Shown piece after piece: positions 1 to 64,000 of a stretch of 64,000 bases of DNA (the first letter of the stretch is position 1; each line of letters opens with the position of its first letter). The DNA is taken from assembly GCF_947494055.1 (NCBI RefSeq), contig NZ_CANLTR010000001.1, forward strand, positions 248,001 to 312,000, in the 5' to 3' direction. The stretch comes from an uncultured Jannaschia sp. (GTDB lineage: Bacteria; Pseudomonadota; Alphaproteobacteria; Rhodobacterales; Rhodobacteraceae). Below the pieces are notes generated by a model, which was not told the origin of the DNA, did not search any database, and worked only from the letters and a program-made list of their open reading frames with translations. Both the position numbers and the translations under genes were made by a program.

Positions 1-788
1 GCAACCGCACGCCCGTCGAGGATCTCGTGTCGAAGGGGGCCGAGGAGGCCGCGGACCTCGCCGCGCTCGCACGGGCCTCGGACATCGTGCATATCTGCGC
101 CCCCGGCTCGCCACAGGTCGAGGCCATCGTGGACGGGATGATCGACCACCTGCCCGAGGGCGCCGTCGTCGTCGACTGCTCCACCTCGAGCCCGGTCTCG
201 ACCGAAGCGCTGGCCGCGAAGCTCGCCGAACGCGGCTTCGCGATGGCCGATGCCCCGCTCGGCGGCACGCCCGTGCAGGCGGAAGCGGGCGAGTTGACGG
301 CGATGGTTGGCGCCACGGAGGAGACGTTCGCCCGGATCGAGCCGGTGCTCGCGACCTGGGCCAAGACGATCCGTCGCGTCGGCGAACCCGGCGCGGGCCA
401 CAAGATGAAGCTGCTGAACAACTTCGTCTCGCTGGGCTATGCCGCGATCTACGCCGAGGCGCTGGCGCTGGCGGAAAAATCGGGGCTCGGCATCCAGACT
501 TTCCACAGCGTGATCGGCGGTAGCCGGATGGATTGCGGCTTCTACCAGACCTTCATGGGCTACGCCGCGGAGGGCAACCGCGAGGCGCACAAGTTCACGC
601 TGACCAACGCGCTCAAGGACATGAACTATCTCGCCGCCTTCGCGGAGGGGACCGGCGTGGCGAACCCGGTCGGCGCGACGGCGCGCGACAGCTTCGATGC
701 GGCGGTGAAGGCGGGCGGCGACGGGCCCGAGGATTACGTCCCGCACCTCGTGGACTTCGTGGGACGGGCGAACGGGATCGACCGGTAA
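1..788 (+). CDS. NAD(P)-dependent oxidoreductase, 3-hydroxyisobutyrate dehydrogenase family (5' truncated)
   Basis: The reading frame is open from the window edge, and the residues before the first GTG (NRTPVEDLV) fit the family, so the true start lies outside the window. The dinucleotide-binding GxGxxG motif is therefore not visible. What is visible is the family core: VVDCSTSSP, the substrate-side motif DAPLGGTPVQAEAG, and GHKMKLLNN with the catalytic lysine. Family members oxidise beta-hydroxy acids such as 3-hydroxyisobutyrate, tartronate semialdehyde or 2-hydroxy-3-oxopropionate derivatives. The exact substrate cannot be told. It converges on the moeA operon. Confidence 0.85.
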   Translation, partial: NRTPVEDLVSKGAEEAADLAALARASDIVHICAPGSPQVEAIVDGMIDHLPEGAVVVDCSTSSPVSTEALAAKLAERGFAMADAPLGGTPVQAEAGELTAMVGATEETFARIEPVLATWAKTIRRVGEPGAGHKMKLLNNFVSLGYAAIYAEALALAEKSGLGIQTFHSVIGGSRMDCGFYQTFMGYAAEGNREAHKFTLTNALKDMNYLAAFAEGTGVANPVGATARDSFDAAVKAGGDGPEDYVPHLVDFVGRANGIDR

Positions 789-818
789 TGTCTTGAGGGC
801 AGGCCCCGGCCGCGGGTG

Positions 819-837
819 GGGGTGAAGCCCTCACCCC
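819..837. terminator. Candidate bidirectional stem-loop terminator
   Basis: GGGGTGA at 819-825 pairs with TCACCCC at 831-837 around a 5-nt loop. It sits between the convergent dehydrogenase gene and moeA. There is no T tract, so the assignment is weak. Confidence 0.35.
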
Positions 838-905
838 GGGGGCGGTCGGGGACTGCCCGGCCGATCACCGGGCTGAACATCGAATCGAACCGCCCTCGCT
901 TCGCA

Positions 906-2969
906 CTAGCCGATCCCAAGCTCGGCGAAGGAGACGTAGCGCACCGGGTCCCCCGCCTCGACGCGCGCGGCCTCGTCGGGCAGGTCCACGAACCCCTCCG
1001 CCCAGGAGAGTCCGGAGACGAGGCCGGACCCTTCCGAGCGGAACGCCTCCGCCGCCCCGTCCCGCAGACGCGCGCGCAGGAGTTCCCGCCGCCCGGCCTT
1101 CTTGCGCTTTGCGAAGGCCGCGGGGACCATCAGCCCGACCGGCTCCCGCCAGCCAGCGCCCGCCATCTGCAGGAGCGCGGGCCGGGCGAACCATGCGGCG
1201 CAGGTGAAGGCCGCGACCGGGTTGCCCGGCAAGCCGAAGACCGGCACGCCCTGCCAGAGCCCGAGCGCCAGCGGCCGGCCCGGCTTCACCGCGATCCGCC
1301 AGTGATGGAGGCTCCCCCGCGTGCGGAGCAGGCGTGACAGGTGGTCCTCGTCGCCCGCGCTCGCCCCGCCCGAGGTCAGGATCGCGTCGGTCGCCGCGCC
1401 GCCGAGCATCGTGGCGAGGGTCTCCGCATCGTCCGGCGCGTGGCCCAGATCGACCGCCGCGAACCCCCACCCCGCGAGCATGGCAAGCAGCATCGGCCGG
1501 TTCACGTCAGGGATGCCGCCCTCCGCGCCCGGCGCCACGATCTCGTCGCCGGTCGAGAGCACGCCGACCCGAAGCCGTGTCCGCACCTGCAGCGTCCCGT
1601 GCCCCGCCGCGATGGCGAAGCCCACGTCGCCGGGCCGCAGGATCGTGCCCTGCGCGAGCACCGGCCCGCCTACCCGGACATCTTCCCCGGCCGCGCGCGT
1701 ATTGGCGCCCGCCTTCGGCACCGCGGCTAGCGAAAGGCCATCGTCGCCCGCCTCCGCGTCCTCCTGCAACGCGACCGTGTCCACGCCCGCGGGCAACGCC
1801 GCGCCGGTCAGGATGCGGATCGCGTGGCCGGGGGGGACCACACCGGGATAGGGTTGTCCTGCGGCCGCGCGGCCTTCCACGATCGGAACGCGGCCTTCCG
1901 AAAGTGTGCCGTGCGCAAAACCCCACCCGTCCACCGCGGCATTGGCCTCGGGCGGGTTGGCGCGGCGGGCAGCGATGTCCTCGGCGAGGATGCGGCCCGT
2001 CGCCTCGGACACGTCGACACGTTCGATCCCCGTCGCCACGTCGCTCGCCGCGCGCAGGGTCGCGAGCGCCGTTTCTACCGGCGTCCAGGTCACGCCCGGC
2101 GGCAGGGCGAAGCAGTCCGAGGCCACGCGCGGCGCTGGCGGCGCGGGATACGGCCCGTCCGGCCCGATACCGAGGATCCACCCCTCCTCCACCGCAAGGC
2201 GCGTCGCGTCGGGATGCACCGCGGGGGCGGAGAACCACTCGGCCGGCGCGGCGCGCAAGGCGCGCGCCGTGGCGACCACCTGCCCCTCGTCGCGGATCGC
2301 CGCCGGAGCCGGCGGCCAGAGCGAAGGGTAGATCTCCGCCAGAACGATCCGCGCCTCGGGCCGGACGAACCCCGTCTCCTGCGGCCAGACGACGAGGTCG
2401 GGCCTTTGCCGCAGGCGGGCGAGCGCCGCGCAACCGAGCAGGCTCTGGCTGCCGACCGCGCCGGCATATGCGAGCTGCCAGACCGGCTTGGCCGTGGGGG
2501 CCAGACGCTCGACGGCGCGGCGCATCGCGGTCAGGGGGTGATCCACGACCGCCCGCGTCGGCGGCAGGTCGGGCAAGTCGAGATGCGCCGGGCGGCCCCA
2601 GAACGGCCCCGTACCCGGCAGGCTGCGGTTGATCGCCTGTCCGACCGCGAAGCGGTTGTTGGCGTTGTCCGGCCCATCCTCGATCTGCTCCGCAAGCCAG
2701 TCCCAGAGCGCGAGCGCCTCGGACCGGCCGGTCAGATGCGCGGCGAGCCCGGCCGGAAACCCCATCGCGAAGTCGAATGTCAGCAACGTGCGAAGCCCGC
2801 GATCGAGCTGCCTGTCGATCCATTCGAGCGCCGCGGCGCGGGTGCGGAAGTATTCGGTCGTCTCGACCCCGCCCTCCTCGGCGCAGATCCAGATCGCATC
2901 CTTGCGCGGCGCCGCCCCGGTCGGCACCGCGGCAGCGGACCAGTCGGCGACGAGGATCAGGTCGAACAT
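906..2969 (-). CDS. moeA: Molybdopterin molybdotransferase MoeA with an extra N-terminal domain
   Basis: The C-terminal part (about residues 286-687) is MoeA, which inserts molybdate into adenylated molybdopterin in the cytoplasm. It carries ANAAVDGWGFA (the SAMDGYA-like motif), LTSGGASAGDEDH and KPGRPLALG followed by GLPGNPVAAF. Residues 1-285 form a separate domain starting MFDLILVADWSAAAVP, with DFAMGFP and NNRFAVGQAINR. It is not part of canonical MoeA (about 400 aa), making this 687-aa protein a fusion. The start at 2969 is chosen because the upstream extension is compositionally a shadow of mobB. The gene overlaps the mobB stop by 13 bp and is the last gene of the minus-strand fdhD-mobA-mobB-moeA operon. 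The N-terminal domain function is unknown to me. Confidence 0.9.
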   Translation of the reverse strand: MFDLILVADWSAAAVPTGAAPRKDAIWICAEEGGVETTEYFRTRAAALEWIDRQLDRGLRTLLTFDFAMGFPAGLAAHLTGRSEALALWDWLAEQIEDGPDNANNRFAVGQAINRSLPGTGPFWGRPAHLDLPDLPPTRAVVDHPLTAMRRAVERLAPTAKPVWQLAYAGAVGSQSLLGCAALARLRQRPDLVVWPQETGFVRPEARIVLAEIYPSLWPPAPAAIRDEGQVVATARALRAAPAEWFSAPAVHPDATRLAVEEGWILGIGPDGPYPAPPAPRVASDCFALPPGVTWTPVETALATLRAASDVATGIERVDVSEATGRILAEDIAARRANPPEANAAVDGWGFAHGTLSEGRVPIVEGRAAAGQPYPGVVPPGHAIRILTGAALPAGVDTVALQEDAEAGDDGLSLAAVPKAGANTRAAGEDVRVGGPVLAQGTILRPGDVGFAIAAGHGTLQVRTRLRVGVLSTGDEIVAPGAEGGIPDVNRPMLLAMLAGWGFAAVDLGHAPDDAETLATMLGGAATDAILTSGGASAGDEDHLSRLLRTRGSLHHWRIAVKPGRPLALGLWQGVPVFGLPGNPVAAFTCAAWFARPALLQMAGAGWREPVGLMVPAAFAKRKKAGRRELLRARLRDGAAEAFRSEGSGLVSGLSWAEGFVDLPDEAARVEAGDPVRYVSFAELGIG

Positions 2970-3430
2970 ACGAAGTCCGCGATCGCGGCCACGTCGTTCA
3001 GATCCAGCACGTTCTGCGTCACCTCCGGGTCGCCGGCCGCGGCCACGGCCCGGATCGTCGGATCGTTCCGCGCGAGGGGCGCCCGGCCCGTCTCCGGCCG
3101 CCAGACCTCGATCCGCGGATGCCGCCCGGCCTTCCATCCCTCGGCCAGCACCACGTCGCAGGGTGCCAGACGGGTCAGGAGATGCGCGATGCCCGGTGCC
3201 CTCGCCTCCTCCATCAATGTCAGCCGCCGATCGGTCGCCAGCACGACCTGCTGCGCGCCGGCCATGCGGTGAAGGTGCGTGTCCGTCCCGGGCGTCTCCA
3301 GGTCGACGGCGTGATGCGTGTGCTTGAGCGTGGAGACCCGCAGGCCGCGGCGGGTGAGCTCGGTGACGAGCGCGGCGGTCAGCGTCGTCTTGCCGGCGTT
3401 CTTGTGTCCGACGATGCCCATCAGGATCAC
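2957..3430 (-). CDS. mobB: Molybdopterin-guanine dinucleotide biosynthesis adaptor protein MobB
   Basis: This is a small P-loop GTPase-like protein that assists MobA in making the guanine dinucleotide form of the molybdenum cofactor. The Walker A sequence GHKNAGKTTL lies near the N terminus, followed by STLKHTHHAVDL and VLAEGWKAGRHPRIEV, both typical of MobB. I chose the GTG at 3430. It overlaps the mobA stop as GTGA and has GGAGG 7 nt upstream, whereas the ATG at 3421 is 16 nt from that site. The product is about 157 aa, normal for the family. It is translationally coupled to mobA and overlaps moeA downstream. Confidence 0.88.
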   Translation of the reverse strand: MILMGIVGHKNAGKTTLTAALVTELTRRGLRVSTLKHTHHAVDLETPGTDTHLHRMAGAQQVVLATDRRLTLMEEARAPGIAHLLTRLAPCDVVLAEGWKAGRHPRIEVWRPETGRAPLARNDPTIRAVAAAGDPEVTQNVLDLNDVAAIADFVCST

Positions 3431-4035
3431 GCCATCGCCTCCGCCCGCGCCAGATCCTCGGGCGTGTTGACGTTGAAGAACGGGTCCCAGGGCTCGGTCG
3501 GGAACACCGCGAGCCCGGCCCCGTGCGCGTCGGTCCAGGCGACGATCTTGCGCGTGCCCGCCGCCAGCGCCGTGCGCAGGTCGTCCCGCAGCGCGACGGG
3601 CCAGAGGCCGAAGGTCGGCTGTGCCCGGACGCGGCCGTCCACCTCGGTCGCCGCGAGCGCGAAGCCGGATGGCGCGGCAGCGGCGAGCAGGCGCGGCACG
3701 AGGTCGGGCGGCAGGAACGGCGTGTCCGCGGCGGCCGTCACGATATGCGGGCAGCCCGTCGCCGCCGCCCAGTCGAGACCGGCGAGCACCCCCGCGAGCG
3801 GCCCCGGCCTGTCCGGCGCCTCGTCGGGGAGGACCGGCAGGCCCAGATCGGACCAACGGTCCGGCGCGCCGTTGGCGTTGAGCGCCAGTCGATCCACCTG
3901 CGGCGCCAGTCGGTCGACCACTCGTGCGACGAGCGACCGGCCCGACAGCATCAGTCGCCCCTTGTCGCCGCCGCCCATCCGCGTGGCCCGGCCCCCGGCC
4001 AGGATCACGCCATGCGGCTGCACCATGCCGCTCAT
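3427..4035 (-). CDS. mobA: Molybdenum cofactor guanylyltransferase MobA
   Basis: MobA transfers GMP from GTP to molybdopterin. The N-terminal nucleotidyltransferase signature ILAGGRATRMGGGDKGRL is intact, with the metal-binding region TAAADTPFLPPDL and the closing FFNVNTPEDLA. Length is 202 aa, usual for the family. The start ATG at 4035-4033 coincides with the left boundary of the IS110 insertion: the CAT at 4033-4035 is immediately inside the element next to its CT core. Before insertion this ATG would have overlapped the fdhD stop as ATGA. A chance AAGG lies 8-11 nt upstream inside the element and may now serve as the ribosome binding site. Expression may have changed because the gene is now cut off from fdhD. 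Confidence 0.93.
   Translation of the reverse strand: MSGMVQPHGVILAGGRATRMGGGDKGRLMLSGRSLVARVVDRLAPQVDRLALNANGAPDRWSDLGLPVLPDEAPDRPGPLAGVLAGLDWAAATGCPHIVTAAADTPFLPPDLVPRLLAAAAPSGFALAATEVDGRVRAQPTFGLWPVALRDDLRTALAAGTRKIVAWTDAHGAGLAVFPTEPWDPFFNVNTPEDLARAEAMA
4031..4035. repeat. CTCAT direct repeat, left side of the IS110 element
   Basis: CTCAT at 4031-4035 is repeated at 5503-5507 on the other side of the insertion. CT is the likely recombination core. The following CAT is shared by chance, or because target and donor resemble each other just after the core. Confidence 0.75.
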
Positions 4036-4047
4036 TGGTGCACCCTT

Positions 4048-4235
4048 CCCACTGGAAGCCTTACCGTTGTTGATGCGAGCCTTCTGCTTCCAGCGTCCCG
4101 TCGCGACGGCCCAGGGCGCTCGCCGCTCGACGGCCCGCATGAGACCCGCCGCGCGGCGGGCGCCGGGAGGATGCAATGGGCGACAGGCTGATCCGCCGTG
4201 GGCTGGCCCCCAGAGCGCCTGACAATGAGCTTCCC
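4048..4235 (+). ncRNA. Putative IS110 bridge RNA (limits approximate)
   Basis: The non-coding left end carries a 5' stem (CTGGAAGC at 4052-4059 with GCTTCCAG at 4086-4093) and GC-rich palindromes at about 4099-4110 and 4146-4161. It also has four guide-like segments. GCCGCT (4122-4127) equals the left target plus core (4027-4032). GCATGAG (4137-4143) is the reverse complement of core plus right target (5503-5509). ACAGGCTG (4183-4190) equals the element right end (5494-5501). CAATGAG (4223-4229) is the reverse complement of core plus element left end (4031-4037). Order (target loop, then donor loop) and polarity agree with the IS621-type bridge RNA. RNA ends and folding are inferred, not shown. 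Confidence 0.75.
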
Positions 4236-4286
4236 GCAGATCCTCTCGGCCGGAATAGATGTAACGCACACGGGAGGGATGATCCC

Positions 4287-5492
4287 ATGACTTTCGTGAT
4301 CGGACTTGACTGGGGCGGGGCGGCACACGCCGTCTGCGTGATTGATCGGAGCAGCGGCGCCGTGGTCGACCGTTTCGAGACGCGCCACGACGCTGGCGGC
4401 TTGCGCGATATGACACGCAGGCTCGCCCGGCACGGCGCGGCTGCAGATCTGCCCGTAGCAGTCGAACGGCCTTCGGGGTTGATCGTCGATGCACTGGTCG
4501 CAGCGGGCCTTCTGGTCGTGCCCATCTACCCGAACGCCGTCAAGGCCTCGCGCCCGCGCTACCGTGCCTCCGGGGCCAAAGACGATCGTGGCGATCCGTA
4601 CCTGCTGACCGATCTCTTGCGCACCGACGGGCACAGGTTCCGGCCGCTCCCTCCGCCCTCTGACGCGGTCCGCGCCCTGCGCACGCTGGTGCAAGGCCGC
4701 GACGACCTCGTCGCCGTCCGTGTGCAGCTTGCCAACCAGTTGCGCGCCTTGCTCGAAAGCTTCTGGCCCGGAGCCGCAGCGATCTTCGCCGACATAGACA
4801 GCCCCATCGCGCTGGTCTTCCTTGAGCGATATCCAACGCCCGACAGCGCCACGCGTGTGGGCGTGAAGCGCCTCGCAAGCTTCCTTGCCCAGTACCGCTA
4901 CACCGGCCGCCGCAGCCCGGAAGAGCTCCTCACCCGCCTGCGTGCCGCCCCCCAGGGCCTCGCTGGCCCCGCCGAGGCTGAAGCGAAGGGCGAAATGGTC
5001 CGCGCATTGGTCGCCTTTCTCGGTCCCCTCGTCGACAGCATCACGGATCTGTCTGCGCGCATCCGCCACAATGCTATCGCAAGCGAGGTCGGCCGCATTC
5101 TCATGAGCTTTCTTCGCGCGGGCCAACTCTGCGCTGTCCAGATCCTGGCCGAACTCGGCGAGGACCGTGCCCGATACCTGACCGCCGACCAGCTTGCCGC
5201 CGACGCAGGCCTCGCCCCAGTCATCAGACAGTCGGGCCGGTCGCGTGGGGTCTCCTTCCGGTGGGCCTGCAACAGACGTCTGCGCAAGGCGCTCACCTGC
5301 TTTGCAGACAACTCCCGCCACGCTTGCCCGTGGGCGGCATCCGTCTATCTCATGGCACGCGGTCGAGGATGCAGACATCCGCATGCTATCCGCATCCTCG
5401 GCCGCGCCTGGCTCCGCGTTCTCTGGCGCGCCTGGCAGGATCGGAAACCCTACTATCCGCTCCTGCACGGCGCTGCTCAAGCCATAGGTTGA
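4287..5492 (+). CDS. IS110-family transposase (RNA-guided DEDD recombinase)
   Basis: This is a 401-aa recombinase with an N-terminal RuvC-like DEDD domain and a C-terminal Tnp (transposase_20) domain. The acidic residues can be read as D8 (IGLDWGG), E60 (VAVERPSG), D100 and D103 (KDDRGDPYLL), with the spacing of characterised members. The C-terminal domain has LAADAGLAPVIRQSGRSRG followed by NRRLRKAL; the serine of QSG is the probable nucleophile by analogy. The ATG at 4287 follows GGGAGG with about 9 nt spacing, so upstream in-frame codons are left out. No stop or frameshift interrupts the gene, so the element looks potentially active. It probably uses the adjacent bridge RNA to choose its target. 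Confidence 0.93.
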   Translation: MTFVIGLDWGGAAHAVCVIDRSSGAVVDRFETRHDAGGLRDMTRRLARHGAAADLPVAVERPSGLIVDALVAAGLLVVPIYPNAVKASRPRYRASGAKDDRGDPYLLTDLLRTDGHRFRPLPPPSDAVRALRTLVQGRDDLVAVRVQLANQLRALLESFWPGAAAIFADIDSPIALVFLERYPTPDSATRVGVKRLASFLAQYRYTGRRSPEELLTRLRAAPQGLAGPAEAEAKGEMVRALVAFLGPLVDSITDLSARIRHNAIASEVGRILMSFLRAGQLCAVQILAELGEDRARYLTADQLAADAGLAPVIRQSGRSRGVSFRWACNRRLRKALTCFADNSRHACPWAASVYLMARGRGCRHPHAIRILGRAWLRVLWRAWQDRKPYYPLLHGAAQAIG

Positions 5493-5494
5493 CA
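5489..5494 (+). promoter_or_regulatory. TTGACA box at the IS110 right end (possible circle-junction -35)
   Basis: A perfect TTGACA overlaps the transposase stop codon and points outward, 8 nt before the CT core. In the circular form the right end joins the left end, which would place this -35 upstream of the bridge RNA. No clear -10 box is seen at 17-19 nt, so the promoter is tentative. Confidence 0.4.
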
Positions 5495-5502
5495 CAGGCT
5501 GT

Positions 5503-5507
5503 CTCAT
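5503..5507. repeat. CTCAT direct repeat, right side of the IS110 element
   Basis: Second copy of the repeat at 4031-4035. It contains the fdhD stop codon (TCA on the plus strand at 5504-5506). Confidence 0.75.
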
Positions 5508-6331
5508 GCCGCGTCCCAGACGACGCGGTCGGCGCCCGACAGGCAGACGAAGCGCGTGCCCTTCATCCGGCCGATCACCGTCAGCCCGACCTGCCGCGCG
5601 ATCTCCACCCCCCAGGCGGTGAAGCCCGAGCGCGAGACGAGCGACGGGATGCCCATCAGCGCGCACTTGATGATCATCTCCGACGTCAGCCGGCCGGTCG
5701 TGTAGAGCGTCTTGTCGCCCGGCGCGACGCCCTCCATCCGCATCCAGCCGGCCAGCTTGTCGACCGCGTTGTGCCGGCCGACATCCTCGAAATAGGCGAG
5801 CGGGTCCGGGCCGTGGCAGAGGCAGGTCCCGTGGATCGCGCCCGCCTCAAGATAGAGGCTGGGCGTCCGGTTGATCGCCGCCGACAGGGCCTGCAGGTCG
5901 GCGACATGCAACGGCGTCGCCGGCAGCGTCAGCCCCTCGAGCCCCGCCATCATGTCGCCGAAGACCGTTCCCACGGCGCAGCCCGAGGTGCGCGTCGCAC
6001 GCGCGAGCTTGGCCTCGTGATCCGTCTCCACCGCCGTGCGGACCACGACCGTCGCCAGCTCCTCGTCGTAGTCGATGCCCGTGACCGTGTCGGCGGCGCG
6101 CACCATCCCCTGATTGACGAGGAAGCCAAGGCCCAGCCATTCCGGATGATCGCCGATCGTCATCGCCGTCACGATCTCCCGCGAATTGAGGTAGATCGTC
6201 AGCGGCCGCTCCTCCACCACGCGCAGGTCGACGGGCGCGCCGGACTGGTCGCGCCCGGTCACGCCTCGGGTCAGGCGCGGATCGTCGGGGCGCGGGGCGA
6301 CGCGGAGGCTGGCGGGGGTTTCGGTGGACAC
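5504..6331 (-). CDS. fdhD: Formate dehydrogenase accessory sulfurtransferase FdhD
   Basis: FdhD carries sulfur from a cysteine desulfurase to the molybdenum cofactor of formate dehydrogenase. The 275-aa protein shows IYLNSREIVTAMTIGDHPEWL, GRHNAVDKLAGW and GRLTSEMIIKCALMGIP, all characteristic. The usual CxxC sulfur-relay motif reads SGCAVG here, keeping the first cysteine but with glycine at the second. The start is a GTG at 6331 with only a weak upstream AGG. The gene heads the operon with mobA-mobB-moeA, which the IS110 element now interrupts 3' of its stop codon. Confidence 0.92.
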   Translation of the reverse strand: MSTETPASLRVAPRPDDPRLTRGVTGRDQSGAPVDLRVVEERPLTIYLNSREIVTAMTIGDHPEWLGLGFLVNQGMVRAADTVTGIDYDEELATVVVRTAVETDHEAKLARATRTSGCAVGTVFGDMMAGLEGLTLPATPLHVADLQALSAAINRTPSLYLEAGAIHGTCLCHGPDPLAYFEDVGRHNAVDKLAGWMRMEGVAPGDKTLYTTGRLTSEMIIKCALMGIPSLVSRSGFTAWGVEIARQVGLTVIGRMKGTRFVCLSGADRVVWDAA

Positions 6332-6393
6332 TTGAGACCTGTCACGAGGAGGACTACGCCCACGATGTCCGTCAGATCGAAAGGATGCAAGCG

Positions 6394-7077
6394 ATGGCCC
6401 GCGCCGCGTTTCGCAAGGGCATCGCCGAAGGGCTGCCGTTCATCATCGTCATGGTCCCGTTCGGCGCGCTGTTCGGCGTGCTTGCCTCGGAGGCCGGGCT
6501 GCCGATCGGGCAGATCATGGGCTTCTCCATCGTCGTGATCGCCGGGGCGGCGCAATTCACGGCGGTGCACCTGATGTCGGACGGCGCGCCATGGGCGATC
6601 GTGCTGCTCTCGGCGCTCGCGGTGAACCTCAGGATGGCGATGTATTCGGCGTCGATGGTGCCGTGGCTCGGCCGCGCGCCGCTGTGGCAGCGGGGGCTGA
6701 TCGCCTACATGCTGGTCGATCAGACCTATGCCCTCTCGGCGCAGGCCTACGAGGCGGAGCGCACCTGGTCGGTTCGCGACCGGGTGATCTACTTCGCCGG
6801 CACCGCGCTGCCGGTGTTCCCGGCCTGGGTCGGAGCGACTTGGGCGGGCGCGGCGCTCGGCACGCGGATCCCGGAGGAATGGGCGCTGGACTTCGCGATG
6901 CCGCTCGCCTTCCTCGCGCTGGTCGGGCCGATGCTGCGGACCCGCGCGCATGTCGTCGCGGCAATCGTCTCTGTGACGCTGGCGCTGCTCCTGTCCTGGA
7001 TACCGTGGAACCTCGGCCTCATCATCGCGGCCGCCTGCGCGATGGCGGCCGGCGCGGAGACGGAGCGGCGAACATGA
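6394..7077 (+). CDS. azlC: AzlC family branched-chain amino acid exporter subunit
   Basis: AzlC and AzlD together export branched-chain amino acids across the inner membrane. The protein begins FRKGIAEGLPFIIVMVPFGALFG and has about six hydrophobic segments, with the family motif GAAQFTAVHL and NLRMAMYSASM. I chose the ATG at 6394 because AAGG lies 9 nt upstream; the ATG at 6385 directly abuts that site. The gene ends in an ATGA overlap with azlD. It is divergent from fdhD across about 60 bp. Confidence 0.88.
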   Translation: MARAAFRKGIAEGLPFIIVMVPFGALFGVLASEAGLPIGQIMGFSIVVIAGAAQFTAVHLMSDGAPWAIVLLSALAVNLRMAMYSASMVPWLGRAPLWQRGLIAYMLVDQTYALSAQAYEAERTWSVRDRVIYFAGTALPVFPAWVGATWAGAALGTRIPEEWALDFAMPLAFLALVGPMLRTRAHVVAAIVSVTLALLLSWIPWNLGLIIAAACAMAAGAETERRT

Positions 7078-7394
7078 ACGACCTCTATGTCTGGAGCATC
7101 GTCCTCGTCCTGGGCGCCGGAACGTTCCTGATCCGGTTCCTGTTCATCGGCTTCGTCGGCGACCGCCCCCTGCCGTCCTGGGCGCTGCGTCACCTGCGCT
7201 ATACCGGCGTCGGTGTCCTGCCCGCCCTCGTCGCGCCGCTCGTCGTCTGGCCGGAAGCGACCGGCGGCGCGCCCGACCCCGTGCGCCTGATCGCGGCCGG
7301 TGTCACGCTCGCCGTCGGATTGTGGCGGCGCGACACGATCCAGGCGGTCATCGCGGGCGGGCTGACGATGCTGGTGCTGAGCCTCGCATTGTAA
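7074..7394 (+). CDS. azlD: AzlD family branched-chain amino acid exporter small subunit
   Basis: This is a 106-aa membrane protein with four hydrophobic stretches, beginning MNDLYVWSIVLVLGAGTFLIRF. It shows the family pattern RYTGVGVLPALVAPLV and ends in a hydrophobic helix. The start overlaps the azlC stop (ATGA), indicating translational coupling and a two-gene transporter operon. Known pairs export leucine, isoleucine, valine or azaleucine; which is exported here cannot be told. Confidence 0.85.
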   Translation: MNDLYVWSIVLVLGAGTFLIRFLFIGFVGDRPLPSWALRHLRYTGVGVLPALVAPLVVWPEATGGAPDPVRLIAAGVTLAVGLWRRDTIQAVIAGGLTMLVLSLAL

Positions 7395-7489
7395 GCTGCC
7401 GTCGCCCTGACAACCCGTGGCCGGCCGCAGCTCGATAGGATAGTACTGACGAAAGGCAACCGAAGCGTCCGAAAAAACTTTGCAAAATG

Positions 7490-7503
7490 TTAAAGGTTGT
7501 TAA
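7490..7503 (+). promoter_or_regulatory. AT-rich leader with paired TTAA half-sites upstream of the RTX gene
   Basis: The sequence from about 7468 to 7508 is strikingly AT-rich for this genome and probably contains the promoter of the RTX gene. TTAA at 7490-7493 and TTAA at 7500-7503 are 6 nt apart. The CtrA consensus in alphaproteobacteria is TTAA-N7-TTAA, so this is one base off and only suggestive. Confidence 0.3.
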
Positions 7504-7561
7504 AACTTCCAGCGTCGTCTGCTGACGGTGCCCGCAAGATTGTATGTTTGAGGACATTTCC

Positions 7562-9619
7562 ATGCCCATTGCCCGCGTATCCGGTTCAACGATTACGGAA
7601 CCCGATTCATCTTATTCCAACCTGACCTTCCTGATTTCTTTGGACCAGGTCGCGACCGAGACGATACGGGTGCCCTGGCAAGTCGTCGACGGTAGCGCGA
7701 CCGGTGCGGTGGACACGTATTCCGGCGGCAGTTACTCCTCCGGCACGGCCTACATCTATGCCGGCCGTTCGCAGGCAGAGGTCAACGTCCGTGTCTTGGG
7801 CGACCTCGAGGCGGAGGCGGACGAGTCCGTCGTCATGGAGATCTTCAAGCCGATCAACGCGGACCTCGAGAACGGCGTGATTTCGGAGCAGGCCGTCGGC
7901 TGGATCAACGACGACGACGGCACCCTTCGGCCCACCTCGCTCTTCGTAAGCAGCCCGCGCGTCATGGAAGGCGGGCGCGCGGTCTTTGACCTGAAGCTGT
8001 CACGTCCTGCAACCGAGACGATCACGATCCCCTTCTCGCTCGACGGAACCGCAGAGGCCGGTTCGGATTACCGGGACATTTTCGGACGCGTCAAATTCCT
8101 TGCAGGCCAGGACGAGGCCTCCATCGTCGTGAACGTCAAGAACGACCGCGTGGCCGAGTCGCTCGAGCATATCGACCTGAAGCTCGACCTGCCGAACTCC
8201 ATCGCGGAAATGACCGGGGGCCAGATCACCATCATCGACGAGGACGATCGTCTCGACGAGCCCTTCGTCCTGATCGCCGGAACTTCTATCGAGGAAAGCG
8301 ATTCGTCCTATCGGAACATGACCTTCACGGTCATGCTGACGGAACCCAGCTCCGAGACGGTGACCGTCCCGTGGAGCATGTCTCCCGCGCTCGCCGAGGG
8401 GACGTCGGATCGCTATTCCGGCGGCTCCTACGATGCCGGAACGCTCTATTTCAGCCCCGGGGAGATGATCGAGCGGATTAACGTCCGGGTCACCGGAGAC
8501 ACGGAGGCCGAAACCGACGAGAGTGTGGTCGTAAAGATCGGCACGCCGAACAACGCGCAGCTTCCGGGCGGGGTGAACTTCGTCGAAGCGACCGGCTGGA
8601 TCCTCGACGAGGACGGCTCCACGAAGACGCTCGCGATGCAGGTGTCGAACCCGGAGGTCGAGGAGCTCGACTCAGAGAACGTGACGGCGAACTTCATGGT
8701 GGAGCTTTCGGCGCCGGCGCCGCGGGACCTGTCGATAAACTGGCGCACGGTTGCAGGTTCGGCCAAGGGCGGCCACGACTTCAAGGCCACGAACGGCACG
8801 TTGGAGATCGAGAAGGGCCAGAGCATCGGTTCCATCGGCGTCGAGGTGAAGGGCGACACGGCGACGGAGAGTTCCGAGACGTTCTCGCTGCAATTCTTCC
8901 TGCCGCCCGAAATCGCCGCGGCCCGCGGCGGGACGGCCACGATTCTCGACACCGATTTCGGCAAACCCGAGATCGTGTACGGCAACGACGGCGACAACAC
9001 GCTTCGGGGCAACGACTACATCCAGCGGTTTTTCGGCCGGGACGGGGACGACCGGCTGATCGGCAACGGGGGCGACGACAGGCTTTTGGGCGGCAGCGGT
9101 CGGGACGAGCTCGTCGGCGGGACCGGTGCGGACCTCCTCAAGGGTCAGGCCGGGAACGACGTGATGAAGGGTCAGGCCGGCGGCGACGTGATCCGCGGCG
9201 GCGGCGGCAAGGACAAGGCCTACGGCGGAGGCGGCAACGATCGTCTTTACGGCAACGGCGGCGACGACCGGCTCGAGGGTCAGGCCGGCAGCGACAACCT
9301 CGTCGGCAACAGTGGCGACGACCGCCTGATCGGCGGCGGCGGGAACGACATGCTGAAGGGCGGTCGCGGCCGGGACGTGTTGACCGGAGACCGCGGCAAG
9401 GACGTCTTCGTCTTTGACAAGGCGTCGGGCCGCGATGTCGTCACCGACTTCCAGAACGGCAAGGACACATTCGAGATCGAGAACGGTGCGACCCGCTTCC
9501 GCGACCTCGACATCTCGCGGGAGGATGGCGACGTCCATATCGAGTTCGCCAACACGACGATCGTGATCGAGGACACGCAGCTGCGCGAGATCGGCGCGAC
9601 CGACTTCTTCTTCACCTGA
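7562..9619 (+). CDS. Secreted Calx-beta / RTX calcium-binding repeat protein
   Basis: The 685-aa protein has four Calx-beta-like modules (about residues 1-115, 118-225, 228-350 and 350-465). A block of RTX nonapeptide repeats of the GGxGxDxLx type follows (about 470-620), then a C-terminal domain with GKDVFVFD and DVVTDFQNGKD as in serralysin-type secretion domains. It ends in FFFT. There is no N-terminal signal peptide, so type I secretion is expected. The ATG at 7562 has GAGGA 7 nt upstream; the ATG at 7544 has no such site. Modules 1 and 3 share DSSY.N(L/M)TF and YSGGSY, suggesting duplication of a two-module unit. No enzyme domain or type I exporter is present in the window. A role in surface attachment is only a guess. 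Confidence 0.9.
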   Translation: MPIARVSGSTITEPDSSYSNLTFLISLDQVATETIRVPWQVVDGSATGAVDTYSGGSYSSGTAYIYAGRSQAEVNVRVLGDLEAEADESVVMEIFKPINADLENGVISEQAVGWINDDDGTLRPTSLFVSSPRVMEGGRAVFDLKLSRPATETITIPFSLDGTAEAGSDYRDIFGRVKFLAGQDEASIVVNVKNDRVAESLEHIDLKLDLPNSIAEMTGGQITIIDEDDRLDEPFVLIAGTSIEESDSSYRNMTFTVMLTEPSSETVTVPWSMSPALAEGTSDRYSGGSYDAGTLYFSPGEMIERINVRVTGDTEAETDESVVVKIGTPNNAQLPGGVNFVEATGWILDEDGSTKTLAMQVSNPEVEELDSENVTANFMVELSAPAPRDLSINWRTVAGSAKGGHDFKATNGTLEIEKGQSIGSIGVEVKGDTATESSETFSLQFFLPPEIAAARGGTATILDTDFGKPEIVYGNDGDNTLRGNDYIQRFFGRDGDDRLIGNGGDDRLLGGSGRDELVGGTGADLLKGQAGNDVMKGQAGGDVIRGGGGKDKAYGGGGNDRLYGNGGDDRLEGQAGSDNLVGNSGDDRLIGGGGNDMLKGGRGRDVLTGDRGKDVFVFDKASGRDVVTDFQNGKDTFEIENGATRFRDLDISREDGDVHIEFANTTIVIEDTQLREIGATDFFFT

Positions 9620-9625
9620 AGACGC

Positions 9626-9653
9626 GGGCGAGCCGGACCCGTCCGGCTCGCCC
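9626..9653. terminator. Strong stem-loop between convergent genes
   Basis: GGGCGAGCCGGA pairs perfectly with TCCGGCTCGCCC around a 4-nt loop. It lies between the RTX gene and the convergent Lrp-family gene, so it probably ends both transcripts. It has no T tract. Confidence 0.65.
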
Positions 9654-9665
9654 CTCGGGTCACGC

Positions 9666-10157
9666 TCAGACCGGCAGCGCGGTCGTGTGGAACACGGTCT
9701 TGAGCGCGAAGGAGGATTGCAGCTTGGCCACGCCCGGCAGCCGCGCGAGATGGCGGCGATGGATGAGGGCGAAATCCTCCGAGTCGCGCGCGGCGACCTT
9801 CAGCAGATAATCGTAGGCGCCGGTCATCAGGTGGCATTCGAGCACGTCGGGAATGCGCGCCACCGCCGCCTCGAACGCGTCGAGCACCTCGTCGGCCTGC
9901 GTTGCGAGGCTGATCTCCACGAAGACGGTGGTCGGCCGCCCGACCGCGCGCGGATTGAGCAGCGCGACCGTCCGCTCGACGATCCCGCACGCCTCCAGGC
10001 GTTGCAGGCGGCGGTGACAGGCCGAGGGGCTCAGGTTGAGCCGTTCCGAGAGTTGCCCGGCGGTCAGTCGCGCGTCCTGCTGCACGAGGCGAAGAAGCGC
10101 CGCGTCCGTCGCGTCGTAGCCTTGTGCGAGATTTTTGCCTGCCTCGCCCGCTACCAT
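9666..10157 (-). CDS. Lrp/AsnC family transcriptional regulator, likely regulator of ald
   Basis: This 163-aa protein has an N-terminal winged helix-turn-helix (DAALLRLVQQDARLTAGQLSERLNLSPSACHRR, read in segments) and a C-terminal RAM effector-binding domain ending near TVFHTTALPV. I use the ATG at 10157; the upstream in-frame TTG at 10166 is less likely. It is divergently transcribed from alanine dehydrogenase with a 104-bp shared control region. This matches the AldR arrangement, in which an Lrp-type protein senses alanine and controls ald. That role is inferred from context. Confidence 0.85.
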   Translation of the reverse strand: MVAGEAGKNLAQGYDATDAALLRLVQQDARLTAGQLSERLNLSPSACHRRLQRLEACGIVERTVALLNPRAVGRPTTVFVEISLATQADEVLDAFEAAVARIPDVLECHLMTGAYDYLLKVAARDSEDFALIHRRHLARLPGVAKLQSSFALKTVFHTTALPV

Positions 10158-10189
10158 GCGCGACAATCCTGCGTAACTCCGATCCTTGT

Positions 10190-10241
10190 GCGGGAAGATA
10201 ACGAGATAATCCCGCGCCGTCGCGGATAAACTTCCCGCGAC
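10190..10241. promoter_or_regulatory. Candidate operators in the regulator/ald intergenic region
   Basis: Two inverted repeats lie in the divergent intergenic region: GCGGGA (10190-10195) with TCCCGC (10210-10215), and GTCGCGG (10219-10225) with CCGCGAC (10235-10241). They are plausible binding sites for the Lrp-type regulator, controlling both genes. The assignment is inferred from symmetry and position. Confidence 0.4.
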
Positions 10242-10261
10242 CAGCCAAAGGGGGATCAGGC

Positions 10262-11377
10262 ATGCTCATCGGGTGCCCGAAAGAAATCAAGCCGCAGGAA
10301 TTCCGTGTCGGGATGACGCCGTCCGCCGCGCTCGAGGCGATCGCGCACGGCCATTCCGTCGTCGTCGAGACGAAGGCCGGCGCAGGTTCCGGCTTCGAGG
10401 ACGGCCAGTACGAGGCCGTCGGCGCGAAAATCGTCGATACCGCGGAGGAGGTCTTCGCGACCGCCGACATGATCGTGAAGGTGAAGGAGCCGCAGGCCGT
10501 CGAGCGGGCCCGGCTGCGCGAGGGCCAGCTCCTCTTCACCTACCTCCACCTTGCCCCCGACCCGGATCAGACACGCGACCTGATCGCGTCCGGCGCGACC
10601 TGCATTGCCTACGAGACGGTCACCGACCGGAATGGCGGCCTGCCCCTGCTCGCGCCGATGTCGGAGGTCGCGGGCCGGCTGGCGCCGCAGGTCGGGGCCT
10701 GGACGTTGCAGAAGGCCAATGGCGGTCGCGGCGTCCTGCTCGGCGGCGTGCCGGGCGTCGGGCCGGCGCAGGTCGTGGTGATCGGCGGCGGCGTGGTCGG
10801 CACGCATGCGGCGCGGATCGCCGCCGGGATGGGTGCGGACGTGACCGTGCTCGACCGCTCCCTGCCCCGCCTGCGCTATCTCGACGACGCGTTCGGTTCG
10901 GTCTTCAAGACGCGCTACGCCAGCGCCGGCAACACCGCCGAGATGGTGATGGCCGCCGACATGGTGATCGGCGCGGTCCTGATCCCCGGCGCGGCGGCGC
11001 CGAAACTGGTGAAGCGCGCCGACCTCAAGCACATGAAGACAGGCGCGGCGATCGTCGACGTGGCGATCGACCAGGGCGGCTGTTTCGAGACGTCGCATGC
11101 AACCACGCACGAGGACCCGATCTACGAGATCGACGGCGTGATGCATTACTGCGTGGCGAACATGCCGGGCGCGGTGGCGCGGACCTCGACGCTTGCGCTG
11201 GGCAACGCGACGCTGCCATTCCTGCTGGCCTTGGCCGACAAGGGCTGGAAACGCGCCTGTGCCGAGGATCCGCATCTGCGCGCCGGGCTCAACGTCCATG
11301 CCGGTCAGCTGACCTACGGCGCCGTGGGCGAGGCGCTCGGCCTCGACCATGTCGAGGCGGAGAAGCTGGTCGCCTGA
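10262..11377 (+). CDS. ald: Alanine dehydrogenase
   Basis: The enzyme reversibly deaminates L-alanine to pyruvate and ammonia with NAD. The 371-aa protein starts MLIGCPKEIKPQEFRVGMTP, carries the NAD-binding motif VVIGGGVVGTHAARIA, and has family signatures HLAPDPDQTRDL, DQGGCFETS and NMPGAVARTST. Length is standard. A strong ribosome binding site (AAAGGGGG) precedes the ATG. The divergent Lrp-type regulator and inverted repeats upstream suggest alanine-responsive control. Confidence 0.96.
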   Translation: MLIGCPKEIKPQEFRVGMTPSAALEAIAHGHSVVVETKAGAGSGFEDGQYEAVGAKIVDTAEEVFATADMIVKVKEPQAVERARLREGQLLFTYLHLAPDPDQTRDLIASGATCIAYETVTDRNGGLPLLAPMSEVAGRLAPQVGAWTLQKANGGRGVLLGGVPGVGPAQVVVIGGGVVGTHAARIAAGMGADVTVLDRSLPRLRYLDDAFGSVFKTRYASAGNTAEMVMAADMVIGAVLIPGAAAPKLVKRADLKHMKTGAAIVDVAIDQGGCFETSHATTHEDPIYEIDGVMHYCVANMPGAVARTSTLALGNATLPFLLALADKGWKRACAEDPHLRAGLNVHAGQLTYGAVGEALGLDHVEAEKLVA

Positions 11378-11437
11378 CCGGACAGCTTACCGAGGAAACC
11401 GCAGGAGCCCACGGGGGCCCCTTTTCACGTGCGCCGC

Positions 11438-11854
11438 TCAGATCGGGTCGGCGGGGTCGCGTGGGGCGGCCGACCGGGCGGCGAGCTGATCGCGGATGTC
11501 GATCAGCACGTCGAGCTCGGACGGCGCGGTGTGCACCTCCGGGGCGACGTCGTCGGGACGCTCGGCTACCGAGCGCAGCCGGTTCACGGCCTTCACCAGC
11601 AGGAACACGACGAAGGCGACGATCAGGAAGTTGATCACCGAGGTGATGAAATTCCCGTACATGAACTGCGCCTCGCCCACGCCGAAGCTCAGCCCGCTGA
11701 AGTCCAGGCCCCCGACGAAGAGCCCGATCAGCGGGTTGATCAAATCCTCGACCATGGAAGTCACGATGGCGGTGAAGGCCGCCCCGATGATGATCCCGAC
11801 GGCGAGGTCCATCACGTTGCCCTTGGCAATGAAATCCTTGAATTCCTGTATCAC
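11438..11854 (-). CDS. mscL: Large-conductance mechanosensitive channel MscL
   Basis: MscL is an inner-membrane pentameric channel that opens under high membrane tension to release solutes during osmotic downshock. The 138-aa protein starts [20 protein letters not shown] with the conserved amphipathic helix and glycine-rich first transmembrane helix. A second helix follows ([22 protein letters not shown]) and then a charged cytoplasmic tail. It is monocistronic, convergent with ald and downstream of the pnp terminator. Confidence 0.96.
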
Positions 11855-12017
11855 GATGGTCCCTCGTCAGTTTGCGCGCGGCGCGCCTTTCTGCGCCTGG
11901 GGCAGAGCTTTCGCCCGCGCCCGGACGTTGTCACCACATTTCCGCGCCCGCATCGAAAGCGGCGGATTGCCGTGGGGCGGGGGCAACGCCGGAATGAAGC
12001 GCCGATCCCCGAACGCA

Positions 12018-12047
12018 GAGGGCCCCGGCATCGCTGCCGGGGCCCTC
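12018..12047 (-). terminator. Stem-loop terminator downstream of pnp
   Basis: A perfect 13-bp stem, GAGGGCCCCGGCA with TGCCGGGGCCCTC around a TCGC loop, begins 22 bp after the pnp stop codon. The trailing sequence is not T-rich, so it may act by stem strength or protect the transcript end. Confidence 0.7.
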
Positions 12048-12069
12048 GCATCTTCGCTCGGAGTTCGCC

Positions 12070-14202
12070 CTACTCGGCGTCTTCCTTCACGCTCTCCTCG
12101 CCGGTCTCCTGGTCGACCATCTTCATGGCCAGCCGGACCTTGCCGCGGTCGTCGAAGCCCAGGAGCTTGACCCAGACCTCCTGGCCTTCCTTGAGCACAT
12201 CGGAGGGGTGGTTCAGCCGCTTGTTCTCGATCTGGCTGACATGGACGAGCCCGTCGCGCTTGCCGAAGAAGTTCACGAAGGCGCCGAAATCGACGATCTT
12301 CACGACCTTGCCCTTGTAGACCTTGCCCTCCTCCGGCTCCGCCACGATCGAATAGATCATGTCGTAGGCCTTCTGGATGGCCTCGCCGTTGGCGGAGGCG
12401 ATCTTGATCACGCCGTCGTCGTTGATGTCGACCTTGGCGCCGGACGTCTCCACGATCTCGCGGATGACCTTACCGCCCGAACCGATCACTTCCCGGATCT
12501 TGTCCGTCGGGATCTGCATCGTCTCGATCCGCGGGGCATGGGCGGAGAATTCCGACCGGCCCTCGGCCAGCGCCTTCGACATCTCGCCCAGGATATGGAT
12601 ACGACCGGTCTTGGCCTGCGCCAGCGCCGTCTCCATGATCTCGGGCGTGATGCCCGCGACCTTGATGTCCATCTGCAGCGAGGTGATGCCGTCCTCGGTG
12701 CCCGCGACCTTGAAGTCCATGTCGCCGAGATGGTCTTCGTCGCCCAGGATGTCGGTCAGCACCGCGTAGTCACCGTCCGATTCGAGGACGAGGCCCATGG
12801 CCACGCCCGCGACCGGCGCCTTCAGCGGCACGCCCGCATCCATCATCGACAGCGAGGAGCCGCAGACGGTGGCCATCGAGGAGGAGCCGTTCGACTCGGT
12901 GATCTCGGAGACCAGACGGATCGTGTAGGGGAAGTCCGTCGCCGACGGCAGGACCGCCTGCAGCGCCCGCCAGGCGAGCTTGCCGTGACCGATCTCGCGC
13001 CGGCCCGGAGGCCCGAAGCGCCCGACTTCACCGACCGAATAGGGCGGGAAGTTGTAGTGCAGCAGGAAGTTCGATTTGAAGTTCCCGTGCAGCGCGTCGA
13101 TGAACTGCTCATCGTCGCCGGTGCCCAGCGTGGTCACCACGAGACCCTGGGTCTCGCCGCGCGTGAACAGCGCCGAGCCGTGGGTCCGGGGCAGCAGGCC
13201 GACTTCGGAGACGATGGGGCGCACGGTGTCGAGCGCACGGCCGTCGATCCGCTTGCCGTTCTTCACCACGTCGCCGCGCAGCACCGCGGATTCGAGCTTC
13301 TTGAGCGCGGTGCCGAGGTTCGGGTCCTCGAGCTGCGCCTCGGTGAGCTCGGCCTTGATGGCCTCCTTTGCCGCGGAGACGGCCGATGTCCGCTCCTGCT
13401 TGTCGGTGATGGCGTAGGCGTCGCGCATGCGCTGCTCGCCCGCGGATTTCACCGCGTCGTAGAGCGCTGAATAGTCCGGCGCCTGGAAGTCGAACGGCTC
13501 CTTCGCGGCGTCCTCGGCCAGCGACACGATCAGGTCGATCACCGGCTGCATCTGCTCGTGGCCGAACTTCACGGCCCCCAGCATCTCCGCCTCGGAGAGC
13601 TCGTAGGCCTCCGACTCGACCATCATCACGGCGTCCTTCGTGCCCGCGACGACGAGATCGAGACGCTGCTCGGGATCGTTCTTCAGGCCCTGCATGTCGT
13701 CGACGGACGGGTTCAAAACGTATTCACCGTCGACGAAGCCCACCCGGGCGCCGGCGATCGGACCCATGAACGGCGCGCCGGAGATCGTCAGCGCGGCGGA
13801 GGCGGCGATCATCGCAACGACGTCGGGGTCGTTCTCGAGGTCGTGGCTCAGCACGGTGCAGATGACGAGGACCTCGTTCTTGAAGCCCTCGACGAAGAGC
13901 GGCCGGATCGGCCGGTCGATCAGGCGCGAGGTCAGCGTCTCCTTCTCGGTCGGCCGGGCCTCCCGCTTGAAGAAGCCGCCGGGGATCTTGCCCGCGGCGT
14001 AGTATTTCTCGTTGTAATGGACCGTCAGGGGAAAGAAGTCCTGCCCCGGCTTCGGCGCCTTGGCATAGGTGACGGCGGCCATGACGGAGGTCTCGCCGTA
14101 GGTGGCGACGACGCAGCCGTCGGCCTGACGCGCGATCTTGCCCGTCTCCAGAGTGAGGGTGTCGTGACCCCACTCCATCTCTTTCTTCACGATGTTGAAC
14201 AT
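12070..14202 (-). CDS. pnp: Polyribonucleotide nucleotidyltransferase (PNPase)
   Basis: PNPase is the phosphorolytic 3'-to-5' exoribonuclease of the RNA degradosome and also adds tails to RNA. The 710-aa protein starts [12 protein letters not shown] and has two RNase PH-like domains. [14 protein letters not shown] and the active-site region [13 protein letters not shown] are intact. A KH domain ([16 protein letters not shown]) and an S1 domain ([13 protein letters not shown]) follow, then an acidic tail. The ATG at 14202 gives the family length and has AGGA upstream. It follows rpsO in orientation, as in most bacteria, but two HdeA-like loci are interposed. Confidence 0.97.
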
Positions 14203-14369
14203 GTCGTATCCTGTCTGGAGGCTTACCCGGCCCTCCGGGTCCTCCGTGTGTATGGCGGCCCCATTGCCGCCGATCCCTGTCCTTCGCACGACGCCGGGAT
14301 CCAGTGCGTCACGTCTCAGATTTGGCGGCCATATCCTGTTTTCCACCCCGAGGTAAAGACATGCAGGGT

Positions 14370-14390
14370 CCGGTCCGTCCACGGGACCGG
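14370..14390 (-). other. Stem-loop between the HdeA-like gene and pnp
   Basis: CCGGTCC (14370-14376) pairs with GGACCGG (14384-14390) around a 7-nt loop in the 231-bp gap before pnp. It may end the HdeA-like transcript or be part of the pnp leader, where RNase III sites lie in other bacteria. No other structure was recognised in this gap. Confidence 0.35.
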
Positions 14391-14433
14391 TCGATGCCGG
14401 TCGCGCGGATGGTCGTGTCGGACCTCGCAGGCA

Positions 14434-15000
14434 TCAGTTCCCGGAACCGGACCGCGCCAGTTCCCGGGCCGACCGGACGGCCTCCGTCATCGTCGAGTTC
14501 GGGGTCGTGGTGCATTGGTCGAGCAGAGCGTTGACGACAGGGACCAGTTGCAGGTCTTCGTCGCCCCCCGTGCCGGTCGCTTGCGGCGTGCCGGTCGCGG
14601 AGGTCTCCGCGGTCGCGCCAGACCCACTGGAGGTTTCGGACGACGTGATGCCCGCGGAGGGGCTCGCGACGTCGGATGCGGTGGGTCCGTTCATGTCACT
14701 GAACTCGGTGCCAATGCCGTCTTCTGCACCCGTTGCCCTCACGCTTGCCGACCCGCCCGAGGCCGCGCCCGGACCGCCCGCATCGTTGCCCGCGAGACGT
14801 GGCAGCAGCGCGGCCGCCTGATCCGCCATGCCGAGTTCGAGAAACGTCGCGCAGGTCATGTCGCCGCTTTCGTTCGTGGCGGACAGACCGGAGGGCGAAT
14901 CGCCGGCTGACGGTGCCGTGCCGGATGTCTGCGCGCTGGCGACACCGAACATGAGGAGGCTCGCGGTGGCGGCTCCGACGAGGGCGCTGGAATATCGCAT
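14434..15000 (-). CDS. HdeA/HdeB-like small exported protein with low-complexity insert
   Basis: The 188-aa product has a clear signal peptide (cleavage near GVASAQ). An N-terminal segment MTCATFLELG and a C-terminal segment LLDQCTTTPNSTM follow, matching the two cysteine-containing ends of the HdeA/HdeB family of acid-stress periplasmic chaperones. Between them lies about 80 residues of Ser/Gly/Thr/Ala-rich low-complexity sequence absent from classical HdeA (about 90 aa mature). I assign the family from the cysteine motifs only. It lies between rpsO and pnp, an unusual place. A decayed paralog is directly upstream. Confidence 0.7.
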   Translation of the reverse strand: MRYSSALVGAATASLLMFGVASAQTSGTAPSAGDSPSGLSATNESGDMTCATFLELGMADQAAALLPRLAGNDAGGPGAASGGSASVRATGAEDGIGTEFSDMNGPTASDVASPSAGITSSETSSGSGATAETSATGTPQATGTGGDEDLQLVPVVNALLDQCTTTPNSTMTEAVRSARELARSGSGN

Positions 15001-15129
15001 GACGGTCGGTTCCTTCTTCGGGGCAAGCTCGGTCGCCTATGCAGGCAGCCAACTCGCAAACCGAGCCCGGAAGGTTGCGGTTCCATGAGGTCGGAGGCCT
15101 CGCGATGCCTGTCTGCTCCGTTCGCGCGA

Positions 15130-15820
15130 TCAGTTCGACGATCGCGACGCGTTCTGCGCGGATCGGCCGACGCTCTGCATGGCCTCGTCCATCTTTGCCT
15201 CGGGATCGCCAGCGCAATATCCGAAGAGACCCGTCACCACCGCGACGAGACGCGTGTCGTTGGTCCTGCCCGGCGCGCCGGAGGACGACGTATCGCCGGA
15301 TGCCGACCCCGCGGAGCCGTCGATGTGCCGGTGGCACCTATCGCGGCGTCCGCACCCGACGTAGCCCTGTCTCATGCCGTCGTACCGGACGAGCTGTCCG
15401 AACCGGCCGAGGCGGGGTCGGTCGGCAGCCTGCCGCGCGGCGAACCGAACATGGAGGAACAGGAGCCGTCCGATGCGCGCGCGGTGTCCATACCGCTGCC
15501 CATCGAGCCCATGTCGGTGCTCGCGGTGGAGCCGGTGCCGCTGCCGGCGGACATCGTATCGCTTGACGAGGCGCTCGGGCTGTCCGGTGGAGTTCCGGCC
15601 CCACCGGGCTGCATGACCCATTGGAGGTGCCCGACAGACCGGACGACATGTCGACGGAAGGCGGAAAACCGGTCCCGTCAGGGGCGGACCCTTGCCAGTT
15701 CTGGAAAGACAGCCCCAATCGCGCCAGCGTACGGTTCTCGACCGACCGTTCCGGACGGGTCAGCTCGCAGCGGATACGGTTTCGGCATCTTCATAGTCGA
15801 AAACGTCGGGGCTTGAGACG
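15130..15820 (-). pseudogene. Decayed paralog of the HdeA-like gene (limits approximate)
   Basis: The last 40 or so codons read TRLVAVVTGLFGYCAGDPE and then KMDEAMQSVG, clearly similar to the C terminus of the neighbouring HdeA-like protein (LQLVPVVNALLDQCTTTP). Upstream, Ser/Gly/Thr-rich coding-like sequence continues but jumps frame. One frame (15372-15614) ends in TGA at 15372, and another (15615-15718) reads LSFQNWQGSAPDGTGFPPSV. No start codon with a signal peptide is in frame with the C-terminal part. I read this as a frameshifted, stop-containing copy. Sequencing error is an alternative but would need several errors. Confidence 0.5.
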
Positions 15821-15867
15821 TTCCCTGCTGCCGACCGAAAGATTGCAAAGGAATGGAAGTCCCTATG

Positions 15868-15892
15868 CAAAAGGGGGCCGATCGGCCCCCTC
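15868..15892 (-). terminator. Rho-independent terminator of rpsO
   Basis: On the minus strand the palindrome GGGGGCCGATCGGCCCCC (15873-15890) is followed directly by TTTTG. It lies about 30 bp after the rpsO stop codon, so most rpsO transcripts should end here rather than run into pnp. Confidence 0.85.
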
Positions 15893-15920
15893 CTCGTCCC
15901 GTATACAGACGTGACCCGGC

Positions 15921-16190
15921 TCAGCGGCGGATGCCGAGCCGCTTGATCAGATCCTGGTAGCGGGCCTCGTCGTTCCTGCGGGTGTAGTCCAGCAGCTTCC
16001 GGCGCTGCGCGACCATCATCAGGAGACCACGACGGGAGTGGTTGTCCTTCTTGTGGGTCTTGAAGTGCTCGGTCAGCGCGGTGATGCGGCTGGTCAGGAT
16101 CGCGACCTGGACCTCGGGGGAGCCGGTGTCGCCCTCCTTGGTCGCGAATTCCTTCATCAGGCGGTTCTTCTCTTCGACGGTGATCGACAT
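15921..16190 (-). CDS. rpsO: 30S ribosomal protein S15
   Basis: S15 binds 16S rRNA early in assembly of the small subunit. The 89-aa protein starts [15 protein letters not shown] and has the family core [28 protein letters not shown] and [12 protein letters not shown], ending KRLGIRR. The ATG at 16190 gives the standard length. It belongs to the minus-strand rbfA-truB-rpsO-pnp region, and a strong terminator follows it. Confidence 0.98.
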
Positions 16191-16305
16191 CGGGGTCTCC
16201 TTCGGGTTCGAGGAATGGCGCAAGCCGGGATGTCGTCCAGCAAGGCCCTTGGAGTGAGGCGCGCCCATACGACAGGGGCGGCTCGAAGGGAAGCCCCGAT
16301 CTCGG

Positions 16306-16827
16306 CTAGTCCGGTGCAGCCGGCCAGGGGGCGGGCGCGACCCCGTAGCCGATATAGAGCGGATGCTTCGGATGGCCGTGCTTCGAAAGGCCGAACGTCT
16401 CGAGCGGCACGTCCGCCGCGCGCAGCAGCCGCTCCACCGCCGCGCCGCGCCCCAGATGCGCACCGTGCGCGCCCCAGGCGCAGACCACCCGGTCCGCCCA
16501 GAGCGCGGCCTCGCGGATCGCCGCGTCGTTCGCGGGTCCGCCCACCGGGTCCGGGCAGGCCCGCATGTCCTTCGGATCGGTAGCGCGGAAGGCGAAGATG
16601 TTGGTCACGCGGAACGCGCCGTAGCCCAGCGTCCGCGCGCGGCGCTCGCAGCGCTCCACCGTCGGATCGTTGGCGAGCTCGGTCGCGGTCGAGGGGTTCA
16701 GCATCACGAAGTTGATCTTCGCGCCGTCCGGGTCCCAGACGCGGACGAGATCGTAGCGGTGCCGCTCGTCGTCGGAATAAGTGGCGACGGAGGCGGCATC
16801 GCCCTTGGTGAACTCGCGCGTGATCAT
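16306..16827 (-). CDS. DUF1643 family protein
   Basis: This 173-aa cytoplasmic protein has the DUF1643 features [35 protein letters not shown] and a C-terminal [14 protein letters not shown]. The family function is not established. It sits between truB and rpsO in the same orientation, where it probably rides along with the RNA-processing operon. There are no membrane segments or signal peptide. The ATG at 16827 is the only good start. Confidence 0.85.
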
Positions 16828-16867
16828 GGCTCGCGCGGGATGCCACCAGAGGCGTCGGCGGGCAAGC

Positions 16868-17767
16868 CTAGCGGACGAAGACCTTGGAGGGATGCAGCTG
16901 CCCCGCTCGGTAAGTGCCGATCGCGACCGCCCGCCCGCCGGCGGACGCCCAGCAGGTCTCGCCGTATTCCGCGCCGGTCAGGACCTCGGCGGGGTTGCCG
17001 TGCGCCAGACGGGCGGCCGCCATCTCGCTCACCGCCAGTTCCGGCAGGTCGTCGAGCGCCAGTTCCAGCGGCTGCACCAGCGCGAGCAGGTCCGGCGTCC
17101 GGGCCAGCGCCTCGATCCGGTCCCAGGCGACCGCCTGGTCCACATGGAACGGCCCGGACCAGACCCGGCGGAGCCAGCCGACATGGCCGAGACAGCCGAG
17201 CGCGCGGCCAAGGTCGCGGGCGATACTGCGCACGTAGCCACCCTTGCCGCAGACCATTTCCAGCTCCGCCCCCTCCGCATCCGCGGCGATCACGTCCAGG
17301 CGATCCACGAAGAGCGGCCGGGCGACGAGCTCCATCTCGACCCCTTCACGCGCGAGGTCGTAGGCCCGCTCGCCCTCGACCTTCACGGCGGAGACCTGCG
17401 GCGGCACCTGCAGGATGTCGCCCCGGAACGCCGCGAGCGCCGCCTCGACCGCCGCCGCATCGGGCCGCAGGTCGGATCGCTCCAGCACCTCGCCCGAGGC
17501 GTCGTCGGTGCTCGTCTCCGCGCCCCAGACCACGCGGAAGCGGTAGCATTTCAGCGCATCCGTCACGAGCGGCACGGTCTTCGTCGCCTCGCCCAGCGCC
17601 ACGGCGAGGACGCCCGTCGCGTCCGGGTCGAGCGTGCCGGCATGGCCCGCCTTCTGCGCCTCGAGCGCCCAGCGGACCTTCCCCACCACCTGCGTCGAGC
17701 CGATCCCCGCCGGCTTGTCCACGATCATCCAGCCGTGGACCGGGTTCCCGCGCTTGCGCCGCGCCAT
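16868..17767 (-). CDS. truB: tRNA pseudouridine(55) synthase TruB
   Basis: TruB makes pseudouridine 55 in the T loop of nearly all tRNAs. The 299-aa protein starts [21 protein letters not shown] and carries [14 protein letters not shown] with the catalytic aspartate, [10 protein letters not shown], and [12 protein letters not shown]. The C-terminal part is PUA-like. It begins 1 bp after the stop of the exported DUF2233 gene, so the two are co-transcribed. It is one gene of the conserved rbfA-truB-rpsO group. Confidence 0.97.
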
Positions 17768-17768
17768 C

Positions 17769-18491
17769 TCAGCGATCCGTCACGGCGAGGATCGGGCCCA
17801 TCGCGCGGCCGGGATCGGAGCGCCCCTGCGCCGGCACGTGCAGCCGCGAGATCGAGCCGTCGAGATAGAGCGCGTTCGACACGCCCAGAACGTCGCGGAA
17901 CAGGGTCGCCATCTCGTGGAAGGTCACGACGCCCTCGGAGACGACGAAATGGACGATCCGCCCGTCCGCCGAGGCGCCGACCCCGTTGCGCCGCTTGGCC
18001 GAGGGCGATGCAGGCAGGAAGCGCGGATGCAGCGCGCCGTCGATCACCAGCATCGGCCCCGATTGCGTCGCGGACCGGCAATCGGGCCGCTCGGCCGCAA
18101 AGGTGCCGGTCTCGATCACGTCGGCACGGTCGTCCCGGACGCAGAACACGCCGTTCGGCAGCATCCCGAAATTGCCCGGCCCCGCCTGCGTCACGAGGCC
18201 CGCCACTTCCCGCCCGTCCTCGACATAGAGCCCGACGGGGCGGCGGTCGGGATGGTACATGCCCCCGTTCATCGCGAGCGCCACGGGCCGGTCCATCGCC
18301 CGCTCCAGCGCCGCGAAATCGCCGAGCGGCGTCCCGTCCGGGGCGAGGAGGTGGAGCGAGATATCCTGCGTCGCCAGATCGACGGTGCAGACCGTGAAGG
18401 CGCGATCGCGATGCGTGACTGTCTCGCAGGCACGCGCCATGCCGACCGTCGCCATCGTCACGGCGAGGCAGAGAAGCGCCAGCCGTATCAT
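17769..18491 (-). CDS. Exported phosphodiester glycosidase-like protein (DUF2233)
   Basis: The 240-aa protein starts with a signal peptide ([21 protein letters not shown]) and shows the DUF2233/NAGPA-type core [26 protein letters not shown] and [19 protein letters not shown], ending [10 protein letters not shown]. Related proteins cleave phosphodiester-linked sugars. The substrate here is unknown, though a periplasmic cell-envelope role is likely. It overlaps the rbfA stop by 4 bp (ATGA) and lies 1 bp before truB. It is therefore embedded in a translation operon with which it has no obvious functional link. Confidence 0.85.
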
Positions 18492-18901
18492 TCGTCGTCG
18501 TCGCCCGGCGCCTCGACGTCGCGGCGGACGGTCTCGTCGGCGAACATCGCGCGGGTCGCGTCCATCCGGTCGAAGGTCTCGTCGATGCGGAAGCGCAGGT
18601 CGGGCGCGAACTTGAGCGTCATGTCCTTCGAGATCGCGCGACGCAGCTCGCCCTTGTTGCGCTTGAGGGCGGCGATGGCCTTCTCCCGGTCGCGCCCGCC
18701 CAGCGGCAGGACGAAGGCGGTCGCGATCTTCAGGTCCGGCGTGACCTGCACCTCGCCCACGGTGATCGACATGCCTTCCAGCTCCGGGTCGTGCACGTCG
18801 CCGCGCATCAGCACGTCCGACAGCGTGTGCCGGATCAGCTCGCCCACCCGCAGCTGCCGCTGCGACGGGCCGCGGCCCTCCTCGTGTCTGGATCGTGCCA
18901 T
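18488..18901 (-). CDS. rbfA: Ribosome-binding factor A
   Basis: RbfA is a KH-domain protein needed for maturation of the 16S rRNA 5' end and for cold adaptation. The 137-aa protein has [40 protein letters not shown] and [11 protein letters not shown]. It ends in an acidic tail. The start at 18901 is chosen because translation further upstream is a shadow of dapB. It is the first gene of the minus-strand operon here and is divergent from dapB. Confidence 0.95.
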
Positions 18902-19009
18902 GCCGGCCTCCTGCTCGGAACGGGAGGGATATTTGGCCCGCCTCCGGAGCGCAAGCGTTGCACGGACGGGATCGTTCCACCAAGAGGGGGCGCGAAGACG
19001 GAGGGCGAG

Positions 19010-19819
19010 ATGGCGGCACCGGCGATCGTGGTAATGGGCGGCTCGGGCCGCATGGGGCGGATGCTCTGCGACCTGGTGCGGGCCTCGGACGCGATGCGCC
19101 TCGCCGGCATCGTCGAGGCGCCGGGCCACGACTGGGCAGGTCGCGATCTCGGCACGGCCATGGGAGGTGCAGAGATCGGCGTGCCGGTGACCGACGATCC
19201 GGCCGCGATGGTCGCGGGGGCGGACGCGGTGATCGACTTCACGACGCCCGCCGCCACGGTCGCGATGTCGCGCCTCTGCGCAGAGACCGGCACTGCCCAT
19301 ATCGTCGGGACCACGGGGCTTACCGAGGACGACATCGCCGCCGTCGACGGCGCGGGCGCACACACGGTGGTGGTGCGGGCGGGGAACATGTCGCTCGGCG
19401 TCAACCTAATGACGCAGCTCGTCCGGCAGGTGGCGGCGTCACTCGACGCGGATTACGATATCGAGATCGTCGAGGCGCATCACCGCCACAAGGTCGACGC
19501 CCCGTCGGGCACGGCGCTGATGCTGGGCGAGGCGGCGGCGGAAGGTCGCGGCGTGACGCTGGGCGATGTCGCCGACCGGGGCCGTGACGGCATCACCGGC
19601 GCCCGGGACCGCGGCGATATCGGGTTCGCGGCCATCCGGGGCGGCGACGTGGTGGGCGAGCACGACGTGATCTTCGCCGGCGCGGGCGAGCGGCTGATCC
19701 TGCGCCACGTCGCCTCCGATCGTTCGGTCTTCGCGCGCGGCGCGTTGAAGGCTGCGCTCTGGGCACAGGGCCGGGCGCCCGGCGCCTACGACATGCGGGA
19801 CGTGCTGGGGCTGCGCTGA
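19010..19819 (+). CDS. dapB: 4-hydroxy-tetrahydrodipicolinate reductase
   Basis: DapB catalyses the second dedicated step to diaminopimelate and lysine. The 269-aa protein has the NAD(P)-binding motif [12 protein letters not shown], the GTTGL segment, and the catalytic signature [22 protein letters not shown] lies upstream of the ATG at 19010. It is divergent from rbfA and convergent with the small SDHAF4-like gene. Confidence 0.97.
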
Positions 19820-19822
19820 GCC

Positions 19823-20113
19823 TCAGAAGTCGATGGCAAGTCCCTTCCGCTCCCAGTCGCCGTAGCGCACCGGCTCCGGTCCGGCCCGGCCGCCGAGCTC
19901 GGGAGGCAGCGTCACCTGCCCCGCCTGCCGCGCTTCGGCCTCCGCCAATGCACGCCGGGCCACCTCGGGCAGCGCGGCGCGGCGGGCGTCCTCGGCCTCC
20001 GCGGAAAGCGGCGTCAGGTCCACGCCCCGGTCGCGCGGCGTCGTCGGACAGGCCGGCGCGTCGGGCGCGGCTTCGGGCAGGAACGCGGGATCGACGGACA
20101 TGCGGGTGACCAT
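19823..20113 (-). CDS. DUF1674 / succinate dehydrogenase assembly factor 4-like protein
   Basis: This 96-aa protein ends in the diagnostic DUF1674 motif ELGGRAGPEPVRYGDWERKG followed by LAIDF. Eukaryotic relatives (SDHAF4) bind flavinylated SdhA during complex II assembly. Whether bacterial members do the same is inferred. The ATG at 20113 is preferred because GAGG lies about 9 nt upstream. It is convergent with dapB and divergent from rsmB. Confidence 0.8.
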   Translation of the reverse strand: MVTRMSVDPAFLPEAAPDAPACPTTPRDRGVDLTPLSAEAEDARRAALPEVARRALAEAEARQAGQVTLPPELGGRAGPEPVRYGDWERKGLAIDF

Positions 20114-20190
20114 GGCGGGACTCCTCGTCGGTTGCCGGACGGACCAAACGCATATACGTCGCGGGCGCCTTCCTGCCAAGGATACCTGCG

Positions 20191-21441
20191 ATGACCGCGC
20201 CGTCCGACAGCCTTTCCGCCCGCATGGGCGCGCTTCGCCTGATGGCGCATGTCCTGCGCGACGGGCGGATGCTGCGCGACGGGCAGAGCGGGCTGACCGG
20301 TCCGGATGCGGCGCGGGCGCTGCGCCTCGCGGGCCTGACGCTGCGCCATATGGGCCGGGCCGACGCGCTGCTGAAGCGCCATGTCGAGCGGCAGCCCGCG
20401 GCGCGGGTGCGCGACATCCTGCGGCTGGCACTTGTCGAGATCCACGTGGACGGCGCCGCCCCGCACGGCGCGGTGAACGACGCGGTGGCGATGGCGCGGA
20501 CCTCGCCGAAGACGACGAAGCAGGCCGGGCTCGTCAACGCCGTCCTGCGCAAGCTTGCGGAGGCACGGGAGGAATGGGCCGCGCTCCCTGCCCCTGCCCT
20601 GCCCGCTTGGCTGCGCAAGCCGCTCGCCAGGACCTGGGGCCGCGAGCGGCTCGAGGCGATCGAGGCGGCGCATGTGATCCCCGCGCCGCTCGACCTGACC
20701 GCGAAGCCGGGGGCCGTGGTCGACGGGGCCGAGCGGCTGCCCACCGGGTCGTTCCGTCTCGCCGGCGGGCAGGTCTCGACGCTGCCGGGCTACGAGGCGG
20801 GCGACTGGTGGGTGCAGGACGCGGCCGCCGCGATGCCCGCGCGGCTCCTGGGCGACGTGGCCGGTCTGCGCGTGCTCGACCTCTGCGCGGCGCCGGGCGG
20901 CAAGACGATGCAGCTCGCCGCCGGCGGCGCGGAGGTGACGGCGCTCGACCTTTCGGGCAAACGGCTGACGCGCCTGCGGGAGAACCTTACGCGGACCGGG
21001 CTCGCCGCCACGCTCGTCGAGGGCGACGCGCTGGACTGGACCCCGGAGGTGCCCTTCGACGCGGTCCTCCTCGACGCGCCCTGCACCGCGACGGGCACGA
21101 TCCGTCGCCACCCCGACCTGCCGCATCTGCGCGAGGCGCGCGACGTGGAGACGCTGACCGCGCTGCAATACCGCCTCCTCGACCGGGCGATCGGCTTCGC
21201 GCGTCCGGGCGGGCGCGTCGTCTTCTGCACCTGCTCGCTCCTGCCAGTGGAGGGCGAGCACCAGGCGAGCGCCGCGCTGAAGCGGCATGCGGGCCTCGTG
21301 GCGGAGGTGCCGGACCCGGTGGCGCTCGGCGTGCCCCCCGAGGCCGCCTCGGCGCACGGGCTGCGCCTGTTGCCGGATCTCTGGTCCGAGCGGGGCGGAA
21401 TGGACGGCTTCTACATGACACTGCTCCGAACCCCCGGATGA
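20191..21441 (+). CDS. rsmB: 16S rRNA (cytosine(967)-C(5))-methyltransferase-like RsmB
   Basis: The 416-aa protein has an N-terminal NusB-like RNA-binding domain (about 1-130) and a C-terminal Rossmann methyltransferase domain. It carries LCAAPGGKTMQLA (SAM binding), DAPCTATGTIRRHPD (motif IV cysteine) and CTCSLLPVEGEHQ (motif VI cysteine). Both cysteines needed for m5C chemistry are present. In this lineage rsmB is commonly followed by the heparinase-like gene and purH, as here. Confidence 0.93.
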   Translation: MTAPSDSLSARMGALRLMAHVLRDGRMLRDGQSGLTGPDAARALRLAGLTLRHMGRADALLKRHVERQPAARVRDILRLALVEIHVDGAAPHGAVNDAVAMARTSPKTTKQAGLVNAVLRKLAEAREEWAALPAPALPAWLRKPLARTWGRERLEAIEAAHVIPAPLDLTAKPGAVVDGAERLPTGSFRLAGGQVSTLPGYEAGDWWVQDAAAAMPARLLGDVAGLRVLDLCAAPGGKTMQLAAGGAEVTALDLSGKRLTRLRENLTRTGLAATLVEGDALDWTPEVPFDAVLLDAPCTATGTIRRHPDLPHLREARDVETLTALQYRLLDRAIGFARPGGRVVFCTCSLLPVEGEHQASAALKRHAGLVAEVPDPVALGVPPEAASAHGLRLLPDLWSERGGMDGFYMTLLRTPG

Positions 21442-21528
21442 CGTTGGCGTGACACGGAGCGCCGCAGGGCCTATTCATTGCCCGAGGTCCGGCCGGCATT
21501 CCGTATCGCGGCCGGCGGGGACGGGACG

Positions 21529-23226
21529 ATGAGCGCGCAGGGGATCCGCGAGCGATGGCGGCGCAGGCTCGCCTTGCGCCTGTCCCGCCCGCCGCGCGAC
21601 CGCGGCATCGCCTGGCACCCCGCCCCGCGCGACAGCGGCATGCCCGGACGCGGGCGCCAGATCGTCGGCGGGCTGTGGCACATGGCCGGACAGGTCGTGG
21701 ACGCGCCCGACGGAAGCCCCTGGGACATCGTCCCGCCCTCCACCCCGTTCGAGATGCAACTCCACGGGCAGGGCTGGCTCGACGACCTCATGGCGCTCGG
21801 GACGGCCGACGCGGCGGTGAAGGCGCAACGCTGGACGCTCGACTGGATGCGGCGGTTCCGCGGCGGGCGCGGGCCGGGCTGGGACGCATCGCTCACCGGA
21901 CGCCGCCTGCTGCGGCAGATCGACCATGCGCCGATCCTGCTGCCCGGGATGCAGACGCGGGAGCAGGCCGTCTATCTCGACGCGCTCTACGCGCAGGCCA
22001 CCCATCTGCGGCGGGACTGGGTCGAGGCGCCGGCCGGCCTGCCCCGGATAGAGGCGCTGACCGGGCTACTGTTCGCCGGCCTGTCGCTGCGGGGAATGGC
22101 GGCCCTCGTCGGCGAGGCGGCGGTCGCGCTGTCGGAGGCGGCGGACCGCGACATCGGTGCCGATGGCGGCATCGCCGCGCGCAACCCGGAGGCGCTTCTG
22201 GAGACGGCGATGCTGATCGGCTGGGCGATCGACGGGTTCCGCGCCCGCTCCGACGTGCCCGTTCCGCTCCGCGCGGCGCAGGACCGGATCGCGCCGACGC
22301 TGCGGGCGCTGACCCATGCCGACGGTGGGCTCGCGCGGTTCCACGGGGGCGGGCGGGGCCGGCCCGGACGGCTCGACCGGGTGCTCGCCGCCGTAGCCGC
22401 GCCGGATGATCGGGCGGCCCAGGCGATGGGCTTCGCGACGATCTCCCGTGGCGACACGACGCTGGTCGTGGATGCCGCACCGCCGCCGACGGGCGAACAT
22501 TCCGGCTCGGCCCATGCCTCGACGCTCGCCTTCGAGATGACCTCCGGCCCCGCCCCGCTGATCGTGAATTGCGGACCGGGCGGCGCCCACGGGCCGGACT
22601 GGCACCGGGCCGGACGGGCCACCGCGTCGCATTCGACGCTCTCCCTCGACGGCCATTCCTCCGCCCGCGTCGGCGCGCTCATCCCGCTCGGGCGACGTCG
22701 CATCGCGCCGCTGGTGCAGATCCCCGGGCGCGTGGATTGCCAGCGGGCCGACACGTCCCGCGCCGCCATCGTGCTGGCGCGCCACGACGGCTACGTGCCG
22801 GGCCACGGGCTGACCCATCTGCGCCGGCTCGCCCTCTCGCAGGACGGCCTGACGCTCGAGGGCGAGGACAGCCTGCGCGCCATGGGCGGCGCGGACCGGG
22901 CGCGGCTGGACCTGGCGCGAGGGGACGCGCCGGGCGTGGCCTTCGACATCCGCTTCCACCTGCATCCCGACTCCGCCGCGTCCTGCGAGGAGGCGACGTC
23001 CGCGGTCACGATCACGCTGCCGACGGGCGAGGTCTGGACGTTCCGCACCGGCTCGGATGCCGAGCTTTCGCTCGCCGCGTCGGTCTATCTGGAACCCGAC
23101 CGCCTGAAGCCGCGCCCCTCGCTGCAGGTGGTTTTATCCGGCCGCGTGGTGTCCTATGCCGCGACCATCGACTGGACCCTGACGCGGCTGCACGCGGCCG
23201 ACCCGCCGCACGACGCCGAATCCTGA
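21529..23226 (+). CDS. Heparinase II/III family protein
   Basis: The 565-aa protein has an alpha-helical N-terminal part with [13 protein letters not shown] and LDWMRRF, and a beta-rich C-terminal part with the family motif [12 protein letters not shown]. Characterised relatives are polysaccharide lyases, but the alphaproteobacterial members next to purH are uncharacterised. No signal peptide is seen at the chosen start (ATG 21529), so a cytoplasmic location is possible and a lyase role on imported sugar is unproven. Upstream in-frame codons from 21478 are less likely coding. It lies 20 bp before purH. Confidence 0.83.
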
Positions 23227-23246
23227 CCTGCCCGAAGGACGCCCCG

Positions 23247-24830
23247 ATGACGACGATCCCCCTGAAACGCGCGCTGATCTCCGTGTCCGACAAGGCGGGG
23301 CTGGTGGAACTGGGACAGGCGCTCGCCGCACGCGGCGTTGAACTCGTCTCCACCGGCGGGTCGGCGGCGGCGCTCCGCGCGGAGGGGCTCGACATTCGCG
23401 ACGTGGCGGACCTGACCGGCTTCCCGGAGATGATGGACGGGCGGGTGAAGACCCTGCACCCGAAGGTGCACGGGGGGCTTCTGGCGCGGCGCGACGACCC
23501 CGATCATGCCGCGGCGATGGAGACGCATGGCATCGCGCCGATCGACCTCCTCGTCGTCAATCTCTACCCGTTCGAGGCGACCGTGGCCTCCGGCGCCGAC
23601 GAAGCCACCTGCATCGAGAACATCGACATCGGCGGGCCGGCGATGATCCGGGCGGGGGCGAAGAATCCGGCCTGGACCTGCGTCGTCACCGACCCGGAGG
23701 ATTACGGCGCGCTGCTGGCCGAGCTCGACGCCAACGACGGCGGCACGACGCTGGCCTTCCGGCAGCGGCAAGCGGCCGTCGCCTACGGTCGCACCGCCGC
23801 CTACGACGCCGCGGTGGCCAGCTGGATGAGCCGGTTCGAGACCGCGCGCGACGCGGCGCCCCGCCGCGTCGCCGCCGCCGCCCGCCTGCGCCAGCCGCTG
23901 CGCTACGGCGAGAACCCGCATCAGGCCGCGGCCTTCTACGCCGATGGCGACGACCGGCCCGGCGTGGCCACCGCGACGCAGCATCAAGGCAAGGCGCTCA
24001 GCTATAACAACCTTGCCGACACCGATGCCGCGATCGAGCTGGTGGCCGAGTTCGACCGTCCCACCGTGGCGATCATCAAGCACGCCAATCCCTGCGGCGT
24101 GGCCACGGGCGAGACGCTGGCCGAGGCCTACGGGCGCGCCTTCGATTGCGACCGCACCTCCGCCTTCGGGGGGATCGTCGCGCTGAACGGCCCGCTCGAC
24201 GCGGCGACGGCGGAGGCGATCACGGGCATCTTCACCGAGGTCGTCGTCGCCCCCGAGGCCACCGAGGAGGCGCGCGCCGTCTTCGCGGCCAAGAAGAACC
24301 TGCGCCTCCTGACGATCGGCGACCTGCCCGACCCCCGCGCACCCCGCCGCGCGATGAAGCAGGTCGCGGGCGGCTGGCTGGTGCAGGACCATGACAACGG
24401 GCAGCTCACGCCGTCGGACCTGCGGGTCGTGACCCGGCGCGCGCCGAGCGACGATCAGATGCGCGACCTGCTCTTCGCGTGGCGGGTGGCCAAGCACGTC
24501 AAGTCGAACGCCATCGTCTACGCGAAGGACGGGGCGACCGTCGGGATCGGCGCGGGCCAGATGAGCCGGGTGGACTCCTCGCGCATCGCCGCGCGAAAGG
24601 CGCAGGACATGACCGAGACGCTGAACCTCGCCCATACGCCGGCGCGCGGCGCGGTGCTGGCCTCCGACGCGTTCTTCCCCTTTCCCGACGGGCTCATGGC
24701 CGCGGCCGAGGCCGGGGCGCGCGCGGTCATCCAGCCCGGCGGCTCGGTGCACGACGACGAGGTGATCGCCGCCGCCGACGCCGCGGATCTGGCGATGGTC
24801 TTCACCGGCATGCGGCATTTCCGGCACTGA
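23247..24830 (+). CDS. purH: Bifunctional AICAR formyltransferase/IMP cyclohydrolase
   Basis: PurH catalyses the last two steps of de novo IMP synthesis. The 527-aa protein has the IMP cyclohydrolase domain at the N terminus ([33 protein letters not shown]) and the transformylase domain after it ([49 protein letters not shown]). Length is standard. Its TGA overlaps the lspA ATG by one base, so lspA translation is coupled to it. Confidence 0.98.
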
Positions 24831-25297
24831 TGCGCACGCTCTGGCTCGCCGCGCTCGCCGCCTTCGCCACGGATCAGGCGTCGAAGGTCCTCGTCGTCCA
24901 CCTGCTCGACCTGAAGTCGCGACTGGTCCTGCCGGTGGTGCCGCCGCTCCTGACCTTCCGCATGGGCTGGAACGAGGGGATCAACTTCGGCATCCTGCAC
25001 GGTGCCGGGGCGCGATGGCTGCTGGTCGCAGTGGCGGTGCTCGTCACCATCGTCCTCCTCCGCTGGGCACGGACCTTCACGCGGCCGCTGGCGCGCGTAT
25101 CCGCCGGGCTGGTCATCGGCGGGGCGCTGGCCAACGCGCTCGACCGGGTGATCTACGGCGCGGTGGCGGATTTCCTGAACATGTCCTGCTGCGGAATCGT
25201 GAACCCCTATGCCTTCAACCTCGCCGACGTGTTCATCTTCGCCGGGGCGGGGGGGCTCGTCCTCTGGGCCGACGACCGCAAGGCCGAGACCACGTGA
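24830..25297 (+). CDS. lspA: Lipoprotein signal peptidase
   Basis: LspA cleaves signal peptides of diacylglyceryl-modified prolipoproteins in the inner membrane. The 155-aa protein has four hydrophobic segments and both catalytic aspartate motifs, [19 protein letters not shown] and [11 protein letters not shown]. The start codon overlaps the purH stop (TGATG). A lipoprotein gene (DUF3035) follows 58 bp downstream. Confidence 0.95.
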
Positions 25298-25355
25298 CGC
25301 GGGCCGGGGCTTGGGGTAGGACCGGGGCGACGCCGAGGACAGGAGGGTCGACGGG

Positions 25356-25865
25356 ATGATCGCGAGGCTTGGAATCGCCGTGCTGCTGTCGCTGACGCTC
25401 TCCGCCTGCGGGGGCGGCGCGCCGAAGCTCTTCAACCTGCGCAAGACCGACCGCACGCCCGACGAGTTCTCGATCCTGCCCTCGCGCCCGCTCGAGACGC
25501 CGCCGAACCGCGCGGCCCTGCCGCCGCCGACGCCGGGCGGGCCGAACCGCACCGACCGCGCGCCCCTGTCGGAGGCGGTGGCCGCGCTCGGCGGCAATCC
25601 GGCGGGCGGGACCGGCGCCGACGGCGCGCTGGTCGCCACCGTATCGCGCTATGGCGTCGAGCCGAGCATCCGCGGCCAGCTCGCGGCCGAGGATCTGGCC
25701 TTCCGGCAGGCCAATGACGGACGCCTGCTGGAACGAGCCTTCAACCTCAACGTGTACTACCGGGCCTACCAGCGGCAATCGCTCGACCAATACGCCGAAC
25801 TGAGGCGTCTGCGCCGGGACGGCGTGCGGACGGTGGCGGCCCCGCCCGATCCGGCCGGGAACTGA
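25356..25865 (+). CDS. DUF3035 lipoprotein
   Basis: The 169-aa product has a lipoprotein signal peptide with lipobox LSAC and a proline-rich segment. The DUF3035 pattern [23 protein letters not shown] is typical of alphaproteobacterial outer-membrane lipoproteins. Some family members associate with the BAM complex; that role is not shown here. It lies in the lspA operon direction and precedes the M16 protease pair. Confidence 0.85.
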
Positions 25866-25973
25866 ACGGCCCGCCTCACGCGGTCGTCACGCGAATGCGA
25901 CGACACGGTCTTTGAAATCGTCCGGCGCGGGGCGTATGTGCGGCGTAACCCCTTTCGACATCCGGAGATCGCC

Positions 25974-27452
25974 TTGCGCCAGCCCCTGCTCGTCGCCGCC
26001 GTCGCGGCGCTCCTCGCCAGCCCCCTCGCCGTCACGGCCATCGTCGCACAGACGCAGACCGACGCCCCCCCCGCCGATGCGGGCGCCCCGACGGACGAGA
26101 GCGTGACGACCTTCACGCTCGAGAACGGTCTCGACGCGATCGTGATCGAGGATCACCGCGCGCCGGTCGTCGTCCACATGGTCTGGTACGACGTGGGCGC
26201 CGCCGACGAGCCGCCGGGCAAGTCCGGCATCGCGCATTTCCTTGAGCACCTGATGTTCAAGGGCACCGACGACCGCGCCCCCGGGGAGTTCAGCACCGTC
26301 GTCTCGGCGCAGGGCGGCACCGACAACGCCTTCACCAGCGACGATTACACCGGCTACTTCCAGCGCGTCGCCTCCGACCGGCTGGAGCTGATGATGGAGA
26401 TGGAGGCCGACCGGATGCGCGATCTCGTCCTCGACGACGAGGACATGCTGACCGAGCGCGACGTCGTGCTCGAGGAACGTGCGCAGCGGACCGACTCCAA
26501 TCCCGGCGCGCTGTTCGGGGAGATGCGGGCGGCGACGCAGTACCTCAACCACCCCTACCGCATCCCGATCATCGGCTGGCGGCAGGAGGTCGAGCAGCTG
26601 ACCCTCGCGGACGCGCTGGACTTCTACCGGACCTACTACGCCCCCAACAACGCGACCCTCGTGGTCGCGGGCGACGTCGATCCCGCCGAGGTGGAGCGGC
26701 TGGCGAAGCAGTATTACGGCCCGCTCGCGCCGACCGAGGGGCTCGGCCCCCGCGAGCGCCCGCAGGAGCCGCCGCAGATCGCGCCGCGTCGCCTGACCTA
26801 CACGGACGGGCGCGTCTCCAACCCCTACGTCCTGCGCACCTATCTCGCCCCCGAGCGCGATGCCGGCGCGCAGGAGAAGGCCGCGGCGCTGACGATCCTG
26901 GCGGACCTCCTCGGCGGCTCCTCGCAGACCTCGATCATGGGCCGCGCGCTTGAGCAGGAGGAGGGCACGGCGCTCTACACCTCCGCGTTCTACGACGGCA
27001 CCCGCTACGACGACACGCTGTTCGGCCTGCTCGTGATGCCGAGCCCCGGCCGCACGCTGGAGGAGGCGGAGGCCGACATGGACCGGATGATCGCCAGGCT
27101 CCTCGAGGACGGGATCGATCCCGCGCAGCTCGAGCGCATCAAGTCGCAGGTCCGCGCCTCGGAGATCTACGGCCGCGACAGCCTGCAGGGCCGTGCCCGC
27201 GACTACGGCGTGGCCGTCACCAGCGGGCTGACGGTCGAGGACGTCGCCGAATGGCCGCGCCTGCTCGAGGCCGTGACCGAGGAGGACGTCCTCGCCGCCG
27301 CGCGCGAGGTCTTCGACCTCGACCGCTCGGTGACCGGCTACCTGACCAAACCCGCGGAGTCCGCCGAGGCGGAGAGCACCGCATCCGACCCCGTCGCGGC
27401 GCAGCCCGCCGCTGCCGATACGAACGACGAAGCCCCGGAGCCCATCCAATGA
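25974..27452 (+). CDS. Exported M16 family zinc peptidase (catalytic subunit)
   Basis: The 492-aa protein has the inverted zinc motif HFLEH in GIAHFLEHLMFKGT, with the downstream glutamate region. I choose the TTG at 25974 because GGAG lies 6 nt upstream and it directly starts a good signal peptide (MRQPLLVAAVAALLASPLAV). Location is therefore periplasmic. It overlaps the next M16 gene by 4 bp. The pair resembles periplasmic two-subunit processing proteases with one active and one inactive chain. The substrate is unknown. Confidence 0.9.
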   Translation: MRQPLLVAAVAALLASPLAVTAIVAQTQTDAPPADAGAPTDESVTTFTLENGLDAIVIEDHRAPVVVHMVWYDVGAADEPPGKSGIAHFLEHLMFKGTDDRAPGEFSTVVSAQGGTDNAFTSDDYTGYFQRVASDRLELMMEMEADRMRDLVLDDEDMLTERDVVLEERAQRTDSNPGALFGEMRAATQYLNHPYRIPIIGWRQEVEQLTLADALDFYRTYYAPNNATLVVAGDVDPAEVERLAKQYYGPLAPTEGLGPRERPQEPPQIAPRRLTYTDGRVSNPYVLRTYLAPERDAGAQEKAAALTILADLLGGSSQTSIMGRALEQEEGTALYTSAFYDGTRYDDTLFGLLVMPSPGRTLEEAEADMDRMIARLLEDGIDPAQLERIKSQVRASEIYGRDSLQGRARDYGVAVTSGLTVEDVAEWPRLLEAVTEEDVLAAAREVFDLDRSVTGYLTKPAESAEAESTASDPVAAQPAAADTNDEAPEPIQ

Positions 27453-28762
27453 CGCGCATGTTCGCCCTGCTGACAGCCGCCCTGATGCCCCTGCCGGCCC
27501 TGGCCGAGGTGGAAATCCAGGAGGTGACCTCGCCCGGTGGCATCACCGCCTGGCTTGTGGAGGAGCATTCGATCCCGTTCACTGCCATCGACATCCTGTT
27601 CGAGGGCGGCGCCAACGAGGATGCGGCCGGAAAGCGTGGCGCGACCAACCTGATGATGTCGCTTCTCGAGGAGGGCGCCGGCGAGTACGACGCCCAGGCC
27701 TTCGCGGAGCGGGCGGAGGAGCTGGCCGCACGCATGTCCTTCGACGCCGCGAACGACTCGGTCTCGGTGGGACTGCAGTTCCTGACCGAGAACCGGGAGG
27801 AGAGCGTCGACCTGCTGCGCGAGGCGCTGACCGACCCGCATTTCGACATGGACGCCGTGGAACGCGTACGCGCGCAGGTCCTGGCGTCGATCGCCTCGGA
27901 TGCGAGCGATCCGGGCGACATCGCCTCCGACACGTTCTCGGGGCTGGCCTTTCCCGGCCACCCCTACGGCACCTCGCTCGAAGGCACGCCGGAGACGGTC
28001 GCCGCGCTCAACATCGAGGATCTGCGCGATGCCCACCAGCGGGCGCTGACCCGTGACCGCGCGCTCGTCGGCGTGACGGGCGACATCACCGCCGAGGAAC
28101 TCGGACCGCTGCTGGACCGTCTGCTGGGCGACCTGCCCGAGAGCGACGGCGCCACGGTCGCGGAGGCAAGCTACGACCTGTCCGGCGGCGTGACGGTGGT
28201 GGACTTCCCCTCGCCGCAATCGGTCGTCCTGTTCGGGCACGAGGGCATCGCCTTCGACGACCCGGATTACTTTCCGGCCTACGTGCTGAACGAGGTGCTG
28301 GGCGGCGCCGGCTTCGATTCGCGGTTGATGCAGGAGGTGCGCGTGAAGCGCGGGCTGACCTACGGGATCGGCACCGATCTCGTCCCCCGCGACCTCGCGG
28401 CGCAGGTGATGGGCCAGTTCTCGTCGTCGAACGACAAGACCGCCGAGGCGGTGCGCATCGTGCGCGACGAATGGGCGAGGCTGGCGAGCGAAGGCGTGAC
28501 CGAGGCGGAGCTCGACGCCGCCAAGACCTACCTGACCGGTGCCTATCCCCTACGCTTCGACGGCAATTCGCGGATCGCCTCGATTCTCGTGGGCATGCAG
28601 GCCAACGACCTGCCGATCGATTACATCGCGACTAGGAACGCGCGGATCGAGGCGGTGACGCAGGACGACGTGCGCCGTGTGGCCGCCCGCGTCCTGCGGC
28701 CCGAGGAGCTGCATTTCGTCGTCGTCGGGCAGCCCGAGGGCCTGCAATCCGGCGGCTTCTGA
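27449..28762 (+). CDS. Exported M16 family peptidase-like protein (non-catalytic subunit)
   Basis: The 437-aa protein has a signal peptide (MTRMFALLTAALMPLPALA) and the M16 fold, including the C-terminal motif LNEVLGGAGFDSRLMQEVRVKRGLTYGI (read in parts). At the place of the HxxEH zinc motif it has LMMSLLEEGAG, so the metal ligands are missing. It should be the structural partner of the preceding catalytic subunit, like the PqqF/PqqG-type or mitochondrial processing peptidase pairs. The start overlaps the upstream stop (ATGA). Confidence 0.9.
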   Translation: MTRMFALLTAALMPLPALAEVEIQEVTSPGGITAWLVEEHSIPFTAIDILFEGGANEDAAGKRGATNLMMSLLEEGAGEYDAQAFAERAEELAARMSFDAANDSVSVGLQFLTENREESVDLLREALTDPHFDMDAVERVRAQVLASIASDASDPGDIASDTFSGLAFPGHPYGTSLEGTPETVAALNIEDLRDAHQRALTRDRALVGVTGDITAEELGPLLDRLLGDLPESDGATVAEASYDLSGGVTVVDFPSPQSVVLFGHEGIAFDDPDYFPAYVLNEVLGGAGFDSRLMQEVRVKRGLTYGIGTDLVPRDLAAQVMGQFSSSNDKTAEAVRIVRDEWARLASEGVTEAELDAAKTYLTGAYPLRFDGNSRIASILVGMQANDLPIDYIATRNARIEAVTQDDVRRVAARVLRPEELHFVVVGQPEGLQSGGF

Positions 28763-28801
28763 TCTGGCGGAACCGGCGGCGTCCATGCTAGCCCTCGTGG
28801 C

Positions 28802-30588
<1,787 letters not shown>

Positions 30589-30592
<4 letters not shown>

Positions 30593-31641
30593 CGCTCGAC
30601 CTCGCCGACCCGCTCACGCTGGCCGCGCTCGCCGGCGGCGCGGCGCTGCTGATCCTCGTGATCCTCCTCCTCACGCTCGGCGGACGGCTGCGCGACATGA
30701 GCCACGCGCAGGCGCGGCTGACCGGCGGACTGGCCCAGCTCACCGAGGCACAGCGGCGGTCGGAGGCGCAGGTCGGCACCGCGCTCGGCGACAGCGCGAC
30801 GCGCACGGCCCGTGCGCTCGGAGAGTTGCAGCAGCGGCTCGCGACCATCGACCGCGCGCAGGCCAAGATCGAGGCGCTGTCTGGCGACGTGCTTGGCCTA
30901 CAGGACATCCTGTCGAACAAGCAGACCCGCGGGGCCTTCGGCGAGATCCAGCTCCACGACATCGTCGCCAAGGCCCTGCCGCCCGACGCCTTCACCTGGC
31001 AGGCGACGCTCTCCAACGGCCGGCGGGCCGATTGCCTGATCCACATGCCGGACCCGCCCGGCCCGCTCGTCATCGACGCGAAGTTCCCGCTCGAAAGCTA
31101 CGAGGCGCTCGTGGCCGATCCGAAGTCCACCGCGGCCCGGACGGCGTTCCGCGCCGCGCTGCGCACCCATATCCGCGCCATCGCGGACCGGTATGTGTTG
31201 CCGGGCGAGACGGCCGACGGAGCCTGCCTGTTCCTGCCGTCGGAGGCGATCTACGCCGAGCTGCACGCGACCTTCCCCGAGATCGTGCGCGAGGGATTCG
31301 CCGCGCGCGTCTGGATCGTCTCGCCCACGACCTGCATGGCGGTGCTCAACACCCTGCGCTCCGTGCTGAAGGATCACCGGATGCGCGCGCAGGCGGGCGA
31401 GATACGGCGCGCGCTGGCCGCGCTCGGGCGCGACGTGGAGTTGATCGTGGAGCGGGCGGCCAAGCTGGAGACGCATTTCGACCAGGCCCGCCGCGACGTC
31501 GAGGGGATCGCCACCGCCGCCGAGCGCGCCGGCAAGCGCGCCGAGCGGCTCGACGCCTTCGACTTCGACCCCGCACCGGAGCCCCCGGCCGAGGCGTCGA
31601 AGCCCCGGCTCGCCCCGGTGATCCGCCGCCGAGAGGGGTAA
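30589..31641 (+). CDS. rmuC: DNA recombination protein RmuC
   Basis: RmuC-family proteins limit inversion at short repeats, presumably by a nuclease-like activity. The 350-aa protein has an N-terminal membrane anchor (about residues 10-32). A coiled-coil region follows, then the RmuC domain with NKQTRGAFGEIQL, LVIDAKFPLESY and VWIVSPTTCMAVLNTLRSV. The DAKFP stretch is the PD-(D/E)xK-like core. The start overlaps the mutL stop by 4 bp (ATGA), tying it to DNA maintenance. Confidence 0.93.
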
Positions 31642-31679
31642 AATTGTGAAAGCGCCCGGCCAGTGCTAGCTCCCCTCCC

Positions 31680-33932
31680 ATGAGCCAGCTCCCCACAAAG
31701 GCGGACATCCTGCAATGGATCTCCGACAACCCCGCCCTCACCTCCAAACGCGACATCGCCAAGGCCTTCGGGATCAAGGGCGCGGCCCGGATCGACCTGA
31801 AGCGCATGCTGAAGGATTTGGAGGGCGAGGGGCACCTCGCGAAGCGCAAGCGCTCCTACGACGACCCGAACCGCCTGCCGCCGGTCTCCGTCCTCAAGGT
31901 CGCGGAGGCGGATCGCGACGGCGACCTGTTCCTCGCGCCGCATGACTGGCAGGGCGACGCGGCCGAGCCGCGCATCCTCTACGTACCCGGCAAGGACGAC
32001 CCGGCGCTGGCACCCGGGGACCGGGTGCTGGCCCGCGTGACCGAGGTCGCGGACGACGATCACAGCCACGAGGGCCGCCTGATCCGCCGCCTCTCCGCCG
32101 GGCCGCGCCGGCTGCTGGGCATCTACCGGACCGGCTCCGAAGGCGGCCGCATCGTCCCCATCGACAAGGGCACGGACCGCGAGTGGACGGTCGGCGCGCA
32201 GGACACGGGCGGCGCGCGCGACGGCGAGTTGGTCGAGGCGGAGCAGACCGGGCCGAAGGGCCGCATGGGCCTGCCCCGTGCCCGCATCGTCACGCGGCTC
32301 GGCGACCCCGGCGCGGCGAAGGCGGTGAGCTTGATCGCGATCCACCAGCACGGGCTGCGCGACGAATTTCCCGACGCGGCCGTCCTCGAGGCCGAGCGGG
32401 CGAAGCCGCCGGAACTCGGGGACCGGACCGACCTGCGCGACCTGCCGCTCGTCACCATCGACCCGTCGGACGCGCGCGACCATGACGACGCGGTCTACGC
32501 CCATCCCGACGACGACCCGAAGAACGAGGGTGGCCATGTCCTCTGGGTCGCCATCGCCGACGTGGCCGCCTACGTCACCCCGGGCAGCGCGCTCGACCGG
32601 GAGGCGCGGGAACGGGGGAACTCGACCTACTTCCCCGACCGGGTCGTGCCGATGCTGCCCGACGCGCTGTCGGGCGACCTCTGCTCGCTGCACGAGGGGG
32701 TGGAGCGGGCCTGCATCGCGGTGCGGATGGTGATCGACGCGCAGGGCACGAAGCGCGGACAGGAATTCTTCCGCGGCCTGATGCGCTCTCCGGCCAGCCT
32801 GCATTACGAGGAAGTGCAGGCCGCCATCGACGGGGGCCCGACCGAACGGACGGACCCGCTGCTGGAGACGGTCCTGCGCCCGCTCTACGCCGCCTACGAC
32901 GCGCTGCGTTCGGCCCGCGCCCGGCGGGAGCCGCTCGACCTCGATCTGCCGGAACGCCGGATCGCGCTGTCGGAGGCGGGCGAGGTCACCTCGGTCGCGT
33001 TCCGCGACCGGCTCGACGCGCACCGATTGATCGAGGAGTTCATGATCCTCGCCAACGTCGCCGCGGCCGAGGAACTGGAGCGACAGCGCACCCCCCTCCT
33101 CTACCGTGTCCACGAGGAGCCCGACGCCGACCGGATCGAGGCGCTGCGCGAGACGGCGAAGGCGAGCGGCTTCTCACTGCCGAAGGGACAGGTCCTGCGG
33201 ACCGCCGCGCTGAACCGGCTGCTGCACGACGCAGCGGGCACGGAGCTTTCGGAGCTCATCTCCATGTCCACGCTCCGGGCGATGACGCAGGCCTATTACG
33301 CGCCGGCCAATCTGGGACATTTCGGCCTCGCGCTGCGGGCCTACGGCCACTTCACCTCGCCCATCCGCCGCTACGCCGACCTGATCGTGCACCGCGCCCT
33401 CGTCACCGCGCATGGTTGGGGCCCCGATCCGCAGGGAGACGGCCTGTCGGCGTTCGACGTCGAGCATCTGGCGGCGACGGGCAAGGCGATCTCCGAGGCC
33501 GAGCGCCGCTCGATGATCGCGGAGCGGGACACGAACGACCGCTACCTCGCGGCCTTCCTCGCGGACAAGGTGGGCGCGGAGTTCGCCGGCCGCATCTCGG
33601 GCGTGCAGGCGTTCGGCGTGTTCGTGAAGCTCGACGAGACCGGCGCGGACGGGCTGGTGCCGGTGCGCTCGCTCGGGGCCGAATACTTCCGCTACGACCG
33701 CGACGCGCAGATCCTGCACGGGACGGAGAGCGGCACCGAGATCGGCCTGGGCCAGCGCGTCACCGTCCGGCTGGCCGAGGCGGTGCCGGTCACGGGCGGG
33801 CTGGTGCTGGAACTACTGTCGATCGAGGGCGAGGCGCGCCGGGCGACGGGGCGCGGCCGATCGGGCAAGGCGGGGCGGCCGAAGAAGCGCAAGCTGCGCA
33901 AGGCGCCGTCGAAGCGGCGCGGCAAGGGATGA
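31680..33932 (+). CDS. rnr: Ribonuclease R
   Basis: RNase R is a processive 3'-to-5' exoribonuclease that degrades structured RNA. The 750-aa protein has an N-terminal winged-helix domain, cold-shock domains, and the RNB catalytic domain. The four-aspartate motif region is TIDPSDARDHDDAVYA, followed by YGHFTSPIRRYADLIVHR. An S1 domain (GRISGVQAFGVFVKLDETG) and a lysine/arginine-rich tail end the protein. The stop overlaps the start of the next gene by 4 bp. Confidence 0.96.
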   Translation: MSQLPTKADILQWISDNPALTSKRDIAKAFGIKGAARIDLKRMLKDLEGEGHLAKRKRSYDDPNRLPPVSVLKVAEADRDGDLFLAPHDWQGDAAEPRILYVPGKDDPALAPGDRVLARVTEVADDDHSHEGRLIRRLSAGPRRLLGIYRTGSEGGRIVPIDKGTDREWTVGAQDTGGARDGELVEAEQTGPKGRMGLPRARIVTRLGDPGAAKAVSLIAIHQHGLRDEFPDAAVLEAERAKPPELGDRTDLRDLPLVTIDPSDARDHDDAVYAHPDDDPKNEGGHVLWVAIADVAAYVTPGSALDREARERGNSTYFPDRVVPMLPDALSGDLCSLHEGVERACIAVRMVIDAQGTKRGQEFFRGLMRSPASLHYEEVQAAIDGGPTERTDPLLETVLRPLYAAYDALRSARARREPLDLDLPERRIALSEAGEVTSVAFRDRLDAHRLIEEFMILANVAAAEELERQRTPLLYRVHEEPDADRIEALRETAKASGFSLPKGQVLRTAALNRLLHDAAGTELSELISMSTLRAMTQAYYAPANLGHFGLALRAYGHFTSPIRRYADLIVHRALVTAHGWGPDPQGDGLSAFDVEHLAATGKAISEAERRSMIAERDTNDRYLAAFLADKVGAEFAGRISGVQAFGVFVKLDETGADGLVPVRSLGAEYFRYDRDAQILHGTESGTEIGLGQRVTVRLAEAVPVTGGLVLELLSIEGEARRATGRGRSGKAGRPKKRKLRKAPSKRRGKG

Positions 33933-35149
33933 GGGCGGCCTGCGCACTCGCGCTCTGCCTGGCGCTACCGCAGGGTGTCATGGCGCAGGAGCCCCGTCCC
34001 ATGCCGCGACCCCTCATCGTGCGCGAGGTGCCGTTCGACGCCTGGGTGGCTAGCTTTCGCGAGAGAGCCTTGGCGCAGGGGATCGGCACCGCAACGTTCG
34101 ACGCGGCGATGCGTGGCGTCCGGCCCCTGCCCGGCGTGATTCGCCGGGACCGCAACCAGTCCGAATTCACCAAGACGATCTGGGATTACCTCGACACCGC
34201 GGTCAGCGACCTGCGCGTGGCAAACGGCCGGCGCGCGATGGAACGGCACGGCGACGCGCTGGCGGCGATCGAGGCGCGGCATGGCGTGCCGGCGGAGATC
34301 GTAGCGGCGATCTGGGGGCTGGAGAGCAGCTACGGCGCCTATCGCGGCGACGTCGACACGCTCTCTGCACTGGCCACGCTCGCCGCCGACAGCCGGCGCC
34401 CGGACTTCTTCGAGGATCAGCTCCTCGCCGCGCTCGCCATCCTCGAGACCGGCGAGGCCGACCCGTCCGACCTGCGCGGGTCCTGGGCCGGGGCGATGGG
34501 GCACACGCAGTTCATGCCGACCTCCTGGCACGACCACGCGGTCGACGGGGACGGCGACGGACGTCGCGACATCTGGGGCGACGATCCGACCGATGCGCTG
34601 GCCTCGACCGCAGCCTATCTTGCCGCCAACGGCTGGACGACGGGACAGCCCTGGGGCGCGGAGGTCGTGCTGCCCGAGGGGTTCGACTACCGCCTGACCG
34701 GGGAGCGGGTGGAGAAGTCGCCCGCCGAATGGACCGCCCTTGGGGTCCGCGCGGCGGATGGCGGCCCGGTGCCCGAGGGCGGCCCGGCCTCGATCCGCGT
34801 ACCGGCCGGCCACGAGGGTGCGGCCTTCGTCACCTACGCGAACTTTCGCGCGCTGGAGAGCTACAATACCGCGGACGCCTACGTGATCGGGGTGGGCCAC
34901 CTGGCCGACCGGCTGGCGGGCGGACCGCCGCTCCGGGGCGGCTGGCCGCGCGGCGACCGGGCGTTGACCTTCGACGAGCGGATCAAGTTGCAGGAGCGGC
35001 TGCGCGCGGCGGGGTTCGACCGGCTCAGGATCGACGCGCGGATCGGTCCCGACACGCTCGACGCGATCCAGCGCTGGCAGGCGAGCGAAGGGCTGGTCCC
35101 GGACGGCTATGTCGATCCGGATCTGCTGGAGCAGCTTCGGCGGAACTAG
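33929..35149 (+). CDS. Lytic murein transglycosylase (MltB type) with peptidoglycan-binding domain
   Basis: The 406-aa protein has a signal peptide ending near GVMAQ and the SLT-like domain of the MltB family. Landmarks are FTKTIWDYLD, the catalytic glutamate in IWGLESSYGAYRG, and GAMGHTQFMPTSW. A C-terminal peptidoglycan_binding_1 domain spans about residues 340-406 (KLQERLRAAGFDRLRIDARIG). It cleaves glycan strands in the periplasm to allow wall remodelling. The ATGA overlap with rnr indicates co-transcription. No lipobox is seen, so it is probably soluble. Confidence 0.93.
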   Translation: MRAACALALCLALPQGVMAQEPRPMPRPLIVREVPFDAWVASFRERALAQGIGTATFDAAMRGVRPLPGVIRRDRNQSEFTKTIWDYLDTAVSDLRVANGRRAMERHGDALAAIEARHGVPAEIVAAIWGLESSYGAYRGDVDTLSALATLAADSRRPDFFEDQLLAALAILETGEADPSDLRGSWAGAMGHTQFMPTSWHDHAVDGDGDGRRDIWGDDPTDALASTAAYLAANGWTTGQPWGAEVVLPEGFDYRLTGERVEKSPAEWTALGVRAADGGPVPEGGPASIRVPAGHEGAAFVTYANFRALESYNTADAYVIGVGHLADRLAGGPPLRGGWPRGDRALTFDERIKLQERLRAAGFDRLRIDARIGPDTLDAIQRWQASEGLVPDGYVDPDLLEQLRRN

Positions 35150-35190
35150 AGAGCAGTTGTCGCCCGGCGGCACGCCGGGCAGCCCCTCTC

Positions 35191-36390
35191 CTACGCCGCC
35201 AGCGCCTGCGACGCGCGGTCCAGTGCGCCCGGCCCGTGCGGGATGCCCAGTGCCTTCAACCCGGTGTCGATGGTCGCCAGCGTGCCGAGGATCGACTGGC
35301 CGGAGACGTGCCCCATATGGCCGATCCGGAAGAACCCGTGCCAATCCGGCGTGTCCGGCGCGGCCATGCCGACGCCGATGCCGAGGGTCACGCCCATCTT
35401 CGACTCCACCCAATTGCGCAGTTCCGTCGCCCGCTCCGGCAGACGGATCGCGGTGACGGCATGGCTGCGGACGGCCGGATCGCGGACGTTGAGCTCCATC
35501 GCCGCATCGTTGCCCGCCTCCCACGCTTCGAAGGCCGCGTGGATCGCCGAGGCGATGCGGGCGTGCCGGGCCCAGACGTTCTCGATCCCCTCCTCGTGGA
35601 CAATCATGTCGAGCGCTTCCCGAAGGCCGTAGAGGTGATGCGTCGGGCCGGTGCCGTTGAAGTAGCGGAAGTAGATCTCCGGGTTGGTGCGCGGCACCCA
35701 GTCCCAGTAGCCGGTCACGCAATCCGCCCGCTCCCGCGCCTTCGACGCGCGGTCGTTGTAGAACACGAAGCAGACGCCCGGCGGCGTCATCAGTCCCTTC
35801 TGGCAACCGACGATGGCGGTATCGGCGCCCCATTCGTCCATCTCGAACCGGTCGCAGGCCATCGAGGCCATGCAATCGACCTGCAGCAGCGCCGGATGGC
35901 CCGCCGCGTCGATTTCCCGCCGGATGGCGGCGATGTCGGAGCGGATCGAGGAGGAGGTATCGACATGCACGACCAGCACCGAGCGGATCTCGTGGCCCTT
36001 GTCCGCGCGCAGACGCTCTCCGACGGCCGCGGCGTCGATCGGGTCGCGATTGCCGAAATCGAGCATCTCCACGTCGAGACCGAGGCCCCGCGCCATCTCG
36101 GCCCAGCCGTCGGCGAAGCTGCCCGTGCGCGGGACGAGGACGCGGTCGCCGCGCGAATGGGTATTGGCCAGCACCGCCTCCCAGGCGGCGTGGCCGTTGC
36201 CGATGTAGATCGTCGCGTCGTGCTCCGTCCGCGCCACCGCCTTCAGGTCGGGGATGAGCGAATGGGTCAGGTCGATCAGCGGGCCGTGATAGATGTTGGG
36301 CGACGGCCTGTGCATCGCGCGCAACACGCGCTCGGGCACCATCGAGGGGCCGGGGATGGCGAGGGTGTGGGGTCCGTTCGCGAGGGACAT
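35191..36390 (-). CDS. Class V aminotransferase, serine/alanine--glyoxylate aminotransferase type
   Basis: This PLP enzyme moves an amino group from serine or alanine to glyoxylate in C1 and photorespiratory-type metabolism. The 399-aa protein starts MSLANGPHTLAIPGPSMVPE and has the fold-type I core VVHVDTSSSI, VDCMASMACDRFEMDEWGAD and VGCQKGLMTPPG with the PLP lysine. NGTGPTHHLYGLREAL is also typical. GGAG precedes the ATG at 36390. It is monocistronic and convergent with the transglycosylase gene. Donor specificity cannot be fixed from sequence. Confidence 0.9.
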   Translation of the reverse strand: MSLANGPHTLAIPGPSMVPERVLRAMHRPSPNIYHGPLIDLTHSLIPDLKAVARTEHDATIYIGNGHAAWEAVLANTHSRGDRVLVPRTGSFADGWAEMARGLGLDVEMLDFGNRDPIDAAAVGERLRADKGHEIRSVLVVHVDTSSSIRSDIAAIRREIDAAGHPALLQVDCMASMACDRFEMDEWGADTAIVGCQKGLMTPPGVCFVFYNDRASKARERADCVTGYWDWVPRTNPEIYFRYFNGTGPTHHLYGLREALDMIVHEEGIENVWARHARIASAIHAAFEAWEAGNDAAMELNVRDPAVRSHAVTAIRLPERATELRNWVESKMGVTLGIGVGMAAPDTPDWHGFFRIGHMGHVSGQSILGTLATIDTGLKALGIPHGPGALDRASQALAA

Positions 36391-36509
36391 CGAGGGCTCC
36401 GATCCGAGGGTCGCGGCATGGCTACGCCCGGCCCCGGCGAGGGTCAATCTGCGGGGGCCGGGTGACGCGGGGGCTTGGATGGCAAGCGGGTTTGCCTATC
36501 TGTCGAAGC

Positions 36510-37223
36510 ATGACCGAACGCACCCTCCTCCGCATCACCGGCCCCGATGCGGGCCATTTCCTCCACGGCCTCCTGACCCGCGACGTACCGGAGACGGGGC
36601 TGGGCTACGCCGCGCTCCTGACGCCGCAGGGAAAGTACCTCGCGGACTTCCTGACGTTCCGCGACGGCGACGCCTTCGTGCTCGACGTCGCCCGCGACCT
36701 CGCCCCGGCGCTCGCGCAGCGGCTCGGCATGTACAAGCTGCGCTCGAAGGTCGAGATCGCGGCGGAAGAGGCAGAGATCGCGCGTGGGACCGGCGAGGCG
36801 CCCGAGGGCGCGATGGCCGATCCACGGCCCGGCATGGGCTGGCGGCTCTACGATGCGGGCGACGGCGACGGGACCGACTGGGACGCGGTGCGGGTGGAGA
36901 ACATGGTGCCCGCCACCGGCATCGAGCTCGTCCCGAACGAGAGCTACATCCTCGAGATGGGGTTCGAACGGCTGGGCGGGGTGGATTTCCGCAAGGGCTG
37001 CTACGTGGGGCAGGAGGTGACGGCCCGCATGAAGCACAAGACCGAGCTGCGGAAGGGGCTCGCCCGCGTCCGGGGCGATGTGACCCCGGGGGCGGAGATC
37101 ACCGCCGACGGACGCCCGGTCGGGACGGTCCACACCGTGTCGGGCGACCGTGCGCTGGCCTATCTGCGCTTCGACCGGACCGACGGGATGGAGGTCAACG
37201 GCGCGCCGCTCACGCTCGCCTGA
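36510..37223 (+). CDS. ygfZ: YgfZ/GcvT-like folate-binding protein
   Basis: YgfZ proteins bind tetrahydrofolate and help build or repair certain Fe-S enzymes. The 237-aa protein carries the diagnostic motif KGCYVGQEVTARMKHKTELRK and an N-terminal aminomethyltransferase-like domain beginning ITGPDAGHFLHGLLTRDV. The ATG at 36510 is chosen because this domain begins right after it. It is divergent from the aminotransferase gene. Confidence 0.9.
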   Translation: MTERTLLRITGPDAGHFLHGLLTRDVPETGLGYAALLTPQGKYLADFLTFRDGDAFVLDVARDLAPALAQRLGMYKLRSKVEIAAEEAEIARGTGEAPEGAMADPRPGMGWRLYDAGDGDGTDWDAVRVENMVPATGIELVPNESYILEMGFERLGGVDFRKGCYVGQEVTARMKHKTELRKGLARVRGDVTPGAEITADGRPVGTVHTVSGDRALAYLRFDRTDGMEVNGAPLTLA

Positions 37224-37297
37224 GCGGTGCCCGGGACCGTTTGCCCTCGATGCCTCGCGCGCCTAGGTAGGGCCGGAACCGACCTTTGAGGCGAGAC

Positions 37298-39109
37298 ATG
37301 ACCCTTCTGCGCGACGCGAACGCAACCTCCCCCGCCGGCGAGCCGCTGGGCGATTTGCCGGACTGGAACCTCGACGACCTGTATACCGGGCAGGATGCGC
37401 CGCAGCTTCTGGCCGATCTCGACTGGCTGGAGGCCGAGTGCCGCGCCTATGCCGCCGATTACGAGAACCGGCTGGCCGAGCTCGACGCCGCGGAGATGCT
37501 GCGCGCGATCGAGCGGAACGAGAAGATCGACGAGGTGGCGGGCCGGATCATGTCCTATGCCGGCCTGCGCTACTACCAGGAGACGACGAACGGCGAACGC
37601 GCCAAATTCATGTCCGACATGCAGGACCGCATCACGGTGATGACGACGCCGCTGGTCTTCTTCGCGCTCGAGTTCAACCGGATCGAGGACGATGCCTACG
37701 AGGCGCTGATGGCGGCGAACGCGGATCTGGCGCGCTACCGCCCCGCGCTCGACCGGCTGCGCGCGATGAAGCCCTACCAGCTTTCCGACGAGCTCGAGCG
37801 GTTCCTGCACGACACATCGACCGTGGGTGCGGCGGCCTGGAACAAGCTCTTCGACGAGACCATCGCCGGGCTGACCTTCGATGTGGACGGCGAGAGCCTC
37901 GGCATCGAAGCGACGCTGAACCTGCTGACCGATCACGACCGCGCAAGACGGGAAGCCGGCGCCCGCGCACTGGCCGACGTGTTCGGGCGCAACACGCGGA
38001 CCTTCGCGCGCATCCACAACACGCTCGCCAAGGAGAAGGAGATCGGCGACCGCTGGCGCGGCCTCCCTTCCCCGCAAGCGAGCCGGCACATCGCCAACCA
38101 TGTGGAGCCGGAGGTGGTGCAGGCCCTGCGCGACGCCGTGGTGGCCGCCTATCCCCGCCTGTCGCACCGCTATTACGCGCTGAAGGCCAAATGGCTCGGC
38201 CTCGACAAGCTGCAGGTCTGGGACCGGAACGCGCCGCTGCCGATGGAGGAGACCCGGACGATCGGCTGGGACGAGGCGCGCAGCACCGTGATGGACGCCT
38301 ATGCCGGCTTCTCGCCGGAGATGGCGCGGATCGCGGCGCCGTTCTTCGACCGCGGCTGGATCGACGCGGGGGTGAAGCCCGGCAAGGCTCCCGGCGCGTT
38401 CGCGCATCCGACCGTGACCAGCGTGCATCCCTACGTGATGCTGAACTACCTCGGCAAACCGCGCGACGTGATGACACTCGCCCACGAGCTGGGCCACGGC
38501 GTGCATCAGGTGCTGGCCGCGGATCAGGGCGAGATGCTGTCCTCGACCCCGCTGACGCTCGCCGAGACGGCCAGCGTCTTCGGCGAGATGCTCACCTTCC
38601 GCGCCATGCTCGAAGGCGCGAAGGACGACGCGCAGCGCAAGGTCATGCTCGCCGGCAAGGTCGAGGACATGATCAACACGGTCGTCCGCCAGATCGCCTT
38701 CTACGATTTCGAGGTGAAGCTGCACGACGCCCGCCGCGAGGGGGAGATGACGCCGGAAGACATCGACGCGTTGTGGATGTCGGTGCAGGCCGAGAGCCTC
38801 GGGCCGGTCTTCGAGTTCATGCCGGGCTACGAGCATTTCTGGGCCTATATCCCGCATTTCGTGCATTCGCCCTTCTACGTCTATGCCTATGCCTTCGGCG
38901 ACGGGCTGGTGAACGCGCTCTACGCCGCCTACGAGGACGCGCCGGAGGGGTTCCAGGACAAGTATTTCGAGATGCTGCGTGCCGGCGGATCGAAGCACCA
39001 CAAGGAGCTTCTGGCGCCCTTCGGCCTCGACGCCTCCGACCCGGCCTTCTGGGACAAGGGGCTGGGCATGATCGAGGGCTTCATCGATCAGCTCGAGGCA
39101 ATGGAGTGA
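37298..39109 (+). CDS. pepF: M3 family oligoendopeptidase F
   Basis: This is a cytoplasmic zinc metallopeptidase that degrades short peptides. The 603-aa protein carries the zinc motif HELGH in VMTLAHELGHGVHQVLA and the third-ligand region TLAETASVFGEML. The ATG at 37298 starts MTLLRDANATSP; the upstream in-frame codon has no support. The stop overlaps the following Nudix gene by GTGA. Confidence 0.93.
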   Translation: MTLLRDANATSPAGEPLGDLPDWNLDDLYTGQDAPQLLADLDWLEAECRAYAADYENRLAELDAAEMLRAIERNEKIDEVAGRIMSYAGLRYYQETTNGERAKFMSDMQDRITVMTTPLVFFALEFNRIEDDAYEALMAANADLARYRPALDRLRAMKPYQLSDELERFLHDTSTVGAAAWNKLFDETIAGLTFDVDGESLGIEATLNLLTDHDRARREAGARALADVFGRNTRTFARIHNTLAKEKEIGDRWRGLPSPQASRHIANHVEPEVVQALRDAVVAAYPRLSHRYYALKAKWLGLDKLQVWDRNAPLPMEETRTIGWDEARSTVMDAYAGFSPEMARIAAPFFDRGWIDAGVKPGKAPGAFAHPTVTSVHPYVMLNYLGKPRDVMTLAHELGHGVHQVLAADQGEMLSSTPLTLAETASVFGEMLTFRAMLEGAKDDAQRKVMLAGKVEDMINTVVRQIAFYDFEVKLHDARREGEMTPEDIDALWMSVQAESLGPVFEFMPGYEHFWAYIPHFVHSPFYVYAYAFGDGLVNALYAAYEDAPEGFQDKYFEMLRAGGSKHHKELLAPFGLDASDPAFWDKGLGMIEGFIDQLEAME

Positions 39110-39681
39110 GCGAGCGCTATCGTCCCGTCTCGCAGGAAGTCCTGTCGGACAATTGGGGCACGCTCACCAAGCACACGTTCGACTACGTCCGCGGTGACGG
39201 CACGGTCGAACGTCAGGTGCGGGAGGTCTACGACCGCGGTCACGCGGTGGCATGCCTGCTGCACGACCCGGCGGCGGACACGTTCCTGCTAACCCGGCAG
39301 TTCCGCCTGCCGATGCAGGTCGCGGGACTCGACCCGTTCCTGATCGAGGTGCCGGCGGGCCTGCTCGAAGGGGCGGACCCGACGGCGCGGATGCGGTCGG
39401 AGCTGATGGAGGAGACGGGTTACGAGGTCGGCGCCCTCGACCATGTCGCCGATCTCGTCATGTCACCCGGGTCGGTCACCGAATCCCTGGCCTGCTTTCT
39501 GGGTCGCTACACGCGCGAGGAACGGGTTGGCCAGGGCGGTGGCCTGGCCGGCGAGGGCGAGGATATCGAAGTGCTGCACCTGCCGGTGACGGAAGCGGCG
39601 GCGATGGTCGAGCGCGGCGAGATCCGTGACGCCAAGACCGTGGTCCTGATCCAAACGTTCCTGCTGCGCCGCGCGGGGTGA
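39106..39681 (+). CDS. Nudix hydrolase, NudK/ADP-sugar pyrophosphatase-like
   Basis: Nudix enzymes hydrolyse nucleoside diphosphate linked compounds. This 191-aa member has the ADP-ribose/GDP-mannose-type lead-in LTRQFRLPMQV and IEVPAGLLEG. The Nudix helix reads RMRSELMEETGYEV, in which the usual R of REL is S but the metal-binding glutamates are kept. The GTG start overlaps the pepF stop. The substrate is probably a nucleotide sugar. Confidence 0.87.
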   Translation: MSERYRPVSQEVLSDNWGTLTKHTFDYVRGDGTVERQVREVYDRGHAVACLLHDPAADTFLLTRQFRLPMQVAGLDPFLIEVPAGLLEGADPTARMRSELMEETGYEVGALDHVADLVMSPGSVTESLACFLGRYTREERVGQGGGLAGEGEDIEVLHLPVTEAAAMVERGEIRDAKTVVLIQTFLLRRAG

Positions 39682-39689
39682 CCGTCGGG

Positions 39690-39715
39690 GGCTGTGGCAG
39701 GGGACTGCCACAGCC
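39690..39715. terminator. Stem-loop between convergent Nudix and Dps-like genes
   Basis: GGCTGTGGCAG pairs perfectly with CTGCCACAGCC around GGGA. It lies 8 bp after the Nudix stop and just before the end of the convergent Dps-like gene, so it may end both transcripts. It has no T tract. Confidence 0.6.
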
Positions 39716-39723
39716 GGTCCCGC

Positions 39724-40269
39724 TCACTTCGTATGCGCGCGGAGTTGCCAGAGCTGTTTGTCGACGAGCGCGGTCACCGCGATGAGAAGATCCTGCGTCA
39801 CGAGATCGTCCTCGGTCGCGTCGATCCGCTCGTAGAGACGGTCGGAGACGATCTTCCAGTTCTCCATGAGGAAGTCGATCGCGTCGCTCCCCTGCGTCTC
39901 GGTCGGCTCCGGCTCGGCGTTGGAGGCGTTCTCGCCCACCGCGGAGGGCCGGCCGTCGGCGATCACATCGAGCGCCAGCTTCCGCTCGGCGACCATGTCG
40001 ATATAGGGTTCGAGGTCGGTGTAGAGCTCTTCGAAGAACTCGTGCATCTGGTAGTATTCGATGCCGACGACGTTCCAATGCTCCTGATGCGCCGCATGCT
40101 TCATTGCAATCAGGTCGTAGAGCGTGTCCTGCAGCGCCGTGGTGGAGGTCGACCGGACGTCCTCGGTCAGCGGGACGTTCTCCTCCGGGGCAGATTGCGT
40201 CGTGTCCTGTGCGAAGGCCGGAAGCGGCATCGCGAGACACAGGCAGACGAGGGGTGTGGTGATGCGCAT
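39724..40269 (-). CDS. Dps-like ferritin with N-terminal signal peptide
   Basis: The 181-aa protein starts with a clear export signal (MRITTPLVCLCLAMPLPAFAQ). It continues as a Dps/ferritin domain: HQEHWNVVGIEYYQMHEFFEEL holds the two ferroxidase histidines and YIDMVAERKLAL the acidic residues of the intersubunit site. Dps proteins oxidise iron with peroxide and store it, and many bind DNA. An exported one would act in the periplasm, away from the nucleoid. The ATG at 40269 is the natural start for the signal peptide. It is divergent from pth. Export rather than miscalled start is supported by the typical AFA-Q cleavage site. Confidence 0.88.
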   Translation of the reverse strand: MRITTPLVCLCLAMPLPAFAQDTTQSAPEENVPLTEDVRSTSTTALQDTLYDLIAMKHAAHQEHWNVVGIEYYQMHEFFEELYTDLEPYIDMVAERKLALDVIADGRPSAVGENASNAEPEPTETQGSDAIDFLMENWKIVSDRLYERIDATEDDLVTQDLLIAVTALVDKQLWQLRAHTK

Positions 40270-40404
40270 GATCTGTATGTTCCGGGTTGGCATGGGGACA
40301 GGAGGAACGTCATCCCCGAAGCGGTGTTCCGTTCCGTATCGGCCGGACGGAACGACCGGGACGTTGCGTCGCAGGAGACGGAACACGAAGGCAGGAGGGA
40401 CACG

Positions 40405-41097
40405 GTGACGCAGCTTTGGGCAGGTCTGGGCAATCCGGGCGCGAAATACGCGGGCAACCGGCACAATGTGGGCTTCATGGCGCTCGACCGGATCGCGGCG
40501 GATCAGGGCGCCGTCTGGCGCTCCAAGTTCCAAGGCGAGATCGCCGAGGTGCGGTTCGGCTCGGAGAAGGTCTGGCTCCTGAAGCCCGGCACGTTCATGA
40601 ATCTCTCCGGCCAGTCGGTGGGCGAGGCGATGCGCTTCCACAAGCTCGACCCCGCCGACGTGACCGTGTTCCACGACGAGCTCGACCTCGCGCCCGGCAA
40701 GCTGCGCCTAAAGCAGGGGGGCGGGCATGCCGGCCATAACGGGCTGCGGTCGATCCACCAGCATATCGGCGCGGACTACGCGCGGGTGCGCATCGGCATC
40801 GGTCATCCGGGGCACAAGGATCGGGTCTCGGGCTACGTCCTGTCGGATTTCGCGAAGGCGGAGGACGAGATGCTGGACGACCTCCTGCGCGGAATCGCGG
40901 ACGGCGCGCCGAAGCTCGCTGCGGGAGACGGGGCGGGCTTTTCGAACGCGGTCGCGCTCCGGACGACGCCGCAGCGGCCGTCGGGTGGCCGGGCCAACCT
41001 CGGCGACGAGCCGGAGCGCCATGCCCCGTCCGAGTCCGAACCGGAGCCCGAGGCGCAGCTCTCCCCCCTCCAGAAGCTCGCCCGCAAGTTCCGCTAG
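40405..41097 (+). CDS. pth: Peptidyl-tRNA hydrolase
   Basis: Pth frees tRNA from prematurely dropped peptidyl-tRNA. The 230-aa protein shows LWAGLGNPGAKYAGNRHNVGF with the catalytic histidine, FMNLSGQSV, FHDELDLAPGKLRLK and GHNGLRSI. The start is a GTG at 40405 with GGAGG 6 nt upstream. The C-terminal extension is charged and proline/glutamate-rich beyond the usual length of about 190, as in other Rhodobacterales. Confidence 0.96.
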   Translation: MTQLWAGLGNPGAKYAGNRHNVGFMALDRIAADQGAVWRSKFQGEIAEVRFGSEKVWLLKPGTFMNLSGQSVGEAMRFHKLDPADVTVFHDELDLAPGKLRLKQGGGHAGHNGLRSIHQHIGADYARVRIGIGHPGHKDRVSGYVLSDFAKAEDEMLDDLLRGIADGAPKLAAGDGAGFSNAVALRTTPQRPSGGRANLGDEPERHAPSESEPEPEAQLSPLQKLARKFR

Positions 41098-41182
41098 ACG
41101 CCCCCGGCGGCAACGGGCGTGGCCGGCGCGGTGCGGCTGCGCTATGTCGAAAAGCAAGGCCGAACGCACAGGGAGCGACGCC

Positions 41183-41569
41183 ATGGCGGAGACCGGGAAA
41201 CAGCCGAGCGTGAACGTCTTTGACGAACGGCTCGAGACCTGCTCGACCGATCCGATGACGGGTTTCTTCCGCGACGGTTGCTGCAACACCAGCGGGATGG
41301 ACGGGGGCGTGCACACCGTCTGCGCCGTCGTCACCGAGGATTTCCTCGAGCATTCCAGGGAAAGCGGCAACGATCTCAGCACGCCCCGTCCCGAATACGG
41401 CTTCGCCGGCCTGAAGCCCGGCGACCGCTGGTGCCTCTGCGCGTCCCGGTTCCTGGATGCCCACGAGCACGGGGCCGCGCCGCGCATCCGCCTCGCGGCC
41501 ACGCACAAGCGCACGCTCGATGTCGTGCCGATGGACGTGCTGACGCTCTACGCGATGGACATCTCGTAA
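41183..41569 (+). CDS. DUF2237 family protein
   Basis: This 128-aa protein has the DUF2237 signature NVFDERLETCSTDPMTGFFRDG, then CCNTSGMDGGVHTVCAV, DRWCLCASRFLDAHEHG and HKRTLDVVPMD. Several conserved cysteines suggest metal binding or redox chemistry, but the family function is not established. The ATG at 41183 has GGGAG 8 nt upstream. It follows pth by 85 bp. Confidence 0.88.
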   Translation: MAETGKQPSVNVFDERLETCSTDPMTGFFRDGCCNTSGMDGGVHTVCAVVTEDFLEHSRESGNDLSTPRPEYGFAGLKPGDRWCLCASRFLDAHEHGAAPRIRLAATHKRTLDVVPMDVLTLYAMDIS

Positions 41570-41648
41570 GAACGAACGCGCTTTCGCCTTCAGCTCGCCG
41601 GTCGTCGGCGCTGGCATTCATGTCCGACATCCTCTACCTCACGGGCCG

Positions 41649-42245
41649 ATGCTCGAACCCGGTTTCCACCCTGTTGCACCCGGCCGGATCGCCGCCATCG
41701 TCACCCATCTGGAGATGCGAGCCCCGCCCCCGTCGCCCGACGCCAAGCTCCCTGAAGGCATGATGCTTCGCCAAGTCGAAGCGCCGGATCCGGACTGGTA
41801 CCGCGACCTGTTCCTCCGGGTGGGCGGCCTGACATGGATGTGGTTCTCGCGCCTGCGCCTCTCGCGCGCGGCGTTGGGCGAGATCCTTGCCGACGGGGAT
41901 GTCGAGGTCTTCGCGCTCGAGATCGACGGGCGGGCCGAGGGACTTCTGGAACTCGACTTCCGCGACGGGCGAAGCTGCGAGCTGGCCTTCCTCGGCCTCA
42001 CCCCCGCCGCGCAGGGCAAGGGCGCCGGGCGGGCATTGATTCAGACCGGGATCGCGCGTGCCTTCGCGCGGCCCATCGAGCGGCTGCACATCCACACCTG
42101 CACCTTCGACAGCCCGGTCGCGCTGCCCTTCTACATCCGCTCGGGCTTCATCCCCGTGCGCCGCGAGGTCGAGGTGGTGGACGACCCCCGCCTCGACGGC
42201 ACGATCCCGATGGACGCCGCGCCGCAGATCCCGCTGATCCGCTAG
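41649..42245 (+). CDS. GNAT family N-acetyltransferase
   Basis: The 198-aa protein has the GNAT acetyl-CoA site LAFLGLTPAAQGKGAGRALI and the later strand FYIRSGFIPVRREVEV. It ends with PLIR. The acceptor substrate is unknown. The N terminus begins MLEPGFHPVAPGRIAAIVTHLEM, usual for this alphaproteobacterial subgroup. It converges on trpB. Confidence 0.85.
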   Translation: MLEPGFHPVAPGRIAAIVTHLEMRAPPPSPDAKLPEGMMLRQVEAPDPDWYRDLFLRVGGLTWMWFSRLRLSRAALGEILADGDVEVFALEIDGRAEGLLELDFRDGRSCELAFLGLTPAAQGKGAGRALIQTGIARAFARPIERLHIHTCTFDSPVALPFYIRSGFIPVRREVEVVDDPRLDGTIPMDAAPQIPLIR

Positions 42246-42287
42246 CGCGGTTGGCGGTAATCCCTATCAGGTCGCGAGTGCAAAGAT

Positions 42288-42303
42288 TGCGGCTTCGGCC
42301 GCA
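42288..42303. terminator. UUCG-capped stem-loop between GNAT gene and trpB
   Basis: TGCGGC pairs with GCCGCA around a TTCG tetraloop, in the 106-bp gap between two convergent genes. A second small palindrome (CCGCA-AAA-TGCGG) lies at 42336-42348, closer to trpB. Neither has a good T tract. Confidence 0.45.
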
Positions 42304-42351
42304 TGGCATGCCGCCGGGCGGTGCATTCTCCAACACCGCAAAATGCGGAGG

Positions 42352-43584
42352 CTATCCCCCTGACGCCATGTTCCAGCCGAGCGCCTTGGCGACGGTGAAG
42401 ATGTCCTTGTCGCCCCGGCCGCAGAGATTCATGCAGATGATGTGATCGGACGGCAGGTCGGGCGCGATCTTCGTGACGTGTGCCAGCGCGTGCGACGGCT
42501 CGAGTGCGGGAATGATTCCCTCCATCTCGCAGCAGAGCTGGAACGCCTCCAGCGCCTCGACGTCGGTGATCGAGACGTACTGCGCCCGCCCGGTGTCGTG
42601 AAGCCAGGCATGTTCCGGCCCGATCCCCGGATAATCGAGCCCGGCGGAAATGCTGAACCCTTCGAGGATCTGCCCGTCCTCGTCCTGCAGCAAGTAGGTC
42701 CGATTGCCGTGGAGCACGCCCGGCCGCCCGCCGGTGAGCGAGGCGCAATGCTCCATCTTCTCGTTCACGCCCTTGCCGCCGGCCTCGACGCCGATGATCG
42801 ACACCTCCTTGTCGTCGAGGAAGGGGTAGAACAGGCCCATCGCGTTCGACCCGCCACCGATGGCGGCGATGATCGTGTCGGGGAGCCGACCCTCGGCCTC
42901 CTGCATCTGCGCCTTGGCCTCCTGTCCGATGATCGCCTGAAAGTCGCGCACCATCGCCGGATACGGGTGCGGCCCCGCGACCGTGCCGATGCAGTAGAAC
43001 GTGTCTTCGATATTCGTCACCCAGTCGCGCAGCGCGTCGTTCATCGCGTCCTTGAGCGTGCCGCGCCCCGAGGTGACGGGAATGACCTCCGCGCCCAGCA
43101 GCTTCATGCGGAACACGTTCGGCGATTGCCGCTCCACGTCGTGCGCGCCCATGTAGACGATGCATTTCAGCCCGAACTTGGCGCAGACGGTCGCCGTCGC
43201 GACGCCGTGCTGGCCCGCCCCCGTCTCGGCAATGATCCGGGTCTTTCCCATGCGACGGGCGAGGATGATCTGGCCCAGCACGTTGTTGATCTTGTGCGCG
43301 CCGGTATGGTTCAGCTCGTCGCGCTTGAAGTAGACCTTTGCACCGCCGAGATGCGCGGTCAGCCGCTCGGCGAAGTAGAGCGGGCTGGGGCGGCCGACGT
43401 AATGCGTCCAGAGATCGTGCATCTCGGCCCAGAACGTCTCGTCCGTCTTCGCGTGCTCGTATTGCCGCTCGAGTTCGAGGATCAATGGCATCAGCGTCTC
43501 GGAGACGAACCGCCCGCCGAAATCGCCGAATCGGCCCTTCTCGTCGGGGCCGGTCATGAAGGAGTTCAGAAGATCGTCGGGCAT
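42352..43584 (-). CDS. trpB: Tryptophan synthase beta chain
   Basis: TrpB condenses indole with serine to form tryptophan. The 410-aa protein carries the PLP lysine motif in [32 protein letters not shown] and [15 protein letters not shown]. Length is standard. It lies downstream of trpF on the minus strand, 60 bp apart. trpA, normally next, is not in the window between trpB and the GNAT gene. Confidence 0.98.
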
Positions 43585-43644
43585 GTTCCACCTCCGAGGT
43601 CCGCGCCCGATCTCTAGAGGCGGCCGAAGGTCTCCGCAACGGCC

Positions 43645-44307
43645 CTAGCCATGCGCGGCGTCGCAGAAGGCCGCGATCCGGCCCGCATCCTTGACCCCGA
43701 CCGCGGACTCGACCCCGGAGGAGACATCGACCTGCCGCGCGCCGGTCAGGCGGATCGCCTCGCCGACATTTTCGGGCGTCAGGCCGCCGGCCAGCATCCA
43801 AGGCGTCTGCCACGTCCGGTCGGCGATCAGGCGCCAGTCGAACCCGATTCCGTTCCCGCCCGGCAGCGCCGCCCCCTTCCGCGGTTTGGCGTCCACGAGG
43901 ATCTGGTCCGCCACATCTGCATAGGTGTCGAGCGCGGCCAGGTCGGCCTCGTCGCGCAACCCGACCGCCTTCATCACCGGCAATCCGCTGCGCGCTCGGA
44001 TCTCCGCGACCCGCGCCGGCGTCTCGCGGCCGTGAAGCTGCAGCATGTCCAGCGGAACGGCGCGGATGATCTCCTCGAGCAGATCATCCTCGGGATCGAC
44101 TAGAAGCGCAACCTTGGCCAACCCGACCGGCGCCGCGACGGCGAGCGCACGGGCCGTCTCCGGATCGACGTGGCGGGGGGACGCGGGAAAGAAGACAAGA
44201 CCCATATAGGCCGCCCCTGCCTCGGCCGCCGCGGCAACATCCTCCGGTGTCCGCAGACCGCAGATCTTCACGCGGACGCCGCTTCGGGAGCGGCTCACGC
44301 GAAGCAT
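43645..44307 (-). CDS. trpF: Phosphoribosylanthranilate isomerase
   Basis: TrpF isomerises phosphoribosylanthranilate in tryptophan synthesis. The 220-aa TIM-barrel protein has [12 protein letters not shown] with the catalytic cysteine, the aspartate region [10 protein letters not shown], and [14 protein letters not shown] at the phosphate site. The start is uncertain: ATG 44307 is used, but a GTG at 44298 would also precede the first strand. It follows the lapA-like gene and is in the operon direction of rpsA-ihfB-lapA-trpF-trpB, a conserved alphaproteobacterial order. Confidence 0.95.
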
Positions 44308-44323
44308 GGAACGACCGGCATGG

Positions 44324-44671
44324 TCAGGAGGGATCGTTCAGGAGCGCCAGAACCTCATCCCGATCGGAGCGGCGCGCGCGATTGCGGGTCAGCTCGCCCT
44401 GCAGACGTTCGCGTTCGGTCCGCTCCGCGCGCGCGGCGGCCCGGTGCTTGTGCTCGCGCAGCCATTCCCAGACGAACCCGATGAGCAGGCCGACCGCCAT
44501 CGCGAGGAAGATCACGACGAAGAGCGGGGCCGTGAACCCTTGGCCCGTCCCGAGATAGGCGCCGACATCTTCCGGCAACAGGCGCAACGTCACCGCGCCG
44601 CGATTTGCCAGGGCCAGCACGAGGAGGACCAACGCGAGGATCCCGAGGAACAGATAGCGCACGAAATTCAT
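44324..44671 (-). CDS. LapA domain (DUF1049) membrane protein
   Basis: The 115-aa protein has two transmembrane helices (about residues 5-23 and 48-68) with the LapA/YciS pattern and a charged coiled C-terminal tail rich in arginine and glutamate. E. coli LapA/YciS helps control LPS synthesis with LapB. No lapB is seen here, so the same role is only inferred. It lies between ihfB and trpF. Confidence 0.82.
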
Positions 44672-44718
44672 GTCTGTGACCTATCCCCGGCGTTCGCGCC
44701 TGTCCAGCGTAGCGCGCA

Positions 44719-45003
44719 TCACGCCTTGCCGTTCAGCCGGTCGCGGAGCAGCTTGCCGGCCTTGAAGAACGGTACGTGTTTCTCCTCGACCTCGACCGAC
44801 TCGCCGGTTCGCGGGTTCCGGCCCATACGAGCATCGCGCTGCTTTACGGAGAAGGCCCCGAAACCGCGAAGCTCGACGCGGTTGCCGTCCGACAGGGCAT
44901 CCACGATCTCTTCGAAGATGGTGTTCACGATCTTCTCGACGTCACGCTGGTAGAGATGCGGATTGGCGTCTGCGATCTTCTGAATCAGCTCGGATCGTAT
45001 CAT
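44719..45003 (-). CDS. ihfB: Integration host factor subunit beta
   Basis: IhfB forms a heterodimer with IhfA that bends DNA at specific sites. The 94-aa protein starts [21 protein letters not shown] and has [17 protein letters not shown] and the DNA-contacting arm [21 protein letters not shown]. The ATG at 45003 gives the standard length. It follows rpsA, as in most proteobacteria. Confidence 0.97.
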
Positions 45004-45348
45004 CTCTATTCCTTGCGACAGCTCCCGGTTCGATTCACCGGCGCGCGGACAACCCCCGATCTCCTCGAAGAAATCGCCTCGTGCAAAGGTAAACATACAC
45101 AGGGCCGTGATCGCTAGCCCAAAAGTGCAACTTTACCGCGTGTTGCGCGAGGGAACGCGTGCGCGCCGCGCAAAAGACGGGCATCGGCCCGGCCCGATCG
45201 CCGGACGATGTCAGGGAAAATCCCACATAGAGGCTGGGTCAGGTCGCGATGTCGCGCGTCCACAGGGACCGGCCGGCCCTTGTCCGGAACGGCAGAAGCC
45301 CCGGCCGATCGACCGGGGCTTCCATGGGTCCGAACCGATCGTTCGGGC
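45004..45348. other. 345-bp gap between rpsA and ihfB
   Basis: No convincing gene was seen in this gap. It holds the rpsA stem-loop at its distal end. A relatively AT-rich stretch at about 45090-45140 probably carries the ihfB promoter, but no clear -35/-10 pair was recognised. Confidence 0.5.
45295..45322 (-). terminator. Stem-loop terminator downstream of rpsA
   Basis: GAAGCCCCGG (45295-45304) pairs with CCGGGGCTTC (45313-45322) around an 8-nt loop, 27 bp after the rpsA stop codon. The trailing minus-strand sequence TGCCGTT is only mildly T-rich. Confidence 0.65.
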
Positions 45349-47028
45349 TCAGTCGTCGCCCTTCAGCGCGGCGCCGAGGATGTCGCCGAGCGAGGCACCC
45401 GAGTCGGAAGACCCGAACTGCTCCACGGCTTCCTTCTCCTCGGCGATCTCGCGCGCCTTGATAGAGAGGCCGAGCCGGCGATTCTTCGAATCGACGTTGG
45501 TCACGCGGACATCGACCTTGTCGCCGACGCCGAAGCGCTCGGGCCGCTGGTCGGCGCGGTCGCGGGCCAGATCGGACCGGCGGATGAAGGACTTCATCCC
45601 CTCGTACTCGACCTCGATGCCGCCATCCTCGATCTTGGTGACCTCGACGGTGATGATCGAGCCGCGCTTCACGCCGCCGATCGCCTCCGCATAGGGGTCG
45701 CCGCCGGCCGCCTTGATGGAGAGCGAAATGCGCTCCTTCTCGGTGTCGACCTCGGACACGACCGCCTTGACGATGTCGCCCTTGCGGTAGTCGCCGATGA
45801 CGTCCTCGCCACGGCCTTCCCAGGTCAGGTCCGACAGGTGGACCATGCCGTCGATGTCGCCCTCGAGGCCGATGAACAGACCGAACTCGGTGATGTTCTT
45901 GACCTCGCCCTCGACCGGCGTGCCCTCCGGATGGGTCTCCGCGAAGACCTCCCACGGATTGCGCATGGTCTGCTTGAGACCGAGCGAGACGCGCCGCTTC
46001 GCGGTGTCGATCTCGAGCACCATGACCTCGACCTCCTGGGAGGTGGAGACGATCTTGCCCGGGTGGACGTTCTTCTTCGTCCAGGACATCTCGGAGACGT
46101 GGACGAGTCCCTCGACCCCCGGCTCCAGCTCCACGAAGGCGCCGTAATCGGTGATGTTGGTGACCCGGCCGCTATGCGTCGAGTCGAGCGGGTACTTGGC
46201 GACCACGGTGTCCCACGGATCTTCCTGCAGCTGCTTCATGCCGAGGCTGATGCGGTGGGTCTCCTTGTTGATCTTGATGACCTGCACCTTGACGGTCTCG
46301 CCGATCGACAGGATCTCGCGCGGGTCGTTGACCCGGCGCCAGGCCATGTCGGTGACGTGCAGCAGGCCGTCCACACCGCCGAGATCGACGAAGGCGCCGT
46401 ATTCGGTGATGTTCTTGACGACGCCGTCGACGTTCTGGCCCTCGGCTAGGTTGCCGATGACCTCGGCACGCTGCTCGGCGCGGCTCTCCTCGAGGATGGC
46501 GCGACGCGAGACGACGATGTTGCCCCGGCGGCGGTCCATCTTGAGGATCTGGAACGGCTGCTTGAGGCCCATGAGCGGGCCCGCGTCGCGCACGGGGCGC
46601 ACGTCGACCTGGGAGCCGGGCAGGAACGCCACGGCGCCGCCAAGATCGACGGTGAAGCCGCCCTTGACGCGGCCGAAGATGGCGCCCTCGACGCGCTCTT
46701 CCTTGCCGTAGGCTTCTTCCAGACGGTCCCACGCCGCTTCGCGACGGGCCATCTCGTGGCTGATCACGGCCTCGCCGCGGGCGTTCTCGACGTTGCGGAG
46801 GTAGACTTCCACCTCGTCGCCGACCTCGATCTCGGGCGCCTCGCCGGGCTGTGCGAATTCCTTGAGATCGACGCGGCCTTCCATCTTGTAGCCGACGTCG
46901 ATGATGGCCTGTCCCGCCTCGATGGCGAGGACCTTGCCCTTGACCACCGAGCCCTCGCTCGGCGTGTCGATCTCGAGGCTTTCGTTCAGGAGGGCCTCGA
47001 ACTCCTCCATGGATGCGTTTTGCGCCAT
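45349..47028 (-). CDS. rpsA: 30S ribosomal protein S1
   Basis: S1 recruits mRNA to the 30S subunit. The 559-aa protein starts MAQNASMEEFEALLNESL and contains six S1 repeats. The readable landmarks are GGFTVDLGGAVAFLPGSQVD (domain 2), ITEYGAFVDLGGVDGLLHVTDM (domain 3), ITDYGAFVELEPGVEGLVHV (domain 4) and ITEFGLFIGLEGDIDGMVHL (domain 5). Length and domain number are standard. It is divergent from the ZIP transporter gene. Confidence 0.98.
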   Translation of the reverse strand: MAQNASMEEFEALLNESLEIDTPSEGSVVKGKVLAIEAGQAIIDVGYKMEGRVDLKEFAQPGEAPEIEVGDEVEVYLRNVENARGEAVISHEMARREAAWDRLEEAYGKEERVEGAIFGRVKGGFTVDLGGAVAFLPGSQVDVRPVRDAGPLMGLKQPFQILKMDRRRGNIVVSRRAILEESRAEQRAEVIGNLAEGQNVDGVVKNITEYGAFVDLGGVDGLLHVTDMAWRRVNDPREILSIGETVKVQVIKINKETHRISLGMKQLQEDPWDTVVAKYPLDSTHSGRVTNITDYGAFVELEPGVEGLVHVSEMSWTKKNVHPGKIVSTSQEVEVMVLEIDTAKRRVSLGLKQTMRNPWEVFAETHPEGTPVEGEVKNITEFGLFIGLEGDIDGMVHLSDLTWEGRGEDVIGDYRKGDIVKAVVSEVDTEKERISLSIKAAGGDPYAEAIGGVKRGSIITVEVTKIEDGGIEVEYEGMKSFIRRSDLARDRADQRPERFGVGDKVDVRVTNVDSKNRRLGLSIKAREIAEEKEAVEQFGSSDSGASLGDILGAALKGDD

Positions 47029-47230
47029 ATGGCCGGTCTATTCCTTACGGTTCATGGTTGCTGGCCGCGCGGTTGTCTCCGCCGGTCTGGGAAATTGGTC
47101 GGATAGCGCGACGGGTGCGGCCGCTGCCGCAATGACATCGCGCTGTCGGGTGACGCGCGGCTGTTAAGGCAAAAGCGCGCGCGGCGCAAGCGCGTGGGGG
47201 AACCCTCGCCCTTGCGGCTTGTTTGCCGGG

Positions 47231-47926
47231 ATGATGGTCGCCCTCGTCATCGGGATCACGTCAGGCGCCCTCGTGCTCGGCGCCTGGATCGGTGTGCGCG
47301 GCTGGTTGTCGGAGCGGGCCGAGGGGCTGCTCGTCGCCGGGGCCGGCGGCGCGCTGATCGTCTCGGTGATGATGGAACTGATCGAGCCGGCGCTCGACGT
47401 GATCGGCCTGCCCGGGACGGCCGGGATCGTTCTCCTCGGCGCGGCGCTGTTCAGCGCGGCGGATGCCTGGACCGACCGGCACATGGCGCGGGCGGGCGGG
47501 CTCGGCCTGCTGCTCGCCGTGACCTTCGATGGCGTCCCCGAGAATCTTGCGCTCGGCACCGCCCTGATCGGCACGGGGCCGCTCGGGGTTGCAGCGCTCG
47601 CCGGATCGATCCTGCTGTCGAACCTCCCGGAGGCGGCGGGCGGTGCCGCCTCGATGCGCGAAGACGGCGAATCCGGAACGCGGATCATCCTGCTCTGGAC
47701 CGCCGTCGCAGTGCTTCTGTCGTTCTCGGCGCTGGCCGGGCGGTGGTTTCTGGCAGACGTGCCGGACGGAACGGTCGAGGCGATCCAGTGCTTTTCCGCC
47801 GGCGCCGTCCTTGCCTCGCTCTCGACCGAGGTCTTTCCGAAGGCCGGACGGCAGGACCCTCATCTCGCCGGGATCGCGGTCGCCCTGGGCCTCGTCGTCG
47901 CGCTGTCGTTGGAGCAGCTTGGCTGA
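47231..47926 (+). CDS. ZIP-type divalent metal transporter-like membrane protein
   Basis: The 231-aa protein has about seven hydrophobic segments. The ZIP-like motifs are FDGVPENLALGTAL (transmembrane helix IV, normally H-x-x-P-E) and LSNLPEAAGGAASM (helix V). Family members move zinc, iron or other divalent metals into the cytoplasm. Here the helix IV histidine is replaced by aspartate, which may alter metal choice. The start is uncertain; a TTG at 47219 is in frame upstream and neither has a strong ribosome binding site. Confidence 0.8.
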   Translation: MMVALVIGITSGALVLGAWIGVRGWLSERAEGLLVAGAGGALIVSVMMELIEPALDVIGLPGTAGIVLLGAALFSAADAWTDRHMARAGGLGLLLAVTFDGVPENLALGTALIGTGPLGVAALAGSILLSNLPEAAGGAASMREDGESGTRIILLWTAVAVLLSFSALAGRWFLADVPDGTVEAIQCFSAGAVLASLSTEVFPKAGRQDPHLAGIAVALGLVVALSLEQLG

Positions 47927-47930
47927 GCCG

Positions 47931-48614
47931 TCAGGTCAGCTGACCCGCGAGGAAGGCCTCGACCGCCGACCGGGTCCGCTCAGCGGATCGCTCGACATAG
48001 CCCATCGTCTCGCCGTTGCCGGGATTGGCCGGGTTGGTGAAGGCGTGGCCGGTCTGCCCGAAGCAGAGCGCGTGCCAGTCCGGCGAGTTCGCCTCCAGCT
48101 CCTCTGTCATGGCCTCGAAGTCGGCGGGCTTCGCGAGCGGGTCGTTCCAGCCGTGGCAGAGGAGCACGGGCGGCATCGCCTGCGTCTCGAAGGGCGGCTT
48201 GTCGTAGATCCCGTGCATCGAGACCGCCGCGTCGAGCTCGCCCGCCCGTGCGAGGTCGAGCACCGCCTTGCCGCCGAAACAGAAACCCATCGCGCCGACG
48301 CGCCCACCCCATCCCCGCGCCTCGGCGAGCGCGGCCCGGGTGCGGACAAGGAGCGTTTCGCGGTCATCGTCGAGCTTGCCCATCGCCGCGCTGGCTTCCT
48401 CGGGATCGGTGGTCGTCCAGCCGTCACCGAAGTAGTCGACGCCCAGCACCTCGTAGCCGAGCTCCGCGAAGCGATCGCATTGGGCCATCTCGAAGTCGCG
48501 CAGCCCCATGAATGCCGGAATCACCAGCAACACCGTGCCGTTCGGCGTTCCTGGCCGGGCGCGGTAGCCCTGCATCCACGTGTCCCCGGCCTCGTAATCG
48601 TGACGTTCACCCAT
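47931..48614 (-). CDS. Dienelactone hydrolase family protein
   Basis: This is an alpha/beta hydrolase with a cysteine nucleophile. The 227-aa protein shows GAMGFCFGGKAVLD (nucleophile elbow), CHGWNDPLAKP with the acid residue, and QTGHAFTNPANPG with the histidine. Relatives open lactone rings in aromatic degradation, but many are general esterases. It overlaps the start of the DUF2130 gene's stop region by 8 bp on the same strand and converges with the ZIP gene. Confidence 0.9.
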   Translation of the reverse strand: MGERHDYEAGDTWMQGYRARPGTPNGTVLLVIPAFMGLRDFEMAQCDRFAELGYEVLGVDYFGDGWTTTDPEEASAAMGKLDDDRETLLVRTRAALAEARGWGGRVGAMGFCFGGKAVLDLARAGELDAAVSMHGIYDKPPFETQAMPPVLLCHGWNDPLAKPADFEAMTEELEANSPDWHALCFGQTGHAFTNPANPGNGETMGYVERSAERTRSAVEAFLAGQLT

Positions 48615-49830
48615 GTTCGTCCCCCTCGAGAAGTTCGGACTCCAGCGCGGCGATCTCCGCGACGGCCGCGCCGGCGATGCCCCTCACGTCGCCGTACATG
48701 CCCATCATCGCCGCCATCGCCTTGTCCAGCGACTTCTCGCGGATGGCCCATTGCGCGTTCATCTGCTTCTTCTCCCGCAGAAGCGCGGTCTGCATCGCCT
48801 CGAACGGTTCGACCACGGCTTCCATCCGGGCACGGAACTCCGGGCCCGTGAGATAGTCGTAGAGCATCTCGGTCTTGGTCGCCTGCCCCTCCCGCGCGCC
48901 GCGCGCCTCGGAGACGCGGAGCAGGCTCTCGCGGAGGACATGCGCGAGCGGCACCGCATAGCGGGGCGCGGCGACCCAGACGCCGTCGAGCATGGCGAAA
49001 CTCGCGATCCCCTCGGGCCGCGCCTGCGAGGTCAGCACGGCGACGTCCGCGCCCGCCGCACGCATGTCCTCGCGCAGCTTCGGCAGCCAGTCGCGCGAGA
49101 AGTTCGCGGTGCGCTTCGATTCCCACAGGATCGCGCCGGCCTCCCCCGCGGTACTGCGTACCCGCTGCAGGCAATCCGCGCCGCGCGCACCCTTGCCGAC
49201 CGGGGCGATCTCGTCGGTCGGGAACGCCGCGCCGAGCTGCTCCTCGAGGAGAACCTCCGCCGCCTCTCCCTGTAGCTGCTGGCTGCCCTGTTCCATCTTC
49301 CGCTGCAGCGTCTCGACCTGACGGCGCAGCACGTCCATCTGCTGGTCCTTCTCGACGAGCTTCAGCCGTGCCGCCTCCTCCGCGGTGCGCAGCTTCTCGG
49401 TGGCGAGCGCCTCCGCCTCGGCGGACAGCTTCGCGCGGGCGGCCTCGGTCGCGGCGGCGACCTGCTTCTGTATGGTGAGGTCCATCTCGCGTTCGCGGTC
49501 GGCGAGCGCGGCCTCGCGCGCCATCGCCGCGGCCTGCGCCTTCTGCGCTTCGGCGAGCTTCGTCTCGCGCTGCGCCTCGCGGGCCCGGATCGTCGCGAGT
49601 TCCGCCTCGCGCGCCGCCTCCGCCTCGCGAAGCTCGGCCAGTTGCGCCGCCTGCTGCGCCACCGCGCGTTCCGCCGCCTTGGCCTCGATCGCGCGCTTCT
49701 GCTCGGCCAGGGCGGTCGCCTGACGTTCGGCCGCCTCCCTGCGCGTCGCCTCGAGAAGCGGGCCGGCCAGCGATTCGGTGAGCGGGATCTCCGAGGAACA
49801 GCTCGGGCAGAGAATCTTCGGATCGGTCAT
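48607..49830 (-). CDS. DUF2130 coiled-coil protein
   Basis: The 407-aa protein begins with a CPSC pair (MTDPKILCPSCSSEIPLTES), probably half of a metal-binding element. A long alanine/glutamate/arginine-rich coiled coil follows (about residues 25-210). The DUF2130 globular domain then carries GADCLQRVRS, ILWESKRTANFSRDWLPKLR and ADVAVLTSQ. The WESKR region resembles a PD-(D/E)xK core, hinting at a nuclease-like fold. Function is not established. Its end overlaps the dienelactone hydrolase start. Confidence 0.85.
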   Translation of the reverse strand: MTDPKILCPSCSSEIPLTESLAGPLLEATRREAAERQATALAEQKRAIEAKAAERAVAQQAAQLAELREAEAAREAELATIRAREAQRETKLAEAQKAQAAAMAREAALADREREMDLTIQKQVAAATEAARAKLSAEAEALATEKLRTAEEAARLKLVEKDQQMDVLRRQVETLQRKMEQGSQQLQGEAAEVLLEEQLGAAFPTDEIAPVGKGARGADCLQRVRSTAGEAGAILWESKRTANFSRDWLPKLREDMRAAGADVAVLTSQARPEGIASFAMLDGVWVAAPRYAVPLAHVLRESLLRVSEARGAREGQATKTEMLYDYLTGPEFRARMEAVVEPFEAMQTALLREKKQMNAQWAIREKSLDKAMAAMMGMYGDVRGIAGAAVAEIAALESELLEGDEHG

Positions 49831-49879
49831 GGCGCCTTGCTGCCCCAGCCGGGACACGCGGGCAAGCGCTGCCCGGAGA

Positions 49880-50497
49880 TCATCCCCGTCCGGAGCGCCG
49901 AACCTCCACGGCCGCGATCGCGGCGGCAACCGCATCCTCGACGGCCATGTCCGACGTGTCGATCAGGGTCGCGTCCCCGGCCGCCCGGAGCGGCGCCTCG
50001 GCGCGGCCCATGTCCCGGGCGTCGCGCGCCAGCACGTCCTCCAGAACGCCCGCAAGCGTCACCTCCGCCCCGCGCGCGACCAGCTCCGCGAAACGCCGCT
50101 CGGCGCGAATCTCGGGGGAGGCGGTGACGTAGAGCTTCGCCTCGGCCTCCGGGCAGATCACCGTGCCGATGTCGCGCCCGTCGAGAACCGCGCCGCCCTC
50201 GGACCGGGCGAAGCCGCGCTGGAAAGCGACCAGGGCCGCACGCACTTCGGGCACGACCGCGACCCGGCTCGCCGCGGCGGCCACGTCCTGCGTCCGAAGA
50301 TCGGGGCTCCGCAGATCGTCGGGCGACAGCGCCTCGGCTGCCGCGACGGCGTCCTCCCCCGCCAGCATCCGCGCGCCGACCGCGCGGTACAGGAGGCCGG
50401 TATCGAGATGGCGGAACCCGAAATGATCCGCCACTGCCCGACTCACCGTGCCCTTGCCGGCCGCCGCCGGCCCGTCGATCGCGACCGTGAAGATCAA
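49880..50497 (-). CDS. cmk: Cytidylate kinase
   Basis: Cmk phosphorylates CMP and dCMP. The 205-aa protein begins with [20 protein letters not shown], the P-loop, and has [12 protein letters not shown] and [20 protein letters not shown]. No ATG exists at the right place. The TTG at 50497 overlaps the upstream stop as TTGA and directly precedes the first strand, so translation is probably coupled to the GFA-like gene. Confidence 0.93.
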
Positions 50498-50901
50498 TCC
50501 CAGACCTTCGCCGTCATTGCCGGGTCGTTCTCCGGCGCGCGCCGCTCGCCGTCCGGAATGTCGTACCAGTCGCCCTTTTCCCGACAGAAGATATGACCGA
50601 TGAGGGCCAGCCCGGTGGGCTTGTCGAGCGCGCCCGCCATGATCGACAGACATTGGCCCGGCCCGTCCCAGAACAGGTTCGCCCCGCAGGTGGGACAGAA
50701 CCCCCGCCGCGCGACGTCGGAGGATTGATACCAATGCACCTCGCCCCAGATCGACACCGCATGCTGGGGCGCCGAAGTGGCGGCGACGTAGTTGCCGCTC
50801 GTGCGTTTGCATTGTTCGCAATGGCAGGCCACGACGGGGCGCAGACGCCCGATGACCCTGAACTTCACTTGGCCGCAAAGGCAGCCGCCCGTCCGAACCA
50901 T
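50494..50901 (-). CDS. GFA/CENP-V family zinc-binding protein
   Basis: This 135-aa protein has the GFA cysteine pattern: [22 protein letters not shown] and [11 protein letters not shown]. These residues bind two zinc ions in glutathione-dependent formaldehyde-activating enzyme relatives. Most family members are not true Gfa and their substrates are unknown. It lies between aroA and cmk, coupled to cmk by a 4-bp overlap. The ATG at 50901 is used. Confidence 0.9.
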
Positions 50902-51066
50902 AGACGTTCCCCCGTACCCCAAGTCACCCTTCAAGGTAGCGTTGTCACGGGAGCGCGTCCACGTCTCGCTGGATGACGGGCGGACCGCGCTTTCTCGACG
51001 AAATGCCGCATGTTCCGGTTGCCGGACGCGCCGCCGCCCCGATCCGTTCGCGAGCACCCCGCGGGC

Positions 51067-52401
51067 CTAGCGAAACGTCGCGCCGAGCGCGTCCATGAGG
51101 TCGCGGAAGACGGGGAAGGAGGTCGCGATCGGGCCGGCATCGTTCACGGTGATCGGCGCCTGCGCGGCGAGACCCGCGCAGAGGAAGCTCATCGCGATGC
51201 GGTGATCCAGATGGACGGCCACCGTCGCGCCGCCCGGCATGCCCCCCGGGCCGCGCCCGTCGACCTCCCACCAGTCGGCGCCGTCGCGCACCGTCACGCC
51301 GCAATCGCGCAGGCCCGCGGCCATGGCATCGATCCGGTCGCATTCCTTGACGCGAAGCTCCGCCACGCCGCGCATCACCGTCGTGCCCTCCGCATGCGCC
51401 GCGACGACCGAGAGGATCGGATATTCGTCGATCATGCTCGCGGCGCGGGCAGGCGGCACCTCGATGCCCTTCATGTCGGGCGAGAAGCGGGCGCGGAGGT
51501 CGGCCACGGGTTCGCCCCCCTCCTCGCGCGGATTCTCGCAGGCGAGGTCCGCCCCCATCTCGCGCAGGGTCTCGAAAAGGCCGGCGCGGGTCGGGTTCAG
51601 CCCGATATTCGGCACCAGCACGTCGGAGCCCGGCACGATCAGCGCGGCGCAGACCGGGAACGCCGCCGAGGACGGATCGCGCGGCACGGCAATCGTCTGC
51701 GGCGCGAGCTCGGGGCGGCCGACAAGCGTGATCTCCCGGCCCTCCGGCGTGTCCCGCGTGGCGATCTCGGCGCCGAAGCCCGCCAGCATCCGCTCGCTGT
51801 GGTCGCGCGTCGCCTCGCGCTCGACCACCACCGTCTCGCCCGGCGCGTTCAATCCGGCCAGTAGCACCGCCGACTTGACCTGCGCCGAGGGCACGGGCGT
51901 CGCGTAACGCACGGGCACCGGATTCGCGGCACCGACGAGCGTCATCGGCAGCCGCCCGCCCGAGCGACCGTGGGCTACCGCGCCGAACTTCGCGAGCGGG
52001 TCGGTCACCCGGGCCATCGGCCGCTTCCGCAGACTCGCATCGCCGGTATAGGTCACCGCGAAGCCATGCGTCGCCGCCGCCCCCATCAGGAGGCGCACGC
52101 CGGTGCCGGAATTGCCGCAGTCGATCACGTCCTCGGGCTCCATCAGCCCGCCGACGCCGACGCCGTGGACGACCCACGTGTCGCCCTCCCTCTCGACCGT
52201 CGCGCCAAAGGCCCGCATGGCGCGGCCGGTATCAAGCACGTCCTGCCCCTCCAGCAGCCCGGTGATCCGCGTCTCGCCCACGGCCATCGCGCCGAGGATC
52301 AGGCTGCGATGGCTGATCGACTTGTCGCCGGGGACATGCGCCGTGCCCGAGAGCGGGCCGGCGGCGGTGGCGGTGAGGGGGGTGGCGGGGCCGTGGCTCA
52401 T
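51067..52401 (-). CDS. aroA: 3-phosphoshikimate 1-carboxyvinyltransferase (EPSP synthase), class II-like
   Basis: AroA makes EPSP from shikimate-3-phosphate and PEP in aromatic amino acid synthesis. The 444-aa protein has [31 protein letters not shown] and [18 protein letters not shown], and it reads closely like class II enzymes such as that of Agrobacterium CP4. The PEP-site loop is CGNSGTG, with glycine at the position where CP4 has alanine. It is divergent from the MBL lipoprotein gene and upstream of the GFA-like and cmk genes, near rpsA as in many proteobacteria. Confidence 0.95.
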
Positions 52402-52500
52402 GTCTCTCTCCTCGCGGTCGCGGGCGACCTACCCCGCGCGGCCCGGCGCGTCCATTCCGCCGCAGGTGCAATCCGGCCGGAAACAGTCTATCCGCGCCCC

Positions 52501-53544
52501 ATGAGACGCCGCACCTTCCTCGGCCTCGCCGCCCTGCTCGGCGTCGGGGCCTGCGCCGCCAGAGAGGTCACGTTGGGCAACCGCTACTATTCCGGTCCCG
52601 TCAGCGACCATTTCGACGGCTCGAAGTTCTTCAACCCCGACGGCATGCGGACGCGCGGCTTCCGCGAGCTCCTCCGCTGGCAGACCTCCGGTGGACGTCA
52701 GGACTGGCCCGACCACGTGCCTGTGACCCAGGCCGTGCCGGATGAACGCGTCGTGGGTCTGCGCGTCACCTTCATCGGGCAGGCAACGAGCCTCATCCAG
52801 GCGGGCGGGCTCAACATCCTGTCCGATCCGATCCTGACGAAGCATGCGAGCCCGGTGCAGTTCGCGGGCCCGGCGCGGGTGACGGCGCCCGGCATCGCGT
52901 TCGAGGACCTGCCGCCCATCGACCTCGTCGTCCTGAGCCACAACCACTACGATCACATGGACATGCCGACGCTTCGCCGTCTGCACGAGCGCGACGGGAT
53001 GCCTGTGGTGACGCCGCTCGGCAACGACACGATCCTGCACGACGCGATCCCGGATCTCGACGTGCGGGTCGGCGACTGGGAGGACGTGTTCGAGGTCGGC
53101 GGCGCGACGGTGCGGCTTCTGCAATGCCACCACTGGAGCGCGCGGGGGCTGCGCGACCGGCACGACGCGCTGTGGTGCTCCTTCGCGGTCGAGACGCCGG
53201 TGGGGCGCGTGCTCGTCATGGGCGACACCGCCTTCGACGGGGGGCGGCCCTACGAGGTCGCGGCGCGGCACGGCCCCTACCGGCTGGCGCTCATCCCCAT
53301 TGGCGCCTACGCGCCGCGATGGTACATGGCGCCGCAACACCAGGACCCGGCCGAAGCCGTGGCGGGGTTCCGGCTGTCGACCGCGCACTACGCACTTGCG
53401 CAGCATTGGGGCACGTTCCAGCTCACCGACGAGGCGCGCGACGACCCGGTGATCGAGCTGCACAAGGCGCTCGCGGAGGTAGGCATCCCGGAGGACGTGT
53501 TCCGCGCCGTCCCGCCCGGCACGGTCTGGGACCTGCCCGCCTGA
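52501..53544 (+). CDS. MBL-fold metal hydrolase, NAPE-PLD-like lipoprotein
   Basis: The 347-aa protein begins MRRRTFLGLAALLGVGAC, a twin-arginine-like and lipobox-containing signal, so it is probably exported and lipid anchored. The metallo-beta-lactamase fold follows, with SHNHYDHMD (HxHxDH), CHHWSAR, MGDTAFDGG and a later histidine near MAPQHQDP. Relatives include NAPE-hydrolysing phospholipase D and UlaG-like hydrolases. The substrate here is unknown. Confidence 0.88.
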   Translation: MRRRTFLGLAALLGVGACAAREVTLGNRYYSGPVSDHFDGSKFFNPDGMRTRGFRELLRWQTSGGRQDWPDHVPVTQAVPDERVVGLRVTFIGQATSLIQAGGLNILSDPILTKHASPVQFAGPARVTAPGIAFEDLPPIDLVVLSHNHYDHMDMPTLRRLHERDGMPVVTPLGNDTILHDAIPDLDVRVGDWEDVFEVGGATVRLLQCHHWSARGLRDRHDALWCSFAVETPVGRVLVMGDTAFDGGRPYEVAARHGPYRLALIPIGAYAPRWYMAPQHQDPAEAVAGFRLSTAHYALAQHWGTFQLTDEARDDPVIELHKALAEVGIPEDVFRAVPPGTVWDLPA

Positions 53545-53551
53545 ACCAGGC

Positions 53552-54262
53552 TCAGTCCCGTCGAAAGGTCAGGTAATGCGGCACCCGCCCCTCGCGGATG
53601 GCCTTCGCCTCGTAGCGCGTCCGGGTCCAGTCGTCCCACGGCTCCCGCCAATCGGTCGGCCCTTCGGCAAGCCAGGTGAACCCGTGCTGCGGCACCTCCG
53701 CGAGCGTCTGGCGCACGTAGTCGGGGATGTCGGTCGCCACGCGGAAGATCGCGCCGGACTTCAGGACACGCGCCAGCGGCTCAAGATGCTCGGCCGTCAC
53801 GAAGCGACGACGGTGGTGGCGCGCCTTGGGCCAGGGATCGGGGTAGAGCAGGAAGGCGCGACCGATCGAGGCCGGCGGCAGCACGTCGAACAGGTCGCGC
53901 ACGTCGCCGGGATGGATGCGGATGTTGTTTGCCGTCGCGTCGCGCAGGAGGCCGAGCAGCTTCGCCACCCCGTTGATATAGGGCTCCGCGCCGATCAGGC
54001 CGACGTCGGGATTGCGCGCCGCCTGATGCACCAGATGCTCGCCGCCGCCGAAACCGATCTCCAGCCAGACCTCGCGCCTGTCGAAGATCGCGTCGAGGTC
54101 GAGCGGCGTGCGCTCCGGGTTGGACGCCCAATTCACGGCCCCGGGCGCATAATGCGCGAGATCCTCTTCCAGATAGGCCTGCTGGCTCGCCTTGAGGTGC
54201 TTACCCTTCAGGCGGCCGTAGAAGTTCCGGTGCGGGCGCTCGGGCGCAATCCTGTCCGTCAT
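53552..54262 (-). CDS. trmB: tRNA (guanine-N7-)-methyltransferase TrmB
   Basis: TrmB makes m7G46 in tRNA. The 236-aa protein has RNFYGRLKGKHL, the SAM motif LEIGFGGGEHL, and the signature LLYPDPWPKARHHRRRF. The ATG at 54262 overlaps the purK stop by 4 bp, so it is the last gene of the ydcH-purE-purK-trmB run. Confidence 0.95.
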   Translation of the reverse strand: MTDRIAPERPHRNFYGRLKGKHLKASQQAYLEEDLAHYAPGAVNWASNPERTPLDLDAIFDRREVWLEIGFGGGEHLVHQAARNPDVGLIGAEPYINGVAKLLGLLRDATANNIRIHPGDVRDLFDVLPPASIGRAFLLYPDPWPKARHHRRRFVTAEHLEPLARVLKSGAIFRVATDIPDYVRQTLAEVPQHGFTWLAEGPTDWREPWDDWTRTRYEAKAIREGRVPHYLTFRRD

Positions 54263-55323
54263 AGGCCGGCGAGGCGATTGACATGGCCCATCTTGCGGCC
54301 CGCGCGCGTATCGGCCTTGCCATAGAGGTGCACCTGGGTGCCGGACGCGGCAAGATGGTCCGGCAGCCGGTCCATGTCGTCGCCGATCAGGTTCTCCATC
54401 ACCACGTCCGCATGCCGCGCCCCGTCGCCGAGCGGCAGCCCCGCGACGGCGCGGATATGCTGCTCGAACTGATCCACCGCGCAACCGAGTTGCGTCCAGT
54501 GCCCGGAATTGTGGACGCGGGGCGCGATCTCGTTGACGACGAGGCCGGCCCCGGTGACGAAGAGCTCCACCCCCATCACGCCCACGTAGTCGAGCGCGTT
54601 GAGGATGCGGCCCGCGAGAAGTGCCGCGTCGGTGCGAAGACTCGCGGGCAGCGTCGCCGGCACGGTCGTCGTCCGCAGGATGCCGGCCGCGTGCACGTTC
54701 TCGCCCGGATCGAAGCAGACGACCTCGCCCGAAAGCCCGCGCGCGGCGATGACGCTGACCTCGCGTTCGAAAGGTACGAACCCCTCGAGGATCGCGTCCG
54801 CCCCGGCCATCTCGGCAAAAGCCTCTCGCGCCCGGGCCGGATCGTCGATCCGCACCTGCCCCTTGCCGTCGTAGCCCAGCCGCCGCGTCTTCAGGATCGC
54901 CGGCGCGCCGAGATCGCCCAGCGCGGATTGCAGCGCGCCCAGATTGGGGATGTCCCGGAACGGCGCGACCGCGAGCCCGAGACCTTCGAGGAAGGTCTTT
55001 TCCGTCAGCCGGTCCTGGCTCACCGCCAGAGCCTCCACCCCCGGCCGGATCGGAACCAGCGCGCCGATCAGGTCGAGCGCGTTGGCCGGCACGTTCTCGA
55101 ATTCGAAGGTCACCACGTCGACCGACTCGGCGAAGGCCCGGAGCGCGGCCATGTCCTCGTAGCTCGCGCGGGTATGGGCATGCGCCACGTCCGCCGCCGG
55201 CGCATCGCCGGGCTCGTAGACATGGCTGCGGTAGCCGAGACGGCTCGCCGCGACCGAGAGCATCCGGCCGAGCTGCCCGCCGCCGAGGATGCCGATCTTG
55301 GCGCCGGGCGCGAGACCGCTCAT
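54259..55323 (-). CDS. purK: N5-carboxyaminoimidazole ribonucleotide synthase PurK
   Basis: PurK uses ATP and bicarbonate to carboxylate AIR in purine synthesis. The 354-aa ATP-grasp protein starts with [21 protein letters not shown] and has [14 protein letters not shown], the glycine-rich ATP loop, and [14 protein letters not shown]. The ATG at 55323 overlaps the purE stop by 4 bp, as usual for purEK. Confidence 0.96.
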
Positions 55324-55805
55324 TCCGGGACCTCCGGGATCGAGGCGCTGAGCGCGGCGCGCCAGTCGTCGATGCGCCGCGCCAGGTCCGCGTCGGAAAG
55401 CGCGAGGATCTGCGCGGCCATCAGCCCGGCATTCGCCGCGCCGGCCGCTCCGATGGCCATCGTCGCCACCGGAAACCCGCGGGGCATCTGCACGATCGAA
55501 TAGAGCGAGTCGACGCCGGACAGTGCTCTGGTCTGCACCGGCACGCCGATCACCGGCAGCCGCGTCTTCGACGCCATCATGCCGGGCAGATGCGCCGCGC
55601 CGCCCGCGCCCGCGATGATGACCTTCAGCCCGCGATCCACCGCCTCCCGCCCGTAGGCCCAGAGCCGGTCCGGCGTGCGGTGCGCCGAGACGATGCGCGC
55701 CTCGTGGGCCACGCCGAGCTCGTCGAGGATGTCGGCGGCGGCCTTCATCGTCGGCCAATCGGAGGTCGAGCCCATGATGAGTCCCACGGGCGGAGCGTCT
55801 GTCAT
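55320..55805 (-). CDS. purE: N5-carboxyaminoimidazole ribonucleotide mutase PurE
   Basis: PurE rearranges N5-CAIR to CAIR, following PurK. The 161-aa protein shows [20 protein letters not shown], the catalytic histidine in [10 protein letters not shown], and [15 protein letters not shown]. Length is standard class I. It is coupled to purK by an ATGA overlap and starts 11 bp after the ydcH-like gene. Confidence 0.97.
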
Positions 55806-55816
55806 GCCGGCTTGCC

Positions 55817-56038
55817 TCAGGCGATGATGTCGGGGGTGAGCTCGTCCTCGATCCGGGCGATGCGGTCCTTGAGGCCGAGCTTCTGTCGCTTCAGGCGCCG
55901 CACCACGAGCGGATCGGGCGCCGGACCGTCCTCGACCGCGCGGATCGCGACGTCGAGATCGCGGTGGTCCTGCCGAAGCACTTCGAGGCGCATGCGCAGG
56001 ATGTCCTCGTGGTTCAATTTCTCGGGGGCATCGGTCAC
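55817..56038 (-). CDS. YdcH family protein (DUF465)
   Basis: The 73-aa protein is a short helical hairpin with the DUF465 pattern: [20 protein letters not shown], then [17 protein letters not shown], ending in DELTPDIIA. The function is unknown; the fold resembles a small coiled coil. The GTG at 56038 is used, as the upstream extension runs into non-coding sequence. It heads the purEK-trmB group. Confidence 0.8.
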
Positions 56039-56099
56039 AGGCAGGCACTCGCAAGTCTTCGCAGGCCTCCTACACCGGCGGGGCGGCCAGTCCAACCAT

Positions 56100-56128
56100 C
56101 TTGCAACACGGCGCCGTTATTCCCAGAT
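56100..56128 (+). promoter_or_regulatory. Candidate heat-shock (RpoH) promoter of hsp20
   Basis: CTTGCAA (56100-56106) and TCCCAGAT (56121-56128), 14 nt apart, resemble the RpoH -35 and -10 boxes and lie about 70 bp before the hsp20 ATG. The fit to the alphaproteobacterial consensus is partial. Confidence 0.4.
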
Positions 56129-56197
56129 ATCGACCGTACCGGTGCCGCTTCAGGGCCGGACGACATCATCGGATCGCTTCGCGAAAGGACCCGAGAC

Positions 56198-56623
56198 ATG
56201 ACCAAGCCGACTTTCGGCACCCACCCCTTCCTGCTGGGCTTCGACGAGCTCGAGCGGCTCGTCGAGCGTACGGCGCGGACGGGGAATGACGGCTACCCGC
56301 CCTACAACATCGAACAGACCGGCGAGACGGGCTTCCGCATCACGCTGGCCGTGGCCGGGTTCGGCGAGGCCGACCTGGCCATCACGCTGGAGGATCGCCA
56401 GCTCGTCATTCGCGGACGCTCGCGCGAGGATGGCGACCGCGTCTACCTGCATCGCGGCATCGCGGCCCGGCAGTTCCAGCGCGCCTTCGTGCTGGCAGAC
56501 GGGGTCGAGGTCGCAGGTGCGACACTGGAGCACGGGCTTCTGCATGTCGACCTGCAACGATCGACGCCCTCGAGCGTTGTACACACGATACGAATCGAAA
56601 CGACCCGCCCGTCCGGCGGCTGA
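56198..56623 (+). CDS. Hsp20 family small heat shock protein
   Basis: The 141-aa protein is an alpha-crystallin-type holdase that binds unfolding proteins. It begins with FLLGFDELERLVERTAR and YPPYNIEQTGE, typical of the IbpA-like class. The core strands are TLAVAGFGEADLAITLEDRQ, and the AxxxxGxL motif occurs as ATLEHGLLHV. AAGGA lies upstream. It is followed 21 bp later by a DUF1150 gene, a pair conserved in Rhodobacterales. Confidence 0.93.
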   Translation: MTKPTFGTHPFLLGFDELERLVERTARTGNDGYPPYNIEQTGETGFRITLAVAGFGEADLAITLEDRQLVIRGRSREDGDRVYLHRGIAARQFQRAFVLADGVEVAGATLEHGLLHVDLQRSTPSSVVHTIRIETTRPSGG

Positions 56624-56644
56624 GCCCGACCGAAGGAGATAGCC

Positions 56645-56875
56645 ATGTCACGACATACCGATATCGAAGCCCTCGGTGGATCGCTCGTCTACGTCCGGTC
56701 CGTCGAGATGGACGAGTTGCCGACCGAAGTGCAGGACGAGGCACGCGAAGGTGGGCTCGACAAACTCTATGCGCTGCACCGCGCCGATGGCGAGCAGGTT
56801 GCGCTCGTTGGCGACCGCAGCCTCGCGTTCAACATCGCGATTCAGAACGATCTGCAACCGGTCAGCGTGCACTGA
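56645..56875 (+). CDS. DUF1150 family protein
   Basis: This 76-aa protein has the DUF1150 pattern LGGSLVYVRSVEMDELPTEV, YALHRADGEQVALVGDR and FNIAIQNDLQPVSVH. The family is found mainly next to Hsp20 genes in alphaproteobacteria, which suggests a heat-stress-related role, but no function is established. AAGGAG lies 7 nt upstream of the ATG. Confidence 0.9.
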   Translation: MSRHTDIEALGGSLVYVRSVEMDELPTEVQDEAREGGLDKLYALHRADGEQVALVGDRSLAFNIAIQNDLQPVSVH

Positions 56876-56896
56876 CCGACACCTGCCGGAAACTGG

Positions 56897-56922
56897 AAAG
56901 GCCGCCCCACGGGCGGCCTTTT
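56897..56922. terminator. Bidirectional Rho-independent terminator
   Basis: AAAGGCCGCCC and GGGCGGCCTTTT form a strong stem with a 3-nt loop, with A and T tails on either side. It ends the hsp20-DUF1150 operon and the convergent receiver-domain gene. Confidence 0.88.
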
Positions 56923-56942
56923 CCATGCATTCGACCCGATCG

Positions 56943-57320
56943 TTACATCGCGAGCTGGAGCTGCGACGCCTCCCGGAGCGACGTCAGGATCCTGACGATC
57001 TCGGACCCCCGGGCGGGCTTGACCAGAACCAGCGCGTCCGCGCCGTAACGGTCGACGAGCATCCGCAGGTCTGCGCGTCCCGTATGGAACAGGAACGGCT
57101 TGCCGACGGCCTGCAGGCGATCCGCGACGGGAAACACCTTGGAGCCGCAAAGATCGACGTCGAGCACGGCAAGGTCGACGGAGTCGCAAGCGGGCATTGC
57201 CGAATCGACCGTCGCGAAGGGCCCGACGACGTTCGCCCCCTCGTCTTCGAGCGTCAGGGACAGGTCCAGCGCCAGAAGCGCCTCGTCCTCGACAAGCATC
57301 ACGTTGCAATCGTCCAGCAT
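56943..57320 (-). CDS. Single-domain response regulator
   Basis: The 125-aa protein consists only of a receiver domain. VEDEALLALDL carries the acidic pocket, LAVLDVDLCGSKV the phosphoacceptor aspartate, FLFHTGR the conserved threonine region, and LVLVKPARG the lysine. No output domain is present. The ATG at 57320 has GAGG 5 nt upstream. No histidine kinase is nearby, so the partner is encoded elsewhere. It may act as a phosphate sink or by protein-protein contact, as in CheY- or FixJ-like stand-alone receivers. Confidence 0.87.
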   Translation of the reverse strand: MLDDCNVMLVEDEALLALDLSLTLEDEGANVVGPFATVDSAMPACDSVDLAVLDVDLCGSKVFPVADRLQAVGKPFLFHTGRADLRMLVDRYGADALVLVKPARGSEIVRILTSLREASQLQLAM

Positions 57321-57505
57321 CATCGCCTCACAGATCACCTCGCGGGCACCTTGGCCGCACCGGGTCCGAGGCGCTCGTTTGGAATACCAGTTGGACCCAG
57401 TGCCGTTGGAACGGTGCCGTACTGCAGGATGTTCCGTCACCCGGCCACCATTCTGCATTCGCAACCAGATCGGGCGGATACGTTGCAGAAATGTGACAAA
57501 TAGCC

Positions 57506-59224
57506 TCAGCCGGAGATGAGACCCATCGATTCCAGCTTCAGCAGGACCTGCTGGGCGCAATTATCGACCTCGTAGCCCTCGGTATCGACGACGAGCTCGG
57601 CATTGACCGGCGCCTCGTAGGGGTCCGAAATGCCGGTGAACTCCTTGATCTTCCCTTCGCGTGCCATCTTGTAGAGGCCCTTGCGGTCGCGCCGCTCGCA
57701 TTCCTCGACGCTGGTGGCGACGTGGACCTCGACGAAGGCGCCGTAGGCCTCGACCATCTCGCGAACGGCCCGGCGGGTCGCGGTGTAGGGCGCGATCGGC
57801 GCGCAGATGGCGATGCCACCGTTCTTGGTGATCTCGGACGCGACATAGCCGATCCGCTTGATGTTGATGTCACGGTGCTCCTTGGAGAAACCAAGCTCGC
57901 TCGAGAGATGCTTGCGCACCACGTCGCCGTCGAGCAGCGTCACCGGGCGGCCGCCCATCTCCATCAGTTTCACCATGATCGCGTTGGCGATGGTGGACTT
58001 GCCGGAGCCCGACAGGCCGGTGAAGAACACGGTGAAGCCCTGGTTGCTGCGCGGCGGGGACGTGCGGCGCAACTCCTGCACGACCTCGGGGAAGGAGAAC
58101 CATTCCGGGATCTCCAGCCCCTCGCGCAGACGGCGGCGCAGTTCGGTCCCCGAGATGTTCAGGATCGTGACGTCGTCGCGGTCGGCGATCTCGTCGGCGG
58201 GCTCGTATTGCGCCCGTTCCTGAACGTAGACCATGTGCTTGAAGTCGACCATCTCCAAGCCGATCTCGTCCTGGTGCTCACGGAAGAGTTCCTGCGCGTC
58301 GTAGGGGCCGTAGAAATCCTCGCCCGCCGAGTTCTTGCCCGGCCCGGCATGGTCGCGGCCGACGATCATGTGGGTGCAGCCGTGGTTGCGGCGGATGATC
58401 CCGTGCCAGACGGCCTCGCGCGGGCCGGCCATCCGCATTGCGAGGTTGAGGAGCGACATCGTCGTGGTCGACCCCGGATACTTGTCGAGCACCGCCTCGT
58501 AGCAGCGTACGCGGGTGAAGTGATCCACGTCGCCGGGCTTGGTCAGGCCCACGACCGGATGGATGAGCAGGTTCGCCTGCGCCTCGCGCGCGGCGCGGAA
58601 GGTCAGCTCCTGATGCGCGCGATGCAGCGGGTTGCGCGTCTGGAAGGCGACGATGCGGCGCCAGCCGAGCTTGCGGAAATAGGCGCGCAGCTCGTTCGGC
58701 GTGTCGCGACGGGCGCGGAAGTCGTAATGCACCGGTGGCTGGATGCCGGTGATCGCGCCGCCCACATAGACCGGGCCTGCGTTGTTGTGCAGGTAGTTCA
58801 CTGCCGGATGGGCGAGATCGTCGGCGCCGTAGACCATCTCGGCCTCGCGCGCCTTGTCGGGGCGATAGATGTCGGTGACCGAGAGCATCGCGAGGATCAC
58901 GCCCTCCTGGTCGCGCAGCGCGATGTCCTGCCCTTCGGCGATCGTCTCGGCGAAGGCTTCGCTCACGTCGAGCGTGATCGGCATCGGCCAGAGCGCTCCG
59001 TCGGCGAGCCGCATGGTCTCCACGACGCTCTCGTAATCCGACTGCCCGAGAAAGCCCTTCAGCGGGTTGAACCCGCCATTCATCAGCAGCTCCAGATCGC
59101 AGATCTGGCGCGGGGTCATGTCCCAGCTGACGAGGTCCGCCGCCTCGGCCTTCAACTTCTGCGCGCTGTCGTAGCTGACGTAGAGTTCGGGAATGGGCGT
59201 CAGGTTCGGCGTGGTAAGGGACAT
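57506..59224 (-). CDS. Bifunctional sulfate adenylyltransferase / adenylylsulfate kinase
   Basis: This 572-aa fusion makes APS and then PAPS from sulfate. The N-terminal ATP sulfurylase (about 1-390) has the active-site motif QTRNPLHRAHQELT, VGRDHAGPGKNSAG and MNGGFNPLKGFLG. The C-terminal APS kinase (about 395-572) has the P-loop FTGLSGSGKSTIANAI, LDGDVVRKHLSSELGFS and APIAPYTATRRAVRE. The Sat-type (not CysDN-type) sulfurylase is usual in this group. It is monocistronic. Confidence 0.96.
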   Translation of the reverse strand: MSLTTPNLTPIPELYVSYDSAQKLKAEAADLVSWDMTPRQICDLELLMNGGFNPLKGFLGQSDYESVVETMRLADGALWPMPITLDVSEAFAETIAEGQDIALRDQEGVILAMLSVTDIYRPDKAREAEMVYGADDLAHPAVNYLHNNAGPVYVGGAITGIQPPVHYDFRARRDTPNELRAYFRKLGWRRIVAFQTRNPLHRAHQELTFRAAREAQANLLIHPVVGLTKPGDVDHFTRVRCYEAVLDKYPGSTTTMSLLNLAMRMAGPREAVWHGIIRRNHGCTHMIVGRDHAGPGKNSAGEDFYGPYDAQELFREHQDEIGLEMVDFKHMVYVQERAQYEPADEIADRDDVTILNISGTELRRRLREGLEIPEWFSFPEVVQELRRTSPPRSNQGFTVFFTGLSGSGKSTIANAIMVKLMEMGGRPVTLLDGDVVRKHLSSELGFSKEHRDINIKRIGYVASEITKNGGIAICAPIAPYTATRRAVREMVEAYGAFVEVHVATSVEECERRDRKGLYKMAREGKIKEFTGISDPYEAPVNAELVVDTEGYEVDNCAQQVLLKLESMGLISG

Positions 59225-59375
59225 GCAGGGCTCCGGGTGGGATCGTCTCGGTCGGTTCGCGCGCCCTTAGACCCGAAGAAAGACGGGGTTCAAGCCCGGT
59301 CGTCCGATTTCGCGCGGTATGCACGGGAAACGATGCCGGCGCTTTGTTCGACCCCCCCCGGAGCCGATCGGATCG

Positions 59376-61120
<1,745 letters not shown>

Positions 61121-61621
61121 TTGCCACGCTCCTCGCTCGATCCGATCGACCGTCAGATCCTCGCCGAACTCCAGGCCGATGGACGCATGACCAATGTCGA
61201 GCTCGCCCGCCGCGTCGGCATCTCCGCGCCGCCCTGTCTGCGCCGCGTCCGCGCGCTGGAGGAAGCGGGCTACATCGAGAATTACCACGCCCGCGTGAAT
61301 GCCCGCGCCCTCGGCTTCGAGGTGCAGGTCTACGCGATGGTCTCGCTGGTCCGGCAGGCGGAGTCGGACCTCTCGGCCTTCGAGGCGCGCTGCCGGGACT
61401 GGCCGCTCGTGCGGGAGTGCCACATGCTCAACGGCGAGACCGACTTCATCCTCAAATGCGTGGCGACCGATCTCAGCTCGTTCCAGTCCTTCCTGACGGG
61501 CGAGCTGACCGCCGCGGAGAACGTCGCGAGCGTGAAGACCTCGCTGGTCATCCGCGACGCGAAGACCGTGCCGGGCGTTCCGTTCGAGGTGATGGAGGCC
61601 CGGCTGGCGCTCGACGCCTGA
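61121..61621 (+). CDS. Lrp/AsnC family transcriptional regulator
   Basis: The 166-aa protein has the winged helix-turn-helix DRQILAELQADGRMTNVELA, then RRVGISAPPCLRRVRALEEA, and a C-terminal RAM domain ending ARLALDA. The TTG at 61121 is preferred: GGAGG is 5 nt upstream and the homologous core begins directly after it. An upstream GTG at 61085 and a TTG at 61076 are in frame but add sequence that does not look coding. It is divergent from trxB, a common pairing in this order. Confidence 0.87.
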   Translation: MPRSSLDPIDRQILAELQADGRMTNVELARRVGISAPPCLRRVRALEEAGYIENYHARVNARALGFEVQVYAMVSLVRQAESDLSAFEARCRDWPLVRECHMLNGETDFILKCVATDLSSFQSFLTGELTAAENVASVKTSLVIRDAKTVPGVPFEVMEARLALDA

Positions 61622-61645
61622 TCGCGCCGGCCGGGCCCCGGCGGC

Positions 61646-62566
61646 TCAGACCTTGAGGGCGGGGATGATCTGCTTCTTGCGGCTCATCACGCCCGGCAGA
61701 ACCACCTGATCGCCCGTGACCTGCGCGCCGAAGCTCGCCTCGGCGACCTTCTTCGTCATCTCGTTGGGCACGAGGAGCGTCGCCTCCTCGCGCAAGATGT
61801 CGACCACGAAGAGCAGGACCTGATGCACGTTGTCCTCGGCCGCGACCTCGGGCATCGCCGCCATCAGCGCGTCCTTGCGCGACAGGATCGTATCCGGCGA
61901 CGTCGTCTCGAGGACGGAGACGCGGAACTTGGCGCCGCCGGTCTCGAACTCCTTGGAATCCATCCGCAGGAGCTCGGCTTCGGAAAAGGCGGAGACGTCG
62001 GACTTGGCCGCGAACATCTCGGCGGCGAATTCCGGGATGTCGACGCCCAGATCGCCCGCCAGACGCTCGGCCAGCGCGCGGTCGTGGTCGGTCGTCGTGG
62101 GCGAGCGGAACTCCAGCGTGTCCGACAGGATGCAGGTCAGCATCGCGCCGCGGATCGCCTCTGGCGCGGAGGACAGCGCGCTGCCCATCAGGTCGGCCAT
62201 GATCGTCGCGGTGCAGGCGAGCGGCCGGATGGTGATGTCGATCGGCACGACGGTCTCGATCCCGCCGGTCAGCTTGTGGTGGTCGATGATCTGCCGCAGG
62301 TCGGCGCGGCCGATATTGGCGGGAAGCTCGGCGGGGTTGTTCGTGTCGACGATCACGCAGGGCTGGTCGTCCTCGATGTCGAGGAGGATCTCGGGCTTGT
62401 CCAGGCCCCAGCGCTCCAGCATCCACGCCGCCTCGGTGTTGGGCTCGCCCAGCAGCGCGGCCTTCGCCTCGGTGCCCAGCACCTCGTTCATATACCAGGC
62501 CCAGGCGATCGGGCTGCCGGTGGAATCGGTGTCGGGGTGTTTGTGGCCGAAGACGAGCGTGGTCAT
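61646..62566 (-). CDS. ppaC: Manganese-dependent inorganic pyrophosphatase
   Basis: This DHH-family (family II) enzyme hydrolyses pyrophosphate. The 306-aa protein starts MTTLVFGHKHPDTDSTGSPI and has VDTNNPAEL, the IIDHHKLTG motif and the C-terminal DHHA2 domain ending PGVMSRKKQIIPALK with the substrate-binding SRKKQ. Length is standard. It is convergent with the Lrp gene and divergent from the DUF2161 gene. Confidence 0.96.
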   Translation of the reverse strand: MTTLVFGHKHPDTDSTGSPIAWAWYMNEVLGTEAKAALLGEPNTEAAWMLERWGLDKPEILLDIEDDQPCVIVDTNNPAELPANIGRADLRQIIDHHKLTGGIETVVPIDITIRPLACTATIMADLMGSALSSAPEAIRGAMLTCILSDTLEFRSPTTTDHDRALAERLAGDLGVDIPEFAAEMFAAKSDVSAFSEAELLRMDSKEFETGGAKFRVSVLETTSPDTILSRKDALMAAMPEVAAEDNVHQVLLFVVDILREEATLLVPNEMTKKVAEASFGAQVTGDQVVLPGVMSRKKQIIPALKV

Positions 62567-62656
62567 GGGGCATCCGTGGTGAAGTTGATCGGGGTCGCGC
62601 GGGCCCTTAGCAACGGCCGCGGGCGATGTCACGTCCGGCGAGGGGCGAGGCATGAC

Positions 62657-63301
62657 ATGCGGGAGACGGAGCTCTACGCCCCGGTCAAGGCGTTCCTCGA
62701 AGGTCAGGGCTACGCGGTGAAGGGCGAGATCGGCCCGGCCGACGTCGTCGCGGTCCGTGGGGACGAGCCGCCGGTGATCGTCGAGCTCAAGACCGGGTTC
62801 AGCCTCGCGCTGGTCCATCAGGCCATCGACCGGCAGGCGATCACGCCGCATGTCTATCTCGCCGTGCCCGACGTCACGGGACGGCGGGGCCTCGCGGCGC
62901 TGAAATCCAACCTGAAGCTCGCCCGCCGCCTCGGCCTCGGCATCCTGACCGTCCGTTTTCCCGACGGCGCCGTGACCGTGCATTGCGACCCCGGTCCGTT
63001 CCGGCCCCGCCTCTCCGCCAAGCCGAAGGCCCGATTGTTGCGCGAGTTCGCCGCCCGGCGCGGCGATCCCGCGCAGGGGGGCGCGACGCGGGACGGGCTG
63101 ATGACGGCCTACCGGCAGGACGCCCGCGCGATCGCGGCGCATCTGGCGAAGGCCGGTGCGAGCCGCGGGCGCGACGTGCGCGACGCGACCGGAATCGTGC
63201 GGGCGACGACGATCCTGCGCGACAACCATTACGGCTGGTTCGCGAAGGTCGCACGCGGAACCTACGCGCTCACGCAGGCGGGCCACGACGCCCTTGCCTG
63301 A
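62657..63301 (+). CDS. DUF2161 family PD-(D/E)xK-type phosphodiesterase-like protein
   Basis: The 214-aa protein begins ETELYAPVKAFLEGQGYAVK and carries a nuclease-like core, GPADVVAVRG followed by VIVELKTG (D...ExK). The C-terminal half has a helix-turn-helix-like part with NHYGWFAKVARGTYALT. Family function is not established. The ATG at 62657 is used. It is divergent from ppaC, about 90 bp apart. Confidence 0.82.
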   Translation: MRETELYAPVKAFLEGQGYAVKGEIGPADVVAVRGDEPPVIVELKTGFSLALVHQAIDRQAITPHVYLAVPDVTGRRGLAALKSNLKLARRLGLGILTVRFPDGAVTVHCDPGPFRPRLSAKPKARLLREFAARRGDPAQGGATRDGLMTAYRQDARAIAAHLAKAGASRGRDVRDATGIVRATTILRDNHYGWFAKVARGTYALTQAGHDALA

Positions 63302-63343
63302 CGCCGCCATTGCACCCGGTCCCGCCCCGGTCCACCAAGCGCC

Positions 63344-64000
63344 ATGCGCCTCGCCCTGCTCACCGCCCTCGCCCTCTGCTTCCTCGCGGCGAACTCGCTG
63401 CTCACGCGCGCGGGCGTCGTGGATGGGACCGACCCGATGGCCTTCGCGGCGATCCGGGTGGCGGCCGGGGCGGCGGTCCTCGCGCTCCTGTCCACCGGGC
63501 GCGGGGTCACGTTGGCCGGGGCACGGCGCTGGGGCGCGGCGGTCGCGCTGGTCGTGTACCTCCTCGGCTTCTCGCTGGCCTACCGGACGCTCGATGCGGG
63601 CCTCGGCGCGCTGATCCTCTTCGCGACGGTGCAGATGGGGCTCTTCGCGCTGTCGCTCCTGCGCGGCGAGCGGAGCGGGCCGGTGCGGATCGCGGGCATG
63701 GCGCTGTCGCTCGGCGGACTGGTCTGGCTGCTCCTGCCCGGCGGCGGCGTGCGGGCCGATCCGATCGACGCGGCGCTGATGATTGCCGCGGGCCTCGGCT
63801 GGGCGGCCTACAGCTTCGCCGGCAAGTTCGAGCCCCGGCCGCTTGCGGGCAGCGCGGGCAACTTTCTCGTGGCGACCGCGCTCTTCGTCGTGCTCGCCCC
63901 CCTGTGGTGGGGCATGTCGGTGACGCTCTTCGGCGTAGTCATGGCGGTCCTGTCGGGCGCGATCGCGTCGGGCATCGGCTACGCGCTGCTGTTCCGGGTC
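63344..64000 (+). CDS. EamA/DMT family transporter (3' truncated by window end)
   Basis: The frame is open from the ATG at 63344 to the window edge (219 codons). It has repeated hydrophobic helices: the first is LALLTALALCFLAANSLLTR, and AFAAIRVAAGAAVLALL and GLGALILFATVQMGLFALSL follow. This is the first EamA repeat and part of the second, in the drug/metabolite transporter superfamily. Substrate unknown. The stop lies beyond the window. Confidence 0.82.
   Translation, partial: MRLALLTALALCFLAANSLLTRAGVVDGTDPMAFAAIRVAAGAAVLALLSTGRGVTLAGARRWGAAVALVVYLLGFSLAYRTLDAGLGALILFATVQMGLFALSLLRGERSGPVRIAGMALSLGGLVWLLLPGGGVRADPIDAALMIAAGLGWAAYSFAGKFEPRPLAGSAGNFLVATALFVVLAPLWWGMSVTLFGVVMAVLSGAIASGIGYALLFRV

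What the first reader, a model, noticed from the sequence alone, without database searches (positions are those of the whole stretch)
4048..4235. IS110 bridge RNA whose four guides can be read from a single copy
The left end of the IS110 element contains, in order, four short segments. GCCGCT (4122-4127) is identical to the left target plus CT core at 4027-4032. GCATGAG (4137-4143) is the reverse complement of CTCATGC at 5503-5509. ACAGGCTG (4183-4190) is identical to the right end at 5494-5501. CAATGAG (4223-4229) is the reverse complement of CTCATTG at 4031-4037. In the bridge RNA model of IS110/IS621, left guides match the top strand, right guides are its reverse complement, and the target loop precedes the donor loop. 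All four fit. The left guides are weaker: 6 nt for the left target, and the left donor match ends one base short of the core. Four independent matches in the right order and polarity inside 110 bp are unlikely by chance.
Basis: partly seen in the sequence, partly recalled or inferred. Interest (0 to 1): 0.9.

Follow-up and report, generated by a model that had tools for sequence, protein, structure and literature searches.

The report
Jumping DNA that spares its neighbours
A small mobile DNA element appears to use its own guide RNA to slip in exactly where one bacterial gene stops and the next starts, and it looks built so that protein-making can run straight through it and neither neighbouring gene is broken.

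Summary
Flank swapping among 10 related elements puts the guides at LTG 4112-4120, RTG 4137-4143, LDG 4183-4191 and RDG 4223-4229. A covariance model finds the RNA in 17 of 17 untrained relatives and 0 of 11 other IS110 loci.
The larger finding was not in the brief. The target is the ATGA stop-start overlap of fdhD and mobA; a near relative holds the empty site. fdhD keeps its TGA, and the IS end gives mobA a new ATG and an SD-like sequence. On the antisense strand a frame runs from the old start codon to a TGA overlapping the new one: in frame and open in 25 of 29 sites. Three of the four failures have disrupted transposases. The fourth (L014) has an intact one, but guides that match a site that is not a start codon. 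In the left end this frame is stop-free but its amino acids are not conserved. I propose a translation-transparent insertion; IS900 'hed' is the known precedent.

The parts
4031..5504 (+). IS110-group element, core CT to core CT (1472 bp from one core to the other)
   Evidence: Empty site in same-genus genome G311 (L041): 349 of 349 query bases aligned at 92% straight across the joint; the 25 bases just left of it differ at one position; single copy in own genome
4031..4032 (.). core dinucleotide CT, left
5503..5504 (.). core dinucleotide CT, right
4024..4032 (+). left target (CATGCCG-CT)
5503..5509 (+). right target (CT-CATGC); holds the original mobA start codon (CAT 5505-5507) and the fdhD stop (TCA 5504-5506)
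4093..4248 (+). bridge RNA: target-binding stem-loop then donor-binding stem-loop
   Evidence: RNAalifold and pair counts on 10 left ends; covariance model R1, 134 bits (the window is a training member), 17 of 17 non-training relatives found
4112..4120 (+). left target guide LTG, CAGGGCGCT (7 of 9 to left target)
   Evidence: best column of the left end, 0 of 2000 permutations; an LTG column is also best in the actinobacterial clade, 0 of 1000
   Evidence: helix 2: 97.5% of cells paired, 2 of 4 pairs with changes on both sides
4137..4143 (+). right target guide RTG, GCATGAG; carries the target's ATGA
4183..4191 (+). left donor guide LDG, ACAGGCTGA (right end has ACAGGCTGT)
4223..4229 (+). right donor guide RDG, CAATGAG (reverse complement of left end CTCATTG)
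4287..5492 (+). IS110 transposase, 401 aa (DEDD_Tnp_IS110 + Transposase_20)
   Evidence: E 4.8e-30 and 8.7e-13
4032..5507 (-). element-spanning antisense frame: old mobA ATG (5507-5505) to TGA (4034-4032), 491 codons, codon-on-codon against the transposase
   Evidence: same arrangement in 25 of 29 sites
4033..4035 (-). new ATG start codon for mobA supplied by the IS end; overlaps the TGA of the antisense frame (ATGA)
4042..4050 (-). Shine-Dalgarno-like GGGAAGGGT, 6 nt upstream of that ATG, inside the IS
3427..4035 (-). mobA-like NTP transferase gene, now starting inside the IS end
   Evidence: NTP_transf_3, E 4.7e-35 (on 3430-4029); 202 aa from the left-end ATG
5504..6331 (-). fdhD, stop codon TGA kept at the joint
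   Evidence: FdhD-NarQ, E 5.8e-67

Best explanation
It is an IS110-group insertion sequence whose bridge RNA is programmed to start codons of the form (A/G)TGA(G/C), most often the stop-start overlap between two genes of an operon. The recombinase joins the circular element at a CT core, so that the upstream gene keeps its stop codon and the downstream gene gets a new start codon and an SD-like sequence from the element's left end. The displaced start codon now opens a frame that runs antisense through the whole element and ends at a TGA overlapping the new start codon. I propose that ribosomes leaving the upstream gene reinitiate there, translate through the element, stop and reinitiate on the downstream gene, so that the operon stays translated, protected from Rho, and both genes keep working. 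Shown: ends, empty site, guide matches and their covariation, target position, new start codon, open frame. Inferred: transposition by the bridge RNA, translation of the antisense frame, protection from polarity.
For: Guides: own-versus-swapped tests in two clades; structure with compensatory pairs, 95.0% of 321 cells paired against 87.6 +/- 1.0 in shuffles, 0 of 500; model R1 in 17 of 17 untrained relatives, 0 of 11 control IS110 loci at E<=1. Target: empty site in G311; right flank open back >=80 codons and left ORF >=100 aa (or open to the contig end: L006, 54 aa) in 18 of the 25 two-ended sites (lengths), against 31 of 318 and 52 of 645 control sites; left proteins over a Pfam cut-off in 18 of 20 given (of 31), right proteins in 17 of 20 given (of 32); annotated CDS starts exactly at the left-end ATG in L134-L137. 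Frame: from NTG to the left-end stop in frame and open in 25 of 29 sites; in-register left-end frame open in 18 of 18 elements, the other five frames in 0 to 2 of 18; outside the bridge RNA 0 stops in 684 codons against 9 and 16 in the other antisense frames, while substitutions there are 71 synonymous against 63.5 expected at random, so no sign of amino-acid constraint. Natural contrast: L014, transposase open, has guides that match a non-start site (RTG 7 of 7 to GTCGTCA, LTG 8 of 9), and its antisense frame holds 6 stops.
Against: High-GC genes often lack stops in this antisense frame: 12 of 27 control genes of 350-450 codons have none, so the transposase part alone proves little. My end-finding patterns already contained CTCA or TGTCTC (alpha/beta) or TGTC/GTCA (actinobacterial), so the TGA seen at the ends (31 of 32 right ends) is only partly independent evidence. 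Sites seen are survivors, so selection as well as targeting could place them at start codons. Both Variovorax copies (L073, L074) have no long ORF at the joint on either side; L023, L025 and L014 have short left ORFs. Some actinobacterial targets are SD-preceded starts without a clear upstream gene end. The frame fails in L014, L027, L028 and L136. In 3 of 31 sites my list found no SD-like word. Copies and relatives are not independent: 12 clusters at 80% identity among 22 transposases; the 12 open actinobacterial sites include three copies each of two elements. The LDG test was not significant in the actinobacterial clade. In L004 the transposase is broken and the RTG matches only 4 of 7. No expression data.
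Confidence: 0.66

Rival explanations
1. Ordinary IS110 element with a bridge RNA; the antisense frame is a by-product of high GC and of codon use in the transposase, and start-codon targeting only reflects that other insertions were lost.
For: 12 of 27 control genes of 350-450 codons have no stop in that frame; surviving insertions are biased to harmless sites; the bridge RNA evidence needs nothing more.
Against: The left end is open in 18 of 18 in this one frame and in 0-2 of 18 in the other five; end lengths keep the register across open elements of 1469 to 1652 bp; the frame begins at the target's start codon and ends at the new one in 25 of 29. The right target guide itself carries (A/G)TGA in 9 of 10 alpha/beta elements and in 19 of 20 actinobacterial loci (the latter include identical copies).
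Confidence: 0.2
2. The antisense frame encodes a functional protein, as proposed for IS900 hed, and the element targets start codons in order to express it.
For: IS900 has an antisense ORF spanning the element without its own RBS or start codon, called hed, of unknown function (PMC8141618, passages; Doran 1997 seen only as a reference title). The frame here begins at the host's own start codon.
Against: No Pfam match at E<=1 in 5 of 5 antisense products given. Left-end substitutions fall evenly on codon positions (151/155/151) and are as synonymous as random change (71 against 63.5 outside the bridge RNA, 59 against 53.1 inside). The part over the transposase was not tested separately.
Confidence: 0.12
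3. The four matches are coincidental and the left end holds no guide RNA.
For: Single-sequence fold is no better than shuffles (z 0.36); no Rfam match at the gathering score in the window, and nothing related in a permissive scan of 3900-5700.
Against: Independent covariation with target in two clades, compensatory pairs, covariance model result.
Confidence: 0.02

Closest known systems
IS621 / IS110-group bridge RNA systems (PMC11208160, PMC11208158)
   Same: DEDD plus Transposase_20 protein, CT core, long left end with bridge RNA, order LTG, stem-loop, RTG, LDG, stem-loop, RDG, guide polarity
   Different: IS621 targets are REP elements (recalled); here the target is a start codon or stop-start overlap, the left end supplies a start codon and SD-like sequence, and an antisense frame spans the element
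IS900 and its hed frame (Mycobacterium avium subsp. paratuberculosis; PMC8141618, Doran 1997 as cited there)
   Same: IS110-type element, antisense ORF spanning the whole element with no start codon or RBS of its own, target at translation-initiation signals (title of Doran 1997)
   Different: IS900 target CATGNNNNNNTCTCCTT appears to split SD from start codon (my reading); here the joint lies in the start codon overlap, with TGA or TAATGA overlap at exit. I did no bridge RNA analysis of IS900 and did not compare its transposase
Translational coupling by ATGA overlaps (PMC6728339, abstract)
   Same: overlapping stop and start codons couple translation of neighbouring genes
   Different: described there for native gene pairs; here a mobile element rebuilds the overlap at both of its ends

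Membership tests
IS110 family, IS110 group | DEDD N-terminal domain and Transposase_20 C-terminal domain | tested here: met
IS110 family, IS110 group | non-coding left end longer than right end, bridge RNA in left end | tested here: met
   left end 256 nt from core to start codon; 13 nt, stop codon included, between the last sense codon and the right core; bridge RNA 4093-4248
IS110 family, IS110 group | target loop with LTG and RTG matching the insertion site | tested here: met
   window LTG only 7 of 9
IS110 family, IS110 group | donor loop with LDG and RDG matching the element's ends | tested here: met
   in the actinobacterial clade RDG met (P 0.008), LDG not significant
IS110 family, IS110 group | RNA-guided recombination through a circular intermediate | not testable with these tools
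   needs experiment
IS1111 group | bridge RNA in the right end | tested here: not met
   no room: 13 nt between last sense codon and right core; bridge RNA lies in the left end
IS1111 group | sub-terminal inverted repeats of 7-17 bp | not tested
   not searched
IS900-like elements with hed | antisense ORF spanning the element and started from host signals | tested here: met
   (sequence only; expression not tested)
IS900-like elements with hed | target CATGNNNNNNTCTCCTT | tested here: not met
   target CATGCCGCTCATGCCGCG
IS900-like elements with hed | transposase kinship with IS900 | not tested
   IS900 sequence was not fetched

The most novel reading that the evidence does not exclude
A bridge-RNA transposon lineage that is transparent to translation: its guide RNA carries the target's (A/G)TGA, and the whole element is kept as a product-free, stop-free antisense passenger cistron with stop-start coupling at both ends, so that it can sit inside operons without polarity; a member whose guide moved to a non-start site (L014) has lost the open frame.
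Probability: 0.6. Interest if true: 0.87.

Novelty: new variant of a known kind. Interest (0 to 1): 0.77.

Why it matters
It would explain how a mobile element can live in dense operons without harm, tie the target choice of a bridge RNA to a biological purpose, and offer a reading of the IS900 hed frame, described in 1997, as a ribosome path rather than a protein. It would also show natural bridge RNAs programmed to a kind of site that is common in bacterial genomes.

Tried and rejected
Rfam gathering scan of the window and permissive scan of 3900-5700: nothing relevant. Single-sequence folding: not informative. More copies in kin: besides the own genome none in 20 genus, 295 family, 390 order, 398 phylum and 385 class genomes at E<=1e-60 (the samples overlap, and in the larger ones only 4 to 6 first-look candidates per genome were scored). 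Phage records: none at 1e-30 with the window protein; one distant record with L011. Codon test: 4 antisense-stop codons against 102.7 expected from A-ending rates in 23 transposases, all 4 in L014. I do not lean on the 102.7, because control genes also fall far below such expectations (1.04 per 400 codons in 32 window genes, 1.60 in 86 genes of other loci); the genes there were picked by a GC-position rule, not a gene finder. The IS110 control ORFs were partly wrong frames, because a longest-ORF rule was used, so I do not use them as a control. I first called L014 degenerate; one search shows an open transposase and guides matching its own site, so that label is withdrawn. A notebook count of 26 of 29 open sites was wrong: one search showed L136 out of frame, so 25 of 29. 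A first regular expression for actinobacterial right ends found none; a second worked. Rows dropped: L007, L026, L038 and L070-L072 had no left end that I could place and are outside two-ended counts (L071 and L072 resemble L070); L009, L010 and L012 are cut at the left; L025 and L039 gave no right end; L029-L032, L034 and L035 are partial; L033 was not analysed; L139 gave a left end but no right end; L133 and L138 were not analysed for targets. The 18 left ends leave out L014, further copies of one element, and L134-L137; one search uses 17 elements and 10 pairs. No paper on stop-start targeting by IS110 was found in the listings; the library lacks most subscription journals.

Full report
THE OBSERVATION. 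The protein at 4287-5492 is an IS110-family transposase (PF01548 E 4.8e-30, PF02371 E 8.7e-13). The element lies between fdhD (5504-6331, minus) and a mobA-like gene (3427-4035, minus). In the same-genus genome G311 the two genes are contiguous: 349 of 349 query bases align at 92% straight across the joint, and the joint reads GGGACGCGGCATGAGCGGCATGG, fdhD stop and mobA start overlapping as ATGA. In the five other same-genus loci whose alignment spans the joint, that stretch is gapped or diverged and does not show the site. The element is single copy in its genome.

THE BRIDGE RNA. Fifteen left ends were first aligned (window plus 14 relatives). The 10 elements with both ends placed were used for a swap test: for each usable column of the left-end alignment, the segment ending there was matched with the element's own flank and with the flanks of the others. 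For all four DNA partners the best column lies where a bridge RNA guide is expected. A second, actinobacterial clade with a GT core gave the same answer for LTG and RTG (0 of 1000 permutations each) and for RDG (P 0.008), not for LDG. RNAalifold on 10 left ends finds two stem-loops. In 33 pairs chosen from it 95.0% of cells are paired (shuffles 87.6 +/- 1.0) with 28 cells changed on both sides (shuffles 10.0 +/- 2.6), both 0 of 500. The order stem, LTG, stem-loop, RTG is that of the IS621 target loop (PMC11208158, passages). A covariance model from 12 left ends found the RNA in 17 of 17 relatives that were not in it, E 3.7e-12 to 7.2e-6, and in 0 of 11 other IS110 loci at E<=1. Five near-identical Pseudonocardia copies have different flanks but share TCG-GT-CAT(C/T)G around the core, the behaviour expected of one guide with many targets.

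THE TARGET IS A START CODON. The right end is followed by (A/G)TGA read on the minus strand in 31 of 32 loci. This count is not fully independent, because the patterns by which I placed the ends contained CTCA, TGTCTC or TGTC. The coding context is independent. The gene on the right runs into that TGA; the gene on the left starts at an ATG or GTG that lies inside the element's left end, with an SD-like word upstream in 28 of 31 (the word list is mine). Examples, right gene | left gene: UvrD helicase | ABC ATPase (L002), MaoC-like | MaoC-like (L003), short-chain dehydrogenase | MarR (L004), HAD hydrolase | nucleotidyl transferase (L005), Rieske | cupin (L006), permease | permease (L019), permease | ABC ATPase (L020), oligopeptide ABC ATPase | oligopeptide ABC ATPase (L021). 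Of 31 left ORFs 20 were given to Pfam and 18 passed a cut-off; of 32 right flanks 20 were given and 17 passed. Of 11 plasmid stretches fetched with annotation (L070-L074, L133-L138), four (L134-L137) have a left CDS annotated from exactly the left-end ATG. In L074 the annotated left CDS starts at a second, left-end-like copy 65 bp further out. In the others the left end was not placed or analysed, or no annotated CDS abuts it. By a crude rule (right open back >=80 codons, left ORF >=100 aa, or open to the contig end as in L006) 18 of the 25 two-ended sites qualify, against 31 of 318 comparable sites in the window and 52 of 645 in 30 other loci. Failures are L073, L074, L023, L024, L013, L014 and L016 (contig end on the right). 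Left start alone: 26 of 31 against 122 of 318.

THE ANTISENSE FRAME. From the displaced start codon at the right end to the stop that overlaps or adjoins the new start codon in the left end, the minus strand is in frame and open in 25 of 29 two-ended sites: 10 of 10 of the alpha/beta-type, 12 of 15 actinobacterial (three copies each of two elements among the 12), 3 of 4 plasmid. In some, TAG or TAA stands just before the TGA (for example TAATGA in the three Streptomyces copies). The failures: L027 and L028, whose transposase stretch differs in length by one base; L136, transposase annotated as cut short; and L014. L014 is instructive: its transposase is open and its guides fit its own site (RTG 7 of 7 to GTCGTCA, LTG 8 of 9), but that site is not a start codon, the RTG lacks NTGA, and the antisense frame has six stops. 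One case only, but it is what a link between target and frame predicts. The frame is codon-on-codon with the transposase, and in GC-rich genes such a frame is often open by chance: 12 of 27 control genes of 350-450 codons. The non-coding left end is the better test. There the in-register frame is open in 18 of 18 elements (L014 not among them) while the other five frames are open in 2, 2, 1, 1 and 0; all 18 lengths are multiples of three. Outside the bridge RNA, in 17 elements, 684 codons hold no stop, against 9 and 16 stops in the other antisense frames. Yet the amino acids drift freely: over 11 pairs, differences fall 151/155/151 on the three codon positions, and over 10 pairs synonymous changes outside the RNA number 71 where random change would give 63.5. 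The frame is kept open; its product is not kept. Five antisense products have no Pfam match at E<=1.

HOW IT PROBABLY WORKS. ATGA overlaps couple translation of neighbouring genes (PMC6728339, abstract). An ordinary insertion there would cut the coupling and, by leaving untranslated RNA, invite Rho-dependent termination (established knowledge). This element keeps the upstream stop, opens a frame from the old start codon through its whole length, and ends that frame on a TGA overlapping a new start codon with an SD-like sequence. I infer that ribosomes pass through it and restart on the downstream gene. Not shown: expression, translation, recombination.

WHAT IS KNOWN. The bridge RNA mechanism is known (PMC11208160, passages and section 12; PMC11208158, passages). 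IS900 has an antisense frame over its whole length, hed, without its own start or RBS, and a target motif CATGNNNNNNTCTCCTT (PMC8141618, passages; Doran 1997 seen as a title only). What I did not find in the listings is a bridge RNA programmed to stop-start overlaps, an element that rebuilds the overlap at both ends, or evidence that such a frame is selected for openness and not for product. Hence new variant of a known kind.

Noticed in passing
L074:1168-1233: A second left-end-like stretch (first 17 nt identical, CTCATAAGGCAACCTCC) lies 65 bp outside the Variovorax element's left end, and the annotated alpha/beta hydrolase CDS starts at its ATG (1172), as if a copy had inserted at the left end of an earlier, lost copy.
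   Followed up: partly
L014:2778-4244: A relative whose guides fit a non-start site has an open transposase but a broken antisense frame: a natural contrast to the rest.
   Followed up: partly
L103, L105, L114, L119, L122: Distant actinobacterial IS110 transposases (27-30% identity) also lack any sense codon that would be an antisense stop, though model R1 does not find the RNA there; the open antisense frame may be wider than this subfamily.
   Followed up: partly
own genome G000, L091-L102: Twelve places match the IS110 N-terminal domain in the host genome; only one is this element.
   Followed up: no
L004: The transposase has an internal TAG and the RTG matches only 4 of 7, yet the antisense frame is still open end to end.
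   Followed up: partly
L136: A relative with a disrupted transposase sits between the annotated sctT and the EscU/YscU/HrcU-type gene of a Mesorhizobium plasmid, with the left gene annotated from the left-end ATG.
   Followed up: partly
L003:4188-4394: From the last matched transposase codon to the right core there are 206 nt, against 11-62 in the other 17 elements measured, but the antisense register is kept.
   Followed up: partly
PMC3706429, mycobacteriophage Omega: The paper (passages) reports an IS110-like insertion with a 5-bp CACTG duplication; left ends of part of the actinobacterial clade here read GT-CACTG, so Omega may carry a member.
   Followed up: no
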